A stretch of DNA of 64,000 bases from Spiroplasma endosymbiont of Crioceris asparagi (GTDB lineage Bacteria > Bacillota_I > Bacilli_A > Mycoplasmatales > Mycoplasmataceae): the NCBI RefSeq assembly GCF_964020035.1, contig NZ_OZ026475.1, forward strand, positions 620,001-684,000, written 5' to 3'. The translations under genes and the position numbers were made by a program. Positions 1 to 64,000 of this stretch are shown here, piece by piece. The notes beneath the pieces were generated by a model, which was not told the origin of the DNA, did no database searches, and saw only the letters and a program-made list of their open reading frames with translations. The stretch's first letter is position 1. Each line of letters opens with the position of its first letter.

Positions 1-186
1 TTGATCTTCTGCATGAACTTCACTATCTGTTTTGGAAGCGCCTAGTGTTTTAAAATCTTTTGTTTTTAAAACAACAAAAATTGCTGCTTCCAATTCTCCT
101 TGAATTGTTTTTTGTTTATTTTGTTTTGCTCATCCACAAAAATCATATCCATCATATTCAATTGTTAACAGTAAAAAACTCTTCAT
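1..186 (-). CDS. truA: tRNA pseudouridine synthase A, N-terminal part
   Basis: TruA isomerises uridines at positions 38-40 of the tRNA anticodon stem. Only the first 62 codons lie in the window; the gene runs off the left edge. The start reads MKSFLLLTIEYDGYDFCGW, followed by TIQGELEAAI and a KTDSEVHAEDQ segment that corresponds to the family's (R)TDxGVHAxxQ active-site loop; the catalytic Asp is present (about residue 54), although Arg is Lys and Gly is Glu. One in-frame TGA (Trp, residue 19) sits in the conserved FCGW segment. It follows ecfT by two bases, the usual ecfA-ecfA-ecfT-truA order of Firmicutes. Identity is secure; the rest cannot be judged. Confidence 0.9.
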
Positions 187-188
187 AA

Positions 189-1070
189 CTATAATGGTTT
201 TTTGTAACTTAATTTACCCAATAATGTATCAACTCTAGGAATTTGAAGTTCTTGTCATTGAGTATTATAAGCATAAACAAATAACAAGACCACAACAGTC
301 ATTCCAATTAAAAATAATATTAGATCACGAATACTAAATTTAAATTGACGATATCTTGTTCTTTTAGCTCCTGGGTCGTACCCTCTTGAATCCATTGCAT
401 AAGCTAAATCTTCAGCTTTTTGAAATGAAGAAACTAACAATGGAATAATTAAAGAAACTAATGTTTTTACTTTATCTCTCAATTTACCATTTTTAAAGTC
501 AACACCTCTTGAGGCTTGGGCCTTCATGATTCTTCCAGCTTCATCAATTAGGGTTGGAATCATTCTTAATGCAATTGAAATAATCATAGAAAAAATAAAA
601 ACTGGAAATTTAATTCATTGCAAAGGTTTTAATAAATCTTCAATTGCTAGTGTTAGAACTAGGGGTTGAGTTGTTCCTGTAAGAATTGTAGTTAATAAAA
701 TCATAAAGAATATTCTCAAAGTCATATAAACTGCTTGATATATTTTTTGTTCAGAAATATGTAATATTCAAACATTGAATGTTTTACCAACCTCACCGCC
801 ATCAGGATTAGATTTAGTGATTGTACTAATAATTAATAAAACAATAAATATGAATAAAATTGGAAAAACTAGTTTAGATAGCATTTTTCATTTTAAACCA
901 CTAATAACATATAAACAAATTATAAATAATCCCAAACATGATAAACCCAAAGCACCAATTGGAATAAAAAGTGACACAATTAAAGATATTATTAAAAATA
1001 ATTTTAATCTTGGATCTAGTTTGTGAATTAGTGAATTACCAGGGATATATCTCCCAAAAACCATTCTCAT
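189..1070 (-). CDS. ecfT: ECF transporter transmembrane subunit EcfT
   Basis: EcfT is the integral membrane scaffold of energy-coupling factor vitamin transporters; it joins the two ATPases to interchangeable substrate-binding S components. The 293-aa product begins MRMVFGRYIPGNSLIHKLDP, typical of the family, has about five or six hydrophobic helices, and carries the two coupling-helix motifs as ASRG (near residue 190) and DSRG (near residue 230), variants of the classical Ala-Arg-Gly. The ATG follows an AGGAG ribosome site. It is the last ECF gene, 11 bp after ecfA2 and just before truA. Several TGA codons are read as Trp. A partner S component is encoded at 25863-26525. Confidence 0.93.
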
Positions 1071-1081
1071 AATTTTTCTCC

Positions 1082-2152
1082 TTATTTTTTTAAAACTTTT
1101 TTAACTTCTTCAACAAGTTCTTTTACTGTTTTAAATTCCTTATCAAGAATATTGATACCTTTTTTTGCTAATTTATAAGCCAATTGATATAACTTTGGTG
1201 GTTCAATTGAAAGACGTTCTAATAACTCTTCATTTTTGAATATTTCATTTGGTTTTCCAATTAAAGCAACTTTACCTTTTTCCATTACTACAACTTCATC
1301 AGCAATTTGTAAAACATGATCCATGTTGTGAGTAACAATAATAATTCTTTTCCCATTTTCAACATTTAATCTTTTAAACAAACTCATAAAGTCTTCTTCA
1401 CCTTTTGGATCTAATCCTCCAGTAGGTTCATCAAGAACAAGTGTTCCACCATCCATTGCAATAATACCAGCAATTGCAACACGACGTTTTTGACCACCAG
1501 ATAATCCAAATGGACTTCTTTTTAAATATTCTTTAGGTAATCCAACAATTTCTAATAGTTCTGGAACTTTTTGAATTGATAATTGTTTGTTGTCCCCTAA
1601 ATTAATTGGTCCAAAAGAAATATCTTTTTCAATTGTTTCTTCAAATAATTGGTATTCGGGAAATTGGAAAACTAATCCTACTTCTTTTCTTAACTTTTTA
1701 ATTTCACTAATTTTTTTAGTTCCCGCAGGAATTTGATAATCACCAACTTTTGTTCTTCCAGTATCAGTAATAATTAAACCATTAGTTAATTGAATCAAAG
1801 TTGATTTACCACTACCAGTAGTTCCAATAACAGCAGTAATAATTCCTTTTTTAAAAGTTACACTAGTTTCATCCAATGCTTTAAATTCAAATGGTGAATT
1901 AGGATTATAAGTATAAGATACATTTTCTAAAGATATATCACCATCATAATGAAATAATGGTTGTTTGGCATCGTTTAGTTTTGTTTTATAAAGTGATTTA
2001 TTTAACTTTGTTTTTTCAACGCTAGCATATCAAGCCTTAACTTCTTTAACTCTTTTTTTAGCAGGAATTTTATCGGCTTTCCTAAAATCTTCAAGTTCTT
2101 TTAAATAAGCCTTTTTAATATTTACTTCTTCTTTTGTTAATTTATTTGACAT
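1082..2152 (-). CDS. ecfA2: ECF transporter ATPase EcfA2 with N-terminal extension
   Basis: One of the two ABC ATPases that power the ECF vitamin transporter. The C-terminal ~285 residues form a normal nucleotide-binding domain: Walker [10 protein letters not shown] near residue 112, Q-loop [12 protein letters not shown], signature LSGGQKRR near 216 and Walker [12 protein letters not shown]. The first ~70 residues are a charged, probably helical extension (many Lys/Glu) not found in typical ~280-aa EcfA proteins; the total is 356 aa. The chosen ATG overlaps the end of ecfA1 by 16 bp, which argues for translational coupling. The long frame crosses a TGA (Trp) in the extension. The assignment to A2 rather than A1 rests on gene order. 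Confidence 0.9.
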
Positions 2153-3345
2153 AATTCTTCTACCACTTCATCTATATCAGTTGTGTGACTAATATTAACT
2201 CCTTGTTTATTAAACTCATCAATAACCTTTGTTACGAAAGGAACATCAAGACTAATTGATTTAATAAATTCTTTATCTCTTAAAACTTCACTTGGTGTAC
2301 CAAAACGCACCAATTCTCCACCATTCATAACAATAACTTTGTCAGCATTTAAAATTTCATCCATATCATGAGTAATTGAAATAATTGTTTTTTCATTTGA
2401 TCTTCTTAGATCTTTCATTATTTCTTTAACTTCTTTTTTTCCTTTAGGATCAAGCATACTTGATGCTTCGTCAAAAATAATAATATCTGGTGACAACGCC
2501 AAGGTTGAAGCAATAGCAACTCTTTGTTTTTGACCACCACTCAACATTAATGGTTCATGATCTAGAAACTCTTCCATACCAACTCTTTGAGCAGACTTAT
2601 AAATTATATCTGGCATTAATTGTGGATCAACTCTTCTATTTTCCAAACCAAAAGCAATATCATCTTTAACTGTTGAACCAATGAATTGATTATCCGGATT
2701 TTGAAATACAATTCCTAAAAATTTTCTAATGAATGGTAAACTTCCAGAAGTAACAATATTTCCAAAAACATAAATTTCTCCATCATTTGGTCTAATAACA
2801 CCAATAATTAATTTTGATAGTGTTGATTTACCGCTCCCATTATGACCAATCACAGCAACATATTCCCCATGATTAATTTCAAAGTTAACATCTTTTAAAA
2901 CTAAAGGTAAATCACTTCTATAACTAAAAGATAAATTAGAACATTTTAAAGCAATGTTGTTTATTTTAGATAAAACTGCTGTTTTACCTTTATCTTTAAT
3001 TGCTAATTTAGCACCATCTAATAAATTTTTAGCAAATACTAAATTTGCATATAATTTATCATAATTTACATCTGTCTTATTAATTTTGCTAAATTCTTGT
3101 TTTTCTTGATTATAAAATTTTTCAAATTGAGAAATATCGCATGCTGCTTTGAAATCAACTTTAGCTTCTTTATATTTTTCCTCTGCTAATTTAACTTCAT
3201 CTTTTGTAGCTTCCCTTTTGGAAAATTTCGCTTTTGTTTTAGTTCATCTTCTTGCTCTACTATATAGTTTGTTATTTCTTTCATTTAACAAAATTTTAAA
3301 ATTATTTAAATCAGTTTCATTTAAAATTATTTTTTCTTCAGCCAT
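2137..3345 (-). CDS. ecfA1: ECF transporter ATPase EcfA1 with long N-terminal extension
   Basis: Second ATPase of the ECF transporter. The 402-aa frame opens at ATG with [15 protein letters not shown] behind a weak GGAG site. About 125 Lys/Glu-rich, probably coiled-coil residues come before the ABC domain, which starts near [12 protein letters not shown]. Walker [10 protein letters not shown] is near residue 168, followed by Q-loop FQNPDNQF, signature LSGGQKQRV and Walker [13 protein letters not shown]. Ordinary EcfA1 is about 270-280 aa, so the extension is large; ecfA2 has a shorter one of similar composition. The gene starts the ecfA1-ecfA2-ecfT-truA run. An 80-bp gap and a terminator hairpin separate it from the upstream membrane-protein gene. 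Confidence 0.9.
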
Positions 3346-3412
3346 AGATAACTCCAATCTAAATTGTAATTATTATAATCTAAATAAAAATAAAAATAAA
3401 TAATAATAGTAA

Positions 3413-3445
3413 TAAAAAAAATACTGTTAGTTAACAGTATTTTTA
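3413..3445 (-). terminator. Intrinsic terminator after the membrane-protein gene
   Basis: A near-perfect inverted repeat (arms ATACTGTTA and TAACAGTAT, 3421-3440) overlaps the stop codon of the upstream gene and is followed on the minus strand by a T-rich run. It should end transcripts coming from the ribosomal superoperon side and leave ecfA1 to its own promoter or to read-through. Confidence 0.75.
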
Positions 3446-4380
3446 ATTTTGTTTGCTTTTTTAATTAATGTTCAGTAATACAGTGTTCCAAAACCTATAA
3501 TTATTGCTAGGAAAAGGAATGTTGTTATTATTGCTCATGCTGCTCCACTTATATGAATTCCTGCTAGTGGATAAGACATTCAATTTGTTTGTTCAGTATG
3601 ACCATCTGGAGCTTTAATTACTCAAGTATAATCTGGATTGTGACCATTTTCATGAATAAAGAAAAAGAAGTAAGGATATTGTTGATCATATTTAAAGCCA
3701 CCTAAATATTTAAGTTCTCCAATACATATTGTCACTATAGAAAATAAAACTGGATATAAACAAATAAATGGTATATATTGTTTCATTACTTTTTTTAGAT
3801 CTACTAGATATTCTTTATCAGCTTTAAATCAAAAGCATAGATAAAATATCATTGATAATGGCATTAATAAGTGAAAAAACTCTGTTATTAAAACAACTAC
3901 TGTTCCCGATAATTCACTACCATATGTTTGGTTGTTTGCTTCCCTTACATAAGTTCAACCTTCTTTACCCAAATCTGCTAATTCTTTTTTTGCTAAAGCA
4001 TTTGAAATTAATTCTGTTGGTAAAAATCATAAATGTGGAATAAGCATTGTACAAGTTATAAATGTAGTTATTGCTCAAGATCAATTAATTCCGTTTAATC
4101 CACTACGGCCTTCTTTATCATGGTGAATTGCCCCGTAAATAAATCAAACAATTACTAACATGTTTGTTTGTCATGTAAAGTATGATGTGGTTTGTAAACA
4201 ATAAAATATAAAACTGCCTTTATATTTATCATTAATCCCATTATTACTCATTCCATAAAAAAATCCTCATGTTACCATTGTTAAACCAATTAAACCAAAA
4301 AATAATTTATATCAAAATCGAAATTCTTTTGTTCATTGTTTTTTAAATGTTAATTTAAAATTTCATTTTGTTTTGTTCAT
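3427..4380 (-). CDS. Polytopic membrane protein of unknown function (DUF1600-like?)
   Basis: A 317-aa Trp- and Phe-rich membrane protein with about seven hydrophobic segments and few charged loops. It begins MNKTKWNFKLTFKKQW, with eleven or more TGA-coded tryptophans, so it is invisible under the standard code. Segments such as YFTWQTNMLVIVWFIYG and a conserved-looking GLNGINWSWAITTFITC resemble mollicute-only membrane proteins that I remember grouped as DUF1600; that family name is a recollection, not a match. The ATG has an AAGGAGATAT ribosome site. It lies between rplQ and ecfA1, where other Firmicutes have nothing, with a terminator on each side, so it is probably its own transcription unit. 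Function is not known to me. Confidence 0.75.
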
Positions 4381-4412
4381 ATATCTCCTTTTATTTAAAT
4401 AAATTATAAACC

Positions 4413-4437
4413 AAAAAAACGAGTTGCCTCGTTTTTT
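4413..4437 (-). terminator. Terminator of the ribosomal superoperon
   Basis: The hairpin AAAACGAG-TTGC-CTCGTTTT with a following T run on the minus strand lies 9 bp after the rplQ stop codon. It closes the rpsJ-to-rplQ transcription unit. Confidence 0.85.
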
Positions 4438-4445
4438 GTGTGTTA

Positions 4446-4805
4446 TTAAACTAATTCAATAATACAAATTGGTGCGTTGTCACCTTTTCTATTATCAAGT
4501 TTTAATATTCTGGTATATCCACCATTTCTATCTTTATATTTTTTTGCAATTTTATCAAATAGTTTTTGTAGAGCAGTTTCTTTTTCAGAAGCATCAATAT
4601 CTCTTAATCAAGCTGCTGCTTGTCTTCTTGAGTGTAAATCACCTTTTTTAGCAAGTGTAACCATTTTATCAAAATGTCTTCTTAATTCTTTAGCCCTTGT
4701 TTCAGTTAATTCAATTCTTTCTTTAACAATTAATTCAGTTGTTAAGTTACGCATTAAAGCGACTCTTCAGGCTGTATTTTGGCCTTGTTTTTGCATGTAT
4801 GACAT
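4446..4805 (-). CDS. rplQ: 50S ribosomal protein L17
   Basis: Large-subunit protein that lines the peptide exit tunnel region. The 119-aa product starts [20 protein letters not shown], the standard L17 opening in which RxxxxRNLxxxL is preserved, and ends [20 protein letters not shown], the family C-terminus. It is the last gene of the superoperon, 13 bp after rpoA and just before a strong terminator. Two Trp residues are coded by TGA. Confidence 0.97.
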
Positions 4806-4818
4806 ATCTTACCCCCTA

Positions 4819-5772
4819 CTAAATTGTTTTAAAAGTTAACCCTAATTGAGCTACTTTATCTTTAATTTCTTTTAATGATTTTTTACCAAGATTTCTAATT
4901 TCTTGAATATCGTATTCTGTTTTTTCAACTAAGTCTCTTAATGTATTTACATTAGCACGTTTCAAGCAATTTAATGATCTTTGTGTGAAGTCTAAGTCTT
5001 CAATTAATCTATCTAACTCTTTTTCATCTTCATCCTTTTCAACACCTAATGTTTCAAGATTTTTAACATTTTCTGTTAATTCCATAAATACTGTTAAGTG
5101 ATCGATAATGATTTTTGAAGCAATTGAAATTGCTTCAGAAGGTGAAATAGAACCATCAGTTGTTATTTTTAAAATTAATGATTCAAAATCCATTGCTTTT
5201 CCAATGTTTGTTGATTCAATATCATATGAAACATTAACAATTGGTGAATAATTAGAATCAATTGTAATTGAACCTATTTCTAATTTTTCTTTTTTATTTT
5301 CTTTAAAAGAAGAATAACCTCTTGAGTTTTTAGCTTGTAAAATCATTTCTAAAACACCACCATCTGCAATATTACAGATAACTTGGTCTTTATTTAAAAT
5401 TTCTACACCAGCAGGACATTCAATATCTCCTGCTTTAACTACACCTTCTTTTGAAGAATTTAAAGTTAACTTAGCAACTTCTCCATCTTCAAACATGTTT
5501 GCATCAATTTTTAAAACAATTTTTTTAACATTAAGTACAATTCTACTTGTGTTTTCAACAATTCCATTAATTCCTGAAAATTCGTGATTTGCTCCAGTTA
5601 TTTTAATTGCATAAATTGCTGCTCCTGGAGTTGAACTAATTAAAGTTCTTCTTAATGCATTACCTAGTGTAATTCCGAATCCTCTTTCAAGAGGTTCTAT
5701 TTTAAATTCTCCGTAATTTTTTTGAATAACATTTTCAGTCATTTTTAATTCTGGTCTAGTAAATTGTTTCAT
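4819..5772 (-). CDS. rpoA: RNA polymerase subunit alpha
   Basis: The alpha subunit nucleates RNA polymerase assembly (N-terminal domain) and contacts promoters and activators (C-terminal domain). The 317-aa product has the family landmarks: PLERGFGITLGNALRRTLIS (about residues 27-46), the dimerisation and beta-contact region, a variable acidic linker rich in Glu and Asp near 245-255, and a C-terminal helix-hairpin-helix domain LRDLVEKTEYDIQEIRNLG. Length is normal. It follows rpsK by one base pair, as usual, and contains no tryptophan. Confidence 0.98.
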   Translation of the reverse strand: MKQFTRPELKMTENVIQKNYGEFKIEPLERGFGITLGNALRRTLISSTPGAAIYAIKITGANHEFSGINGIVENTSRIVLNVKKIVLKIDANMFEDGEVAKLTLNSSKEGVVKAGDIECPAGVEILNKDQVICNIADGGVLEMILQAKNSRGYSSFKENKKEKLEIGSITIDSNYSPIVNVSYDIESTNIGKAMDFESLILKITTDGSISPSEAISIASKIIIDHLTVFMELTENVKNLETLGVEKDEDEKELDRLIEDLDFTQRSLNCLKRANVNTLRDLVEKTEYDIQEIRNLGKKSLKEIKDKVAQLGLTFKTI

Positions 5773-5773
5773 A

Positions 5774-6163
5774 TTAACCTCTTGGTCTCTTTCTTGGTCT
5801 TACACCATTGTGTGGATTTGGAGTAGTATCACTAATTGAATAAATTTCTAGTCCAACACCTTGTAAGCTTCTAATAGCAGCATCTCTACCAGGTCCTAGA
5901 CCCTTAATTTCAACTGCAATTTTTTTCATTCCGCTGTCGATGGCACCTTTACCAGCAGCTTCTGAAATTAATTGAGCAGCATAAGGAGTTGATTTTTTGC
6001 TTCCTTTAAATCCAAGTGTTCCAGCACTTGATCATGAAATTACATTACCTTGCTCATCTGATATTGTAACAATAGTATTGTTAAATGTTGCGTGAATATG
6101 AGCTATACCTTTTGGTATATTTTTTTTAATTTTTTTCTTAACGTTTCTTTTTGGTTTAGCCAT
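5774..6163 (-). CDS. rpsK: 30S ribosomal protein S11
   Basis: Platform protein of the small subunit that contacts the mRNA near the E site and helps form the Shine-Dalgarno helix chamber. The 129-aa product reads [20 protein letters not shown] and ends [10 protein letters not shown]-like ([12 protein letters not shown]), both diagnostic of S11. The ATG was chosen because [11 protein letters not shown] is the expected start; it is 13 bp after rpsM. The gene is missed unless the TGA at residue 46 (ISWSSAG) is read as Trp. Confidence 0.97.
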
Positions 6164-6175
6164 TATTTAACCTAC

Positions 6176-6541
6176 CTATTTTTTCTTATTGGCCACAGTT
6201 TTACGTGGTCCTTTACGTGTACGAGCATTTTGTTTTGAAGATTGTCCACGCACTGGCAATCCTTTTCTGTGTCTCATTCCACGATAACTTCCAATTTCCA
6301 TTAGACGTTTAATGTTTAAGGCAACTTCTCTTCTTAAGTCACCTTCTGTTTTTTCTTTTGATATTCTTTGAGTAATTGTTTTAATTTGATCGTTGTTCAA
6401 ATCTTTTACTCTAACATTTTCATCAATATTTGAATCAGCCAAGATTTTTTGTGATGTTGATAAACCGATTCCGTAAATGTATGTTAGAGCTATAACAACT
6501 CTCTTGTCGTTTGGTATTTCTACTCCGCTAATACGAGCCAT
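6176..6541 (-). CDS. rpsM: 30S ribosomal protein S13
   Basis: Head protein of the small subunit forming bridges to L5 and contacting the P-site tRNA. The 121-aa product begins [20 protein letters not shown] and ends with the basic [18 protein letters not shown] segment; [15 protein letters not shown] is fully recognisable. Normal length, standard position between rpmJ and rpsK. Confidence 0.98.
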
Positions 6542-6553
6542 ATATATCTCCTT

Positions 6554-6667
6554 CTATCCTTGACGTTGTTTATGTTTTGGTTGTTCACAAATAATCATTA
6601 CACGGCTTTTTCTTTTGATAACGCGACATTTGTCACATATTTTTTTAACAGATGATCTTACTTTCAT
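6554..6667 (-). CDS. rpmJ: 50S ribosomal protein L36
   Basis: The smallest ribosomal protein, 37 aa, too short for many gene finders. [20 protein letters not shown] retains the zinc ligands: Cys11 and Cys14, then CEQ (Cys27) and His32 in PKHKQRQG, the zinc-binding form. It lies between infA and rpsM as in nearly all bacteria, with a GGAGGAAACG ribosome site directly upstream. Confidence 0.97.
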
Positions 6668-6693
6668 CGTTTCCTCCAATGTAATTTAATTTA

Positions 6694-6912
6694 TTACTTA
6701 AATCTATATGTTATTCTTCCACGTGTGGGGTTATATGGTGAAATTGCGACAGTTACTTTGTCTCCCGGTAAGATGCGAATGTAATTCATACGGATTTTAC
6801 CAGACACGTGGGCATCAATAATCATGTCGTTTTCTAATTTCACTTTAAATGTTGCATTTGGAAGTACTTCAGTGATAACACCGTTAACTTCTAAATAATC
6901 TTCTTTTGCCAT
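6694..6912 (-). CDS. infA: Translation initiation factor IF-1
   Basis: IF-1 occupies the A site of the 30S subunit during initiation and stabilises IF-2. The 72-aa product is a single OB fold: [20 protein letters not shown], then the [13 protein letters not shown] core and the C-terminal [12 protein letters not shown]. Its ATG overlaps the map stop codon by one base and its ribosome site GGAGG lies inside the last map codons, so the two are probably translationally coupled. Confidence 0.98.
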
Positions 6913-7679
6913 TAATCCTCCATTGGTTTAATTGTGGTCAAAATTTCATAACCCTTTTTTGTTACTAAAATTGTGTGTTCGAAATGCGCAGCCATTGAAG
7001 AATCTTTTGAAACAACTGTTCATTTGTCATCTAAGATTTTTATTTTAGCTGTTCCTATTTGAACCATTGGTTCAATACAAATTGTCATTCCTTCTTTCAA
7101 ACGCATTCCTGTATTATCACTTCCAGTATTTGGAACTAATGGATCTTCATGCATTTGTTTTCCAATTCCATGTCCAGAAAATTCAACAGGTAAATAAAAA
7201 CCTTCTCCTTGGACATATTTTTGAATTGTAGAAGAAAGTGTACCAATTCTCACACCATCACTTATTTTTTCTATTGCTAGATAAAGTGATTTTTCAGTAA
7301 CTTCTACTAGTTTTGTGTGCTCAGGGTCTTTTGAGTCTCCACAGATTTTTGTAAATGCTGCATCTGCATTATAACCTTTGTATATGCAACCAGCATCTAT
7401 TGATACTATATCACCAGATCTTAATAAATAATTTCTAGGAATAGCATGAATCAATTGTTCGTTAACAGAAATACATGTGTATGCTGGATAACCATAATAA
7501 TTTTTAAAATTTGATTGACAATTATTTTTTTCAATAAAAGTTTTAAAAAAACTATCTAGTTCTAAACAATTAATTCCAGGTTTTATCATTTCTTTTAAAT
7601 GATATAAAGCCTCGCCCAAGACTTTACCCGCTACTTTCATTAATTCAATTTCATCTTCGTTTTTGATGGTAATGTTCAT
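6912..7679 (-). CDS. map: Methionine aminopeptidase, type I
   Basis: Removes the initiator Met from nascent proteins, using a dinuclear metal centre. The 255-aa product has the type I layout without an N-terminal zinc-finger extension. Metal ligands are recognisable in [17 protein letters not shown] (two Asp), [12 protein letters not shown] (His) and MTICIEPM (Glu); the last Glu lies in the [11 protein letters not shown] region beyond a TGA-coded Trp. The start codon overlaps the adk stop by one base and the stop overlaps the infA start, giving an adk-map-infA coupled block. Confidence 0.95.
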
Positions 7680-8314
7680 TACTTGTTTATTTCCTTAATG
7701 ATGTTGTTATAGTGGTCCTCTGGACCGCCTTTATCTGCTTGAATTTCTACAATTTTATCTTTGTAGTATTCAATTAAAGGTTTAGTTAAAGTGTTATATT
7801 CATTTAGTCTAACTTGAATTTTATCTTCTTGATCATCTGGTCTTTTAATTAACTCGCTACCATCATTATCACAGATACCCTCTTTTTTAGGTTTTAATGA
7901 AACCACATGATAACTTTTTTTACATTTCGGGCAAATTAATCTTCCAGTTAATCTTTCAATAATAACTTTAGAGTCACATTTTAAATAAATAACTTTATCA
8001 ACTTGTTTTGCTAAATCTTTTAAAATTGTATCTAGTGCTTCAGCTTGCGCAATTGTTCTTGGGAACCCATCAAAAATTAATTTATCATTGTGTTCTTGCA
8101 AAAAGCCTTTTACAACTTTAATTGTTATTTCATCAGGTACATATTTACCAGCATTCATATATGAAGCTGCTTCTACTCCTAATGGTGTTTGTTTGGCAAT
8201 TTGCTCTCTATATAAATCACCAGTTGATAATTGTATAAAATTATTTTTTTTAATCAATAATTCTGAGACAGTTCCTTTTCCAGAACCTGGAGCTCCTAAA
8301 AATATAACATTCAT
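7679..8314 (-). CDS. adk: Adenylate kinase, zinc-lid type
   Basis: Interconverts ATP, ADP and AMP (ATP + AMP = 2 ADP). The 211-aa start was set at MNVIFLGAPGSGKGT, which begins with the P-loop as in all Adk proteins and has an AGGAAAAG ribosome site; a longer frame upstream overlaps secY and is unlikely. FDGFPRT (AMP site) and DDQEDKIQVRLNEY are present. The lid reads CPKC at one side and CDND at the other, so three Cys and an Asp can bind structural zinc, the Gram-positive type. It is the only obvious nucleoside monophosphate kinase in the superoperon. Confidence 0.96.
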   Translation of the reverse strand: MNVIFLGAPGSGKGTVSELLIKKNNFIQLSTGDLYREQIAKQTPLGVEAASYMNAGKYVPDEITIKVVKGFLQEHNDKLIFDGFPRTIAQAEALDTILKDLAKQVDKVIYLKCDSKVIIERLTGRLICPKCKKSYHVVSLKPKKEGICDNDGSELIKRPDDQEDKIQVRLNEYNTLTKPLIEYYKDKIVEIQADKGGPEDHYNNIIKEINK

Positions 8315-8324
8315 ATTTCTTTTC

Positions 8325-9737
8325 CTATCATATGTGTGTAGAAGAATTATCAGAATCAAATTTATCAAACTTTTTATCAATAAATGATTGTTGAATTAAT
8401 CTACCTTTTAATTGTTGTGTTGTTTGCAACGCAACAGAGATTACAATTATTAATCCAGTACCACCAATTGCAAGGTTACTTGGTAAATCTGTAAGTTTTG
8501 CAATTATATAAGGTAGTGCTGCTAGAAATGCTAAGAACAATGATCCCATACAACTTAATCTATTAATCGTTGCACTTAAGAATTTTCTAGTGTCTTCACC
8601 TGTTTTTATACCAGGAATGAATGTTCCTGATTTTTTAAAATTATCAGCAATCTTTTCTGGATTTATTTGCACTTGTGAATACAAGAATGTAAACATAATA
8701 ATCAAAATAGCATATATTGATATTCCTGCTCATTGTTGAAATGACAAGATGTTATTACAGAATCATACAAACCCACTTGTAGGATTTGAGATTTGTACTA
8801 TTTGTGAAATGGTGATTGGTGTTGAAATTAGTGCTGAGGCAAAGATAACTGGAATAACCCCTGCATTATTTGCCTTAAGTGGCAAGTATGGTATATGTTC
8901 TTTAACAGAAGCGAGACCACTACCAGTTTGTTGAATAGGAATTTTTCTTTCACCTTCATTAACTAATGTAATAATCAAAATAACAAATAAGAATGCTGCA
9001 ATATATATTAAGAAGTTAATTAAACCTGAAAATAATATTGTGTTTTCTTTTGAATTACTTGCTCAGAAATCATAAGTTTTTATGAAGTTTGAAGGAAGTT
9101 TTGCAACTATCCCCGCAAAGATTATTATTGAAACTCCATTTCCAATTCCTTTAATAGTTATTTGATCAGCCATTCATAACATAATGAATGTCCCAGCCAA
9201 CATAACTAATGGAACTAATAAGAAATAGAATATTGGACCAGGAACTGTTCCATCAAGTTCTCATTTTGGAGTAATCATTCCATATTGTTTTAGTGTAAAT
9301 ATTGTTGCTGTTCCTTGCATTACACAAAATGGAATTGTTAATGCTTTTGTTAGTTTATCTAACTTTCTACGACCACGTTCTCCAGATTTTGTTCATTGTG
9401 ATAAAATCGGAATCACATCTGTTGATAATAACTGAGTAATAATAGAAGCAGTGATATAGGGGGAAACACCTAATGAGAAAATTGAAAATTTTCCCATATT
9501 CCCCCCTCCTAATGTAGAAAGAAGGTTGAAAAACTCTTGTTTGTCAGCTTCGCTGTTGCTATTGTCATTCATTTGAATACCAGGAACAACAATTAACATT
9601 CCTATTCTAATTATCACAAGAACAATTATTGTAAAAAGAATTCTTTTTAAAAGATCTTTATTTTTTACAAAAAAACCTTTTTTCTCAAAACTGTTCTTGT
9701 TTAATTTTTCTTTGTTGGGAACTAATTTTTTAGCCAC
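8325..9737 (-). CDS. secY: Preprotein translocase channel subunit SecY
   Basis: Main channel protein of the Sec translocon in the cell membrane. The 470-aa product has about ten hydrophobic helices; landmarks are ILSQWTKSGERGRRKLDKLT, the periplasmic IPIQQTGSGL loop and LPYLPLKANNAGVIPVIFASAL. The N-terminus carries a ~30-residue Lys-rich leader (MAKKLVPNKEK) before helix 1. The C-terminus reaches SSTHIW with a TGA Trp directly before TAG. Several other Trp codons are TGA. It starts one base after the rplO stop codon and ends 10 bp before adk. Confidence 0.96.
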
Positions 9738-10175
9738 CTAAATCACCTCTACGCTACCCCCGGCAGCTTCAATTGCTTTTTTAGCAGTTTCTGATATTTT
9801 ATTTACTTTTAAATTAAGTTTTTTAGTGATTTCGCCTCTACCTAAAACTTTAATTAAAACATTTTTATTTTTAATTACTTTTTGTTCAAATAAGGTGTCA
9901 TGATTAATTTCAGAAATTTTTAATTTATCTAAAACTTCTAAGTTAAAAATTTTGTATTCTTTTTTGTTAATATTTGTAAAACCAATTTTTGGTAATCTTC
10001 TAAACAAAGGAGTTTGTCCCCCTTCAAAACCAGGTCTTGTTCCACCACCAGATCTAGAATTTTGACCTTTGTGACCTCTAGTAGATGTTTTACCTTTTCC
10101 TGAAGCCATCCCTCTACCAATTCTTGTAGGAGTTTGTTTTGAACCTTTTGTATATTTTAATTCATGTAATTTCAT
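9738..10175 (-). CDS. rplO: 50S ribosomal protein L15
   Basis: Late-assembly protein of the large subunit. The 145-aa product starts [20 protein letters not shown] and contains the glycine-rich [22 protein letters not shown]-type segment (about residues 33-55) and a C-terminal [14 protein letters not shown]. It directly follows rpsE; the gene for L30 that most bacteria have here is missing. It ends immediately before the secY start. Confidence 0.97.
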
Positions 10176-10188
10176 ACTTATTTACCTC

Positions 10189-10995
10189 CTACTTTTTTGC
10201 AGCTGGTTTTGCAGCAGATTCTTTAGTTGCTGGTTTTGCAGCTTCTTTTTTAACTTCTGGTTTTGCGGCTGGTTTTGCAGCTTCTTTTTTAACTTCTGGT
10301 TTTGCGGCTGGTTTTGCAGCTTCTTTTTTAACTTCTGGTTTTGCGGCTGGTTTTGCAGTATAATCTTTAGTTGCTGGTTTTGCAGCTTCTTTTTTAGTAT
10401 CTAATTTAATACCTTTTCTTAAGTACATAACTTCTTTAGCTGATGAAAGATTTTCTAATCCGTTCAATGTTGCTCTAATCATGTTTATTGGTGTATTTGA
10501 TCCTAATGATTTAACATAAACATCACCAATTCCTGCACATTCAATAACTGCACGTGAAGGACCCCCGGCAATAACTCCAGTACCTGGTTTTGCTGGTTTG
10601 ATTAATACTCTACCCGCTCCAAATTTTCCAATTATTTCATGAGGAACTGTTGTTCCAACTGTTGGGACTTTGATTAAAAATCTTCTAGCTTGTTTAGATG
10701 CTTTTTTAATTGCATCTGGAACTTCATTAGCTTTTCCTGTTCCTAAACCAACACTACCTTTTTTATCACCAACAACGACAACTGAACCAAACCTGAATCT
10801 TCTTCCACCTTTAGTAACTTTAGTAACACGGTTAACTGCAACTAATTTTTCTGTATAAGGATCTTCTTCTTTTATTCTTTTAAAACCATCTTTATTGTTT
10901 CTTGAAGGTTTTTTGTTAAACCCGCCTTTACCATTATTATTTTTAGTAAAGTCTCTTTTTGGTTCTGCTGTTTTTACTTTATTTTCTTCTGACAT
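10189..10995 (-). CDS. rpsE: 30S ribosomal protein S5 with repetitive Ala/Lys/Pro tail
   Basis: S5 acts in decoding accuracy and mRNA helicase activity at the entry channel. The S5 body spans about residues 45-205: [36 protein letters not shown] and [20 protein letters not shown] ~40-residue basic N-terminal region precedes it, and a ~65-residue tail follows, made of [13 protein letters not shown] repeats (three identical 39-nt copies). Normal S5 is 160-170 aa; this is 268. The tail composition matches that of L29 in the same operon. The ATG has an AAAGGAGAT site. No L30 gene follows. Confidence 0.95.
10241..10357 (-). repeat. Three exact 39-bp tandem repeats within rpsE
   Basis: Three identical, back-to-back 39-bp units (starting at 10241, 10280 and 10319) encode a 13-residue Ala/Lys/Pro/Glu repeat in the S5 tail. 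Flanking partial units read KPAAK and KPATK. Exact identity at synonymous sites implies recent duplication or ongoing homogenisation; the unit is a multiple of three, so copy-number change would alter only tail length. Confidence 0.9.
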
Positions 10996-11012
10996 CGAAT
11001 AATCTCCTTTAA

Positions 11013-11363
11013 TTAGAATTGAATTCCTTCTTCTTTAACAGCCTCAGCAAATGCTTTAACTTTACCATGGAATAAGTATCCTCCACGGTCGAATACAACA
11101 GTTGATATTTTTTTTGCTTTTGCTTTTTTGGCTATATCTTTTCCAACAGCAATTGCAGCTTCAATATTACATTTATTTTTTAAATCCATTTTTAGTGATG
11201 AAGATGATACAAGGGTTACCCCTTTAAAATCATCAATAATTTGAGCATAGAAGTATTGATTTGATTTAAAAACATTTAGTCTCGGTCTTGCTTTTGTACC
11301 TTGGATTTTGTTTCTAATTCTAAAATGTCTTCTTTTTCTTGCTTCTTCTTTAGTGTATTTCAT
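11013..11363 (-). CDS. rplR: 50S ribosomal protein L18
   Basis: 5S rRNA-binding protein of the central protuberance. The 116-aa product shows [20 protein letters not shown] at the start and the diagnostic [19 protein letters not shown] near the C-terminus. Normal length; the GAGG site precedes the ATG; 18 bp before rpsE. Confidence 0.97.
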
Positions 11364-11385
11364 TTTTTAAAAACCTCTTAGCAGT

Positions 11386-11928
11386 CTATTTACCGGCTGC
11401 TTTTCCTTCTTTTCTAATAATTTTTTCATCACTGTATTTAATACCCTTACCTTTATATGGTTCTGGTCTTTTAAATGCTCTAATTTCTGCACAAACTTGT
11501 CCCACTAATTGTTTGTCAATTCCTGAAACTTTAATAATTGTTGGTTTTGGAATTTCAACAGTAATTCCTTTAGGAACTGTGAAATCAACGGGGTGTGAAT
11601 AACCTAATGAAAGATTAATTTTGTTACCTGCCAATGCTGCTTTATAACCAACACCGACAATTAATAATTCTTTTGAGAAACCTTTACTTACTCCTTCTAG
11701 CATTCCGCTAATAATTGAGTTAGTTGTTCCATGTAATTGTTTGGTATGTTTTACTTCGTTACTTCTTGTTGTTGAGATTGAACCATTTTCTAAGCTTATT
11801 TTGATCAATGGTGAGAATCTTTGTGATAGTTCTCCCTTTGGTCCTTTTACAACCACTAAGTTATTTTCATCAACTCTAAATTCTACTCCTGTTGGAACAG
11901 TTAATATTCTATTTCCGATACGTGACAT
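11386..11928 (-). CDS. rplF: 50S ribosomal protein L6
   Basis: Large-subunit protein near the factor-binding centre. The 180-aa product starts [20 protein letters not shown] and ends with the family motif [14 protein letters not shown] followed by [13 protein letters not shown]. Both L6 repeats are present. Ordinary length and position between rpsH and rplR. Confidence 0.97.
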
Positions 11929-11943
11929 TAAATATTCCTCCTA

Positions 11944-12333
11944 TTATCAAACAAATGCAAGAACTTCGCCACCAACATTTTTTTGGCGTGCTTCTTTATC
12001 TGTAATGATTCCTTTTGAAGTTGAGATGATTGCTACTCCAAGTCCATTTAAAACTTGGGGAATTTCTGTTTTTGATGAATAAACTCTTAGTCCTGGTTTT
12101 GAGATTCTTTTTAATCCGCTAATTACTCTTGTTTTTCCAACATATTTTAAAGTTATTGTTATATCTTTTTTGAAGTCTTTTGTGATTTTGTAGTCTTCAA
12201 TGAAACCTTCTTTTTTAAGGATTTTAGCTATTTCAAGTTTTTCTTTAGATCCAGGAATCATTACGCTTTCATGAAAACGTTGATTCGCATTTCTAATTCT
12301 TGTAAGCATATCTGCGATTACGTCTGTTGTCAT
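11944..12333 (-). CDS. rpsH: 30S ribosomal protein S8
   Basis: Central-domain 16S rRNA-binding protein. The 129-aa product begins [20 protein letters not shown] and ends [15 protein letters not shown], the conserved C-terminus; the last residue is a TGA-coded Trp directly before TAA, so the true end lies one codon beyond what the standard code gives. Confidence 0.97.
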
Positions 12334-12347
12334 AGTTTTTTATCTCC

Positions 12348-12533
12348 TTATCATGATGCTTTCTTAATACCAGGAATTTGACCATTGTAAGCCAATTCTC
12401 TGAAACATAAACGACAAAGGTTGAATTTTTTCAACACTGAGTGCGGTCTACCACATTTTCCACATCTTGTATATTTTCTAACTTTAAATTTAGCAACTTT
12501 AGCTTGTTTTACTTTTAATGATTTTTTTGCCAT
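12348..12533 (-). CDS. rpsZ: 30S ribosomal protein S14, zinc-binding short form
   Basis: Head protein of the small subunit. The 61-aa product has the type Z architecture: CGKCG around residues 24-27 and CRLC around 40-43 form the zinc finger, and the protein ends [11 protein letters not shown], where the Trp is TGA-coded just before TAA. Length is exactly that of type Z S14. Also called rpsN. Confidence 0.97.
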
Positions 12534-12541
12534 CTTATCTC

Positions 12542-13093
12542 CTACTTAGTGAATGGCATTCCCATTTTTTTTAATAATGAAAATGAATCCTCTTTGCTTT
12601 TTGCTGTTGTAACGAATGTTATATCCATACCACGGATTTTTTTAACTTTATCATAATCAATTTCTACAAATATAATTTGTTCTTTGATTCCCATTGTGTA
12701 GTTACCTTGTTTATCAAATCCAGTTTTAGAAACTCCTTTAAAGTCTCTAACCCTTGGTAGGGCTGAATTAGTTAACTTAGACATAAAGTCATACATTTTT
12801 TTTCCTCTTAATGTAACTTTACATCCAATTGGCATACCTTCACGTAGTTTGAAAACTGCGATTGATTTTTTTGCTTTTGTAATTAATGGTTTTTGACCAG
12901 TAATAAGTGCTAGTTCAGCAACTGCATCATCAAGTTTTTTTGAATCTTGAACTGCATCACCGACACCCATATTAATAACTATTTTTTCTAATTTTGGAAC
13001 TTCCATAATTGAAGAATATTTAAATTCTTTCATAAGTTCAGGAACTACATTTTCTTTGTAGTGTTTTTCTAACATACTCATTTCTTTATTCAT
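12542..13093 (-). CDS. rplE: 50S ribosomal protein L5
   Basis: 5S rRNA- and P-tRNA-contacting protein. The 183-aa product has [41 protein letters not shown] and the C-terminal [20 protein letters not shown]. The start chosen ([14 protein letters not shown]) has a perfect GGAGGAAT site; initiation at the internal MLEKHYKE is possible but lacks one. Confidence 0.97.
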
Positions 13094-13104
13094 AATTCCT
13101 CCAA

Positions 13105-13422
13105 CTATTTAATAACTGTTCCAGATTTTTTAGCTATTCTTACTTTGTTTTTATTTACTTCTTTGTAACCTATTTTACTGAACTTATTTTTATTTTTTGG
13201 ATCAACGATTGCCACATTAGAAATTGCTACTGAAACTTCTATTTCAATAATTCCACCCTCTTCACCATTTTGAGAAGGTTTTTTATGTTTTAATCCTTTG
13301 ATTCCTTTAATATAAACTCTGCTTTTATCATTGTTAAATCTTGAAATTGGTCCTTGTTTACCTTTGTGAGAACCAGCAATAACAATAACGGCATCACCTT
13401 GTTTTAATTTTGTTTTATTCAT
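13105..13422 (-). CDS. rplX: 50S ribosomal protein L24
   Basis: Assembly-initiating large-subunit protein with a KOW motif. The start was placed at [20 protein letters not shown] rather than at the ATG four codons upstream, because that upstream codon is part of the GGAGGT ribosome site itself. The KOW core [11 protein letters not shown] and the segment [17 protein letters not shown] are present. 105 aa, normal; follows rplN by 11 bp. Confidence 0.96.
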
Positions 13423-13433
13423 TGTGACCTCCA

Positions 13434-13802
13434 TTAAATTACTTCCGGTGCTAAAGATGCAATTTTAACAAAACCTGCATCTTTAACTTCTTTCGCGATA
13501 GGCCCGAAGATACGTGATCCTCTTGGTGTTTTATCATCTTTAACAATAACAGCTGCATTTTCTGAGAATTTGATATAACTACCATCTTCTCTTCTAATCC
13601 CTCTTACAGTTCTTACAATTACAGCCTTAATAACTTGACCCTTTTTAACCATTCCACCAGGTGAGGCGTGTTTAACTGTTGCCACAACAACATCTCCAAT
13701 GTTAGTAAATTTTCTAACACTTCCACCCAAATTACGGATAACTAATATTTCTTTTGCACCAGTATTATCGGCAACTTTTAATCTTGATTCTGTTTGTATC
13801 AT
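13434..13802 (-). CDS. rplN: 50S ribosomal protein L14
   Basis: Subunit-bridge protein. The 122-aa product reads [20 protein letters not shown] at the start and [17 protein letters not shown] near the end, both fully typical. Normal length; TAAGGAG ribosome site. Confidence 0.98.
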
Positions 13803-13813
13803 AATCGCGCTCC

Positions 13814-14074
13814 TTAAATAATTGCTTTCTCTAATACTTTAACTATTCTAAAATTTTTTGTTTTACTTAAAGGTCTAGTTTCCATGATTTCAACTCTATC
13901 ACCTAATTTAGCAATACTTTGTTCATCATGTGCTTTATATTTTTTAGAATATTTATATCTCTTTTTGTATCTTGGGTGGTTTTTGTATGTTTCAACTAAA
14001 ACAGTAATTGTTTTATCCATTTTATCTGAAACAACTTTTCCAACTAATGTTTTTCTTATATTATTTCTTTCCAT
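13814..14074 (-). CDS. rpsQ: 30S ribosomal protein S17
   Basis: Small OB-fold 16S rRNA-binding protein. The 86-aa product contains [20 protein letters not shown] and [20 protein letters not shown], the family signature. It follows rpmC by 15 bp. Confidence 0.97.
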
Positions 14075-14089
14075 TAATTCTTAACCTCT

Positions 14090-15139
14090 TTATTTTTTGC
14101 CTTGTTTTTTATTGTATTCTTGAAGCTCTTTATCTAGAGTTTTTTTATTTTGACCGAATACATATGTTTTGGCTTGTTTTGGTTTTTTTGGTAAATCTAA
14201 TTCAATTCTTTGAAAATCATCACCTAATGCTTCTTTGGTTGTAATTTTTTTGTTACTAGGTTTTTTGGGTTCAGCTTTTTTAGCAGCAGGTTTTGCTACT
14301 TTAGCAGTTTCTTTTTTAACTGCTGGTTTTGCAGTTGTTTTTGCTGCTGGTTTTTTAGCAGTTTCTTTTTTGGGTTCAGCTTTTTTAGCAGCAGGTTTTG
14401 CTACTTTAGCAGTTTCTTTTTTAACTGCTGGTTTTGCAGTTGTTTTTGCTGCTGGTTTTTTAGCAGTTTCTTTTTTGGGTTCAGCTTTTTTGGTTGCTGG
14501 TTTTGCAGTTGTTTTTGCTGCTGGTTTTGCAGTTGTTTTTGCTGCTGGTTTTTTAGCAGTTTCTTTTTTTGGTTCAGCTTTTTTGGTTGCTGGTTTTGCT
14601 ACTTTAGCAGTTTCTTTTTTAACTGCTGGTTTTGCAGTTGTTTTTGCTGCTGGTTTTTTAGCAGTTTCTTTTTTTGGTTCAGCTTTTTTGGTTGCTGTTT
14701 TAGGTTCTGATTTTTCTGCTTTAACTACTGGTTTAGGTTCAACACCTGCACCAGCTAACATTGCGGCAGTAAAGTCGTCTCCCTCAGAAGGAGAAATACC
14801 ATTTTGTTGTGCAAGTTGTTGTTCTTGCATTTGTTTGATCATTTCTCTTTGTTTTTTACGAACTGCTTTTCCTTGTTTTTCAGCTTCAGTAACAATTTTT
14901 TTGTAATTAACTTTAGCAATTTTTTTAATTGATTCACCTTTAATTTTTTCAGTTAAAAGCATTTCAATTCTTGCAATATCTTTTTTAAATTCGTTAATTT
15001 TGTGAGTTTGTTCTAAACTTCCTACTGCTGCTTGAAATTTTAAAGCGAATAATTCAGCTCTTTTTTCTTCATTAAGTTTCATTAAATCATTTACAGATTT
15101 TGCTCTTAATTCAATTAATTTATCTGAAGTTTTAGACAT
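14090..15139 (-). CDS. rpmC: 50S ribosomal protein L29 with very long Ala/Lys/Pro repeat tail
   Basis: L29 sits at the peptide exit tunnel next to the SRP and trigger-factor docking site. Residues 1-65 form the L29 fold ([20 protein letters not shown] and [20 protein letters not shown]). The next ~60 residues are charged and helical. From about residue 145 to 305 the protein is a tandem array of 35-residue units built from [16 protein letters not shown] and [15 protein letters not shown], followed by a ~50-residue basic end. Bacterial L29 is usually 60-70 aa and up to ~140 in some mollicutes; this one is 349. ATG was preferred to an in-frame GTG three codons upstream because GAGGTG is the ribosome site. 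It overlaps rplP by 8 bp. Confidence 0.93.
14267..14697 (-). repeat. 105-bp tandem repeats within rpmC
   Basis: Two full 105-bp units begin at 14267 and 14372; a variant unit beginning at 14477 lacks the VKKETAKV part and has a doubled TTAKPAAK segment; another full unit follows from about 14570. Units are nearly identical at the DNA level, including synonymous positions, so the array probably changes length by slippage or recombination. All changes keep the frame. On the opposite strand it gives a spurious long open frame. Confidence 0.88.
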
Positions 15140-15545
15140 TTTCTTCACCTCGTTTTACAATTTTGCATCTAACAGGTAATTTATGCATTGCAAGTCTTAA
15201 AGCTTCATAAGCAACTTCTTCTGAAACTTCTGCTACTTCTAACATAATTTGTCCTGTTTTTACTACTGCAACTCATTCTTCTGGTGACCCTTTTCCTGAT
15301 CCCATACGAACTTCTAAGGGTTTCTTAGTTTTTGCCATATGTGGGAAAATTCTTATTCAAACTTTACCAAATCTTTTCATGTATCTTGTTAAAGAAACAC
15401 GGGCAGCTTCAATTTGTCTTGAAGTAATTCAAGCACCATCTAATGACATTAATCCATATTCACCAAAGGCAACATATTTAGCACCTTTAGCTTTTCCTTC
15501 ATAGCTCACTCTGTGAGGTCTACGATATTTAACTCTTTTAGGCAT
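15132..15545 (-). CDS. rplP: 50S ribosomal protein L16
   Basis: Large-subunit protein at the A-tRNA/5S interface. The 137-aa product begins [20 protein letters not shown], contains [20 protein letters not shown] and [20 protein letters not shown] and ends [10 protein letters not shown]. It is read only with TGA as Trp (three sites). It lies 7 bp after rpsC and overlaps rpmC by 8 bp. Confidence 0.97.
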
Positions 15546-15552
15546 TAACATA

Positions 15553-16314
15553 TTATTTGACCCCCTTTTTATCAGCTACTCTAGGTTTATTATTGTTATA
15601 TCTTTGATTTGGTCTTTTGAATGTTGATTCTTTTTTATTATCAGTATCTCTGGTCATTTTTTTTAAGTAAGGTTTTTTCTCTAAGATTTCTCCATGATTA
15701 ATTCAAACCTTAACACCGATTTGCCCATATGTAGTTTTTGCTTCATACAATGCATAATCGATATCTGCTCTTAAAGTTGATAACGGTACTGAACCTTCTA
15801 GATAACCTTCTGTTCTTGCCATATCAACTCCACCTAATCTTCCAGAAACACTAGTTTTAATTCCTTTTGCTCCAGCTTTAAGTGCTTTTCTAATAGCTAA
15901 TTTTTGTACAGTTCTAAATGAAGCACGATTAGCAATTTGTTCTCCAATAAATTGTGCAACCAATAAGGCATTAACATCAGGGTTTCTAATTTCTACAACA
16001 TTAATTTTTAATTTTGCATGTCTATCACGAATTGCTTTTTGAGTGTGAAGAATAATTTCTTTAATGTTTTTTCCATCTTGTCCTAAAAGAACGGCTGGTC
16101 TTGCAGTATGTAAGAACAAAATGATTTCTTTGTTAGTTCTTTCAATTTCAATTTTTGCAATTGAAGCATTTTTGTATTTTTTTAAGATTGCTTTTCTGAT
16201 GGCAATGTCTTGGTGTAATCATTTAACATATTCATCTTTTTCTGCATATCAACGAGCTTGTCATCCACGGATAATACCAAGTCTTAATACATTTGGTGAT
16301 ACTTTTTGTCCCAT
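15553..16314 (-). CDS. rpsC: 30S ribosomal protein S3
   Basis: mRNA entry-channel protein of the small-subunit head. The 253-aa product begins [20 protein letters not shown], has a KH domain with [20 protein letters not shown] and the C-terminal domain [20 protein letters not shown]. After GQIGVKVWINHGEI a ~35-residue Lys/Asn-rich tail follows. TGA codes for several Trp residues in the N-terminal domain. Confidence 0.97.
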
Positions 16315-16316
16315 AC

Positions 16317-16670
16317 TTATTTAACCTTTCCTATTCTTTCTTCATCACTAACTGCAATAACAATGTGACTTGTTCTTTTTAATATTTGAAATGCTTTTCC
16401 ATGATCTTTTGGTCTAATTCTTTTTAATGTTGGTCCTTCATTAACAAGTATTGTTTTAACAAATAATTTATCTGCTTCTGCTCCATTATTATTAACAGCG
16501 TTTGCAATTGCTGATTTTAATAACTTCAATACTGGTTCTGAAGATTTTTTATCTAAGTTGTTTAATATTATTATAGCTTCATCAATTTTTTTATTTCTAA
16601 TAGTATTTGCTACTAGTCTCACTTTTCTTGGTGATATTCTTATCATAGTTAATTTAGCAGTTGCTTCCAT
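16317..16670 (-). CDS. rplV: 50S ribosomal protein L22
   Basis: Exit-tunnel protein whose beta-hairpin reaches the constriction. The 117-aa product includes [20 protein letters not shown] and the hairpin/tip region [18 protein letters not shown] followed by [13 protein letters not shown]. Normal length; three bases separate it from rpsC. Confidence 0.97.
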
Positions 16671-16692
16671 ATACGTAGTCCTCTTCTAATTC

Positions 16693-16962
16693 CTATTTCT
16701 TTTTCTTGTCATCACCGTGACCACCGAATTTACGAGTTGGAGCAAATTCTCCCAATTTGTGTCCAACCATATCTTCAGTTACATAAACATTGATGAATTC
16801 TTTACCATTGTAAACAGCGAATGTGCTTCCTACAAAACTTGGAAATATTGATGATCTTCTTGATCATGTTTTGATAGCTTCTTTTTTGTTGTCGCCTTTT
16901 GCATCAACTTTTTTTAATAAGTAATCATCTGCAAATGGGCCTTTTTTTAATGATCTTGACAT
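16693..16962 (-). CDS. rpsS: 30S ribosomal protein S19
   Basis: Head protein in complex with S13. The 89-aa product starts [18 protein letters not shown] and has [20 protein letters not shown] and [19 protein letters not shown], which are diagnostic. One TGA Trp (residue 34) breaks the frame under the standard code. TAGGAGGTAAG ribosome site. Confidence 0.97.
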
Positions 16963-16970
16963 CTTACCTC

Positions 16971-17813
16971 CTATTTACCTTTTCTTCTTACAATAAGTTT
17001 TGTAGAAGCTTTTTTCTTGTTACGCGTTTTAACTCCAAGAGCTTTTTTACCTCATGGTGTTAATGGAGCAGCACGTCCAATTGGAGCACGTCCTTCCCCT
17101 CCCCCATGTGGGTGATCATTAGGGTTCATAACAGACCCTCTAACAGTTGGTCTAATACCTTTTCAACGGTTTCTACCAGCCTTACCTCAATTAATTAAGT
17201 TGTATTCTTCATTACCAACTTCACCAATGGTTGCAAAGCATTCTGCAAGAATTTTTCTTACTTCTCCAGAAGATAGTCTAATAATTACATATTTTCCATC
17301 TTCTTCATCTTTACCTAATATTTGTGCAGATGTTCCGGCACTTCTTGCAATTTGTCCACCTTTTCCTGGTCTTAATTCAATATTGTGAATTAATGTACCT
17401 TCAGGAATATTTTTAAGCGGTGCAGCATTACCTACTTTAATATCAGCATTAACTGATGCGATAATTTCTTGTCCAACTTTCATTCCTTTAGCAAAAAGAA
17501 TATATCTTTTTTCACCATCAACATAATTAATTAATGATATGAATGCGTTTCGGTTTGGATCATATTCAACAGATGCGATTTTTCCAACAATATCTAACTT
17601 GTTTCTTTTAAAATCAATTAATCTGTATTTTCTTTTATGTCCACCACCTTGGTGTCTTGTTGTAATATGACCGTGATTATTACGTCCACCTTTATTATTT
17701 AGCTTGCTTAACAATGAACCTTCTGGAGTATCTGTAGTTAAAATAGCTGAATAGTCTAATGAAGTCATATTACGTCGCCCATTTGTAACTGGCTTGTATT
17801 TTTTGATTGGCAT
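16971..17813 (-). CDS. rplB: 50S ribosomal protein L2
   Basis: Core large-subunit protein needed for peptidyl transferase assembly. The 280-aa product starts [40 protein letters not shown] and the C-terminal [20 protein letters not shown] with its essential His residues are present. Two TGA Trp codons lie around NLINWGKAGRNRWKGIRP. Normal length. Confidence 0.98.
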
Positions 17814-17851
17814 AATTTCCTCCGTTTTTCGTCAACCTTTTTAGACCGATT

Positions 17852-18136
17852 CTATAAATCGTTTAAAATATCTAATTTTTGTCCTTCTTTTAATTTAATA
17901 AATGCTTTTTTGTATGATGAAGTTTTTCCTTCAAACTTACCCATTCTTTTAGCTTTAGCGTTAACATTAATTGTTCTAACACTTTCAACTTCAACTGCGA
18001 AGATTGTTTCAAAAGCTTTTTTGATTTGTGCTTTGTTAGCTTTTTTAGCAACTACAAAGACAAATTCATTATTTGCTTTTAAGGCATATGTTTTTTCAGT
18101 TAAAAGAGGTTTTTTAATTACTTCTGATAAATGCAT
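17852..18136 (-). CDS. rplW: 50S ribosomal protein L23
   Basis: Exit-site protein that docks trigger factor and SRP. The 94-aa product starts [20 protein letters not shown] and ends [18 protein letters not shown]. Its start codon overlaps the rplD stop codon, with GAGGAGG just upstream inside rplD. Confidence 0.97.
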
Positions 18137-18762
18137 TATGCGTATACCTCCTCAATTTTTGCGACAGCGTCAACTGTAATTACTAATTTGCTTGCGTTTA
18201 ATAAATCATAAACATTTAATTTAGCAAACCCAAATGATTTAACACCAGGAATGTTTGAAGCTGATTTATTTAAGTTATCATCTTCTGTTAATGAAACAAT
18301 TAATGTTTTTTCTTCATCAATTTTTAAATTTTTCATAACTTTAATCATTTCTTTAGTTGATGGTTTTTCAAATTTGAATTGATCAATAATAATTAAATCT
18401 TCTTTTTTTGCTTTTAAACTTAATGCTGATTTGAATGCTAGTTGTCTAACTTTTTTATTAACCATTTTTTTGTAGTTAATATTTGGTGTTGGACCAAAAG
18501 TGATTCCCCCACCTCTTCATTGTGGAGCTCTAATAGAACCTTGACGAGCTCTACCTGTTCCTTTTTGTCTTCATGGTTTTCTACCACCACCAGATACTTC
18601 TGCTCTAGTTTTAACTTTTCTTGTTCCTTGTCTTAAAGCTGCTTGTTGAGCTATAACAGTATCATAAAGAGCTTGTTGATGTGGTTTAATCGCTCATATT
18701 GAACTTTTAAGTTCAATATCTTTAACAGATTTACCTAAAACGTTTAGTACTTTGTATTTCAT
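18136..18762 (-). CDS. rplD: 50S ribosomal protein L4
   Basis: Tunnel-constriction protein. The 208-aa product starts [20 protein letters not shown] and has the extended-loop signature around [19 protein letters not shown], then [18 protein letters not shown]. Three TGA Trp codons interrupt the first half under the standard code. It overlaps rplW. Confidence 0.96.
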
Positions 18763-18775
18763 CTTCGCCCCCTAC

Positions 18776-19495
18776 TTACTCTTGTGAAGCTTTTTCTTCA
18801 GCTTGTTGATGTGGCTGTTCATTTTTAGTTGAACTTGCTTTTTTTCTTTCAATTAAAACTGAAGCAGCTTTTTTATTTTTACATTTGTGATTTTCTTTAA
18901 TAATTAAAAATCCTTTTTTAGGACCGGGAACTGATCCTTTAATTAATACAATATTTTTATCTGAAATAATTTTTACAATTTCTAAATTTTGAACTGTAAC
19001 TTTTTCATGACCCATATGTCCGGCCATTTTTTTAGATTTAAATATTCTGTTGATAATTGCTCCCATAGAACCAATACCTCTGTGGTATCCTGATCCATGT
19101 GCCATTGGTCCTCTTGAATAGTTGTGTCTTTTAATTGCACCCGCAAATCCTTTACCTTTAGAAACACCTGTAACATCAATAATGTCACCAGCTTGGAATA
19201 AATCTGCAACTTTAATATCTTGGCCAATTGCAAATCCTTCCATGTCTCTTATTTCTTTAACGAAGCGCTTAGGTTGAGAATTAACTTTTTTAAATTGTCC
19301 TAATTCTGGTTTGTTAACTAGATTTTCTCTTTTGTCATTTGTTCCTAATTTCAAACTTTTATAACCATGTTTATCTGTTGTTTTAACTTCAAGAACTTTG
19401 TTTGGTTCTACTAAAACAATAGTAACTGGAATAAGTTTTCCGTTTTCATCAAAAACTTGTGACATTTCTAGTTTTTGTCCTAAGATTCCTTTCAT
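18776..19495 (-). CDS. rplC: 50S ribosomal protein L3
   Basis: Large-subunit protein reaching the peptidyl transferase centre. The 239-aa product starts [20 protein letters not shown] and contains [20 protein letters not shown] and [14 protein letters not shown]. After residue ~210 it has a ~30-residue hydrophilic tail rich in Lys, Gln, Glu and Ser, longer than usual. 13 bp before rplD. Confidence 0.97.
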
Positions 19496-19550
19496 ATTTT
19501 TTCCTCCAATTGATTAATCATATATATTTGGTTGCTCTTGCAATGAGTTT

Positions 19551-19859
19551 CTATAATTTAATTTCTATGTTCACTCCAGTAGGAAGTTGAACTCTTGTTA
19601 ATAAGTCTATAGTTTTAGCTGTTGGGTTAACAATTTCTAAAATTCTTTTATGTGTTCTAATTTCAAATTGTTCACGTGAATCTTTGTATTTGTGAACAGC
19701 TCTTAATATTGTAATAATTTGTTTTTCTGTAGGTAAAGGGATTGGTCCCCTTACTTTAGCTCCAGAAGCTTCTGCTACTTCAATAATTTTTTTCATTGAT
19801 TGATCAACTATTGCATTATCGTAGCTTTTTAATTTTATTCTGATTTTTTGTTGAGCCAT
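19551..19859 (-). CDS. rpsJ: 30S ribosomal protein S10
   Basis: Small-subunit head protein, first gene of the S10 operon. The start was set at [20 protein letters not shown] with AAGGAGGACAAA upstream; a longer frame upstream has no ribosome site. [20 protein letters not shown] and the C-terminal [20 protein letters not shown] are characteristic. 102 aa, normal. Confidence 0.97.
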
Positions 19860-19935
19860 TTTGTCCTCCTTTTGACATAGACAACTCTTGTCTGTGTGTT
19901 GCAAGTGCAGTATACAAAATATACATGCAAAAAAA
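19860..19935 (-). promoter_or_regulatory. S10-operon leader with small hairpins
   Basis: Between the promoter and the rpsJ ribosome site the ~70-nt transcript leader can fold a hairpin with arms AGACAA and TTGTCT (loop GAG) directly 5' of the Shine-Dalgarno sequence, preceded by a weaker one around GTATATTTTGTATAC. It could be a translational or attenuation control site for the superoperon, but no known r-protein leader family is recognised here. Confidence 0.4.
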
Positions 19936-19964
19936 ATTATACTCTAATAATTAAGCTAAAACAA
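19936..19964 (-). promoter_or_regulatory. Promoter of the ribosomal superoperon
   Basis: On the minus strand a perfect -10 TATAAT (19936-19941) is separated by 17 bp from TTGTTT (19959-19964). This vegetative-type promoter precedes rpsJ, after the alaS terminator, and is the only good promoter seen before the 15-kb cluster. Confidence 0.65.
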
Positions 19965-20010
19965 TATTATTTTAAATATTTTTTGATAAATAATAATTAT
20001 CTTTATTAAT

Positions 20011-20037
20011 AAAAAAAGACCAAGTTCTGGTCTTTTT
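20011..20037 (-). terminator. Terminator of alaS
   Basis: Stem AAAAAGACCA / TGGTCTTTTT with a five-base loop, followed by T residues on the minus strand. It begins at the alaS stop codon and isolates alaS from the S10 promoter. Confidence 0.85.
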
Positions 20038-22714
20038 ACAATATTTTTCCTTGCGCTAATTTTTCATTACCGCCACCTTTTAATTTATATTTAGTTTCAT
20101 TTCTAAATAACTCAATCGCGCTATATTTATTTTGTAAATCTTTTCCAACAGAGAAAACAACAATTTTAGTTTCTAAATTAAATCCTTTAAAAATTAAATT
20201 AGGAAATTTATTTTGTAAGACATCTGATAGTTTTTTAAATCCATTTATATCTAAGTCAGTTGTAATAATTTCAAGTTCTTTATGATCACCCATATCTTTA
20301 GGAACTTCATTATAATATTTACGAACATTATTTTCTAGCAATTGATTTTCAATTTGTTTTGAAAACAATTTAAATTTGTTTTTAAAATCATTAACTATTT
20401 TTTTTAATTTGAATAAATTTTCTTGGCTAACTTCTAATGAATTTAATTCTTTAATATATTTATCTAATTCTTTATCTTTTTGTATTTTTGAAAAATTATT
20501 TAAATATTTGTTCATAACTGAACTTATTTCATTTTTTTGTTTTTCAAATTGCTCGTTTAAATAATTATTAATTGTCTTCAATGAAGTTAACGCATGAAAA
20601 CGATAAACTCCACTTCCTTTAGATTCGACATTGGTTATAAATATATCTTCAATGTCTGCTAAATTGTCAACGTGTGTTCCCCCACATAACTCTGATGAAT
20701 AATCACCAAACTTTACTACCCTAACAGTTGAATCATATTTTTCTGTAAAAAATGCAAGTGCCTGATATTTATTAACTGCTTCTTTTATTGAGGTGTAATA
20801 AACTTCGCGTTTATATTTTTTTGCAATTGCATTTTTAGCAGATAATAAAATTTTTGTTAATTCTGCTTCAGTTGGTTGTCTATTAAAAGTTATATCAATT
20901 CTTAAACCATGATCATCGTTATAACTTCCTGTTTGCATCGCATTTTGTCCAAGCACTTCTCTAATTGCTGCATGCAGTATATGTGTACCTGAGTGATTCT
21001 TAGCTGTATGTAATCTTTTGTCCTCATTAACTAGTGTTGAAATGACATCATCAACTTTAATATCAGCATTAAGTTTAACTGTATGAATACTTTGACCATT
21101 GGGACCCGATTGAACATCGCATACTTCATGTTTAATATTATTTGCATCAATTAAATATCCGTTGTCGGCTGCTTGTCCACCTTTTTCTGCATAAAATGGC
21201 GTTTTATCTAAAATAATATTTACAACGTCATTAGCTTTAGCTATATTTAATTTTTCATCATCTTTAAACATAAATGAAACTTTAGAATCATTTGTTGTTA
21301 ATGTTTCATAACCGACAAATTTTGAAACAACATCTAAAGAGGTTAAAATACTTGATTGTTTATTTCAAGCTTTTTTAACGTTAGAAAAAGCACGTGAATT
21401 TTGTTTTGCTTCCTCTAATAAGTTTTTAAATCCTTTTAAATCAATTTTAATATTATTTTGTTCTGAAATTTCTTTTGTAAGTTCAATAGGAAATCCATAT
21501 GATTCAAATAATAGCATGGCATTTTTTGCGCTAATTTCTTTTTCAGTTTTTATTAACTCATTAATTATTTCAATACCCTTAGTAACTGTTTTAAAGAATT
21601 TCTCTTCTTCTTCTTTGATTGTTGATTTAATAATTTCACTTTGTTTTTCTAAGTTTGTATAAAATGATTTCATTATGTTGATTACAACGTCGACTAGTTT
21701 ATATAAAAATATTTCATTTATTTTTAATGATTTTGCATAAATACAAGAACGTCTAATTAATCTTCTTATTACATATCCTCTATCTTTATTTGAAGGAAAT
21801 ACACCATCTGCAATTGCAAAAGCACTTGCTCTTACATGATCTGCAATAACTTTGAATGCAGTATTTATTTTTGACTCTTCTTCATTCAATAATAAATAAT
21901 TTTTAATAGTGTATTTTTCTTTTGTATATTTTTCAATCTCTCTAATTATTGGTAAAAATAAATCAGTTTCAAAATTGGTTGGTGCATTTTGAAAGATTGA
22001 AGCTAGTCTTTCTAATCCAGCACCAGTATCTATATTTTTTCTTGGTAATTCAGTGTAATTATTTTTTCCATCATTGTTAAAAGTTGAAAAAACAATATTT
22101 CAAATTTCAATATATCTATCGTTTTCAATGTCATCACTTAATAAACGTGTGCCAATTTTTTTTAGATCTCACTCTTCACCACGATCATAAAAAATTTCTG
22201 TGTTTGGTCCACATGGTCCTTGCCCAACATCTCAAAAATTTGTTTCTCTAGAGCATTTAAAAATATGATCTTTTTCAACACCCATGTCTTTTGTTCAAAT
22301 ATCATATGCATCATTATCTTTTTCATAAACTGTGATGTACAATTTATTTTTATTTAAACCAAATCATTGTTCACTTGTTAATAATTCTCATGCAAATGTA
22401 ATTGCTTCTTTTTTAAAATAATCCCCGATTGAAAAATTACCAAGCATTTCAAATAGTGTGTGGTGTCTAGCAGTAACCCCAACATTTTCAATGTCATTTG
22501 TTCTAATTGCTTTTTGAGCATTTGTCAATCTTTTTGAAGGCGGATTTAATCGACCGTCAAAGTATGGTTTTAATGTCGCAACACCAGAATTAATTCACAA
22601 TAAACTTGGATCATTTATCGGTACTAAACTTACAGGATCTAAAAAATGATGTTTTTTAGAAATAAAAAAATCAAGTCACATTTTTCTAATTTCATTAGTT
22701 GATAATTTTTTCAT
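20036..22714 (-). CDS. alaS: Alanyl-tRNA synthetase
   Basis: Charges tRNA-Ala and edits Ser/Gly mischarging. The 892-aa length is normal. Landmarks in order: N-terminal [17 protein letters not shown], class II catalytic core with a [13 protein letters not shown]-like segment, the [20 protein letters not shown] motif, then the editing domain with zinc-ligand [15 protein letters not shown] and a second Cys/His pair in [10 protein letters not shown], and a C-terminal Ala-X domain ending [16 protein letters not shown]. Many TGA Trp codons. The leader upstream is only ~30 nt before a likely extended -10 (TATGCTAAAAT), so no T-box fits. Divergent from the HAD gene. Confidence 0.97.
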
Positions 22715-22766
22715 TTTTACCTCTTAAAACAATATAAATAATTTTAGCATACACACATTATTATTG

Positions 22767-22795
22767 TTGACACTAAGCAATTTTATGTTTAAATT
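22767..22795 (+). promoter_or_regulatory. Promoter of the HAD phosphatase gene
   Basis: TTGACA (22767-22772), a 17-bp spacer and TAAATT (22790-22795), followed by a GTGGAGAAG ribosome site and ATG at 22813. It is back-to-back with the weaker alaS promoter in a 98-bp divergent gap. Confidence 0.6.
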
Positions 22796-22812
22796 ATCTT
22801 TGTGGAGAAGAA

Positions 22813-23688
22813 ATGAAATTAAAGGATAAAAAATTAAAACGATTAATAATGGTTGATTTAGATGGGACTATTCTTAAATCTGGTCGTGATGAAATGCACC
22901 CCAATACTAAGAGAGTTTTAATAAATGCCAGAAAAAATGGACATGATGTTTGCATTATAACTGGAAGACCATTTAGAGCAAGTGAAAAAATATATAACGA
23001 ATTAGGATTATCAACATTGATGTGTAATTTTGATGGTGCACATATTCACCATCCAAATAGTAGTAATTTTAATCGCATAATTCTTCCTATTAGTGAAGAC
23101 ATAATTTTTCAAATATTAAATGATGATTTAATAAAAACATCCATTTCAAATTTAATTATTGAATCTTATAAAAAAACAATGATTATGAAACATCAAAAAG
23201 ATCTAATGGATTTTTTCCATATTTCTCTTAATGAAAAAGAATGTGTTGTGGCAAACCCATATGATGAGTGAATTGGTCCATCAACAAACATTGTTCTATT
23301 TTTACATGATGAAAAAGATAGAGATATAGTTTTAAATCGATTAAAGCACTATGAAAACTCAATAAAAGTTTCTGTTGGAAATGTTTATGGGGCGGAAGGA
23401 AATGAGCACGCAACAAGAAGCATGATCACTTTAACAAATAAATTAATTGATAAGGGAATTGCTACTAAAATTATTGCGCAATTTTATAATAAAGATATTC
23501 GTGAAGTTATTGCCTTTGGTGATCAAATGAATGACTATGAGATGATTCAAACCGTTGGTTATGGTGTTGTAATGAAAAATGGTAATTTTGAACTTAAAAA
23601 AGTTGGAGGAACAATTACAGAGTTAACCAATGATGAAGGTGGTGTGGGACACACACTTGAAAAGCTTCTTAAAGGCGAAGAATTATAA
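22813..23688 (+). CDS. HAD-superfamily (Cof-type) phosphatase
   Basis: Predicted sugar-phosphate or nucleotide phosphatase of the Cof/IIB group. The 291-aa product has motif I MVDLDGTIL (catalytic Asp pair near residues 14-16), motif II ITGRPFR, a C2-type cap in the middle and motifs III/IV GIATKII and IAFGDQMNDYEMI. The C-terminal VMKNGNFELKKVGGTIT is typical. One TGA Trp in PYDEWIG. Substrate cannot be inferred; mollicutes usually carry several paralogues. One of only two plus-strand genes here. Confidence 0.9.
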
Positions 23689-23718
23689 AAAAAATAATGG
23701 ATTGCCATTATTTTTTTT
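23687..23718. terminator. Bidirectional terminator between HAD gene and pepA
   Basis: Stem AAATAATGG / CCATTATTT with loop ATTG, A-rich on the left and T-rich on the right, placed between two convergent genes. It can serve the plus-strand HAD gene and, in reverse, the minus-strand aminopeptidase gene. Confidence 0.8.
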
Positions 23719-23721
23719 ATT

Positions 23722-25065
23722 TTATTTATTTGCCAATTCAAACATTGTTTTCAACATTGGGGCATTCCCTCTTCCGTTTTTATCAGCGGTTGAAGCAATG
23801 TCTAAATGAATATATGGTTTTCCTTCTGCAAACACATTTAAAAATGCTGCAGCAGTTGATGATCCAGCTTGTCTTCCTGGCTCAGAATTATTCATATCTG
23901 CAATTGGAGATGCATTTTTCATTGCTTCTAAATGATCTTCGATTACTGGCATTCTTCAAATTGGTTCACCAGATTTTTTAGCAGCTAATTCAAATTCTTT
24001 GTGAAATGAATCATTTGTTGAAAATGTTCCAGTAAATCATGCACCTAATGCAATATCTATAGCACCAGTTAATGTTGAAGCTTCTACGATTTTGTCTGCG
24101 TTTGCTTTTCTAACTGCATAGCAGATTCCATCTGCCAATACTAATCTACCTTCTGCATCAGTATTTCCAATTTCAACTGTAGTTCCATTCATTGAAGTCA
24201 ATACAGATTCAGTTAAAGTTGCTTTACCACCAATTCTATTATCAGTTAACATTGCAATTGAAATAACATTACATTTTGCTTTTGCTTTTGCAAGTGCCAT
24301 CACAGCTGATGAACAAATTGCTGCTCCTGACATATCAAATTTCATATCTTTTAAGAAGTTTGAAGGTTTTAAATTATATCCTCCAGAGTCAAAAGTTATT
24401 CCTTTACCAACAAAGGCAATTTTTTCGGCATTTTTGTCACCAACATATTCACACACAACAACTCTTGGTTCTACGTGACTACCAGCATTAACACCTAATA
24501 ATAATCCCATTTTCATTTCTTCAATTTGTTTTTTATTATAAACTGTAACTTTAACACCAGATATTCCTTTAGCTTTTTCAACAATTTTTTCGGCAATATC
24601 AATTGTTGTTCCTAAGTTCGGTGGTAAATCTTGTAGATCTCTTGCAAAGTTTACTAACTCTGATTTAATTTGTGCTTTTTCAAATAAGTCATCATACCCT
24701 TTGTCAAAAATAAAGTTTATTGTTTTGGATTCACTACTTTTTCCTGTTTTATAAGAAATTTGTTTGTGATTTGCAAAAAATGTTCATTCTACTATTAATT
24801 GAAAAATTTGTTCTTTATCATTATAAAAATTTAAAAATGATTCTATTTCAAAATTTACATCATATTTTAAACCTTTTACTAAATTTTTAATAACTTTTTC
24901 CAAAGCCCTTTTACATTGTTTTTCTTTATTAAGACAAACATAAATTGTTTTGTCTTCTGAAACAAAAGTAACAGCACCAAAATCTTTTGCAACGAATTCA
25001 TTTTGAAAATCTTTGTCAATTGCTTTAATGCTTAATTTCATTTCTTTACTATTTTTTGTTATCAT
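23722..25065 (-). CDS. pepA: Leucyl aminopeptidase (M17 family)
   Basis: Cytosolic dinuclear-zinc aminopeptidase that recycles amino acids from peptides. The 447-aa product has an N-terminal non-catalytic domain and the M17 catalytic domain: FVGKGITFDSGGYNLKPS (metal-binding Lys/Asp), MKFDMSGAA and the signature NTDAEGRLVLAD. LKLSIKAIDKD-like start follows AGGTG at a suitable distance. Several TGA Trp codons. Transcribed away from coaX; shares a 3' terminator zone with the HAD gene. Confidence 0.95.
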
Positions 25066-25143
25066 TTTTCACCTCGTATATAAATAATTATAATCTAAAT
25101 ATAATTTTTATTTTTAAACAAACAAAAAAAGCAATAATAGTAT

Positions 25144-25174
25144 TTGAATAAAATATATGTATTTAAATTATAAT
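25144..25174 (+). promoter_or_regulatory. Possible coaX promoter
   Basis: TATAAT at 25169-25174 preceded at 19 bp by TTGAAT (25144-25149); the spacing is long. AAGGAAACGTAAGG and ATG follow. The sequence is so AT-rich that chance matches are common. Confidence 0.4.
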
Positions 25175-25194
25175 AATAAAAAGGAAACGTAAGG

Positions 25195-25866
25195 ATGATT
25201 GCTTTAATTGATATTGGTAATACTAAAATTAAAATTAAAACTTATGAAAATAATACTTTTAAAAATAGTTATGATTTTTTAACAGATGACATTTTGACTG
25301 AAAAAGATAAATTTGAAATTATTGATAAAATAGATTTGGTTTTATATAGTTCAGTTGTTAGTGAAGTGGACAACATTATAAAAAAATATTTTAAAGTTAA
25401 GTGTATTGAAGTTAAAGAAAATAAATTAAAGCAAACATTTTTTTATGAAAATATCAAGAACATAGGTTCTGATATTATTGCAAATTTTTATGGCTCTCTT
25501 AATTACAAATTAAAACATTGATTAATTATTTCTTTAGGAACAGCAACAACAATTAGCGTGATAAAAAATAATAAATTGGTTGATTGTGTTATTCAACCTG
25601 GACTCTTAACTTCTCTTGAGGGTTTGGCGATAAAGGTTAAAGGGTTTAAAATTAATACAAATTTAAATAATTGTAACGAAATAACAAAAAATTTAATAAT
25701 TGGTCATAAACATATGATCAATGGTTTTATAAAAGATTTTAATTGCAACAATATAATTATGACTGGTGGTTATTTAAAATATTTTAAAAATGAGTTTAAT
25801 TTTGAAAATGTAATAAAAGATGAATTATTAACTTTTAAAGGAATAATAAAAATAAATGAAATTTAA
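25195..25866 (+). CDS. coaX: Type III pantothenate kinase
   Basis: First step of coenzyme A synthesis: phosphorylation of pantothenate, using an ASKHA-fold kinase. The 223-aa product has the phosphate-1 motif LIDIGNTKIK at the start, GSDIIANFYGS where most CoaX proteins have GxDR, then LIISLGTATTISV and QPGLLTSLEGLA, and near the end IIMTGGYLKYF. It is read only with TGA as Trp before LIISLG. The lost Arg in the GxDR motif is unusual. Its stop overlaps the 3' end of the convergent S-component gene by 4 bp with no terminator between. Confidence 0.88.
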
Positions 25867-26525
25867 GCTCATTTATTTTTTTTATTTTTAATTGGTTTGT
25901 AGATTCAAAAATCAATTTCATTAGTTAATAAAAAACTTTTAAAAAACTTAATTGTGGTTATTAGTAGTGAATTATAAATAAATAAAGATACTGGTAATTT
26001 TGCTAACTTAATTGCTAAATCAACATATACTAATTCAGTTAAACCCATTGAATAAATTCAAATTGGATTTAATATAAGTGATTGAATACAAAATATTAAA
26101 GAATACAATAATATAATTTTTAAAGTTAAAAAATGCTTAATTCCCATATATTTTATAAGTGCCCCTGTGAAACCTACCAAAACAATATTTAGTAAAAATC
26201 CCGCATGATAAACACCTCCACCAATGTTAATTAAATCTCCTATTGTGTCTGTTGCAATTGAAGACAATACTCCCAATATTGGACCAAAGTAAAATCCAAT
26301 TAAAAACATTAATCATTGTCCTAATGATAGATGAATATTAACACTAAAAATTGAAACATTATAACCTAAAAGATTTGTAAGAATTACTGATAATGCGCAT
26401 ATAACACTTACCATTGTTATATGTAATGTTTTAACTTTAAATTTAAAACCTTCCATAGCAAAAGCAGTAATTAACAATGCAATTACTAACAATCCTGCAA
26501 TTATATTTGTATAAATAAATAGCAT
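25863..26525 (-). CDS. ECF transporter S component (FolT-like)
   Basis: Membrane-embedded substrate-binding subunit for the shared EcfA1A2T module. The 220-aa product has about six helices; HITMVSVICALSVILTNLLG, then WLMFLIGFYFGPILGVLSSI, followed by ATDTIGDLINIGGGVYHAGF resemble the folate-type S components, which have an acidic-Gly and P/YxxGF loop there. Substrate (folate, pantothenate or other) is not certain; neighbouring coaX makes pantothenate worth considering, but the sequence resemblance is to FolT. Ends convergently over coaX. Confidence 0.72.
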
Positions 26526-26565
26526 TTTAATTACCTCATATGATTATTGTAATTTAAAAAAAGAT

Positions 26566-26594
26566 AATAAAAAAAAATAGTCGAAACTATTTTT
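26566..26594 (-). terminator. Terminator of the purine permease gene
   Basis: On the minus strand AAAATAGT-TTCG-ACTATTTT with a stable UUCG-type loop followed by seven or more T residues, 6 bp after the permease stop codon. Confidence 0.88.
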
Positions 26595-26599
26595 ATTTA

Positions 26600-28108
26600 T
26601 TATTGAATTGTTGAAAGTCCGATAAAGTAAAGCAAGAAGATTAAACATAAAAGATACATAAATTTATTAATCTCTTTTATTTTTCCGGTAACGATCATTA
26701 TAAATACATAAATCATAATTGACATGGCTACACCATTGGCAATATTATATGTTGCTAGCATGAATATTATTGAAAATAATGCTGAAATTCCAAACTCTGG
26801 TTTTTTTCACTCAATAGAATCAATTTCGCTTATCATCATCATTCCCACAAATATACATGCAGCACTAGTTACACATTGTGGGATTGCTTGAAATATTGGA
26901 CCAACCACCACTGCTAATAAGAATAATAATCCTGTTATTAAAGAAGCAAATCCACTTCTTGCGCCTTGTTGAACACCTGTGTTTGATTCAATAAATGCTC
27001 CCATTGGTGAAGTACATAATGCTGAACCAATAACTGTTGCTGCTGAATCTACAACTAAAGCTTTTTGAGGTATTGTCAATTCTGTGTTTTTAGTTTTATT
27101 TACTTGCACTGTTACAGCTGTTAATGTTCCAGTCGCATCAAAAAAGTTTAAGAAAAAGATAATAAAGATTGAAACATACATTGTTGGTGATTTTCATATT
27201 TTTGAATTACCAAATTCTGAAAACGTATTTTTCATGTTATCTTTAAAACCAACAAACATATCAGAATAGTGCTTGAATGAATCTTTGATATTATCAAATT
27301 TTGAATTAAATAATGCTGAAGTATTTTGGTTAATTATGTTTGAATCTTTTGAAACAACATTTGCGACAATAATAGAAATTATAAATCCAATTATGATTGC
27401 AATGATAACTGCACCTGAAACTTTTTTGTAATTTAAAAATATCATAATTCCTAAAGTTAACATTCCAATTAAGATCATTGGATAATTAGTTTTTAGTCTT
27501 GATAAATCTGAATTAGGTAAACCACCATTCATTTTAAATCAACCCATGTCTGCAAAACCAATATATGCAATAAATAATCCGATTGAAACACCCATTATTA
27601 TTATTAATGATTTTGGTAAAGCTTGAATAATATAATATCTCAGAGGCGTTATAGAAAATATTAAAAATACAAAAGATGAAATCATAACAGCTATAAGTGC
27701 ACCCTCATAACCTAATCATTCATTATGCTCGCTTACTGAATTAGCAAGAGTATATGTGAAAAACACATTTAACCCCATGCTTGTTGATACAGCAACTGGG
27801 ACGTTTGCAAATAATCCCATAATCATAGTTGCTAAGAAAGTAGAAAGTGTTGTTGCTAAGAAAACTCCTTTTAAACTTATTGTTGTTGCTCCAATATTCA
27901 TGGGAGCAATTTTTGAGTTGATTGATGCAGCACTACCTAATAATGCTGGGTTAACAGTTAAGATGTAAACCATTGCTAAGAATGTTGATACTCCACCAAT
28001 AATTTCTTTCTTAAAAGTGGTTTGTAATTTATCAAATTGAAAATATTTTTCAATTTTCATAACAGCTTTGAATTTGCTAAATCTAAAATTTATTGGATCA
28101 TGATCCAT
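26600..28108 (-). CDS. Purine base permease (AzgA/PbuG/PbuO family)
   Basis: Predicted proton-coupled importer of adenine, guanine or hypoxanthine. The 502-aa product has about 12-13 helices. Family hallmarks are EIIGGVSTFLAMVYILTVNP, ANVPVAVSTSMGLNVFFTYT (AzgA proteins have LPxxxxPGMGLNAFFAYT) and the ESNTGVQQGARSGFASLITG segment equivalent to ESxxGVxxGGRTGLTA. It belongs to COG2252 rather than to the uracil/xanthine branch. It has the GGAGGACAC ribosome site and a ~190-nt leader containing a purine riboswitch with an adenine-type specificity base, so adenine is a likely ligand. Single-gene unit with its own terminator. Confidence 0.9.
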
Positions 28109-28129
28109 GTGTCCTCCTATATTTTGTTA

Positions 28130-28181
28130 ATTATAAAATAAAAAGTGTAACTAAAGACGTACAAAAAACTTCTCTAGTTAC
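28130..28181 (-). terminator. Riboswitch-controlled terminator of the purine permease leader
   Basis: Minus-strand arms GUAACUA (28175-28181) and UAGUUAC (28147-28153), with possible inner AGA/UCU pairs, precede an ACUUUUUAUUUU run. The upstream part of the GUAACUA arm can instead pair, as UAGU-AACU, with AGUU-ACUA, which begins in the 3' strand of aptamer stem P1. That makes terminator and antiterminator mutually exclusive. Confidence 0.7.
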
Positions 28182-28198
28182 TACTTAAAAAATAGTAA

Positions 28199-28260
28199 AC
28201 TTATAATCTAACATTGGTGTTAGGTAGAGACTCCTTCCCGATATGAAGGATTATATAAGT
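28199..28260 (-). promoter_or_regulatory. Purine riboswitch, U74 (adenine-type)
   Basis: A three-way-junction purine aptamer in the leader of the purine permease. P1 ACUUAUA/UAUAAGU; J1/2 UAAU; P2 CCUUC/GAAGG with loop AUAUCGG; J2/3 AGUCUCUA; P3 CUAAC/GUUAG with loop ACCAAU; J3/1 A-U-U. The GG of L2 and CC of L3 needed for the kissing loops are kept. The specificity position (nucleotide 74 in xpt numbering; 28206 here) is U, as in adenine-sensing RNAs, rather than C. J2/3 has C at position 48. The 3' strand of P1 also feeds the antiterminator, so ligand binding should favour termination (OFF). Ligand assignment is inference. Confidence 0.9.
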
Positions 28261-28292
28261 CTTTATATATTTAGTTACATTCCTATTTTATA

Positions 28293-28322
28293 GAAAAAAA
28301 ATGGAATCTCTTCCATTTTTTT
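28293..28322 (-). terminator. Terminator of tuf
   Basis: Stem AAAATGGAA / TTCCATTTT with loop TCTC, followed by a run of T on the minus strand; located 11 bp after the tuf stop codon. It separates tuf from the riboswitch leader. Confidence 0.88.
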
Positions 28323-28333
28323 GATTAATTTAA

Positions 28334-29521
28334 TTATTTAACAATTTTAATAACTGTTCCGGCTCCAATAGTTCTTCCACCTTCACGGATTGAGAATTTT
28401 GTTCCTTGTTCAACAGCAATTGGTTTAATTAGAGAAATTGTTAATTCAACGTTATCTCCAGGCATAACCATGTCTGTACCAGCTTTTAATTTTACTTCTC
28501 CAGTAACATCAGTTGTACGGAAGTAGAATTGTGGACGGTATTTGTTAAAGAATGGTTTGTGTCTTCCACCTTCTTCTTGAGTTAGCGCATAAACTTGAAC
28601 TTCTAATTCTGTATGAGGTTTAATAGTTCCTGGTTTTGCAATAACTTGACCACGTTCGATGTCGTCTCTTTCAACTCCACGTAATAATGCTCCAACGTTA
28701 TCTCCAGCTTCAGCAAAATCTAATAATTTTCTAAACATTTCTAATCCAGTAACAACAACTGTTTTAGGTTCAGCAACTAGTCCAACAATTTCAATGTTGT
28801 CCCCAACTTTAATTTTTCCACGTTCAACTCTACCAGTTGCAACAGTTCCACGTCCTGTAATTGTAAATACGTCTTCAACAGGCATTAAGAATGTTTTATC
28901 TGTATCACGAGTTGGAGTTGGAATGTATTCATCAACAGCAGCCATTAATTCATTAACACGGTCAACCCATTTTTGTTCACCATTTAAAGCACCTAATGCA
29001 GATCCTCTAATAACTGGTGCTGAATCTCCATCAAATTCGTATTGAGTTAATAACTCTCTAACTTCCATTTCAACTAAGTCAATTAATTCTTCATCATCAA
29101 CCATGTCACATTTATTTAAAAATACAACAATAGCTGGAACTCCAACTTGTCTTGAAAGCAAGATGTGTTCTCTTGTTTGAGGCATTGGTCCATCAGTTGC
29201 AGCAACAACTAAGATTGCTCCATCCATTTGTGCAGCACCTGTAATCATGTTTTTAACGTAGTCAGCATGACCTGGACAGTCTACGTGAGCGTAGTGTCTA
29301 TTTTTTGTTTTATATTCAACGTGTGAAGTGTTAATTGTAATTCCACGTTCTCTTTCTTCTGGTGCATTATCGATATTTGCATAATCTTTAAATTCTGCTC
29401 CACCTTGCGCAGCTAACACTTTAGTGATAGCGGCTGTTAATGTAGTTTTCCCGTGGTCAACGTGTCCAATTGTTCCAATGTTAACATGGGGTAAGCTACG
29501 ATCAAATTGTTCTTTTGCCAT
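28334..29521 (-). CDS. tuf: Elongation factor Tu
   Basis: GTPase that brings aminoacyl-tRNA to the ribosome. The 395-aa product is canonical: G1 GHVDHGKTT, effector [38 protein letters not shown], and domains II/III through [14 protein letters not shown]. The single Trp (EQKWVDRV) is coded by TGG. It has its own promoter in the 91-bp gap after fusA, an AGGAG site and its own terminator. Confidence 0.99.
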
Positions 29522-29564
29522 TTTAAATTTCTCCTTTTTTTGGTTTTTTAATTTAACATTTTAT

Positions 29565-29593
29565 ATTTTACTTTGTTTTATTTTAAACTACAA
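29565..29593 (-). promoter_or_regulatory. Promoter of tuf
   Basis: Minus-strand TTGTAG (29588-29593), 17-bp spacer, TAAAAT (29565-29570), about 45 bp before the tuf ATG. A 9-bp inverted repeat, AACATTTTA/TAAAATGTT, flanks it (29555-29563 and 29595-29603). Confidence 0.55.
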
Positions 29594-29612
29594 CTAAAAT
29601 GTTATTATTTTT

Positions 29613-31688
29613 TTAAGAATTTTTTCCTGATTTTTTTATAATTTCTTCAGCAATGTTTTTTGGTGCTTCATTATAGTGACTGAAAATCATTGTATAATTT
29701 CCACGCCCTTGAGTAAATGAACGAAGTTCAGTTGCATATCCAAACATTTCTGATAGAGGAACTTTTGATTTAATTGTTTGTGCATTTCCTCTTTGTTCTG
29801 AACCTTCAATTAATCCACGTTTTGATGAAATGTTACCCATTACATCTCCATAGTATTCTTCAGGAACAGTTACTTCAACTGACATGATTGGTTCTAAAAT
29901 TACTGGTTTACATTTTTTAGCAGCTTCTTTAAGTGCCATTGATGCAGCAATTTTATATGCCATTTCAGATGAATCGACCTCATGCATAGATCCATCAACA
30001 ATAGTTGCTTTAATATCTATCATAGGGAATCCGGCCAATACTCCATTTTTCATTGAGTCTTCAAGACCAGCTTTAGCAGCATTGATATATTCTTTGGTAA
30101 TTTTTCCACCAACAATTTTATCAACTCATTCAAAACCTTTATCTTCATTTGGTGCAAATTCAATTACTACGTGACCATATTGACCACGTCCTCCAGATTG
30201 TTTGATGTATTTACCATCAACTTTTGCATTTGTTCTAAATGTTTCACGGTATGAAACTTGAGGTGCTCCAACATTAGTTTCAACTTTAAATTCTCTTTTC
30301 AATCTATCTACAATGATATCAAGGTGTAATTCACCCATTCCTGCAATAATAGTTTGTCCAGTTTCTTCATCAGTATATGTTCTAAAAGTTGGATCTTCTT
30401 CTGATAATTTGTTTAGTGATAAACCAAGTTTTTCTTGATCGGCTTTAGTTTTTGGTTCTAATGCCAAGTGAATAACTGGTTCAGGGAATTTCATTGATTC
30501 AAGAACGATTGAATTTTTTTCATCTGTTAATGTATCTCCAGTTGTTGTATCTTTTAAACCAACAGCTGCTGCAATTTCCCCCGCATATACTTCTTCAATT
30601 TCTTCACGGTTATTAGCGTGCATTCTTAAAATTCTACCAATTCGTTCTTTTTTATCTTTAGTAGCATTTAAAACATAACTACCTTTTTTTAGAACTCCTG
30701 AATAAACTCTAAAGAATGTTAATTTTCCAACAAATGGGTCAGTCATAATTTTAAATGCTAGTGCTGAGAATGGTTCACTATCAGCAGCTTTTCTTTCTGC
30801 TTCTTGTCCATTTGCTAAGATTCCTTTAATTGGGGGAATATCTAATGGGGAAGGTAAATAATCAATAACTGCATCTAGCAATAATTTAACACCTTTGTTT
30901 TTAAATGCTGAACCAGCTAATACTGGAAAGAATTCAGCTGAAAGAACACCTTTTCTAATTGCAGATTTTATTTCGTCAATTGTTAATTCTTCACCATCTA
31001 AGAATTTCATCATTAATTCTTCATCATATTCAACGGCTGTTTCAATTAATTCATTTCTTAATTTTTTTGCTAAATCTAATAAGTCAGCAGGAATTTCAAT
31101 TTGTTTTGCCACTTCTTCTGCTTTACCATCAAAGTGTCATGCTTCCATTTTAACTAAATCAATAATTCCATCAAATTGATCTTCTGCTCCAATTGGTAAT
31201 TGAATTGGTGAAGCTTTTGCTCCCAATCTTTCACCAATTGATTTTACTGAATATAAAAAGTCAGCACCAATTTTATCCATTTTGTTAACAAAAACAATTC
31301 TTGGAACTTCATATGTTGTTGCTTGTCTTCAAACTGTTTCAGTTTGTGGTTCAACCCCGCTTTGTCCATCAAGAACAGCAACTGCTCCATCAAGAACTCT
31401 TAATGATCTTTCAACTTCAACTGTAAAGTCTACGTGACCTGGAGTATCAATAATGTTAAATCTATGATTATGTCAAAATGCTGTTGTGGCAGCTGAAGTG
31501 ATTGTGATACCACGTTCTTGTTCTTGTGCCATTCAGTCCATTTGTGAAGCACCTTCATGGGTTTCACCTATTTTGTGAATTTTTCCAGTGTGAAATAAAA
31601 TTCTTTCTGTGGTTGTTGTTTTTCCAGCATCAATGTGAGCCATTATCCCAAAGTTTCTTGTTTTATCTAAACTATAATCTCTTGCCAT
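29613..31688 (-). CDS. fusA: Elongation factor G
   Basis: GTPase that drives translocation and ribosome recycling. The 691-aa product has all five G motifs ([14 protein letters not shown] at the start, [11 protein letters not shown]-type G3, NKMD), then domains II-V including [18 protein letters not shown] and the tip loop region. Several Trp residues are coded by TGA. It follows rpsG by 13 bp in the standard str operon order rpsL-rpsG-fusA. Confidence 0.98.
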
Positions 31689-31701
31689 AAAGTCTCCCTA
31701 A

Positions 31702-32169
<468 letters not shown>

Positions 32170-32197
32170 AATTTTGTCTCCTATTTAATAAACCTAA

Positions 32198-32608
32198 TTA
32201 TTTAGGTCTTTTAGCTCCGTATCTTGAACGTGATTGTTTTCTATCTTTAACTCCAGTAGTATCTAAAGTTCCTCTAATAATGTGATATCTAACCCCTGGT
32301 AAGTCTTTAACCCTACCACCTTCAATTAAAACAACACTATGTTCTTGTAAGTTGTGACCTTCACCTGGAATATAAGCAGTAACTTCCATTCCATTTGTCA
32401 ATCTAACCCTTGCATATTTTCTTAAAGCTGAGTTAGGTTTTTTAGGCGTCATTGTTGCAACCCTAGTACAAACACCTCTTTTTTGAGGTGAACTAGCAAT
32501 AATTGTTTTTTTTCTTAAAGTATTAACACTTTTTGTTAAAGCTGGCGCTTTAGTTTTTCAAGTTTTTTCTTTTCTTGGTTTTTTAACCAATTGATTTATT
32601 GTTGGCAT
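32198..32608 (-). CDS. rpsL: 30S ribosomal protein S12
   Basis: Decoding-centre protein; mutations here give streptomycin resistance in other bacteria. The 136-aa product starts [20 protein letters not shown], includes [20 protein letters not shown] and [20 protein letters not shown] with the usual Lys in [11 protein letters not shown]. One TGA Trp. First gene of the str operon. Confidence 0.98.
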
Positions 32609-32623
32609 TCTTAATTTCCTCCA

Positions 32624-32659
32624 CAATACCGTGTGTATTGAAAATACTTTATTATTATA
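32624..32659 (-). promoter_or_regulatory. str-operon -10 element and leader hairpin
   Basis: Minus-strand TGTGTATAAT gives an extended -10 (TATAAT at 32654-32659) with no clear -35 box. The short leader then forms a hairpin with arms CAATAC and GTATTG (32624-32640) directly before the GGAGG site of rpsL, which could modulate ribosome access. Confidence 0.5.
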
Positions 32660-32683
32660 CACAAATTTTGTTTTTATTAATTT

Positions 32684-32716
32684 AAAAAAAAAAAAAAAAA
32701 CGTTTTCACGTTTTTG
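32684..32716 (-). terminator. Terminator with GAAA tetraloop and 17-nt homopolymer
   Basis: On the minus strand AAAACGT-GAAA-ACGTTTT is followed by an uninterrupted run; the plus strand has 17 A residues (32684-32700). It lies 3 bp after the stop of the 62-aa gene and ends the 41-32.7 kb block. Confidence 0.88.
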
Positions 32717-32718
32717 AT

Positions 32719-32907
32719 TTACATGTGTGCTTTTTTATTTTTTAATAATTTTTTTTCACTTTTAATTGCTTTTAATTCTGATTTTTTTTGTTTTAATAGC
32801 ATTTTGTGTTGTTTAATATCATTTTTTGTTGTGTTAATTTCATTTTGTTTTTCAACTATTTTTTCTTTAACTTCATTGATTTTGATATTGTAATTTTCTT
32901 TATCCAT
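32719..32907 (-). CDS. Small Lys-rich coiled-coil protein, unknown
   Basis: A 62-aa, highly charged product (MDKENYNIKINEVKEKIVEK...) with about one third Lys and heptad-like hydrophobic spacing, so one long helix or coiled coil is likely. It has a good AGGAG site seven bases before ATG and a strong terminator directly after its stop, which support a real gene. No domain or family is recognised. It follows the acidic-tail membrane protein by 12 bp and is probably co-transcribed; the opposite charges are suggestive only. Confidence 0.65.
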   Translation of the reverse strand: MDKENYNIKINEVKEKIVEKQNEINTTKNDIKQHKMLLKQKKSELKAIKSEKKLLKNKKAHM

Positions 32908-32919
32908 TTTAATAAACTC

Positions 32920-33921
32920 CTAATTATTACTCATTATTAATTTAATTCTATCATATTCTTCTTTTGATTGCTTGTTTCTATCAATACGCCCAGGTATCAA
33001 TGATGAAGCAATGGGTTTTTCAACCACATTAATGATTGAAGGTTGTTGTTTACTTTCAACATTATTATTTTTATTTGTTTTAATATATTCTGCTAAATTT
33101 TGAATTTCTGATTCTTGTTGTTTAATAGCAGTTCAAATTCTATCTGAATCACTGTTAATGTGTTTGTGAATGTGAATTGCATTTAGCTCAGCTTGTGTCA
33201 TTGGTGCTGGAACTTCATCTTCTTCGTCATCATCATCTTCAACTATTTCTGGTTGTGCACTTGCTATTGCAGAAGCATTGTCTAAAATTTGTTGTGGATT
33301 ATATGGTTGTTGTTCTTCGAAAAGATCATTGTTATTAATGTTTTCAATTTCCTTTAATGAATTATTAATATCTTCAGCAAGGAATTGATCATTTAAACTT
33401 GTTTCCGCAGCAACCATTGGTGTTACTTCATCAAGTGGCGTCATTTCCTCAACTAGTAATCCAGTTTCAGCAGTTTTGAAATTCAATTTTTTTTCTCGGT
33501 AATGTCATTCTGAAAATAATCCTAAGAAAAAGTTTGCTAAAAGGGTTGATGCTGCGACTAAAACATTTGCGGTAAATCCATGGAAAAGTGCAACAAACGC
33601 TAATATAAATATTGCAAGACATGATACCATTCTAAACATGTTTGCTTTTTTAAATCCACGAATAAACATAATAATATTTGCAGTAAATAAACCATAAGCT
33701 ACAAAGCTTGTAATTGTAAATAATAAAGCAGCTTTTTTAATATTGAAATTTATATTTATCAATTCTTTACCAGCTCAATTATAAATATCAATAAATGATT
33801 TTTTGTTATTGTAAAAATTAACTGCAGTTTTATTGCTAATTTCTGGCAAGTAATAAATTAAATATATTCCAATGCAAAGAGATAATATTATTCAAACGAA
33901 TACTAGTACTAATTTTTTCAT
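32920..33921 (-). CDS. Membrane protein with acidic cytoplasmic tail, unknown
   Basis: A 333-aa protein with about four transmembrane helices in residues 1-150 (first around residues 3-24, then 60-82, 95-113 and 115-135) and a ~180-residue hydrophilic, Gln/Asn-rich acidic C-terminal half containing a run of Asp and Glu (EDDDDEEDE). No family recognised. Read with TGA as Trp. The ATG lacks a strong ribosome site (AGGAAACAAAAAA). Neighbours: tsaC upstream and a small basic coiled-coil gene downstream. A lineage-specific structural or cytoskeletal membrane protein is possible, but this is a guess. Confidence 0.7.
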
Positions 33922-33960
33922 TTTTTTGTTTCCTATAAGCATTATTATAATTATACACAC

Positions 33961-34464
33961 TTATCTTACATAAGTTTTATTAATATTGTCAAAAATTTTA
34001 GATGGAATGCAATTATTTTTACCATTTCAGTAAAAATTGTCGCAACTATTTATTATTTTTTTGAAAATTTTTTTATCACAAATATAATTTTCAGCAGAAA
34101 AATTAGCAGAAGTGGAATATATTGGACCAACTTCGTCAATTATGCTTTTTAAATAACAATTATCCTTTATTAATCTATAGGCAACATTTTTTGTTTCATT
34201 TCCAACAATAACAGTTGTTGGTATATTGGATTTTAATTTTTCAATGGCTTCATTATCTAAATTAAATTCTTTAACCATTTCCAATGAAGAAATTAAAATA
34301 ATCAATTTTTTGTCAAGCTCGCGCTTTTTCATTTTATTAATTCTAGTTTGATTTTCTTCATTGCCTGCAATAGCACTCAATCCATAAACTGTGTCAGTTG
34401 GAATTAAAACTATTTCATTATTTTTTAGTTTTTCAATTATTGAATCAATGTTTTTTTTGTTCAT
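33961..34464 (-). CDS. tsaC: Threonylcarbamoyl-AMP synthase-like protein (Sua5/YrdC)
   Basis: Makes threonylcarbamoyl-AMP for the t6A37 modification of ANN-decoding tRNAs. The 167-aa product has IVLIPTDTVYGLSAIAGNEE, KMKKRELDKKLIILISS and, near the end, STSANFSAE, the YrdC-domain landmarks. It is a minimal version (usual TsaC is about 190 aa). The ATG overlaps nothing but starts at the stop codon of the upstream membrane-protein gene, so coupling is likely. The C-terminal ~20 residues after a TGA Trp are variable. Confidence 0.85.
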
Positions 34465-35886
34465 CTACAAATACCAATTATCTTCTTCAAAATATAATGT
34501 TTTAGCTGATTTTCTAATTTCTGCTAAATGTTTATTAAAGATATCAACAAATAATATTAAAGTTGTAATTAAAATACCAATACTTATAACAATTAAAGAA
34601 ACCAACTCAATCCCGTGTGGTCAATTATATTCAATTCTAAAATCATCTTTATTTTTATTTGGGAAAAAGTGTGTAAATATTGCCATAAATGAACTATTTT
34701 TTTTCGGATCACTTATTAATTTTTCGAAATCTTCTTGAATATGGTTTTGCCAATTATCATAAATGTCTGCCATTCTAATCATTGAGTAAAATCCAGATAG
34801 AATTAACATTAGTAAAAAAACAAATAAAATCAGTGATTGTACAATAACAATCTTAATTTTAACTTCTCATTCCCTAATATAATACATTGCAAATAAAACT
34901 AAGAATGCAAAAACAGAACTTAATAATATCATTTGTATTTGATTTATTTCAAAGAAAGACACGCTGACTCCATCAACATCGTGGAAAAAAGAACCATATT
35001 TATTGTATTCTGTAGAAAATGATTTTAATAAAGCTGGCGCAATGTTAATTCAAACTAATAAACTATTTAAAGAACCACTTCCATGAGATAGTGAAATTAA
35101 ATAAACAATTTGGGGCAATGCAATAATTGTTGTTGTAATAATAATTCACATTGATAAATTTTTTTGTGAAACATTCATAATCTTGCTAAAAAAATTAACC
35201 GCTTTAGATTTACCAATTCTTTTTGTCACTGTTTTTCTTTCAATTTTTTCAATAATTTTTTTATCTTCAATATTCAATGTTCCTAAGTCAAATAAAATTT
35301 TAGCAAAGTAAATCATTATGACTAAAATTCTAAATAAATTAAATCATCACACACTTTTGTTTGTTGTTCAACTAAAGTGTTTTGTATTTGAATTTATTTG
35401 TATTAAGTCCAATATTTGTTTTTTTATAGAATCACTTCATGCTAAGTTGGCATTACCTTTACTAGTTACAAATTCCACTAAAATAGTAAATCTATAATAA
35501 TTGTATTCAGCAACTGCAAAAAAAGTTGACGACAAAAATAATAAAATTATAATTATAGAAATATAAATAATAATATTAGAAAGCCTAACTCTCATTTTTA
35601 TAAGCAACGGAGAAAATAAAAATAAGATTAAGCCTAAAACTAAAAGAAAAAATGCTACCGATAAGAAAGCAACTATTGAAACTTTGCTTGGCGTAACATA
35701 ACTTCCAAAAGCATTTTTAAATGTTTTTATATTATCAAAATAATAATTAGTACATTTATCAGAAAAGAAAATTCCAATAAAAGTAAGATTTGTTAAAAAC
35801 GCAGCCAAAAAAATAAAAAAACCAAAAATAATAATTTTTTTAGATAAAATATTTCGTTTTAAAATTTTAAATTCTGTTTTTTCCAT
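34465..35886 (-). CDS. Large polytopic membrane protein, unknown
   Basis: A 473-aa protein with roughly eight to nine hydrophobic helices separated by charged loops; Phe-, Ile- and Lys-rich, with TGA Trp codons. Helices begin near residues 20, 67, 100, 190, 245, 320, 350 and 430. No transport motif or domain is recognised. It is between prmC and tsaC, with its stop codon touching the tsaC start. There is no clear signal for function. Confidence 0.75.
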
Positions 35887-35934
35887 TTCGGCCTTTTATT
35901 TATATATAATACAACAATTTTAAACTAAATAAAA

Positions 35935-36720
35935 TTAGGTCAAATTACTCAATACAAACCATCTTCAATTACCAGAATAGTCTTTATAATATTCAATATT
36001 TTCATTAATAAATATTTGTTCTAGCTTTTCTTTTTGTTTAAAACCAAATTCACAATATATTTTTCCATTAGGTTTTAGAATTTTTTTATAATCTTTTTTA
36101 ATTTTGTAAAAAAACTCAAGACCTTCTTGTTTGGCGTACAAAGCAATTTTTGGTTCATATTTATTTACATTTTTTTCTACATTAACATCGCCCTTTAATA
36201 TGTATGGCGGATTAATTATTACAAAATCTGCTTTTAAATTTTTTTTAATAAATGGTTGGAAAAAATTTCCCCTCAAAACACTGGCATTAATTTTAAATTC
36301 TTTTAGATTTTTTTTGGTGCATCTTATTGCTGATTTTGAAATGTCTGATAAATATAAGTTACTATTTTTATTTTTTAAAAATGCACTTATTCCTAAACAA
36401 CCAGTTCCACAACAAATATCAAATATTATTTTATTATTAAGATTTTCTTCAATAAAATTTTCTATGATAACTTCAGTTTCAAATCTTGGTATAAGGACTT
36501 TTTTATTAACAATAAATCAATTCTCAAAAAAAAATCTGCGACCTGTTATTTGAGATAATGGCCTTTTAGATTTTAAAATTTTTTTTATTAATTTAATTCC
36601 ATCATTTGTCAAAATATCATTTTTAATATAATTTTTAAATGAAAAAAAATGCAATAAAATGTTGTAATCAGTTATTGTCATTCTTTTCTTTAATTTTTCA
36701 CTAAAGTCATCAATTTTCAT
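35935..36720 (-). CDS. prmC: Release-factor glutamine methyltransferase
   Basis: Methylates the Gln of the GGQ motif in release factors. The 261-aa product has the N-terminal helical domain, the SAM-binding motif FDICCGTGCLGIS and the catalytic NPPYI motif in VIINPPYILKGD. Immediately follows prfA (adjacent stop and start), the standard pairing of enzyme and substrate. Two TGA Trp codons. Also known as hemK. Confidence 0.95.
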
Positions 36721-37803
36721 TTAAATATTATTCTTTTCAATTAATTGTTTTTGTTCGTCTTTAATTAATCCCTCAATTATTTCATCAATATTTCCTTCCA
36801 TAAATTGATCTAATTTTTGAAGAGTCATATTTATTCTGTGATCAGTTACTCTATTTTGACCATAATTATAAGTTCTTATTTTTTCACTACGATCTCCAGT
36901 ACCAACAGCATTTTTTCTCAATGAGTCTGCTTCTGATTGTTGTTTTGCTTGTTCTGCTTCATACACTTTTGATCTAATCATCATCATTGCAGTTGCTTTA
37001 TTATCATGTTGACTTCTTCCATCCTGAGAAGCGGCCACTATTCCAGTTGGTATGTGTGTTATTCTAACTGCTGAATCTGTTGTGTTAACATGTTGACCAC
37101 CAGCACCTGATGATCTATATGTATCAATTCTTAAATCTGATGGTTTAATTTCAATTTCAACATCATTCATTTCTGGTAAAACAGCAACTGTAGCAGTTGA
37201 TGTTTGAACTCTTCCTTTTGATTCAGTTTTGGGAACCCTTTGTACTCTATGAGACCCTGATTCAAATTTAAGTTTAGAATAAACATCTTTACCTTTTATC
37301 ATTAAAGATATTTGTGCAAACCCACCAGCAGGTGAATCTGATCTGTCCAAAATATTAATCTTTCAATTATTTTTTTCAGCATATTTAGAATACATTCTAA
37401 AAAGATCTCCAGCAAAAATATTTGCTTCATCACCACCAGCTGCACCCCTAATTTCCATAATAATATTTTTATCATTATTTGGATCCTTAGGTAAAAGCAT
37501 TAAGTGAATTTCTTCATTTAGTTTATTCATTTTTTCTTCTGATTCTTCAATTTCTAAAGCTGCTAATTCTTTTAAATCTTTATCTTTTTCAGTTTTTAAT
37601 ATAGTTTTAGCTTCCTCATAATTTTTTTCGGCAGCTTTATATTCTTTATACTTTTCAGCAACATCGACAATAGCTGACTTTTCTTTATTTAATTTTTTAA
37701 AGTTTTCCATGTTTTTTGTAACATTAGGATCAGCTAAATTATTATCTATCAATTCAACTTTTTTTAAGATTGCTTCTAAAACTTCAATTGTTTTTTTATC
37801 CAT
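36721..37803 (-). CDS. prfA: Peptide chain release factor 1
   Basis: Recognises UAA and UAG and triggers peptide release. The 360-aa product contains [20 protein letters not shown] and the catalytic GGQ in [20 protein letters not shown]. One TGA Trp (KNNWKINIL). In a genome where UGA means Trp, RF2 is expected to be missing, so this should be the only stop-codon decoder; the window cannot show the absence. Follows tdk by 15 bp. Confidence 0.97.
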
Positions 37804-37818
37804 ATTTTTCCTTTATCA

Positions 37819-38424
37819 TTATTTGGGTTTTACATAACAATGTCGACATCTTGCTTGATATTCATTTGCCCCTGAAATTAATATAATTGGAGAATCAGGT
37901 GATGCTTCTTCTCCTTTTTTAATATCAATTCTTTGTGTTTTGTTTGCTAATCCACCGCAAACAAAACAAATGGCTGATAATTTTTCCACATATTCAGCTT
38001 GTGGCAATAATTCATAGACATTTTTAAAAGGATTAGACATGAAATCTTTATCTAGTCCATTAGCAACTATTATATATCCATTATCTGCTAATTGAGAAAC
38101 AACATCTACAATTTTTGTATCAAAAAATTGTAACTCATCAATGCCAATAACATCAACTTTTTTTGTTTTTTCAATTTCATTTAAAGCCTTTAATAATTCT
38201 TCAGTGTCTTTAACAGGTACAGCATCAATGCTAACACCGTGATGTGTTTGAACTTTTGTAACTGAATATCTTTTATCAATTTCTGGTTTAAATACAACAA
38301 TGTTTTTTTTACCATATTTATATCTTAGGAGTCTTCTAATAAATTCTTCTGTTTTACCAGCAAACATACACCCAACAATTAATTCTATTCAACCTGTTTT
38401 ATAATTTAAAATTGGCATTGACAT
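37819..38424 (-). CDS. tdk: Thymidine kinase (type II)
   Basis: Phosphorylates thymidine and deoxyuridine for salvage. The 201-aa product has the P-loop VGCMFAGKTEEFIRRL, the DELQFFD segment corresponding to the Walker B/lasso border, and a structural zinc site CFVCGG ... CRHCY. The first ATG (MSMPILNYKTGW) follows the stop of the DHH gene, which overlaps its ribosome-site region. It is part of the DHH-tdk-prfA-prmC run. Confidence 0.95.
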
Positions 38425-38425
38425 T

Positions 38426-39370
38426 TTATTGACCCCCACTATTTTCTATTTCTTCAATAACTTTTTTGATGTCATTAAAATTATTTAAAGAGCAACCGGC
38501 TGCATATTTATGACCGCCCCCATTAAATTTTTTGGCAATGTTATCAACATCTAAATACTTAGATCTAAGTGATAATTTTATTTCAGTATCATTTTTTTCA
38601 TAACCCAAAAATCACAAATCTATTTCTTTTAAACCACTCATTAAGCTTAAACACATTTTAACGTTTTCTAAAGAAACAATGTTTTCATAGTCTTCTTTTT
38701 TAATTATTAAATAAGCATATTTTTTTTCTTTATTTCAAACTATTTTAGAAAACATTTTGTTTTTTCATATTTGCAAATTAAGCGGTATTGAATACAAGGA
38801 TGAATAAATATCAACATGGTTAATTCCTAATGAAAACAATTTTGAACCCATAATCATTGTATTTTCGTTAACTTCATTATACAAAAAGCGCCCTGTATCT
38901 GTTACTAAACCTTTAAATAAATTTTCTGCTGCTAATTTATTTATTTTATATTTCATTGCTAATGCTCATTCAAATATAACTTGAGTACAAGCAGGAATGT
39001 GTTCATCAATTAATTTATAGTCACCAAAATCAGAATCAGTTTTTTTGTGGTGATCAATCTTAATTATTTTATTAGCTTGATTTCAAAATTTAAAATCAAT
39101 TCTTTCAAAATTTGCAACGTCAACTGTTATTAAAAGTGATTCCTTAATTAAATTTTCATTTAATTTTTTATCATCAAATGTTTCATTTTTATTTAAGTTA
39201 TCCCCAACTATAAAAACATTTTTATCTTTATAATTTTCTTTAATAATTTCTGCTAAACCAACTGCGCTCCCTTGTGCATCTCAATCGGGCATGACATGTT
39301 TGGCAATTATAATATTTTTATATTTTTTTATAACATTTGAAATGTCTTTGTAAATTTTATTTTTAGCCAT
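38426..39370 (-). CDS. DHH/DHHA1 phosphoesterase (NrnA-like)
   Basis: Predicted nanoRNase/pAp phosphatase or cyclic-dinucleotide phosphodiesterase. The 314-aa product has the metal motifs PDWDAQGSAVG (the DxD motif; Trp is TGA-coded), a VDVANFER segment, KIDHHKKTDSDFGD (the DHH motif) and the C-terminal DHHA1 motif KKFNGGGHKYAAGCS. No extra sensory domain. Related proteins degrade 2-5-mer RNA and 3'-phosphoadenosine phosphate, or c-di-AMP products; which one applies is not decided by sequence. Two base pairs before tdk. Confidence 0.9.
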
Positions 39371-39379
39371 GCTTTCCCT

Positions 39380-41221
39380 CTATATAATTTTTAAAATTGA
39401 ATTGAAGTCAAAATAAAGCGAAACATTTTCATCAATTTTATACTTGTTATTGCTTTGAAATGAAATGAAATGTCCTTGATTATCAATGCCAGAATAAAGA
39501 TTTGAACCAGCTTCACCAACACCTAAAACTTTCACTTTTATTTTAATATAATTACTTTCTAAATTTTTTTTATTATCTTTAATTCCAAGAGGATTTAAAT
39601 AGACAAAACCCTTTTTCTTAAATTTAATATTTCTACTATTATTTAATGTTTTTCCCATAATTTTTATAGTGTTGTTTTCTTCATAACGATAAGCGATTTT
39701 GTTTTGTTTGCCAAGAATTTTATCAATTTTGACAATATTTTCTTTTAAATAATCACTTAAATTAATTTGCATTGTTCTGTGATCATTTAATTGATAAATA
39801 TTATCTTGTGTAAATGAAATACTATTTAAGACTTCATCGATAATTATTATTGATTTATTTTTTTCAGTTTTTAGTACATTGCTTAAAGTTTTAAATAAAT
39901 CAAGCAATTCATTTTCATTCATGTTTTTGGTAATTTTATATAAAATAATATTTTTTCGATCAAACAAAAATGATTGAATTATTTTGACATAACTAGTATA
40001 AAGATTATTTTTAATAAAAATATTTTTAAAATTAATTCTTAATTTTCCAGTTAATCTTTCAACATCTTTTTGAACTTGTGTATAAATATTTTCTTTTTTC
40101 TTTTGAAGCATTTTTTTGTAGTTTTCAAAGTTAGCGGGAATTCCATAAACTAATTCACTATTTAAAACTTTCTCATGATATTCATGTGTCCACTCAACAA
40201 TTTTTGATCTAAAAATAATCATTTCATCATTTAAACCTTGAAAAATAATTTTCTCTTGTTTTTCAATAAAGTTTTTACGTTCATTTTCAGAAATAACTAC
40301 TCAAGGACAAATCTCATCAATTTTTTTTATTTTTTTCTTAGTTTTTTTATTAACGTATGAAATAATTTGTTGTGTTAAATTATTTAAAATAAAGTTGTTG
40401 GCTTTAATTTTTGACTTCAATCTTGAAACCTCAATATCAATCAAACTTAATTGTCTTTTTACTATATAAAATGTTTCTTTAAAGGCTAATTTATTTAAAA
40501 CTTCTTTTTTATTTCTTAAAAATGTTTTTTTGTTTTTATATTCACAAAAACACATATTTCTCATATCCACAAGCGTATATATTTTATCTCACAAACTTTG
40601 ATAGAAGATTTTTAGTAAAGCTTGTTGTCTAAGTTTTTCATACATAAAAAAATACTCTTTAAGAAGATTTTTTAAATCATTACTAAAACCGAATTCTTCT
40701 AATTCAATTTTTTTGTTGTTGTATTCCATTCTTTGATCAAAAAAATCTTTTACCATTTGTGTTTCAACTTCTTTTACTGAATTAACAAATGCTCTAAGTT
40801 TTTCATCAATCTTTTCTTTAAGTCTAAGTTCTGTTAAATTATTCTTTGATTGCTTATAACTTAAATATTCAAATTTATTCTCATAATAATTACTTTTATA
40901 TTTTTTAAAAGCTTTGGAATCTAACAACACAGAAAAATAAAAATATATTTCTTTTGTCACAAAACGTCGTCAAATTTCATTAGGTTTAATTGAAACTATT
41001 TTTCTTTTGGTTCATGAACTTGCAACCCTGTCATATCCATTTATTTTAAAAACTCCTGACTTAATATTATTTTTTCCGTTAAGTGCAAGATAAAAATTTT
41101 TAAGCAATAAAGATTCTTCTGAAATCACAAATTTAATCTGATTGTTTCCAATTTCAAAATCTATTTTTTTGGGCTTAAATTGTTTTTTAGTAAACTCTAA
41201 TTTTTCAATTTTATAACTCAT
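39380..41221 (-). CDS. Degenerate ABC-ATPase-like protein with C-terminal TOBE-like domain
   Basis: A 613-aa cytosolic protein with no transmembrane segment. Residues 18-65 (IDFEIGNNQIKFVISEES..., ending SGVFKINGYD) align by eye with the first strands of an ABC ATPase, but the Walker A glycines and Lys are lost. A long charged helical insertion follows. Around residues 390-460, NIILYKITKNMNENELLDLF and KNKSIIIIDE ... DHRTMQINL sit where Walker B and the H-loop would be, again without catalytic residues. Residues ~560-613 (KIKVKVLGVGEAGSNLYSGI...) look like a MalK/PotA-type TOBE domain. Likely a non-catalytic partner of an importer; function unknown. Ten base pairs before the DHH gene. Confidence 0.65.
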
Positions 41222-41260
41222 AATCTATCCTATACATATTTTAATATGTTTTCTTAAATA

Positions 41261-41290
41261 AAAAACCAGTTATATTAAAACTGGTTTTAA
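41261..41290 (-). terminator. Terminator of rpmE
   Basis: Stem AAAACCAGT / ACTGGTTTT with a nine-base loop and T run on the minus strand, 13 bp after the rpmE stop codon. The next gene downstream starts 40 bp later. Confidence 0.82.
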
Positions 41291-41302
41291 TTAATGATTA
41301 AA

Positions 41303-41728
41303 TTATTTTTTTGCTTCTGTTTCTTTGTTATTTACTTTAACTTCAGAAGTTTTTTCTTCTTTTTTAGCGGCTACTTTAATTTCTTTAGTTTCACCATCAT
41401 TAGAACTTGTTACTTTTGATAATTCTTTTAAGTCTGATAAATCTCTAACTATTTTTTCTTTTTTATTATGTTTTTTATTTTCTGATTTAGTTTCAAAATG
41501 TTTTGCCTCTAATTTTTCTTTTTGAGCAAATCTCTCTTTGAATTTTTCAACCCTTCCTTCAGTATTTGAAAAGTTTTGTTTTCCTGTGTAAAAAGGGTGG
41601 CATTTTGAACATGTGTCAATTCTTACGTCTTGTGATAATGTGGTTCCAACTATTAATTTATTACCACATGTTGCACAAATAAAGGTTGCGTTGTCAAAAT
41701 ATTTAGGATGTATATTTTCTTTTGGCAT
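41303..41728 (-). CDS. rpmE: 50S ribosomal protein L31 with charged C-terminal extension
   Basis: Bridge protein between subunits, zinc-binding (C+) type. Residues 1-70 are standard L31: MPKENIHPKYFDNATFICAT, CGNKL, then TCSKCHPFYTGKQNF with the second Cys pair. A ~70-residue Lys/Glu-rich tail follows (total 141 aa; usual 65-95). As for L29 and S5, the ribosomal body is normal and the addition is at the C-terminus. AAGGAGAAT ribosome site. Confidence 0.95.
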   Translation of the reverse strand: MPKENIHPKYFDNATFICATCGNKLIVGTTLSQDVRIDTCSKCHPFYTGKQNFSNTEGRVEKFKERFAQKEKLEAKHFETKSENKKHNKKEKIVRDLSDLKELSKVTSSNDGETKEIKVAAKKEEKTSEVKVNNKETEAKK

Positions 41729-41807
41729 GTTATTCTCCTTAACAATATATTAGATTATAACAAATAATTAATAAAATTATAAAGATAATAAGTTTTGAAA
41801 ATATATT

Positions 41808-42734
41808 TTAAAATATTTTAGTTCCTCCCTTTCCATGAATAACATTTTTTGCTTCCTCTAATGAACCTATATAAGACTCAATTTTGGTTTTTTCTACAAA
41901 AGACATAGCTGCTTGAATTTTGGGCAACATGCTTCCTGGAGCAAATTGATTTTCATCAATATATTTTTTACAATCTAATAATGAAATTTCATCAAGACTT
42001 ATTTGGTTTTCTTTTTTATAATTAATCATTACTTTGTTAACTGCTGTTAAAATTATGAACTTGTCTGCTTTAATTATTTCTGCAACTTTTGCTGCTGCAA
42101 AATCTTTATCAATAACTGCTGCCACACCAACATATTCATCTTTTTCTTTAATTACAGGTATTCCCCCACCACCAGCTGTTATTGTGACAAAATTAGATTC
42201 CATCATTTTTTTTATCACTTCTTTTTCAACTATATCGATAGGTTTTGGGGAAGCAATAACTCTTCTTCATCCTCTACCAGCATCTTCTTTAATTGATCAT
42301 TTGTTTTCAGATGCTAATTTTTTAGCATCTTCTTCTTTATAAAATGATCCAATTGGTTTAGAGGGATTTTGAAAAGCAATATCATTTTTATCAACAACTG
42401 TTTGAGTAATTATGGTGGCAACATTTTTATTAATTGACCTTTTTGAAAGTTCAAAGTTTAAAGCATTTTGAAGATGATAACCAATATAACCCTGACTCAT
42501 GCTTCCGCATTCAGGAAAATCAACAATTGGAGAATTTTTATTTACCTCATTTGCTAAACTAAATCCTAAATTTATCATTCCAACCTGTGGGCCATTTCCA
42601 TGAACAATTGTTAATGAATGTCCCTCTTCAATAATATCAACTAAATATTTAGCTGTGTTTTTTACTATTTGTTTTTGTTCTGAGGGTGAATTACCAAGTG
42701 CATTACCCCCAATAGCTATTACTATTTTTGACAT
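41808..42734 (-). CDS. arcC: Carbamate kinase
   Basis: Last step of the arginine dihydrolase pathway: carbamoyl phosphate + ADP gives ATP, CO2 and ammonia. The 308-aa product starts MSKIVIAIGGNALGNSPSEQ, has VHGNGPQVGMI and TAGGGGIPVI and ends KNVIHGKGGTKIF. TGA Trp codons occur around KWSIKEDAGRGWRRVI. It is the last gene of arcA-arcB-arcD-like-arcC; the gap to the permease gene is 18 bp. Confidence 0.96.
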
Positions 42735-42752
42735 ATTTTTTCCTTTTCTAAA

Positions 42753-44258
42753 TTATGCAATGTTTTCTGCACCTTTAATTCCACTTATTGCTCCACCAAT
42801 TAAAAGTAGCGCAAAACTTGCTAATGTTAAAATTAGTATAATTTTTCACATATTTTTTAAATATTGACCATAATCAATTTTTGCAATTGAAATCGCCCCC
42901 ATTACAACACCTGAAGTTGGTGTAAATAAATTTAATATTCCACAAGCAAATGAAAATGCTGTAATTATTCCCGATGTTAAAACATTAGGATCTTTTGCCA
43001 TAACTCCTTGCAACAGTGGAATTACCGCTGTTGCAAAACCTGATGTTGATGGTATTAAAAATGATAATGGTAAAAAAGCAATAAATAATACCATTAAAAT
43101 AACAATGCTGTTTCCCATATTTCCAACTGAATTAGCTAAACCATTAACAAATAACTCTTGCATATGAGAGGTAGTTAAAATGAAACCAACACCTGCGGCT
43201 GTAGCAATTATTAAACAAACAGATAATATATCTGAAGCACCTAATAAAAATTCTTTGATGAATTTATCTTCTCCCAGACCATTAACAATTCCTAAAACAA
43301 TTGAACCTATTAAAAACATTGCGGCCACAATATCTAATCCACCGTGACCAAATCCATCTGCCTTACCAGTTAAATAAGGAAAATTAATAATTACATTTTT
43401 TCCAAATCTTTCCATAATATCTGTTTTAAAAATTGCATCTCAATTTACTAAATAGCAAATCATAAAAGTAAGAACAAGAAAAAATATTATAATTGTGGTT
43501 TTTCTTCTTCCATTCATTTCAATTTTTTCTATTTTTTCTGATAAAAAGAATTTTTTATCTTCTTCTAGTGTTTTAAAAAAACATGATTTTTGTGGATTTC
43601 TTTTAATTTTATATGCATAAATAATTACAAATGTTATTGAGATGGTGGTTAATACTAATCAAGAAACTATTCTTCAAACAAGTCCATCTCCAACACTTGT
43701 TTTAATATCTTTAATACCATTAATTGCAACACCTATCAAAAATGGGTTTACAGTTGAAGCTAAAACTCCCACTCCAGCTCCAAGCATAACAATTAAAAAA
43801 CCTACTCATTTATCAAATCCGGCAGCAATCATCAATGGAATGCATATTAAATAAAATCCCAATGATTCTTCAGCCATTCCTTCTGTTGTTCCACATATTG
43901 AGAAAAATGTCATTAATGGAATGATTGCTCAAATTTCTTTACCTTTCATTTTTCTGGTTATACCTTGTGAAAATCCTTCTAACGCCTTAGAAGAAACAAC
44001 AATTGTTATAAATGAACCAAGTATTAAAATAAAAATTAAAATGTCTGCTTTACCAATAAAACCTTTTATTGGAGCTCAAAATATATCAAATATCCCCATA
44101 GCCTCAATATTTGTGTTTTGATTATTTACTTTTGTACTTACTCCAGATCATTTTAAAAATCAAGATATAATTACTAGCGCTGCAATTATTATCATTAAAA
44201 TACTAAATGCCGACAACATTTTAAAATGAAACTTATGTTTTGATTTTGTTTTAATCAT
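42753..44258 (-). CDS. Probable arginine/ornithine exchanger of the YfcC/DcuC group
   Basis: A 501-aa membrane protein with about 12 helices. GRRKTTIIIFFLVLTFMICY, then FLIPSTSGFATAVIPLLQGV and FTPTSGVVMGAISIAKIDYG are typical of the YfcC family (C4-dicarboxylate-carrier superfamily), whose members often replace ArcD in arginine deiminase operons. It lies inside the arc cluster between arcB and arcC, so arginine import against ornithine export is the likely job; this is context inference. Gene symbol arcD is used for such genes in some annotations. TGA Trp codons throughout; GGAGGTAT ribosome site. Confidence 0.85.
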
Positions 44259-44287
44259 ATACCTCCTTTTTTAATATAAAGAAGAAA

Positions 44288-45283
44288 TTATTTACCTATT
44301 GTCGCAACCATAATTGCTTTAATTGAATGTAAACGGTTTTCTGCTTCTTCAAACACTCATGATCTTTTTGATTCAAATACATCATTTGTGACTTCCATTT
44401 CTTTTAATCCAAATTTTTCATGAATTTCTTTTCCAATGTTGGTATTTAAATCATGATAAGATGGTAAACAATGCATAAATATTGCTTCCTTATCAGCAAC
44501 CTCAAATAATTTTTTATTTACTTGATAAGGTTTTAAAAGTTTAATTCTTTCTTCTCAAACTTCTTTTGGTTCTCCCATTGAAACCCAAATATCAGTATAA
44601 ATAACGTGTGCGCCTTTGGCTGCTGTCAAAGGATCTTCTACAAACTCTAATTTAGCACCTGTTTCTTTTGCAATTTCTTTACATTTATTAATTATAGTTT
44701 CATTAGGTCACAATTTTTTAGGACCACATGCTACAAAGTGAACACCCAATTTAGCACCACAAATCATTAAAGAATTAGCAACATTATTTCTTGCATCACC
44801 AAAAAATACAACTTTAATTCCTTTTAAATCTTGACCAAATTTTTCTCTCATTGTCATATAGTCTGCAATCATTTGTGTTGGGTGATATAGTTCAGAAAGC
44901 CCATTATAAACTGGAACCCCTGCATATTTCGCTAATTCATCACAATCAGATTGTTTCATACATCTAAATTCAATAGCATCATACATTCTTCCTAAAACTC
45001 TTGCTGTATCAGCAATAGATTCTTTAATTCCCATTTGTGAACCTTCAGCTCCAATGTATGTAACATGTGCACCTTGATCTAATGCAGCAACTTCAAACGC
45101 GCATCTAGTTCTTGTTGATGTTTTTTGAAATAAAATTACAATATTTTTACCTTTTAAATTTTCTTGTTCATTACCTGCATATTTTGCACGTTTTAAATCT
45201 CTAGACAAATCTAATAAGTACTCAATTTCTCTTGTAGAAAAATCAAGTAGTGTTAATAAATTTCTTCCTTTTAAATTAATCAT
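44288..45283 (-). CDS. arcB: Ornithine carbamoyltransferase, catabolic
   Basis: Splits citrulline with phosphate into ornithine and carbamoyl phosphate. The 331-aa product has the carbamoyl-phosphate motif [37 protein letters not shown] and the ornithine motif [10 protein letters not shown]. Length and the position between arcA and the exchanger identify it as the catabolic enzyme. 18 bp after arcA. Confidence 0.96.
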
Positions 45284-45301
45284 TTTAATTCTCCTGTTCT
45301 T

Positions 45302-46480
45302 TTATATATTTTCTCTTTCGATTGGCATTGACATACATCTTGGCCCACCGCGCCCTCTTGATAATTCACTTGAAGGAACTTCTAAGACTTTAACGCCAGC
45401 ATCTTTTAACATTGAAATAGTTTTGTGATTACGTTCATAAGCGATAACTACTCCTGGTTTAATTGTTAAAACATTAGTACCATCATTTCATTGTTCTCTA
45501 CCGGCAGCAATTTTATCTTCACCACCACATTTAATAATTATTGGTTCTTTTCCAATTAATTCTTTCAATAGTTCTGAAAGTGATTGATTTAATAATTCTT
45601 TTTTATTTTCTGTTATTTTGTAAATTTTGAATAAATTTTCATCGTCAAATATTAATGGATGAGCAATAAATTTATCATAGTCAATATTTGTGAACACAGT
45701 ATCTAAATGCATGTATGCTCTTGATTTGGGTAATTCAAGCACAATTATTTGTTTAAATGTGTCTTCTTTAAGTATTTTTTTAGATAGTTTTTCAATCGCA
45801 TTAAGTGATGTTCTTTGTGATGCTCCAATTACTAGTGTGTCAGCATTTAAGACCATTACATCACCACCCTCAATGTTATCTTTTGAATCTCTTTCATATC
45901 ATAGTGGGGTATCTTTAAAATCTTTGTGGTATTTGAAAACATATTCTGGAAATATGGTTTCACGATTTCTAGTAACACTTCACATATGATTTAAAATAAT
46001 TCCCTTTCCAGAAGATGCAAATGGATCTCTTTGAAATAAAGTGTTTGGTAATGGGTCTGTAATAAATGGATAATCTTCTTTATTTGAAGTGTCTAAATCT
46101 ATTTTCATAGTTCCCCCAATCATTTCATTTACCATTTCCAAATTAGGCATTTTTGTAATAAATTCTAAATATTGTTGTTTTCATTTTTTATCAATATTTG
46201 CTTCTTCTACAAATTTATTAATAAATTCACTCCTGATTTCTGGATTTTGTTCTATGGTTTCTGCCATTAATTCTTCAATGTAATAAACTTTAACTCCGTT
46301 TGCTTTTAAAACTGAGGCAAAATTATCATGTTCTTGACGAGCAATTTTTAAAAATGGAATGTCATCAAATAACAATCTTTCTAATAATTCTGGTGTTAAA
46401 TTTTCAACTTCTTTTCCGGGTCTGTGTAATAAAACAGAATTTAACTTCCCTATTTCTGAATATACTTTAATTTTATTCAT
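45302..46480 (-). CDS. arcA: Arginine deiminase
   Basis: Converts arginine to citrulline and ammonia, the first step of the arginine dihydrolase route, a main ATP source in non-glycolytic mollicutes. The 392-aa product starts [20 protein letters not shown] with a strong GGAGGAGGAT site, and has [30 protein letters not shown] and the catalytic Cys near the end in [10 protein letters not shown]. Starting further upstream is excluded by the ribosome site. TGA Trp codons. First gene of the operon. Confidence 0.97.
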
Positions 46481-46492
46481 ATCCTCCTCCTT

Positions 46493-46505
46493 GTGCGTTA
46501 TGCAC
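46493..46505. promoter_or_regulatory. Palindrome at the arcA ribosome site
   Basis: GTGC-GTTAT-GCAC lies two bases 5' of the arcA Shine-Dalgarno run. It is GC-rich against its surroundings and could act as a small mRNA hairpin or as an operator. No regulator is known for it. Confidence 0.35.
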
Positions 46506-46591
46506 GGTTTTGATATTTTCTTTTCTTTTAATATGGATAATCTATTTATAAATAAATTACCCATACTCTTATTTAACAACAAAAACAAAAT

Positions 46592-46625
46592 AAAAATAGG
46601 TTATTTTCCAAAATACCTATTTTTA
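46592..46625 (-). terminator. Strong hairpin upstream of arcA
   Basis: Long stem AAAAATAGGT...ACCTATTTTT extended by ATTTT/AAAAT, with CC at the loop, followed on the minus strand by a T-rich run. It can end transcription from the fba side or act as an attenuator before arcA. Confidence 0.7.
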
Positions 46626-46662
46626 TTGGATAAATTTCCATTTATTATTATTTTAATATTCA

Positions 46663-46692
46663 TAAAAAAATAATGCCTTTTGACATTATTTT
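46663..46692 (-). terminator. Terminator after fba and the mini HTH gene
   Basis: Stem AAAATAATG / CATTATTTT with an eight-base loop and a following T run on the minus strand; it overlaps the stop codon of the 57-aa helix-turn-helix frame. Confidence 0.75.
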
Positions 46693-46859
46693 TCGTATTT
46701 TGTTTTTAACCCTTCAAATCCGTGTTCTTCATATTGTTTAAGTCATCTTCTTAAAGAAGATACACTAATATTTCTTGTCGGTGCAAAACTAATAATTGTT
46801 GCTCCTGATTTTTTAAAGTCTTCAATGATTTTTAATTTTTCCTTTGCAACTATAAGCAT
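46686..46859 (-). CDS. 57-aa helix-turn-helix protein, transposase-OrfA-like fragment?
   Basis: A short frame behind fba: MLIVAKEKLKIIEDFKKSGA, then TIISFAPTRNISVSSLRRWL and KQYEEHGFEGLKTKYEK. The second half resembles the helix-turn-helix of IS3/IS150-type transposase OrfA proteins (a recognition helix of the SxxxLRRWLKxYxxxGxEGL kind). One TGA Trp sits inside the recognition helix. No good ribosome site precedes the ATG, and the fba stop is 14 bp upstream, so it may be a remnant of an insertion element or a tiny regulator translated by coupling. No inverted repeats or partner OrfB are seen. Confidence 0.55.
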
Positions 46860-46873
46860 ATAGAACTAATTAT

Positions 46874-47767
46874 TTATTTTGCTTTTCCGTAGCAACCAAA
46901 CATTTTTGTTAATTCATTGAATGTGTCTTTAATTGCTTGCGCACCAGGTGCCATTAATTTACGTGGATCAAATCCTTTGGCATTGTCATCTAAATCTTTT
47001 TTAGCTTCAATATATTTTCTTGTAGCATCTCTAAATGATAATTGTAATTCTGTGTTTACATTAATTTTTGAAATTCCTAAGCTAATTGCTTTTTTAACTT
47101 GGTCTTGAGGAATTCCGCTTCCACCATGTAGAACCATAGGCATTTTACATGCATTTTGTAATTCTTCTAATGTTTCAAATGAAAGTGTTTTTCATCATGA
47201 TGGATATTTACCATGAATATTTCCAATACCAGCAGCTAAAATATCAATACCTAATGATGCCATTTCTTTTGCTTGTTTTGGATCTCCTAATTCACCTTGT
47301 CCTACAACACCATCTTCTTCTCCACCAATTGAACCAATTTCTGCTTCAATTGAAACTTCGTATGATTTTGCGAATTCAATTAATTCTTTAGTTTTTTTAA
47401 TGTTTTCTTCATATGCTAAATGTGAACCATCAAACATAACTGATGAATAACCTGCTTCAATACATTTTTTAGCCATTTCTAATGATTGACCGTGATCTAG
47501 ATGTAGAGAAACTGGAACAGTAATATTTAAGTCATCTAATAAACCATTAACCATTCCTACGATTGTTTTAACTCCACCCATGTATTTTATTGCACCTTCT
47601 GATGTACCAAGAATTACTGGTGTTTTAGATTCTTGTGCAGCTTGTAAAACTGCTTTTGTTCATTCTAAATTGTTAATGTTAAAATGACCAACAGCATATT
47701 TATTTTTATGTGCTTCGTTAACCATTTCTTTGGCATTAACTAATTTTTTGTGATATATTTTTGCCAT
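46874..47767 (-). CDS. fba: Fructose-bisphosphate aldolase, class II
   Basis: Zinc-dependent cleavage of fructose 1,6-bisphosphate in glycolysis. The 297-aa product has VSLHLDHGQSLEMAKKCIEA (catalytic Asp and zinc His), SIEAEIGSIGG, GNIHGKYPS and VLHGGSGIPQDQ (zinc and phosphate contacts), and ends MFGCYGKAK. Consecutive TGA Trp codons follow KYPS. GGGGGAAAAT ribosome site. Shows that the organism also has glycolysis besides arginine catabolism. Confidence 0.97.
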
Positions 47768-47819
47768 ATATTTTCCCCCAATATCTTAATTATATATATT
47801 AATTACTAATGTTTATTAA

Positions 47820-49424
47820 CTAATTTAAACTTTTGCTAATTGCTTCTACAAAACCCATGAACAATGGATTTGGTTCATTAATTTTAGAAGTAAACTCTGG
47901 ATGATATTGACTTCCAATAAAAAATGGATGATCTTTTAATTCGATTATTTCTACTAATTCGTTACCATCATTTATCCCAGAAATTAACATTCCATTTTCA
48001 ATAAACATTTCTTTATACTTGCTATTAAATTCATATCTGTGTCTATGTCTTTCAATAATAGTATCTTTTTTATAAAGTTCAAATGCTAAAGTGTTTTTGC
48101 TAATTTTTGTTGTGTATCCACCAAGTCTTAAAGTACCACCTAAATTTTTACTATTATGATCTTCAATAATATAAATAACAGGATTTTTAGTTTTAGAATC
48201 AACTTCTGTTGTATTTGCATCTTTTAAATTTAAAACGTTTCGCGCAAACTCAATTGCTGCCATTTGCATTCCGTAGCAAATTCCTAAATATGGAATTTTA
48301 TTTTCTCTTGCAAATTTAGCAGCTCATATTTTTCCTTCAGTTCCATCTGAACCAAAACCACCAGGAACCAATATTCCTTTTGAATCTTTTAACAAATCTT
48401 TATAATTTTCTTCATTTAAGTTTCTAGCATCGATTCAATTAATTTCAATTTTTTTTCTTTGTCAATATCCACTAATTTTTAAAGATTCTAGAATTGATAA
48501 ATAGGCATCTTGCAATGCGATGTATTTCCCAACAATTGTGATTGGCACAACATCTTCTGATGCGTTGATATTTTTTACAATTAAATCTCAAGTTTTTGTA
48601 TTTAATTTTTTTGTATTAATTTTTAATTTTTCACCAATTAGTTTATGAACGCTTTGTCCAATTAAAACTTTAGGAACGTTATAAATTGTTTTTTCATTTT
48701 TACACAAAATAATTTCATTTGATCTTAAGTTACATGAACTAGAAAGTTTTTGTTTTATAGATTCTGAAATTTCTTTTTCACTTCTAATTACTAGCATATC
48801 TGGTTGAATCCCAATACTTAGCAAACTCTTAATTGAATGTTGTACTGGTTTTGTTTTGTGTTCTCCAGTTGCATTTAAGAAAGGTAACAATGCTACATGA
48901 ATAAAAAATGTATCTTCACGATTTAAATCATTTTTAATTTGTCTAATAGATTCCAGGAATGGAAGTGATTCAATATCTCCAACTGTTCCCCCAATTTCAC
49001 AAATAACAATATCATATTTATCAACTCCATTAAATTGATTAATTTTTGATTTTATTAAATCAGTAACATGAGGAATTATTTGAACGGTTTTACCTAAATA
49101 ATCACCACGGCGTTCTTTTTCTAAAACTTCTTTGTAAATTTTACCGGCACTAAAAGAAGAATATTTGGTAAGGTTAACATTACCAAATCTTTCATAATTA
49201 CCTAAATCTAAATCTGTTTCAGCACCATCTTCGGTAACGAATACTTCTCCATGTTCAATTGGGTTCATTGTTCCTGGATCTATATTTAAATAAGGATCTT
49301 GTTTTTGCAAAAAGACATTTAAACCTGATGATTTAAGAATTGCTCCAATAGAACTAGCTATAATTCCTTTCCCAATTCCTGAAACAACACCACCTGTAAT
49401 AAAAATATATTTTGTTTTTTTCAT
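47820..49424 (-). CDS. pyrG: CTP synthase
   Basis: Amidates UTP to CTP with glutamine. The 534-aa product has the synthetase domain [40 protein letters not shown] and [14 protein letters not shown], and the glutaminase domain with nucleophile Cys in [10 protein letters not shown] and the HPE of QYHPEF. The start [12 protein letters not shown] was chosen for the GGGGGAAAA ribosome site. It follows rpoE, and a terminator-like hairpin sits immediately before the ribosome site. Several TGA Trp codons. Confidence 0.97.
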
Positions 49425-49435
49425 TTTTCCCCCAA

Positions 49436-49461
49436 ACAAAAAAGTATGTTAAAACATACTA
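49436..49461 (-). terminator. Terminator/attenuator between rpoE and pyrG
   Basis: Stem AGTATGTT / AACATACT and a TTTTTT run on the minus strand, starting one base after the rpoE stop and ending 12 bp before the pyrG start. The rpoE-pyrG gap with a terminator is the place where pyrG attenuation occurs in Bacillus; control of this kind is possible but not shown. Confidence 0.75.
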
Positions 49462-49839
49462 CTAATATTCATCTTCTTCTAAATCATCATCTAGATTAAT
49501 ATCATCACTTTGTAAATCATCATTTAATTCTAGTGTGTCGCTAGCATCGTTAAAATCATCAAATTCTTCTGTTGTTTCAAAATTATCAATATAGTCATAT
49601 TGTTTTTTAACATCTTCTGATTTTAAGTGTTGTCTTAATCCTCATTTACCTTCACTAGTTAATGCAAATCTATTATCTAAGACTAGGTCGCTGTACAAAT
49701 CAGCTATTATTTCATTTTTTTGATTATTTGTATCAAGTTTATATTTTGATGAAATCTTTTTTCATATTTCTTCAAATGAAGCACTTCCCTTTAGTTTAAG
49801 CAAGTATTCATAAACTATTTCAATTAATGATTCATTCAT
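49462..49839 (-). CDS. rpoE: RNA polymerase delta subunit
   Basis: Firmicute/mollicute accessory subunit that speeds RNA polymerase recycling and lowers non-specific binding. The 125-aa product has the N-terminal HARE-HTH domain (SLIEIVYEYLLKLKGSASFE, FEEIWKKISSKYK, LTSEGKWGLRQHL) and an acidic C-terminal tail (DDLQSDDINLDDDLEEDEY). TGA Trp twice. Ribosome site TGGAGGCAAAA. The rpoE-pyrG order is conserved across Firmicutes. Confidence 0.93.
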
Positions 49840-49861
49840 TTTTGCCTCCAAAATTATATGC

Positions 49862-51049
49862 TTATTTTATACTATTATTTTTTGCATAAACATACAAATT
49901 TAAAATAATATCTTTATTCTTATTTTTTATAATGTTGCTAACTTCTGATAATTTTTGCACATTATTTTTTTGATCAAAAAACAAAATTGGTTTTTCTGTT
50001 TCATCATATAAAGTTGCATCTTTATATTTTTTAACTGCAAAATAATATTTATGATCTAATTTAAATTCTTTTTTAAATTTTTCATATTCTTTATTTTCGA
50101 TATCAAATTCTGCTTCGTGATATTCTCTATTTAAAAGTTTTCATGATAAATCTCTAAGTATTTCATCTTCTTCAAATGCGCATTGTTTAAAAAATTCATA
50201 CATTGAACCATCATCTAATAATAAAAATTTATCTAGTCTTGTGGGCTTTCCATTAATTGAATCTTCTAAAGCTTCGATCATATTTATTGATTTAAATTTA
50301 TAATTTTGTTTGCTTAAATCTTTAACTCTTTCTAACCAAAATTCTAAACCATAAAAAAATGCTAATGCTTTTTTGTGCTTATAAATTTGTTTATACATAT
50401 GATATCTACCTATTAGATAGTCCTCGATTGCTGGGACAAGTTTTTTGTTAAACACAAGTTTATTATTAATAACTTTCGCATTAGAAAGAATAAAGTCAAT
50501 ATCGAATTGTGAATAAGTAACTCCCACAGTTAGTGAATCTCTCATCAAATAATCACATCTGTCAGCATCAAATTGACTTGAAATAATCGAAACTAATAAT
50601 TCATTTTTATGTGTTCCTTCAATTAAATCCCCAATTTGTTTTGGATCAAGATTATATTTAAGTAATACTTTATTAATTTGTGTGGTATTTGAATTAATAA
50701 TTTTTGATGAATATTTTTCATGTTCTTCATTCGCAAATGGTTCTCATAAATGAGAAAACGGTCCATGACCAATATCATGCAAAAGACCTGCAGTTTTTAA
50801 TATCATTTGATCTTGTTCATTAATTTTGCTACTTATTTCTTCATTTTTTAAAAACTTTGTCACAATGTGATATGTTCCTAAGCAATGTGAAAATCTTGAA
50901 TGTTTAGCAGAAGGGAAAATATATTCAGATGAACCTAATTGAGAAATTCTTCTCAATCTTTGAAACTCGGGACAATTAATTAATTCTCAAATAACATCAT
51001 CCTTAATATAAATATTTCCGTGAACATTATCTCTAATAAACTTTTCCAT
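49862..51049 (-). CDS. HD-domain phosphohydrolase (dGTPase-like)
   Basis: A 395-aa protein of the HD superfamily. Metal-binding residues are in RFSHCLGTYHI (His), AGLLHDIGHGPFSHLWEP (the HD pair and second His) and the later SQFDADRCDYLMRDS (Asp), the layout of YwfO-type/SAMHD1-like nucleotide triphosphohydrolases. Such proteins may cleave dNTPs or pppNpp. The start directly follows the gltX stop codon. TGA Trp codons. Whether it acts on dGTP is inference, but that would fit the purine theme of the window. Confidence 0.85.
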
Positions 51050-52516
<1,467 letters not shown>

Positions 52517-52544
52517 TTATTAATTATATAATAACTAATTTTAA

Positions 52545-52573
52545 AACAAAAAAACCGCACAAGCGGTTTTTGT
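52545..52573 (-). terminator. Terminator after the TIM-barrel-like gene
   Basis: Stem AAAACCGC / GCGGTTTT with loop ACAA and T run on the minus strand, directly after the stop codon of the 304-aa gene and 45 bp before gltX. Confidence 0.9.
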
Positions 52574-53487
52574 TATCTTTTTGTTGATGAAGCCATCCTT
52601 AAATAGGTATGACGAACACCTCTAATTGCAATGCTATAAGTTTTAATATTTTCTGGCAATGCTAAACCAGGAAATCCGGTATCACCAATATGATGCATAT
52701 CTGCACCTGCCATTTTTGCATATAAAGCTATTTGTTTTATAGTTTGCTCATCAGAACCTTCTTGAGAGGTTCCAATAGCAGTTAGTGCTAATTTTCCTAA
52801 TTTATGAATTTGGTCAATATATTTTTTAGCTTCACATAAATCAATTCCTGGAACTGTCCCTGGTGCGGGAATTAAAATAACATCTGCTCCAGCTTGCGCA
52901 AAATCATTAATTTCTTTTTCAGAAATGATTTTTTCATCAACTCCAGCTGAATGCATTTTACCAGCAACAATAATAATTTTATCTTGAAGCTCTTTTTTAA
53001 TTTCTTTAATTGAATCAATAATTGCAGTTTTACTTATTCCATTTCCTGGATTACCTGTTAAAACTATAAAATCAACGCCCATTTCACAAAGTTTTCTAGC
53101 ATTATTTTTTGTTGCTAGTCGACCATTTGTAATTGATCAAAATTCATTTTGTTCTTTGTTAAAAAAATTTTTGTCAACTGGTTCTAAATTTACTCCAATA
53201 GATCTACCTGTCATTTCTTTTAACTCTTTAATTAAATTATTTTTTTCTATATTATTTGGCATTCCATTTATAGATGGATTTTCTACATCAAATAAATTTA
53301 AAAACAAAATATCGGCCCCAAAAGCACAAGCTAGTTCAGAATTTGTAATGGATTGAAGTAACGGTTGAAGTGTAACAATGTTTTCACTAACCAATATTCG
53401 ACCCTCACTATTTTTAATAGCTTCAATTAAATTTTTACCTTTTGTTGCTTTTATTTCAGAAGCATTCATACTTAAATATCTTTTCAT
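52573..53487 (-). CDS. Conserved TIM-barrel-like protein, unknown (DUF7916-like?)
   Basis: A 304-aa soluble protein starting MKRYLSMNASEIKATKGKNL. Alternating beta/alpha segments such as ACAFGADILFLNLFDVENPS, RSIGVNLEPVD, MGVDFIVLTGNPGNGISK, AGADVILIPAPGTVPGI and KLALTAIGTSQEGSDEQ suggest a TIM barrel of the phosphoenolpyruvate-mutase or U32-like kind with phosphate-binding glycine loops. I recall homologues in Firmicutes filed as an uncharacterised DUF, with no known activity. It forms an operon with ychF (gap 8 bp). TGA Trp at residue 117. Confidence 0.75.
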
Positions 53488-53495
53488 TATTCTAC

Positions 53496-54593
53496 CTATT
53501 TATTAAATTTAAATAAACACACATCGCCATCTTTAACGACATATCCTTTTCCTTCTAATCTAATTTTACCTTTATTTTTTAATTCAGCTTCGCTTTTATA
53601 TTCAAAAAGATCGTCACATGAATAAATTTCTGCCTTTATAAAACCCTTTTCAAAGTCTGTATGAATAATTCCGGCACATTTTGGGGCAGTATAACCTTTT
53701 TGAAATTGTCATCCTCTAGCTTCTTGGGGGCCACAAGTAAAATATGTTTGCAATCCTAATTCATTATAAGCTGCTTTTACCAACATTTCTAAACCAGTAT
53801 TATTTGCACCAACTTCTTTTAAAAACATCATCTTTTCTTCTTTAGATAATTCCGAAATTTCTTCTTCTAATTTAGCACATACCTTTATACAAATTAAGTT
53901 GTTATCTTTTGCATATTTTTCTAACTTATTATAATTTTCATTTGTAGTTGTTAAATCTTCTTCAGAAACATTACCCACAAAAATTATTTTTTTATAAGTT
54001 AATAATTGAAAGCTTTCAATTATTTCTTGTTCTTCTTCTTTTCAATCTAATTGATTAACCATTTTTGCATTAGCCAAACCAGCTTTTATTTTTTGTAAAA
54101 TTTCATATTCTTGAACAATTGCTTTTTCTTTTGTGTTTTTTGCTTTTGGAGATAATTTTGCTATTCTTTTTTCAACTGAACTTTCATCAGCATAAATTAA
54201 CTCAAGTTGAATAGTTTCAATATCTCTTATTGGATCAACATTTCCATCAACATGAGTTATGTCTTTATTATTAAAACATCTAACAACATGACAAATTAAA
54301 TCTGTTTCCCTAATATTTGATAAAAAGGCATTTCCCAAACCTTCTCCCTTGCTAGCTCCAGCAATTAAGCCTGCAATATCAACAAATTCAATCGTTGGAT
54401 AAATTGTTTTTTTTGAACTAAAAATTTCCGCCATTTTTTCAAGACGTTCATCTGGAACTTCAACAACTCCTACATTTGGTTTAATTGTTGCAAATGGATA
54501 ATTTGCAGCTTCAACTCTTGAATTTGTTATAGCATTAAACAACGTTGATTTTCCAATGTTTGGCAATCCAACTATTCCTACTTTTAATCCCAT
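53496..54593 (-). CDS. ychF: Ribosome-binding ATPase YchF
   Basis: OBG-family P-loop protein that prefers ATP and binds ribosomes, linked to stress and translation fidelity. The 365-aa product has [37 protein letters not shown], then the coiled-coil hairpin and a C-terminal TGS domain ending [21 protein letters not shown] Trp codons split it under the standard code. It follows parB by 6 bp. Confidence 0.96.
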
Positions 54594-54599
54594 ATATAC

Positions 54600-55478
54600 C
54601 TACTCATCTAATAAATCTAAAATTTCTAAAATTCTATTTAAATCACTTACACCTATGTAATTTATCTCTATTTTTTTATCGCTTATAACAACTTTTGTGC
54701 CTAATTTTTTCATCATTCTTTTTTCAAGATGTTTAACATCGGCATCTTTTTTGTTAATTTTTTTTCTGCCTTTTTTATCTAAAGTTCTAAATTTAACTAA
54801 AGCCTCTGCTTGTCTAGCAGATAAATTTTTAGCAATTATTGTATTAAATATTTCTTTTGTTAATTCTTTATTATCAACAATAGTAATCAATGGTCGTGCT
54901 TGACCAGTAGAAATTTTTTTACCTAATATTGCTTTTTGAATATAATCAGGTAAATTTAAAAGTCTCATAATGTTGGCTACATATGATCTAGATTTTTTAA
55001 TTCTTTTAGCAACTTGTTCTTGTGTTAAATTTAATTTTTTAGCCAATTGATTATATGCAATTGCTTCTTCAATGTCTGACAAATCTACTCTTTGAATATT
55101 TTCAATAATTGCCAATTCTTCAACTTGTAAATCAGTTAATTCTAAAACAACAACTGATAGCTCTTTTAATCCAGCAACTTTTGCTGCACGAAATCTTCTT
55201 TCCCCAGCAACAACTTGATATCTTTCAGAATCAATTTTTTTTACAAGGATTGGTTGAATTAACCCATGCTCTTTTATTGAGTCTGCTAGTTCTTGAATTT
55301 GTAATTCATCAAATGTTTTTCTTGGTTGATAAGGGTTAGGAATTAGATTTTTTAATTCAACTACATTTTGTTCTATTTTTAATTTTGGATTATTTCCTAT
55401 AACATCTAAAATATCTTCGGCATCATTTCCTAATAAGTCACTAATTCCCTTAAATTTATATTTACTATTTGCTGCCAT
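54600..55478 (-). CDS. parB: Chromosome partitioning protein ParB (Spo0J)
   Basis: parS-binding CTPase that loads partition complexes. The 292-aa product starts MAANSKYKFKGISDLLGNDA inside the parA end (14-bp overlap). The ParB/Srx domain has IPNPYQPRKTFDELQIQELA and VAGERRFRAAKVAGL (CTP-binding motif GERRFRA), followed by an HTH: LTQEQVAKRIKKSRSYVANI. The C-terminal dimerisation region is present. No parS (TGTTTCACGTGAAACA-like) site was seen in the window. Confidence 0.94.
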   Translation of the reverse strand: MAANSKYKFKGISDLLGNDAEDILDVIGNNPKLKIEQNVVELKNLIPNPYQPRKTFDELQIQELADSIKEHGLIQPILVKKIDSERYQVVAGERRFRAAKVAGLKELSVVVLELTDLQVEELAIIENIQRVDLSDIEEAIAYNQLAKKLNLTQEQVAKRIKKSRSYVANIMRLLNLPDYIQKAILGKKISTGQARPLITIVDNKELTKEIFNTIIAKNLSARQAEALVKFRTLDKKGRKKINKKDADVKHLEKRMMKKLGTKVVISDKKIEINYIGVSDLNRILEILDLLDE

Positions 55479-56232
55479 TTTCAATTACCTCTCTTGTAAA
55501 TTCTAAATATGCTTTTGCCAATTTACTTGATTTATCATATTCATATATTGATTTACCCTCTATGGGTGATTCTGCGATTTTGATTGATCTTGGAATTACC
55601 GATTCATAAACTTTTGTTCCAAAAGTTTTTTTAATTTCAGTCAAAACATCGTGACATAACCTTGTTCGTGAGTCAAACATTGTGACCAACACACCTTCAA
55701 TTAATAAATTTTTATTTGTTGTTAGTTTTATGTTTTTTACAGTTCTCAATAATTGTGCAACCCCATGAAGCGCATAATGTTCAGCTTGAATCGGTATCAA
55801 TACAGAATTAGAAGCAGATAGTGCATTTATATTTGACAAATTTAAACTTGGCGGGCAATCAATAACAATGTACTCATAATTGTTTTTGATTTTTTCTAAT
55901 TCGTGTTTTAAAATTAATTTATTTTCGTCATTGTTAGAGATTTGCGAATCTAACATTGTTAGAGATATTGAACTGGGAATTAAATCTAAATTGTTTTTAA
56001 TATTTTTAACAATTATATTTTCAATTTTTTCTTTTCCTAAAAACATTTCATAAATTGTTTTAGAAAACTTGTCTATTTCAAAGCCAACCCCGCTCGTTGC
56101 ATTGAATTGCGGATCAACATCAATTAAAAGTGTTTTATGACCAAGCATTGCAAAACCACACGCAAGATTAATTGCTGTTGTTGTTTTTCCAACACCACCT
56201 TTTTGATTTGATATCGACATAATTTTAGACAT
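55465..56232 (-). CDS. parA: Chromosome partitioning ATPase ParA (Soj)
   Basis: Deviant Walker A ATPase that moves ParB-DNA complexes and regulates replication initiation. The 255-aa product starts MSKIMSISNQKGGVGKTTTA with the two-lysine P-loop, then LIDVDPQFNATSG and YIVIDCPPSLNLSN. It overlaps parB, and rsmG is directly upstream, the classical gidB-soj-spo0J order. Confidence 0.95.
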   Translation of the reverse strand: MSKIMSISNQKGGVGKTTTAINLACGFAMLGHKTLLIDVDPQFNATSGVGFEIDKFSKTIYEMFLGKEKIENIIVKNIKNNLDLIPSSISLTMLDSQISNNDENKLILKHELEKIKNNYEYIVIDCPPSLNLSNINALSASNSVLIPIQAEHYALHGVAQLLRTVKNIKLTTNKNLLIEGVLVTMFDSRTRLCHDVLTEIKKTFGTKVYESVIPRSIKIAESPIEGKSIYEYDKSSKLAKAYLEFTREVIENGSK

Positions 56233-56284
56233 AATTTTCCTTTGTTATTTTTTTTAATATCTCTTATTTTAGCATACATATTTT

Positions 56285-56989
56285 TTAAGAACCTAATGGC
56301 TTGTTTTTTATATGCCCATATTTTCTTGGATAAATTTTAGGAGTTTTAGAGTTCTTTTTGTAAATAACAGTTACTCTTGTTCCAAGATTATCAATTTCAT
56401 ATTTGTGGCTATTTTCTAAAACAAACCCAACTTCATTTTCTTTATTGTTAAGTTCACCAATTTCTTGTAAATAAGATTTTGATTTTAAACAAACTAAATT
56501 TCCACCAATAGTAATTAGCTGTGAAGAAATTTCAATTAAAATATTTATTTTAGAAACCGCTCTTGAAGTAACAACATCAAAAAATTCTTTATGATTTAAT
56601 TCTTCAACTCTTGAATTTATAACTTTTACATTTTTTAACTCAAGTTGCTTAATTACCATTTCTAGAAACAAACATTTTTTAGAATTTGATTCAATTAAAT
56701 AAAATTCAGAATTTTCAAATACAATTGCAAGCGGAATTCCAGGAAAACCTGCCCCGCTTCCTATATCTGCAATTTTTTTATTGTTGAATTCAAAATCCTT
56801 TATAGGAATTAGCGAATCAAAAAAATGTTTTAAATAAACATCTTTTTCTTCAACGATTGTTGTTAAATTGTATTTTTTATTTTCTATAATTAAAATATTA
56901 AAATATTTCTTAAACATTTGTAATTGTTTTTCAGACAAATTTAAATTTAAAAATTCTTTAACATTAATTAAAAAGTCATTTTCATTCAT
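56285..56989 (-). CDS. rsmG: 16S rRNA (guanine527-N7)-methyltransferase
   Basis: Methylates G527 in the 530 loop; its loss gives low-level streptomycin resistance in other bacteria. The 234-aa product has LKHFFDSLIPIKDFEFNNKK, the SAM motif IADIGSGAGFPGIPLAI and DVVTSRAVSKINILIEI. It ends with a short Lys-rich tail, YPRKYGHIKNKPLGS. Also called gidB. Starts the rsmG-parA-parB-ychF run; the nucleoside transporter operon ends just upstream with a terminator. Confidence 0.95.
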   Translation of the reverse strand: MNENDFLINVKEFLNLNLSEKQLQMFKKYFNILIIENKKYNLTTIVEEKDVYLKHFFDSLIPIKDFEFNNKKIADIGSGAGFPGIPLAIVFENSEFYLIESNSKKCLFLEMVIKQLELKNVKVINSRVEELNHKEFFDVVTSRAVSKINILIEISSQLITIGGNLVCLKSKSYLQEIGELNNKENEVGFVLENSHKYEIDNLGTRVTVIYKKNSKTPKIYPRKYGHIKNKPLGS

Positions 56990-57002
56990 AGAAATATTTT
57001 AA

Positions 57003-57036
57003 ATTAAAAAAGCAGTATTGAATACTACTTTTATTT
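57003..57036 (-). terminator. Terminator of the nucleoside transporter operon
   Basis: Minus-strand stem AAAGTAGTAT / ATACTGCTTT (one G-U pair) with loop TCA, followed by a T run; 6 bp after the last permease gene. Confidence 0.82.
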
Positions 57037-57041
57037 TATAT

Positions 57042-57995
57042 TTATCTTTTTGACTTATCAAACGGTACACCATTTGCGGCAGGCGCTTGTGATTTTTTAG
57101 AAAACAACACCATAACAGCTATTGTTATAATGAATGGAATTGTTTTTAATAAGTTTTGATTTTTACGAATAAAATCACTATCTTGAATAAGGTTATTTCC
57201 ATATAATGCAAATGAGAATAAGAAGGCAAACATAAGTGCTCCAATTGAAACATAATGAATTTTTCATTGTCCAAATATTAATATTGCCATAGCAAGGTAA
57301 CCATAACCATTTGTTGTTCCTGTAAACTCTCCGCTATTTAATTTAGAAACAACTAACACCCCGCCCGCAATTCCTGATAAAAATCCAGAAACGCAAACAG
57401 CTATATAACGATATTTATTTACGCTTATCCCGGCTGCATCAACTGCATTAGGGTTTTCTCCCACAGAAATATATCTTTTTCCATATTTTGTATAAATTAA
57501 GAATATTGCACAAATTGCACAAATCACAATTGCAATAATAAATCATCATTGTATTCCACATATTTCAATCGGTTTTCTATAACCAGCGTCGATGGCATTT
57601 ACATTACCATTCAATCCAAAGTAACCAGAAGATACTATAAATGCCGCAATTCCTAAAGCTAATAAATTTATTGCAGTACCAGAAATTATCTGATTTGATT
57701 TTAAAGTTATTGATATATATCCATGTATTAATGCTATAAAAATTGTTACAACCCCCGCAATTAAAACTACGTACAATTGATTATATAAATTAACATTTGT
57801 GGTATCAGTATTTATAACTTTTCCAAGAATTGCTGTGACTAGTGCTCCTATTGTCATCATTCCCTCAATAGCTATATTAACAACACCGGCTTTTTCACAC
57901 ATTAATCCCGCAAGTGAAGCAATGATCAATACAGATGCTAGAGAAAAACCATAGTCGCTAAATCCACTTAGGTTTGAGCTTAATAACATATTCAT
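57042..57995 (-). CDS. Nucleoside ABC transporter permease (NupQ-type)
   Basis: One of the two membrane subunits of a nucleoside importer of the BMP/PnrA type. The 317-aa product has about nine helices; AGLMCEKAGVVNIAIEGMM, GKRYISVGENPNAVDAAGIS and GFLSGIAGGVLVVSKL are hallmarks of this permease family (EAA-like loop GENPxAAxxAGI). The ribosome site GGAGG lies inside the last codons (KGGF) of the preceding permease gene, so the two are tightly coupled. TGA Trp codons twice in ICGIQWW. Last gene of the operon. Confidence 0.92.
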
Positions 57996-57996
57996 A

Positions 57997-60111
57997 TTAA
58001 AAACCTCCTTTAATTTTGCTTAAGTTTTTTAAGTAATTTTCATATGCTTCGTTAATTCGTTTTTTCTTAATTACTTTATTTAAGTAAGTGTAAATTTTTA
58101 ATTTTTCTTTTGTTGTGTTTAAATTTTCATTTTCATTAACTAGCAGTTTTGCTTTTTTTTCATTGTTATAATTTTTAACAAAATTAACTATATCCATAAA
58201 TTTTTTACTATTAACTTCTTGTGAATATTTTTTTAACTCAGCGACGTCTGCAGAACCATCTATTAATGAGTTATAGTATTTTTCTTTTTCTTGTTTTATG
58301 TTTTCACAATCTGATTTGTAGTTTTCAATAAGACTAGCTATATTTAATTTATAATTTTCTTTTAATTGATTTACATTGCTTTGATTATTTTTAAATTGTT
58401 GTTTTTTATTTCTATAATTTAAAAGGATTTCGTGTTTTTTATTTCTATAATTCATTTTAACTTCTTTAATTTTGTCATTAATTTTTTTGATTGAATTAAT
58501 ATAATCATTTTTAGATAATCCAGAATTATTGTTTTGAGATATTTGAATTTTATAATTAGATTTTAAAACCATTTTTTGTTCATTTAATTTATTTAGATTC
58601 TCATACTTATCATCTTTAATTTTGATTAAACTATCAACTTTTTCAAAGTATCCTTTTTGAAATTTAACATCAGCAATATAAGTTTCTTTTAATTGTTCTT
58701 TTGAATTTATGAATTTATTATGAAGTTTCCTTTTCATAATTTTAAACTTATCTTTTTTGTTTATTCAAAGAAGTGAAGCATCGTATTTTCTTGCGGTTAA
58801 CTCTGTTTTTGCGTTTTCTCACTCTTCAATAAATTTATCCAAAAGTTTTTGTTTTTCTAGGCGTGATAAATTTTTATTTTCTTCTTCAAAAGTTTTAAAT
58901 AATTTACTTACTTCTAATTTGTATTTATTTTTTAATTCTTTTTTATCAAAAAGTTCCTCTTTTATTTGGCTTCGATAATCATGTTTTAAACTTTTATACT
59001 CTTCTGTTCGAATAAATCGAAGTTTATCAAATCATTCTTTATTAATTGAAACTTTATAAAAAATAACTGACATTGCTGAGAAACACACAGTCAACCCAAA
59101 AATCAATGAACCTGTTTGTGAAGGCATTTGTAATCAAGGGGCTGATGCTGTATCTCCAATTTCAAGAATTGCTCATAAAATTGATATTGCAAAAATACCA
59201 AAAGGATTATTAAACGCAACTAGAGAAATGGCAATTGCATCAAATCCTATTGTAGGCATTGAATCACTTCCTATATTTATTGCGTTATTTGTTGTACAGC
59301 CTCATACAAATCCTGCTATTCCCGAAATTCCAGCTGATAATGAAATTGATTGAATTATTTTAGAATTAACATTTATTCCAGCATTTTTTGCAGCGTCTTT
59401 TGAAAGTCCAACTGCTTTTATTTTAACACCAAATGTAGTTTTTGAAAAAATAATTACTACTACTGCTAAAATAATAAAACCAATTATTAATGGAAATATA
59501 TATTCATTATTTCCAATATTTAGTATTCCTGAAGGAATACTTTGTGTTTCTCCTGTTGAAAGCATTGTATCAACAAAATGATTTTTAAATAAATATCACA
59601 CTATTCAATTTAGCATGATAGTTGTTACAACTTCATGAATATTAAATTTTGCTTTCAATACTCCCGCAATGGCTCCTAAGGCCGTTGCAAATGATACTGC
59701 AGCAATAAATGCTACAAGATTTTGTCCGGTTGTTGGAGATTGATCATCACCAATATTAAATCATGTTTTATATACATATAATGCAACAAAGAAAGCACCA
59801 AACATTTGCCCAGGAACACCAATATTAAATACACCTGATTTAAATCCTATACTTACCGCAATTGCTGCTATTAAGAATATTGCAATTCACTGAAGGGTTT
59901 CATTTAAAAATAGTCCAAATGAAAATTTAATGCAATAATGAAAAAATTCTATTGGGTTTTTACCTATAACTAGTATCAATAAACTTGATATTAATATACC
60001 GATTATTATTGAAAATAGTGCTCCTTTAAAATATGAAAACTTTGTTTTTGTCGATTCAGATCTTAATGCGTTCTTAGTTATATTTTTTAATATTCCAAAA
60101 TTATTATTCAT
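57997..60111 (-). CDS. Nucleoside ABC transporter permease (NupP-type) with long coiled-coil tail
   Basis: The first ~355 residues are a standard nucleoside permease: about nine helices with GFKSGVFNIGVPGQMFGAF, VTTIMLNWIVWYLF and GVKIKAVGLSKDAAKNAGIN, then a last helix ending MSVIFYKVSINK. A further ~345 residues, Lys/Glu/Asn-rich and without hydrophobic helices, look like one long coiled coil. The frame was followed base by base through the junction; two TGA Trp codons and no TAA/TAG occur. Usual NupP is ~350 aa, this is 704. It overlaps the ATPase gene by 8 bp. Alternative: a split gene mis-joined, but nothing suggests that. Confidence 0.88.
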
Positions 60112-61627
60112 AATTATTACCTGCCATTAATTTACCTATCTCTTCCTTTTTAACACCCTGAGCGTTGATTGTTTTTACAATTTTACCTTTATTAATAACA
60201 GCAATTTTATCTGCTAAAGCCATAATTTCATTTAGTTCATAAGATATTAATAAAACTGCTTTATTTTGATTTTTTTCTTCAAGAATTTTTTCATGAATAA
60301 ATTCAATTGCACCAACATCTAGTCCCCTTGTTGGTTGAAAAACAATTAATAAATCATGATTTTTAATCATTTCTCTACCAACAATTGCTTTTTGTTGATT
60401 ACCACCAGATAAAGCTCTACTTAATGCATCCCCGTCTCTTGCGCCACGCACATCAAATTCTTCTATAATGTTTCTAGAATATTTTTTCATTTTACTTTTA
60501 TTTATTAAGCCTTTATTTGAAAACTCTTTATTGGATATTTGATCTAAAACCATATTTTCGCTTACTGACATGTCTAAGACTAATCCATATTTATGTCTGT
60601 CTTCTGGAACATGACTTATACCCATTTTTTTTCTTTTAACAATTGGCAATTTTGTTACATATTTTCCCTTAAAAACAATTGCACCAGCAGTTTGTTTTTT
60701 AAGTCCAACCAATGCTTCAACTAATTCTTTTTGTCCACTACCTTCTAATCCTGCTATTGCAAGTATTTCTCCTCTATTAATTGTAAGAGATAGATTTTGA
60801 ATGGCATCTAATCTCGGATTAGATTCTTTTTTAACTGTTAAATTAAAAATTTCTAAAATCTTTTCGCCTGTTAAATTTTTATATTGATTTTTGACTTCGA
60901 CAAGTTTTCTTCCCACCATTGCTTCAGGGATTTCGTCGCCTTTTATTTCTGAAATTTTAAATTCAGCAACATTTTCTCCATTACGTATTACTGTTGCTTC
61001 ATCGGCTACAGCCATTATTTCATCAATTTTATGAGTAATAAAAATTATTGTTTTACCATTGTTTTTTAAATTTTTAACTATTTCTAAAAATCCATCTATT
61101 TGTTGTGGTGTAAGAACAGCGGTGGGTTCATCAAACACAATTATATTTGCTTGTCTAAATAGTACTTTTATAATTTCAACTCTTTGTTGCATTCCAACAG
61201 AAATATCTTTAATTTTTGCATCGAGATCAACAAATAAATTATACTTTTTCATAACATCTGTGATTTCGCGTTTAATTTTATTTTTATTAACAAATGGACC
61301 ATAGCCGCTTTCAATTCCAAGAACAATATTTTCTCAAACTGTTTTTACTTCAACTAATTTAAAATGTTGATGTACCATACCAATTTTTAATTTATTAGCA
61401 ACAATTGGATTTGAAATTTTTACTTTACTATCATTTATAAAAATTTCACCTTCTGTTGGTTCATACAAACCAAATAATATACTCATAAGTGTTGATTTAC
61501 CAGCACCGTTTTCACCAACAAGTGCATGAATTGTATTGTGTTTTACAAATAAATTTATGTTTTTATTGGCATATAACGTACCATTAAAAACTTTGGTTAT
61601 GTTTTCCATTTTTACAGCATGTTCCAT
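60104..61627 (-). CDS. Nucleoside ABC transporter ATPase (NupO-type, two ABC domains)
   Basis: Energises nucleoside import. The 507-aa product holds two ABC domains in tandem, as in sugar and nucleoside importers. Domain 1: Walker A GENGAGKSTL, Q-loop VHQHF, signature ISVGMQQRVEI, Walker B IIVFDEPTAVLTP. Domain 2 (from about residue 258): Walker A replaced by GLEGSGQKEL as in the family, signature LSGGNQQKAIV, Walker B LLIVFQPTRGLDVG. Starts 1 bp after the lipoprotein gene, ends over the permease start. GGGAGTG ribosome site. Confidence 0.94.
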
Positions 61628-61628
61628 A

Positions 61629-62978
61629 TTAATTATTCACTCCCGTTTTTTTAAAATCATCTAATAATTTTTTAACTGTTTCTTCAATAAGATCTTTTTT
61701 AAAGTATGTTTTGGGTGGCTTTGCAGGATCTGTTTTACCATTATATTTTAATACTAAATCTGTTTTTGCTTTAGACATTTTATTTATATCTATGATTGTG
61801 CTTAGACTTGAATCTGAAGATTTTTTTTCAACTAAATTATCACTTTTGTCGTCTTCTTTCATAAACACCTTAGATCATTCATATTTAAGACCAATATCAT
61901 CTGAAGAATGAAAATTTTTTGCGAATGGTGATTCTATTTTTGGATTACTTTTATATTCTTTAATTTTATCCAACATTGTCATTGCAGAACCTTTTATGTT
62001 TTTCCCTGCGCTTAACAACGTTCTATTTTTTGGTAATATACTTGCTTGATCTGTATCAACACCAATTACATATGCACGAGTGTGTGCAATAACATCATTT
62101 ACTTCAGGTCCGGCAACAGGAAAAATAACATCTGATTTATCTATTGATTCAATTATTTGAGCTGTTGGTGCTCCTGGTGCAAATGAATTTGAATATCAAC
62201 GACTATCTGTATTAATTACAGGTGTGTTTAAATCTGACAAACTATTTGTCTCTTCTAATTCCTTATTTCAGTTACTTCCTCTTGAATTTAAATTAACTAA
62301 ATTTTCTAAAGCAATTTGTCTATCTAATGTATTAGCTTTTTGCATTAATTTATTTCAAGTTATAACTGAGACAACAAATCCTCACATAAAGTTATCAACA
62401 CCAGTTTTGTTTGAAATCCCTGCAAAAGTACCAAATCTAACATGGTTATCTGTAGAAACAATTGCTCCTTGAAACTTATTATCTTTTTTTGTTGTTGCTC
62501 AATTTGCCGCACGAAGACCAGCCTCAAATCCAGCCATTTCTGATTCAAATACAACACCTAAACCTTTTTTATTTTTTTCAGACACTGAAGCATCCAAAAC
62601 AATAAAGTTTGTTTTATTGGTTAAAACACTGTCAATTTGGCTTAGTGTGCTTCCATGTGCAAATCCTGGTAAAACAAGGGTTTCTGCGCCTAAATAAGAA
62701 GACATTTTGTATGCTCTTAACAAAGTTTGAGTATTACTATTTTTAGACTGTAAATAATTTTTAGAAATTTCTTGATTATTTTTTTTTCCTCAATCTCTAA
62801 TTGCATCATATGCTTGTTCATTAAAACCGTGATCTTTTATATTATTTCCATCTGTCACAAGAAACGCCCTATAGCCTTCATCTCCATAAACTCGCTTAGT
62901 ACCAGCACATGAAACAACAGAAGATAATGAACCAGAAACAATTCCAATACTTAATAAGCTAAGAATTAATTTTTTCAT
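61629..62978 (-). CDS. BMP-family nucleoside-binding lipoprotein
   Basis: Substrate-binding protein of the nucleoside importer, anchored outside the membrane. The 449-aa precursor has an n-region MKKLILSLLSIGIVSGSLSS and a lipobox ending VVSC, so Cys24 should be lipid-modified. The mature part has the PnrA/BMP fold: YRAFLVTDGNNIKDHGFNEQ (family VxDxGxxxDxxFNQ motif), LGVVFESEMAGFEAGLRAAN and VIFPVAGPEVNDVI. Near residues 370-420 there is a low-complexity insertion rich in Ser, Asp and Lys. Same operon layout as the guanosine transporter NupNOPQ of Bacillus. It is preceded by a 2'-dG-type riboswitch. Confidence 0.93.
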
Positions 62979-63065
62979 TTTTTTCTCCTTTTCTTTTTTA
63001 ATTAATTTCTTGAATTATATTTTTAAAAAACTACAAACTTAAGATTAAAAAATCTTGCATTGTTT

Positions 63066-63100
63066 ATAAAAAAACCTTTCATGTTGTACATGAAAGGTTT
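63066..63100 (-). terminator. Riboswitch-controlled terminator of the nucleoside transporter leader
   Basis: Stem AAACCUUUCAUG / CAUGAAAGGUUU (63072-63083 with 63089-63100) with loop UACAA, then a U run, 88 bp before the lipoprotein ATG. Its 5' arm is preceded by GUAAAC, which can pair with GUUUAC in the P1 5' strand of the aptamer, so aptamer folding and terminator folding go together. Confidence 0.9.
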
Positions 63101-63108
63101 ACTTATTT

Positions 63109-63174
63109 AAGTTACAGTCCCTTGATTGGTCAAGGGGTGGGTCAGTGGCCCGTTATGCCACACTATGTAAACTT
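63109..63174 (-). promoter_or_regulatory. 2'-deoxyguanosine-type (purine-class variant) riboswitch
   Basis: Aptamer in the leader of the nucleoside transporter operon. P1 AAGUUUACA/UGUAACUU with one bulged U; P2 GUGGC/GCCAC, loop AUAACGG; J2/3 UGACCCAC; P3 CCCUUG/CAAGGG, loop ACCAAU; J3/1 A-C-U, so C is at specificity position 74 (63117). GG in L2 and CC in L3 can form the loop-loop contact. The C-rich J2/3 after an AC-ending P2 strand is not that of guanine or adenine RNAs but matches, as I remember it, the Mesoplasma florum I-A RNA (GCUACUGACCCCG there, GCCACUGACCCAC here), a 2'-dG sensor. Followed by a terminator: OFF switch predicted. Confidence 0.9.
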
Positions 63175-63178
63175 TTCA

Positions 63179-63208
63179 ATATTAAGTTCTACTAAGAGAT
63201 TACATTAA
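63179..63208 (-). promoter_or_regulatory. Possible promoter of the nucleoside transporter operon
   Basis: Minus-strand TTAATG (63203-63208), 18-bp spacer, TAATAT (63179-63184). A start a few bases downstream would begin the RNA just 5' of P1, as expected for a riboswitch leader. AT-richness makes chance matches easy. Confidence 0.45.
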
Positions 63209-63248
63209 TTAAGTTTCTTTTCAATAAAAAAAGAAAAGTTTTTTTAAT

Positions 63249-64000
63249 TTATTTTTTGTTGTATTTTTTTCTTAAATAGAACAATAACATTTGAATGTCC
63301 GCAGGATTAATTCCAGTAATTCTTGATGCTTGTCCAATAGAGATTGGTCTTATTTTTTTAAGCAATTCTCTCGCCTCTGTTGCTAAATTTTCAACATTGT
63401 CATAATTAATATTTTCAGGAATTTGTTTTTTTTCTATTTTTTCAAATCTTTGAATTGTTTCATTTTCTTTTTGAATATAACCGGCAAATCTTATATGCAC
63501 AACTATATACTGCAATTGATTGTCAGTTAAATTTTTTAAACATTCTATTTGATTTTTTAGTTCTTTAACATCAACTGTAGGTTGTTTAATGATTTCATAA
63601 GCACTAATCCCTTGGCTTATTTTTGCCTGACCAGTTTCATTTAATTTTTTTGATAATTCAGATTTTGGAGTAAATCTAACTTCTTTTAATTTTTCAATTG
63701 TTAAATTAATTTGGTTTAAATATTCTTCATATTTTTTTCATTCATCATCGTTAATCAATCCAACTTCACGACCATATTTTTTTAACCTAATTTCTGCATT
63801 ATCATTTCTTAAAGTTAAACGGTATTCAGCCCTACTAGTTAATAATCTATAAGGTTCATTAACACCTTTATTAACTAAGTCATCGATCATTACTCCAATA
63901 TATGATTCACTTCTTTTCAAAATTAATGGTTCCTTATTTTCAATTTTAAGCACTGCATTTATTCCGGCAATTAAACCTTGACCAGCAGCTTCTTCATAAC
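63249..64000 (-). CDS. mnmG: tRNA uridine-5-carboxymethylaminomethyl synthase MnmG, C-terminal part
   Basis: MnmG with MnmE modifies U34 of tRNAs using FAD and tetrahydrofolate. About 250 C-terminal residues are in the window; the 5' part lies beyond the right edge. Landmarks: [56 protein letters not shown] and the C-terminal MnmE/tRNA-contacting helix [20 protein letters not shown]. Also called gidA. In the ancestral cluster it would be followed by rsmG; here the nucleoside transporter operon lies between. Confidence 0.96.

Follow-up and report, generated by a model that had tools for sequence, protein, structure and literature searches.

The azgA locus

The window, by which we mean the whole 64,000-nucleotide stretch of DNA analysed here, comes from a small bacterium without a cell wall and carries on its minus strand a purine riboswitch followed by a gene for an AzgA-family purine permease (Table 1). 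The gene, azgA, starts 76 nt downstream of the aptamer. Upstream of it, on the same strand, lies tuf. The tuf gene has a hairpin to itself and azgA is followed by one that resembles a terminator, so that azgA appears to be a single-gene (monocistronic) unit. Beyond that second hairpin is a gene for the S component of an ECF transporter, folate family (26525-25863, minus strand; TIGR04518, barely above the cut-off). A generic scan for sigma-70 promoters and terminators found nothing, and the terminator was located by folding instead. In Mesoplasma florum, transcription starts 6-7 nt past the -10 box (PMC7745072), and by analogy with this spacing the azgA transcript would be expected to begin near 28278-28281.

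Table 1. Features of the azgA transcription unit (window coordinates)
Feature	Position	Strand	Basis or remark
Probable -10 box TATAAAAT of the azgA transcript	28285-28292	-	Inferred from sequence
Purine riboswitch aptamer (RF00167)	28184-28278	-	55.9 bits; helices covary in relatives
P1 5' strand AGACUUAUA	28254-28262	-	Pairs with 28205-28197; 9-bp P1 from folding
P2, 6 bp, with L2 AUAUCGG (28244-28238)	28232-28250	-	Rfam match and relatives
J2/3 GUCUCUAC	28224-28231	-	Alignment to RF00167
P3, 6 bp, with 4-nt L3 CCAA (28217-28214)	28208-28223	-	Rfam match and relatives
J3/1: A73 and specificity base U74 (28206)	28206-28207	-	Invariant in 14 distinct relatives
P1 3' strand UAUAAGUUU	28197-28205	-	9-bp P1 from folding
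Antiterminator strand P UAUAUAAAGACUU, overlapping the P1 5' strand	28257-28269	-	Minimum-energy intermediate fold; conserved in U74 loci
Antiterminator strand T AAGUUUUUUGUA, terminator loop and 5' arm	28160-28171	-	Folding
Intrinsic terminator hairpin and U tract	28143-28186	-	-15.3 kcal/mol by folding; core stem 28181-28171 with 28157-28147
Ribosome-binding site AGGAGG	28113-28118	-	Sequence
AzgA-family purine permease, 502 aa	26600-28108	-	Intact ORF, code 4 (TGA = Trp); PF00860
Terminator-like hairpin (AAUAGUUUCGACUAUU, then a U run) just past azgA	26541-26605, approximate	-	Sequence

The aptamer

A preliminary description of this DNA placed a near-canonical purine riboswitch at 28199-28260. 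The Rfam covariance model RF00167 matches here with a score well over its gathering score of 37 (E 7e-7), and this score and the three helices make the RNA a member of that family. The interval first given is the aptamer with a 7-bp P1, and its strand is now corrected to minus. The specificity base is U, as described (U74 = t28206), and U22, U47 and U51 are kept. In the alignment to RF00167, J2/3 reads U47, C48 (c28229), U49, C50, U51 (28226), A52 and C53.

'Near-canonical' is apt for the ligand core, and not for the loops. L2 has the typical 7 nt, and L3 has 4; a length of 7 nt for both is typical of RF00167 rather than strictly defining, since Rfam includes short-loop RNAs in the family. In xpt, add and pbuE, L3 is 7 nt long. 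Two G-C loop contacts (GG of L2 with CC of L3) are still possible in the window aptamer; two are all that the 4-nt L3 makes in the structure of the M. florum 2'-deoxyguanosine (2'-dG-I) riboswitch (PMC8872408). To judge from its bases, the window RNA joins an adenine pocket to the short loops seen in the mollicute lineage.

Distribution and conservation

In the genome to which the window belongs (701,400 bp), RF00167 is represented twice. The second copy, at 377704-377798, has C74 and precedes another AzgA paralog. Across 60 genomes of the family, 20 of the RNAs read have U74, and these are spread over five genera. Carriers include Mesoplasma lactucae, M. photuris, M. seiffertii, M. grammopterae, an organism deposited as 'Acholeplasma multilocale', and, from the window's own genus, Spiroplasma sp. 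TIUS-1. Fourteen of the 20 loci precede a gene for an AzgA-like permease and six precede the gene for PurA (all six above the curated HMM cut-off); no other gene occurs. Among the 14 distinct U74 sequences, 99.3% of base pairs are maintained; double-sided changes number 24, where shuffles average 7.0, and shifting the pairing partners abolishes this covariation signal. When a model built from the U74 RNAs was run on 320 genomes of the order, its own members scored 86-96 bits, a member with CC in J3/1 (L035) scored 89, and the next match 75 or less; in these genomes no equally strong match lay outside the family.

Elsewhere in the Bacilli, purine riboswitches linked to AzgA had C74 in 39 of 39 cases sampled, and U74 was found in 3 of 87 sampled riboswitches, none of them ahead of AzgA; this survey took the highest-scoring matches only, so that its proportions are no census. 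Since all 39 are C74, U74 ahead of azgA looks lineage-specific. The arrangement had been called uncommon, which is fair for Bacilli at large; within the family it is normal, with 14 U74-azgA loci, one of them in M. florum. Two U74 riboswitches of other Bacilli (L178 and L192) precede an apparent FAD-dependent oxidoreductase, judged by its N-terminal motif only.

The M. florum locus (L026) resembles that of the window in its U74 core, 4-nt L3, terminator and AzgA gene, and differs from it in the sequences of P1 and the terminator. The same M. florum genome contains the published 2'-dG switch (100% identity over 177 nt). In three genomes the azgA and purA aptamers are near identical, closer to one another than to their orthologs across species (L009 and L033, L024 and L034, L013 and L032), as if copied or homogenised.

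One of the 14 U74-azgA loci, L042 (G012:C1:532818-532912), has decayed: its L3 is CAAA, P2 has a mismatch, and the azgA gene behind it is broken. Switch and gene, as far as these letters tell, decay together. This locus, and the window genome's own purA, which has no aptamer upstream and has lost it or never had it, are what might lead one to see in the window RNA a vestigial element, functionless in its host. The window's helices, core bases, terminator, ribosome-binding site and ORF are all intact, and we find that reading scarcely credible.

The ligand

Adenine recognition, which the preliminary description proposed from the specificity base, is well supported by two kinds of evidence. The adenine-class core (U74 with U22, U47 and U51) is present in the window RNA and invariant in the 14 distinct relatives, and the downstream genes, AzgA-like permease and PurA, form what appears to be a consistent 'adenine' set. 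C48, to which attention had been drawn, is present but not special: it occurs in 20 of 20 U74 relatives and in many C74 relatives, and we reject it as a change of specificity.

The ligand might be guanine, hypoxanthine or a nucleoside in place of adenine if the short loops altered the pocket. The 2'-dG-I RNAs have the same short loops, the window itself holds one such RNA, and guanine aptamers given short loops lose more than 50-fold in affinity (PMC8872408). The core argues otherwise: 2'-dG-I RNAs have C at 22, 51 and 74 (PMC8872408), the window RNA has U at each, and Rfam assigns it to RF00167 and not to RF01510. The association with PurA, too, fits adenine. Short loops appear compatible with adenine as a ligand, for Kim, Roth and Breaker reportedly described in 2007 short-loop M. 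florum aptamers of which some selectively bind adenine or guanine. We regard a ligand other than adenine as quite improbable.

The true 2'-dG-I riboswitch of the window lies at 63172-63110 on the minus strand (RF01510, 60.6 bits). The genes behind it encode a Bmp/PnrA-like lipoprotein (62978-61629) and an ABC ATPase (61660-60104), which makes nucleoside uptake, and not ribonucleotide reductase, its probable target.

Terminator, antiterminator and direction of control

By folding, all 20 U74 loci have an intrinsic terminator, beginning 8-37 nt after the start of the P1 3' strand. The preliminary description had the switch wired OFF, through an antiterminator that takes up the P1 3' strand (AAGU). 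The direction agrees with our results; the choice of strand was probably wrong. Two antiterminators, in which either the 3' strand of P1 (A) or its 5' strand (P) pairs with the terminator 5' arm and loop (T), were compared with dinucleotide shuffles. Over the 20 U74 loci, P:T had a mean z of -2.5, with 12 at or below the 5% level, and pairing of the A strand had a mean z of +0.4, with none above the shuffles. A previous comparison, in which T was shorter and L035 was counted, gave 14 of 21 for the 5' strand and 0 of 21 for the 3' strand. The controls behaved as expected: P was the scoring strand for the M. florum 2'-dG switch (z -3.9), and A for B. subtilis xpt (z -2.0).

In the window alone, P:T is matched by 25% of shuffles, and so is not beyond chance, because the loop is U-rich (a U run). 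The case for P:T therefore rests on the M. lactucae ortholog L009, which keeps the AAGUUUUUU loop, and on conservation in the family.

In an xpt-like adenine OFF switch, UAGUAACU in the 5' arm of the terminator would instead pair with the P1 3' strand (AAGU...ACUA). The window sequence permits the pairing AGUU(U)ACUA/UAGUAACU, and the antiterminator state in silico includes a 9-bp hairpin, UUACUAUUU/AAGUAGUAA. This hairpin, the best near the P1 3' strand, begins just after AAGU, however, and would compete only weakly with P1; the matching hairpin of L009 does not overlap the P1 3' strand. Pairing of the window's A strand with T comes to -3.2 kcal/mol, which 73% of shuffles equal or better. Use of the 3' strand does have precedent in the family, among the loci L003-L071: relatives with the canonical L3 of 7-8 nt favor it in 10 of 10 cases. 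Those with a short L3 favor the 5' strand in 35 of 43, with one tie (L056, whose L3 is ambiguous, was counted as short by hand). The Fisher value for this association, 1e-6, is overstated, since the loci are related. The window RNA has the short loop, and we think the xpt-like arrangement unlikely. As a warning for annotation, the antiterminator strand cannot be read from one sequence.

Folding of the growing window RNA gives P1 as the minimum up to +33; from +36 to +54 the P:T pairing is better by 2.9-3.3 kcal/mol, and from +57 the minimum is P1 plus the terminator. Since the P:T phase lies between two P1 phases, a ligand that locks P1 in mid-phase would cause termination, the behavior of an OFF switch. 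For the Mesoplasma loci the calculated energies of P:T and P1 are much the same; these loci are near-identical, and are not independent. The M. florum 2'-dG switch has just this kind of P-A-T-H logic, established by NMR and SHAPE, and its antiterminator pairs nt 9-23 with 107-123 (PMC5838219, PMC12268651). Nascent-chain folding and this analogy support OFF logic for the window switch.

The best-known adenine riboswitches are ON switches (said of pbuE; PMC12268651), and in a pbuE-like switch adenine would prevent termination. Unlike pbuE, the window has a terminator stem that does not overlap the P1 3' strand, and the joint minimum of the full leader contains P1 and the terminator together. The pbuE terminator, for its part, takes up aptamer strands. 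An ON switch on an importer would, moreover, be self-amplifying. We consider ON control highly improbable.

The permease

The downstream gene was correctly recognized as encoding an AzgA-family permease. By sequence, its only matches of solved structure are the plant AzgA-type transporters AZG1 and AZG2, and its homology to characterised AzgA (COG2252-like) members is full-length. A protein scan of genome contigs found no relative. In an alignment with AdeP, AdeQ, GhxP and GhxQ of E. coli, the residues that separate the permease clades do not track the split between AdeP/AdeQ and GhxP/GhxQ, nor that between adenine and guanine carriers.

A tree of 49 mollicute permeases places 13 of 13 intact U74-linked proteins in one clade (support 99/97), and most C74-linked permeases fall outside it. 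The clade also holds L002 (C74), L035 (CC) and L057 (C74), so that the substrate cannot be strictly deduced from the kind of aptamer, and three further permeases for which no aptamer was found. Some Mesoplasma genomes encode one permease of the U74 clade and one of the C74 kind. Adenine transport would fit the U74-clade proteins, and AzgA transporters can have a broad substrate range. Because Apt is encoded in the window genome, imported adenine could be converted to AMP.

Two members of the clade deserve separate mention. L002 (G000:C1:377704-379305), in the window genome, comprises the sister of the window's permease and a C74 aptamer without a terminator; a 13-bp pairing of the 5' strand, and the arrangement GUUUUC...SD...AUGGAAAAC, suggest translational control. 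In L035 (G059:C1:513666-513760) the azgA aptamer has CC in place of AU in J3/1, and L015, the aptamer of purA in that genome, retains U74; read at face value, this is a natural change of the specificity base.

Comparison with known systems

The window RNA shares its three-way junction and U74 pocket with the RF00167 adenine riboswitches pbuE (B. subtilis) and add (V. vulnificus). Those two have a 7-nt L3 and the full set of kissing-loop contacts, and act as ON switches for efflux or deaminase genes, whereas riboswitches of the window kind would be OFF switches of an importer or purA, and have a short L3. The M. florum 2'-dG-I riboswitch (RF01510) has in common with it the 4-nt L3 and, as predicted for the window RNA, the P-A-T-H logic and the use of the P1 5' strand in the antiterminator (PMC5838219, PMC12268651, PMC8872408), and differs in the pocket. 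Guanine OFF riboswitches on AzgA genes (C. difficile CD2107 and CD2704, and the sampled Bacilli) are alike in gene family and probably in wiring (PMC11477304), but have C74 and mostly a 7-nt L3.

Mechanism, evolution and significance

We think it probable that the window carries a co-transcriptional, adenine-sensing OFF riboswitch, with a P:T antiterminator, that controls an AzgA-family purine importer. The aptamer, U74, the terminator, the family-wide P:T complementarity and the energy cycle in silico are direct observations; the adenine ligand, the permease substrate and the direction of control in vivo we infer. When adenine is low, strand T, on leaving the polymerase, would capture strand P, and the P:T helix would act as antiterminator, allowing the permease to be made. 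With adenine in the pocket and paired to U74, P1 would be locked and P held out of T's reach; the terminator would then form, and import would stop.

We give about even odds to the following account of how this arose. A Mesoplasma/Entomoplasma-like adenine OFF regulon (azgA and purA) would have come about by a change from C74 to U74 in a short-L3 lineage whose antiterminator had by then exchanged the 3' strand of P1 for the 5' strand. Position 74 would have flipped again in near relatives (L002, L057 and L035), with the permease clade unchanged.

In the literature searched, there was no adenine riboswitch associated with adenylosuccinate synthetase or found in Mollicutes, and no paper on adenine OFF wiring of import and purA. 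This wiring is the less familiar part; the U74-azgA unit itself is already carried by M. florum. With it, adenine riboswitches would serve not only to turn on efflux and deamination but also to exert feedback on adenine import and on the synthesis of AMP, the first step of which is catalyzed by PurA, whose gene carries a second U74 copy in several relatives. The U74 and C74 versions on sister permeases, within a genome and across species, would form a natural set in which to follow the re-assignment of a regulon by a single base. As laboratory organisms with small genomes, M. florum and its relatives lend themselves to direct tests of these predictions.
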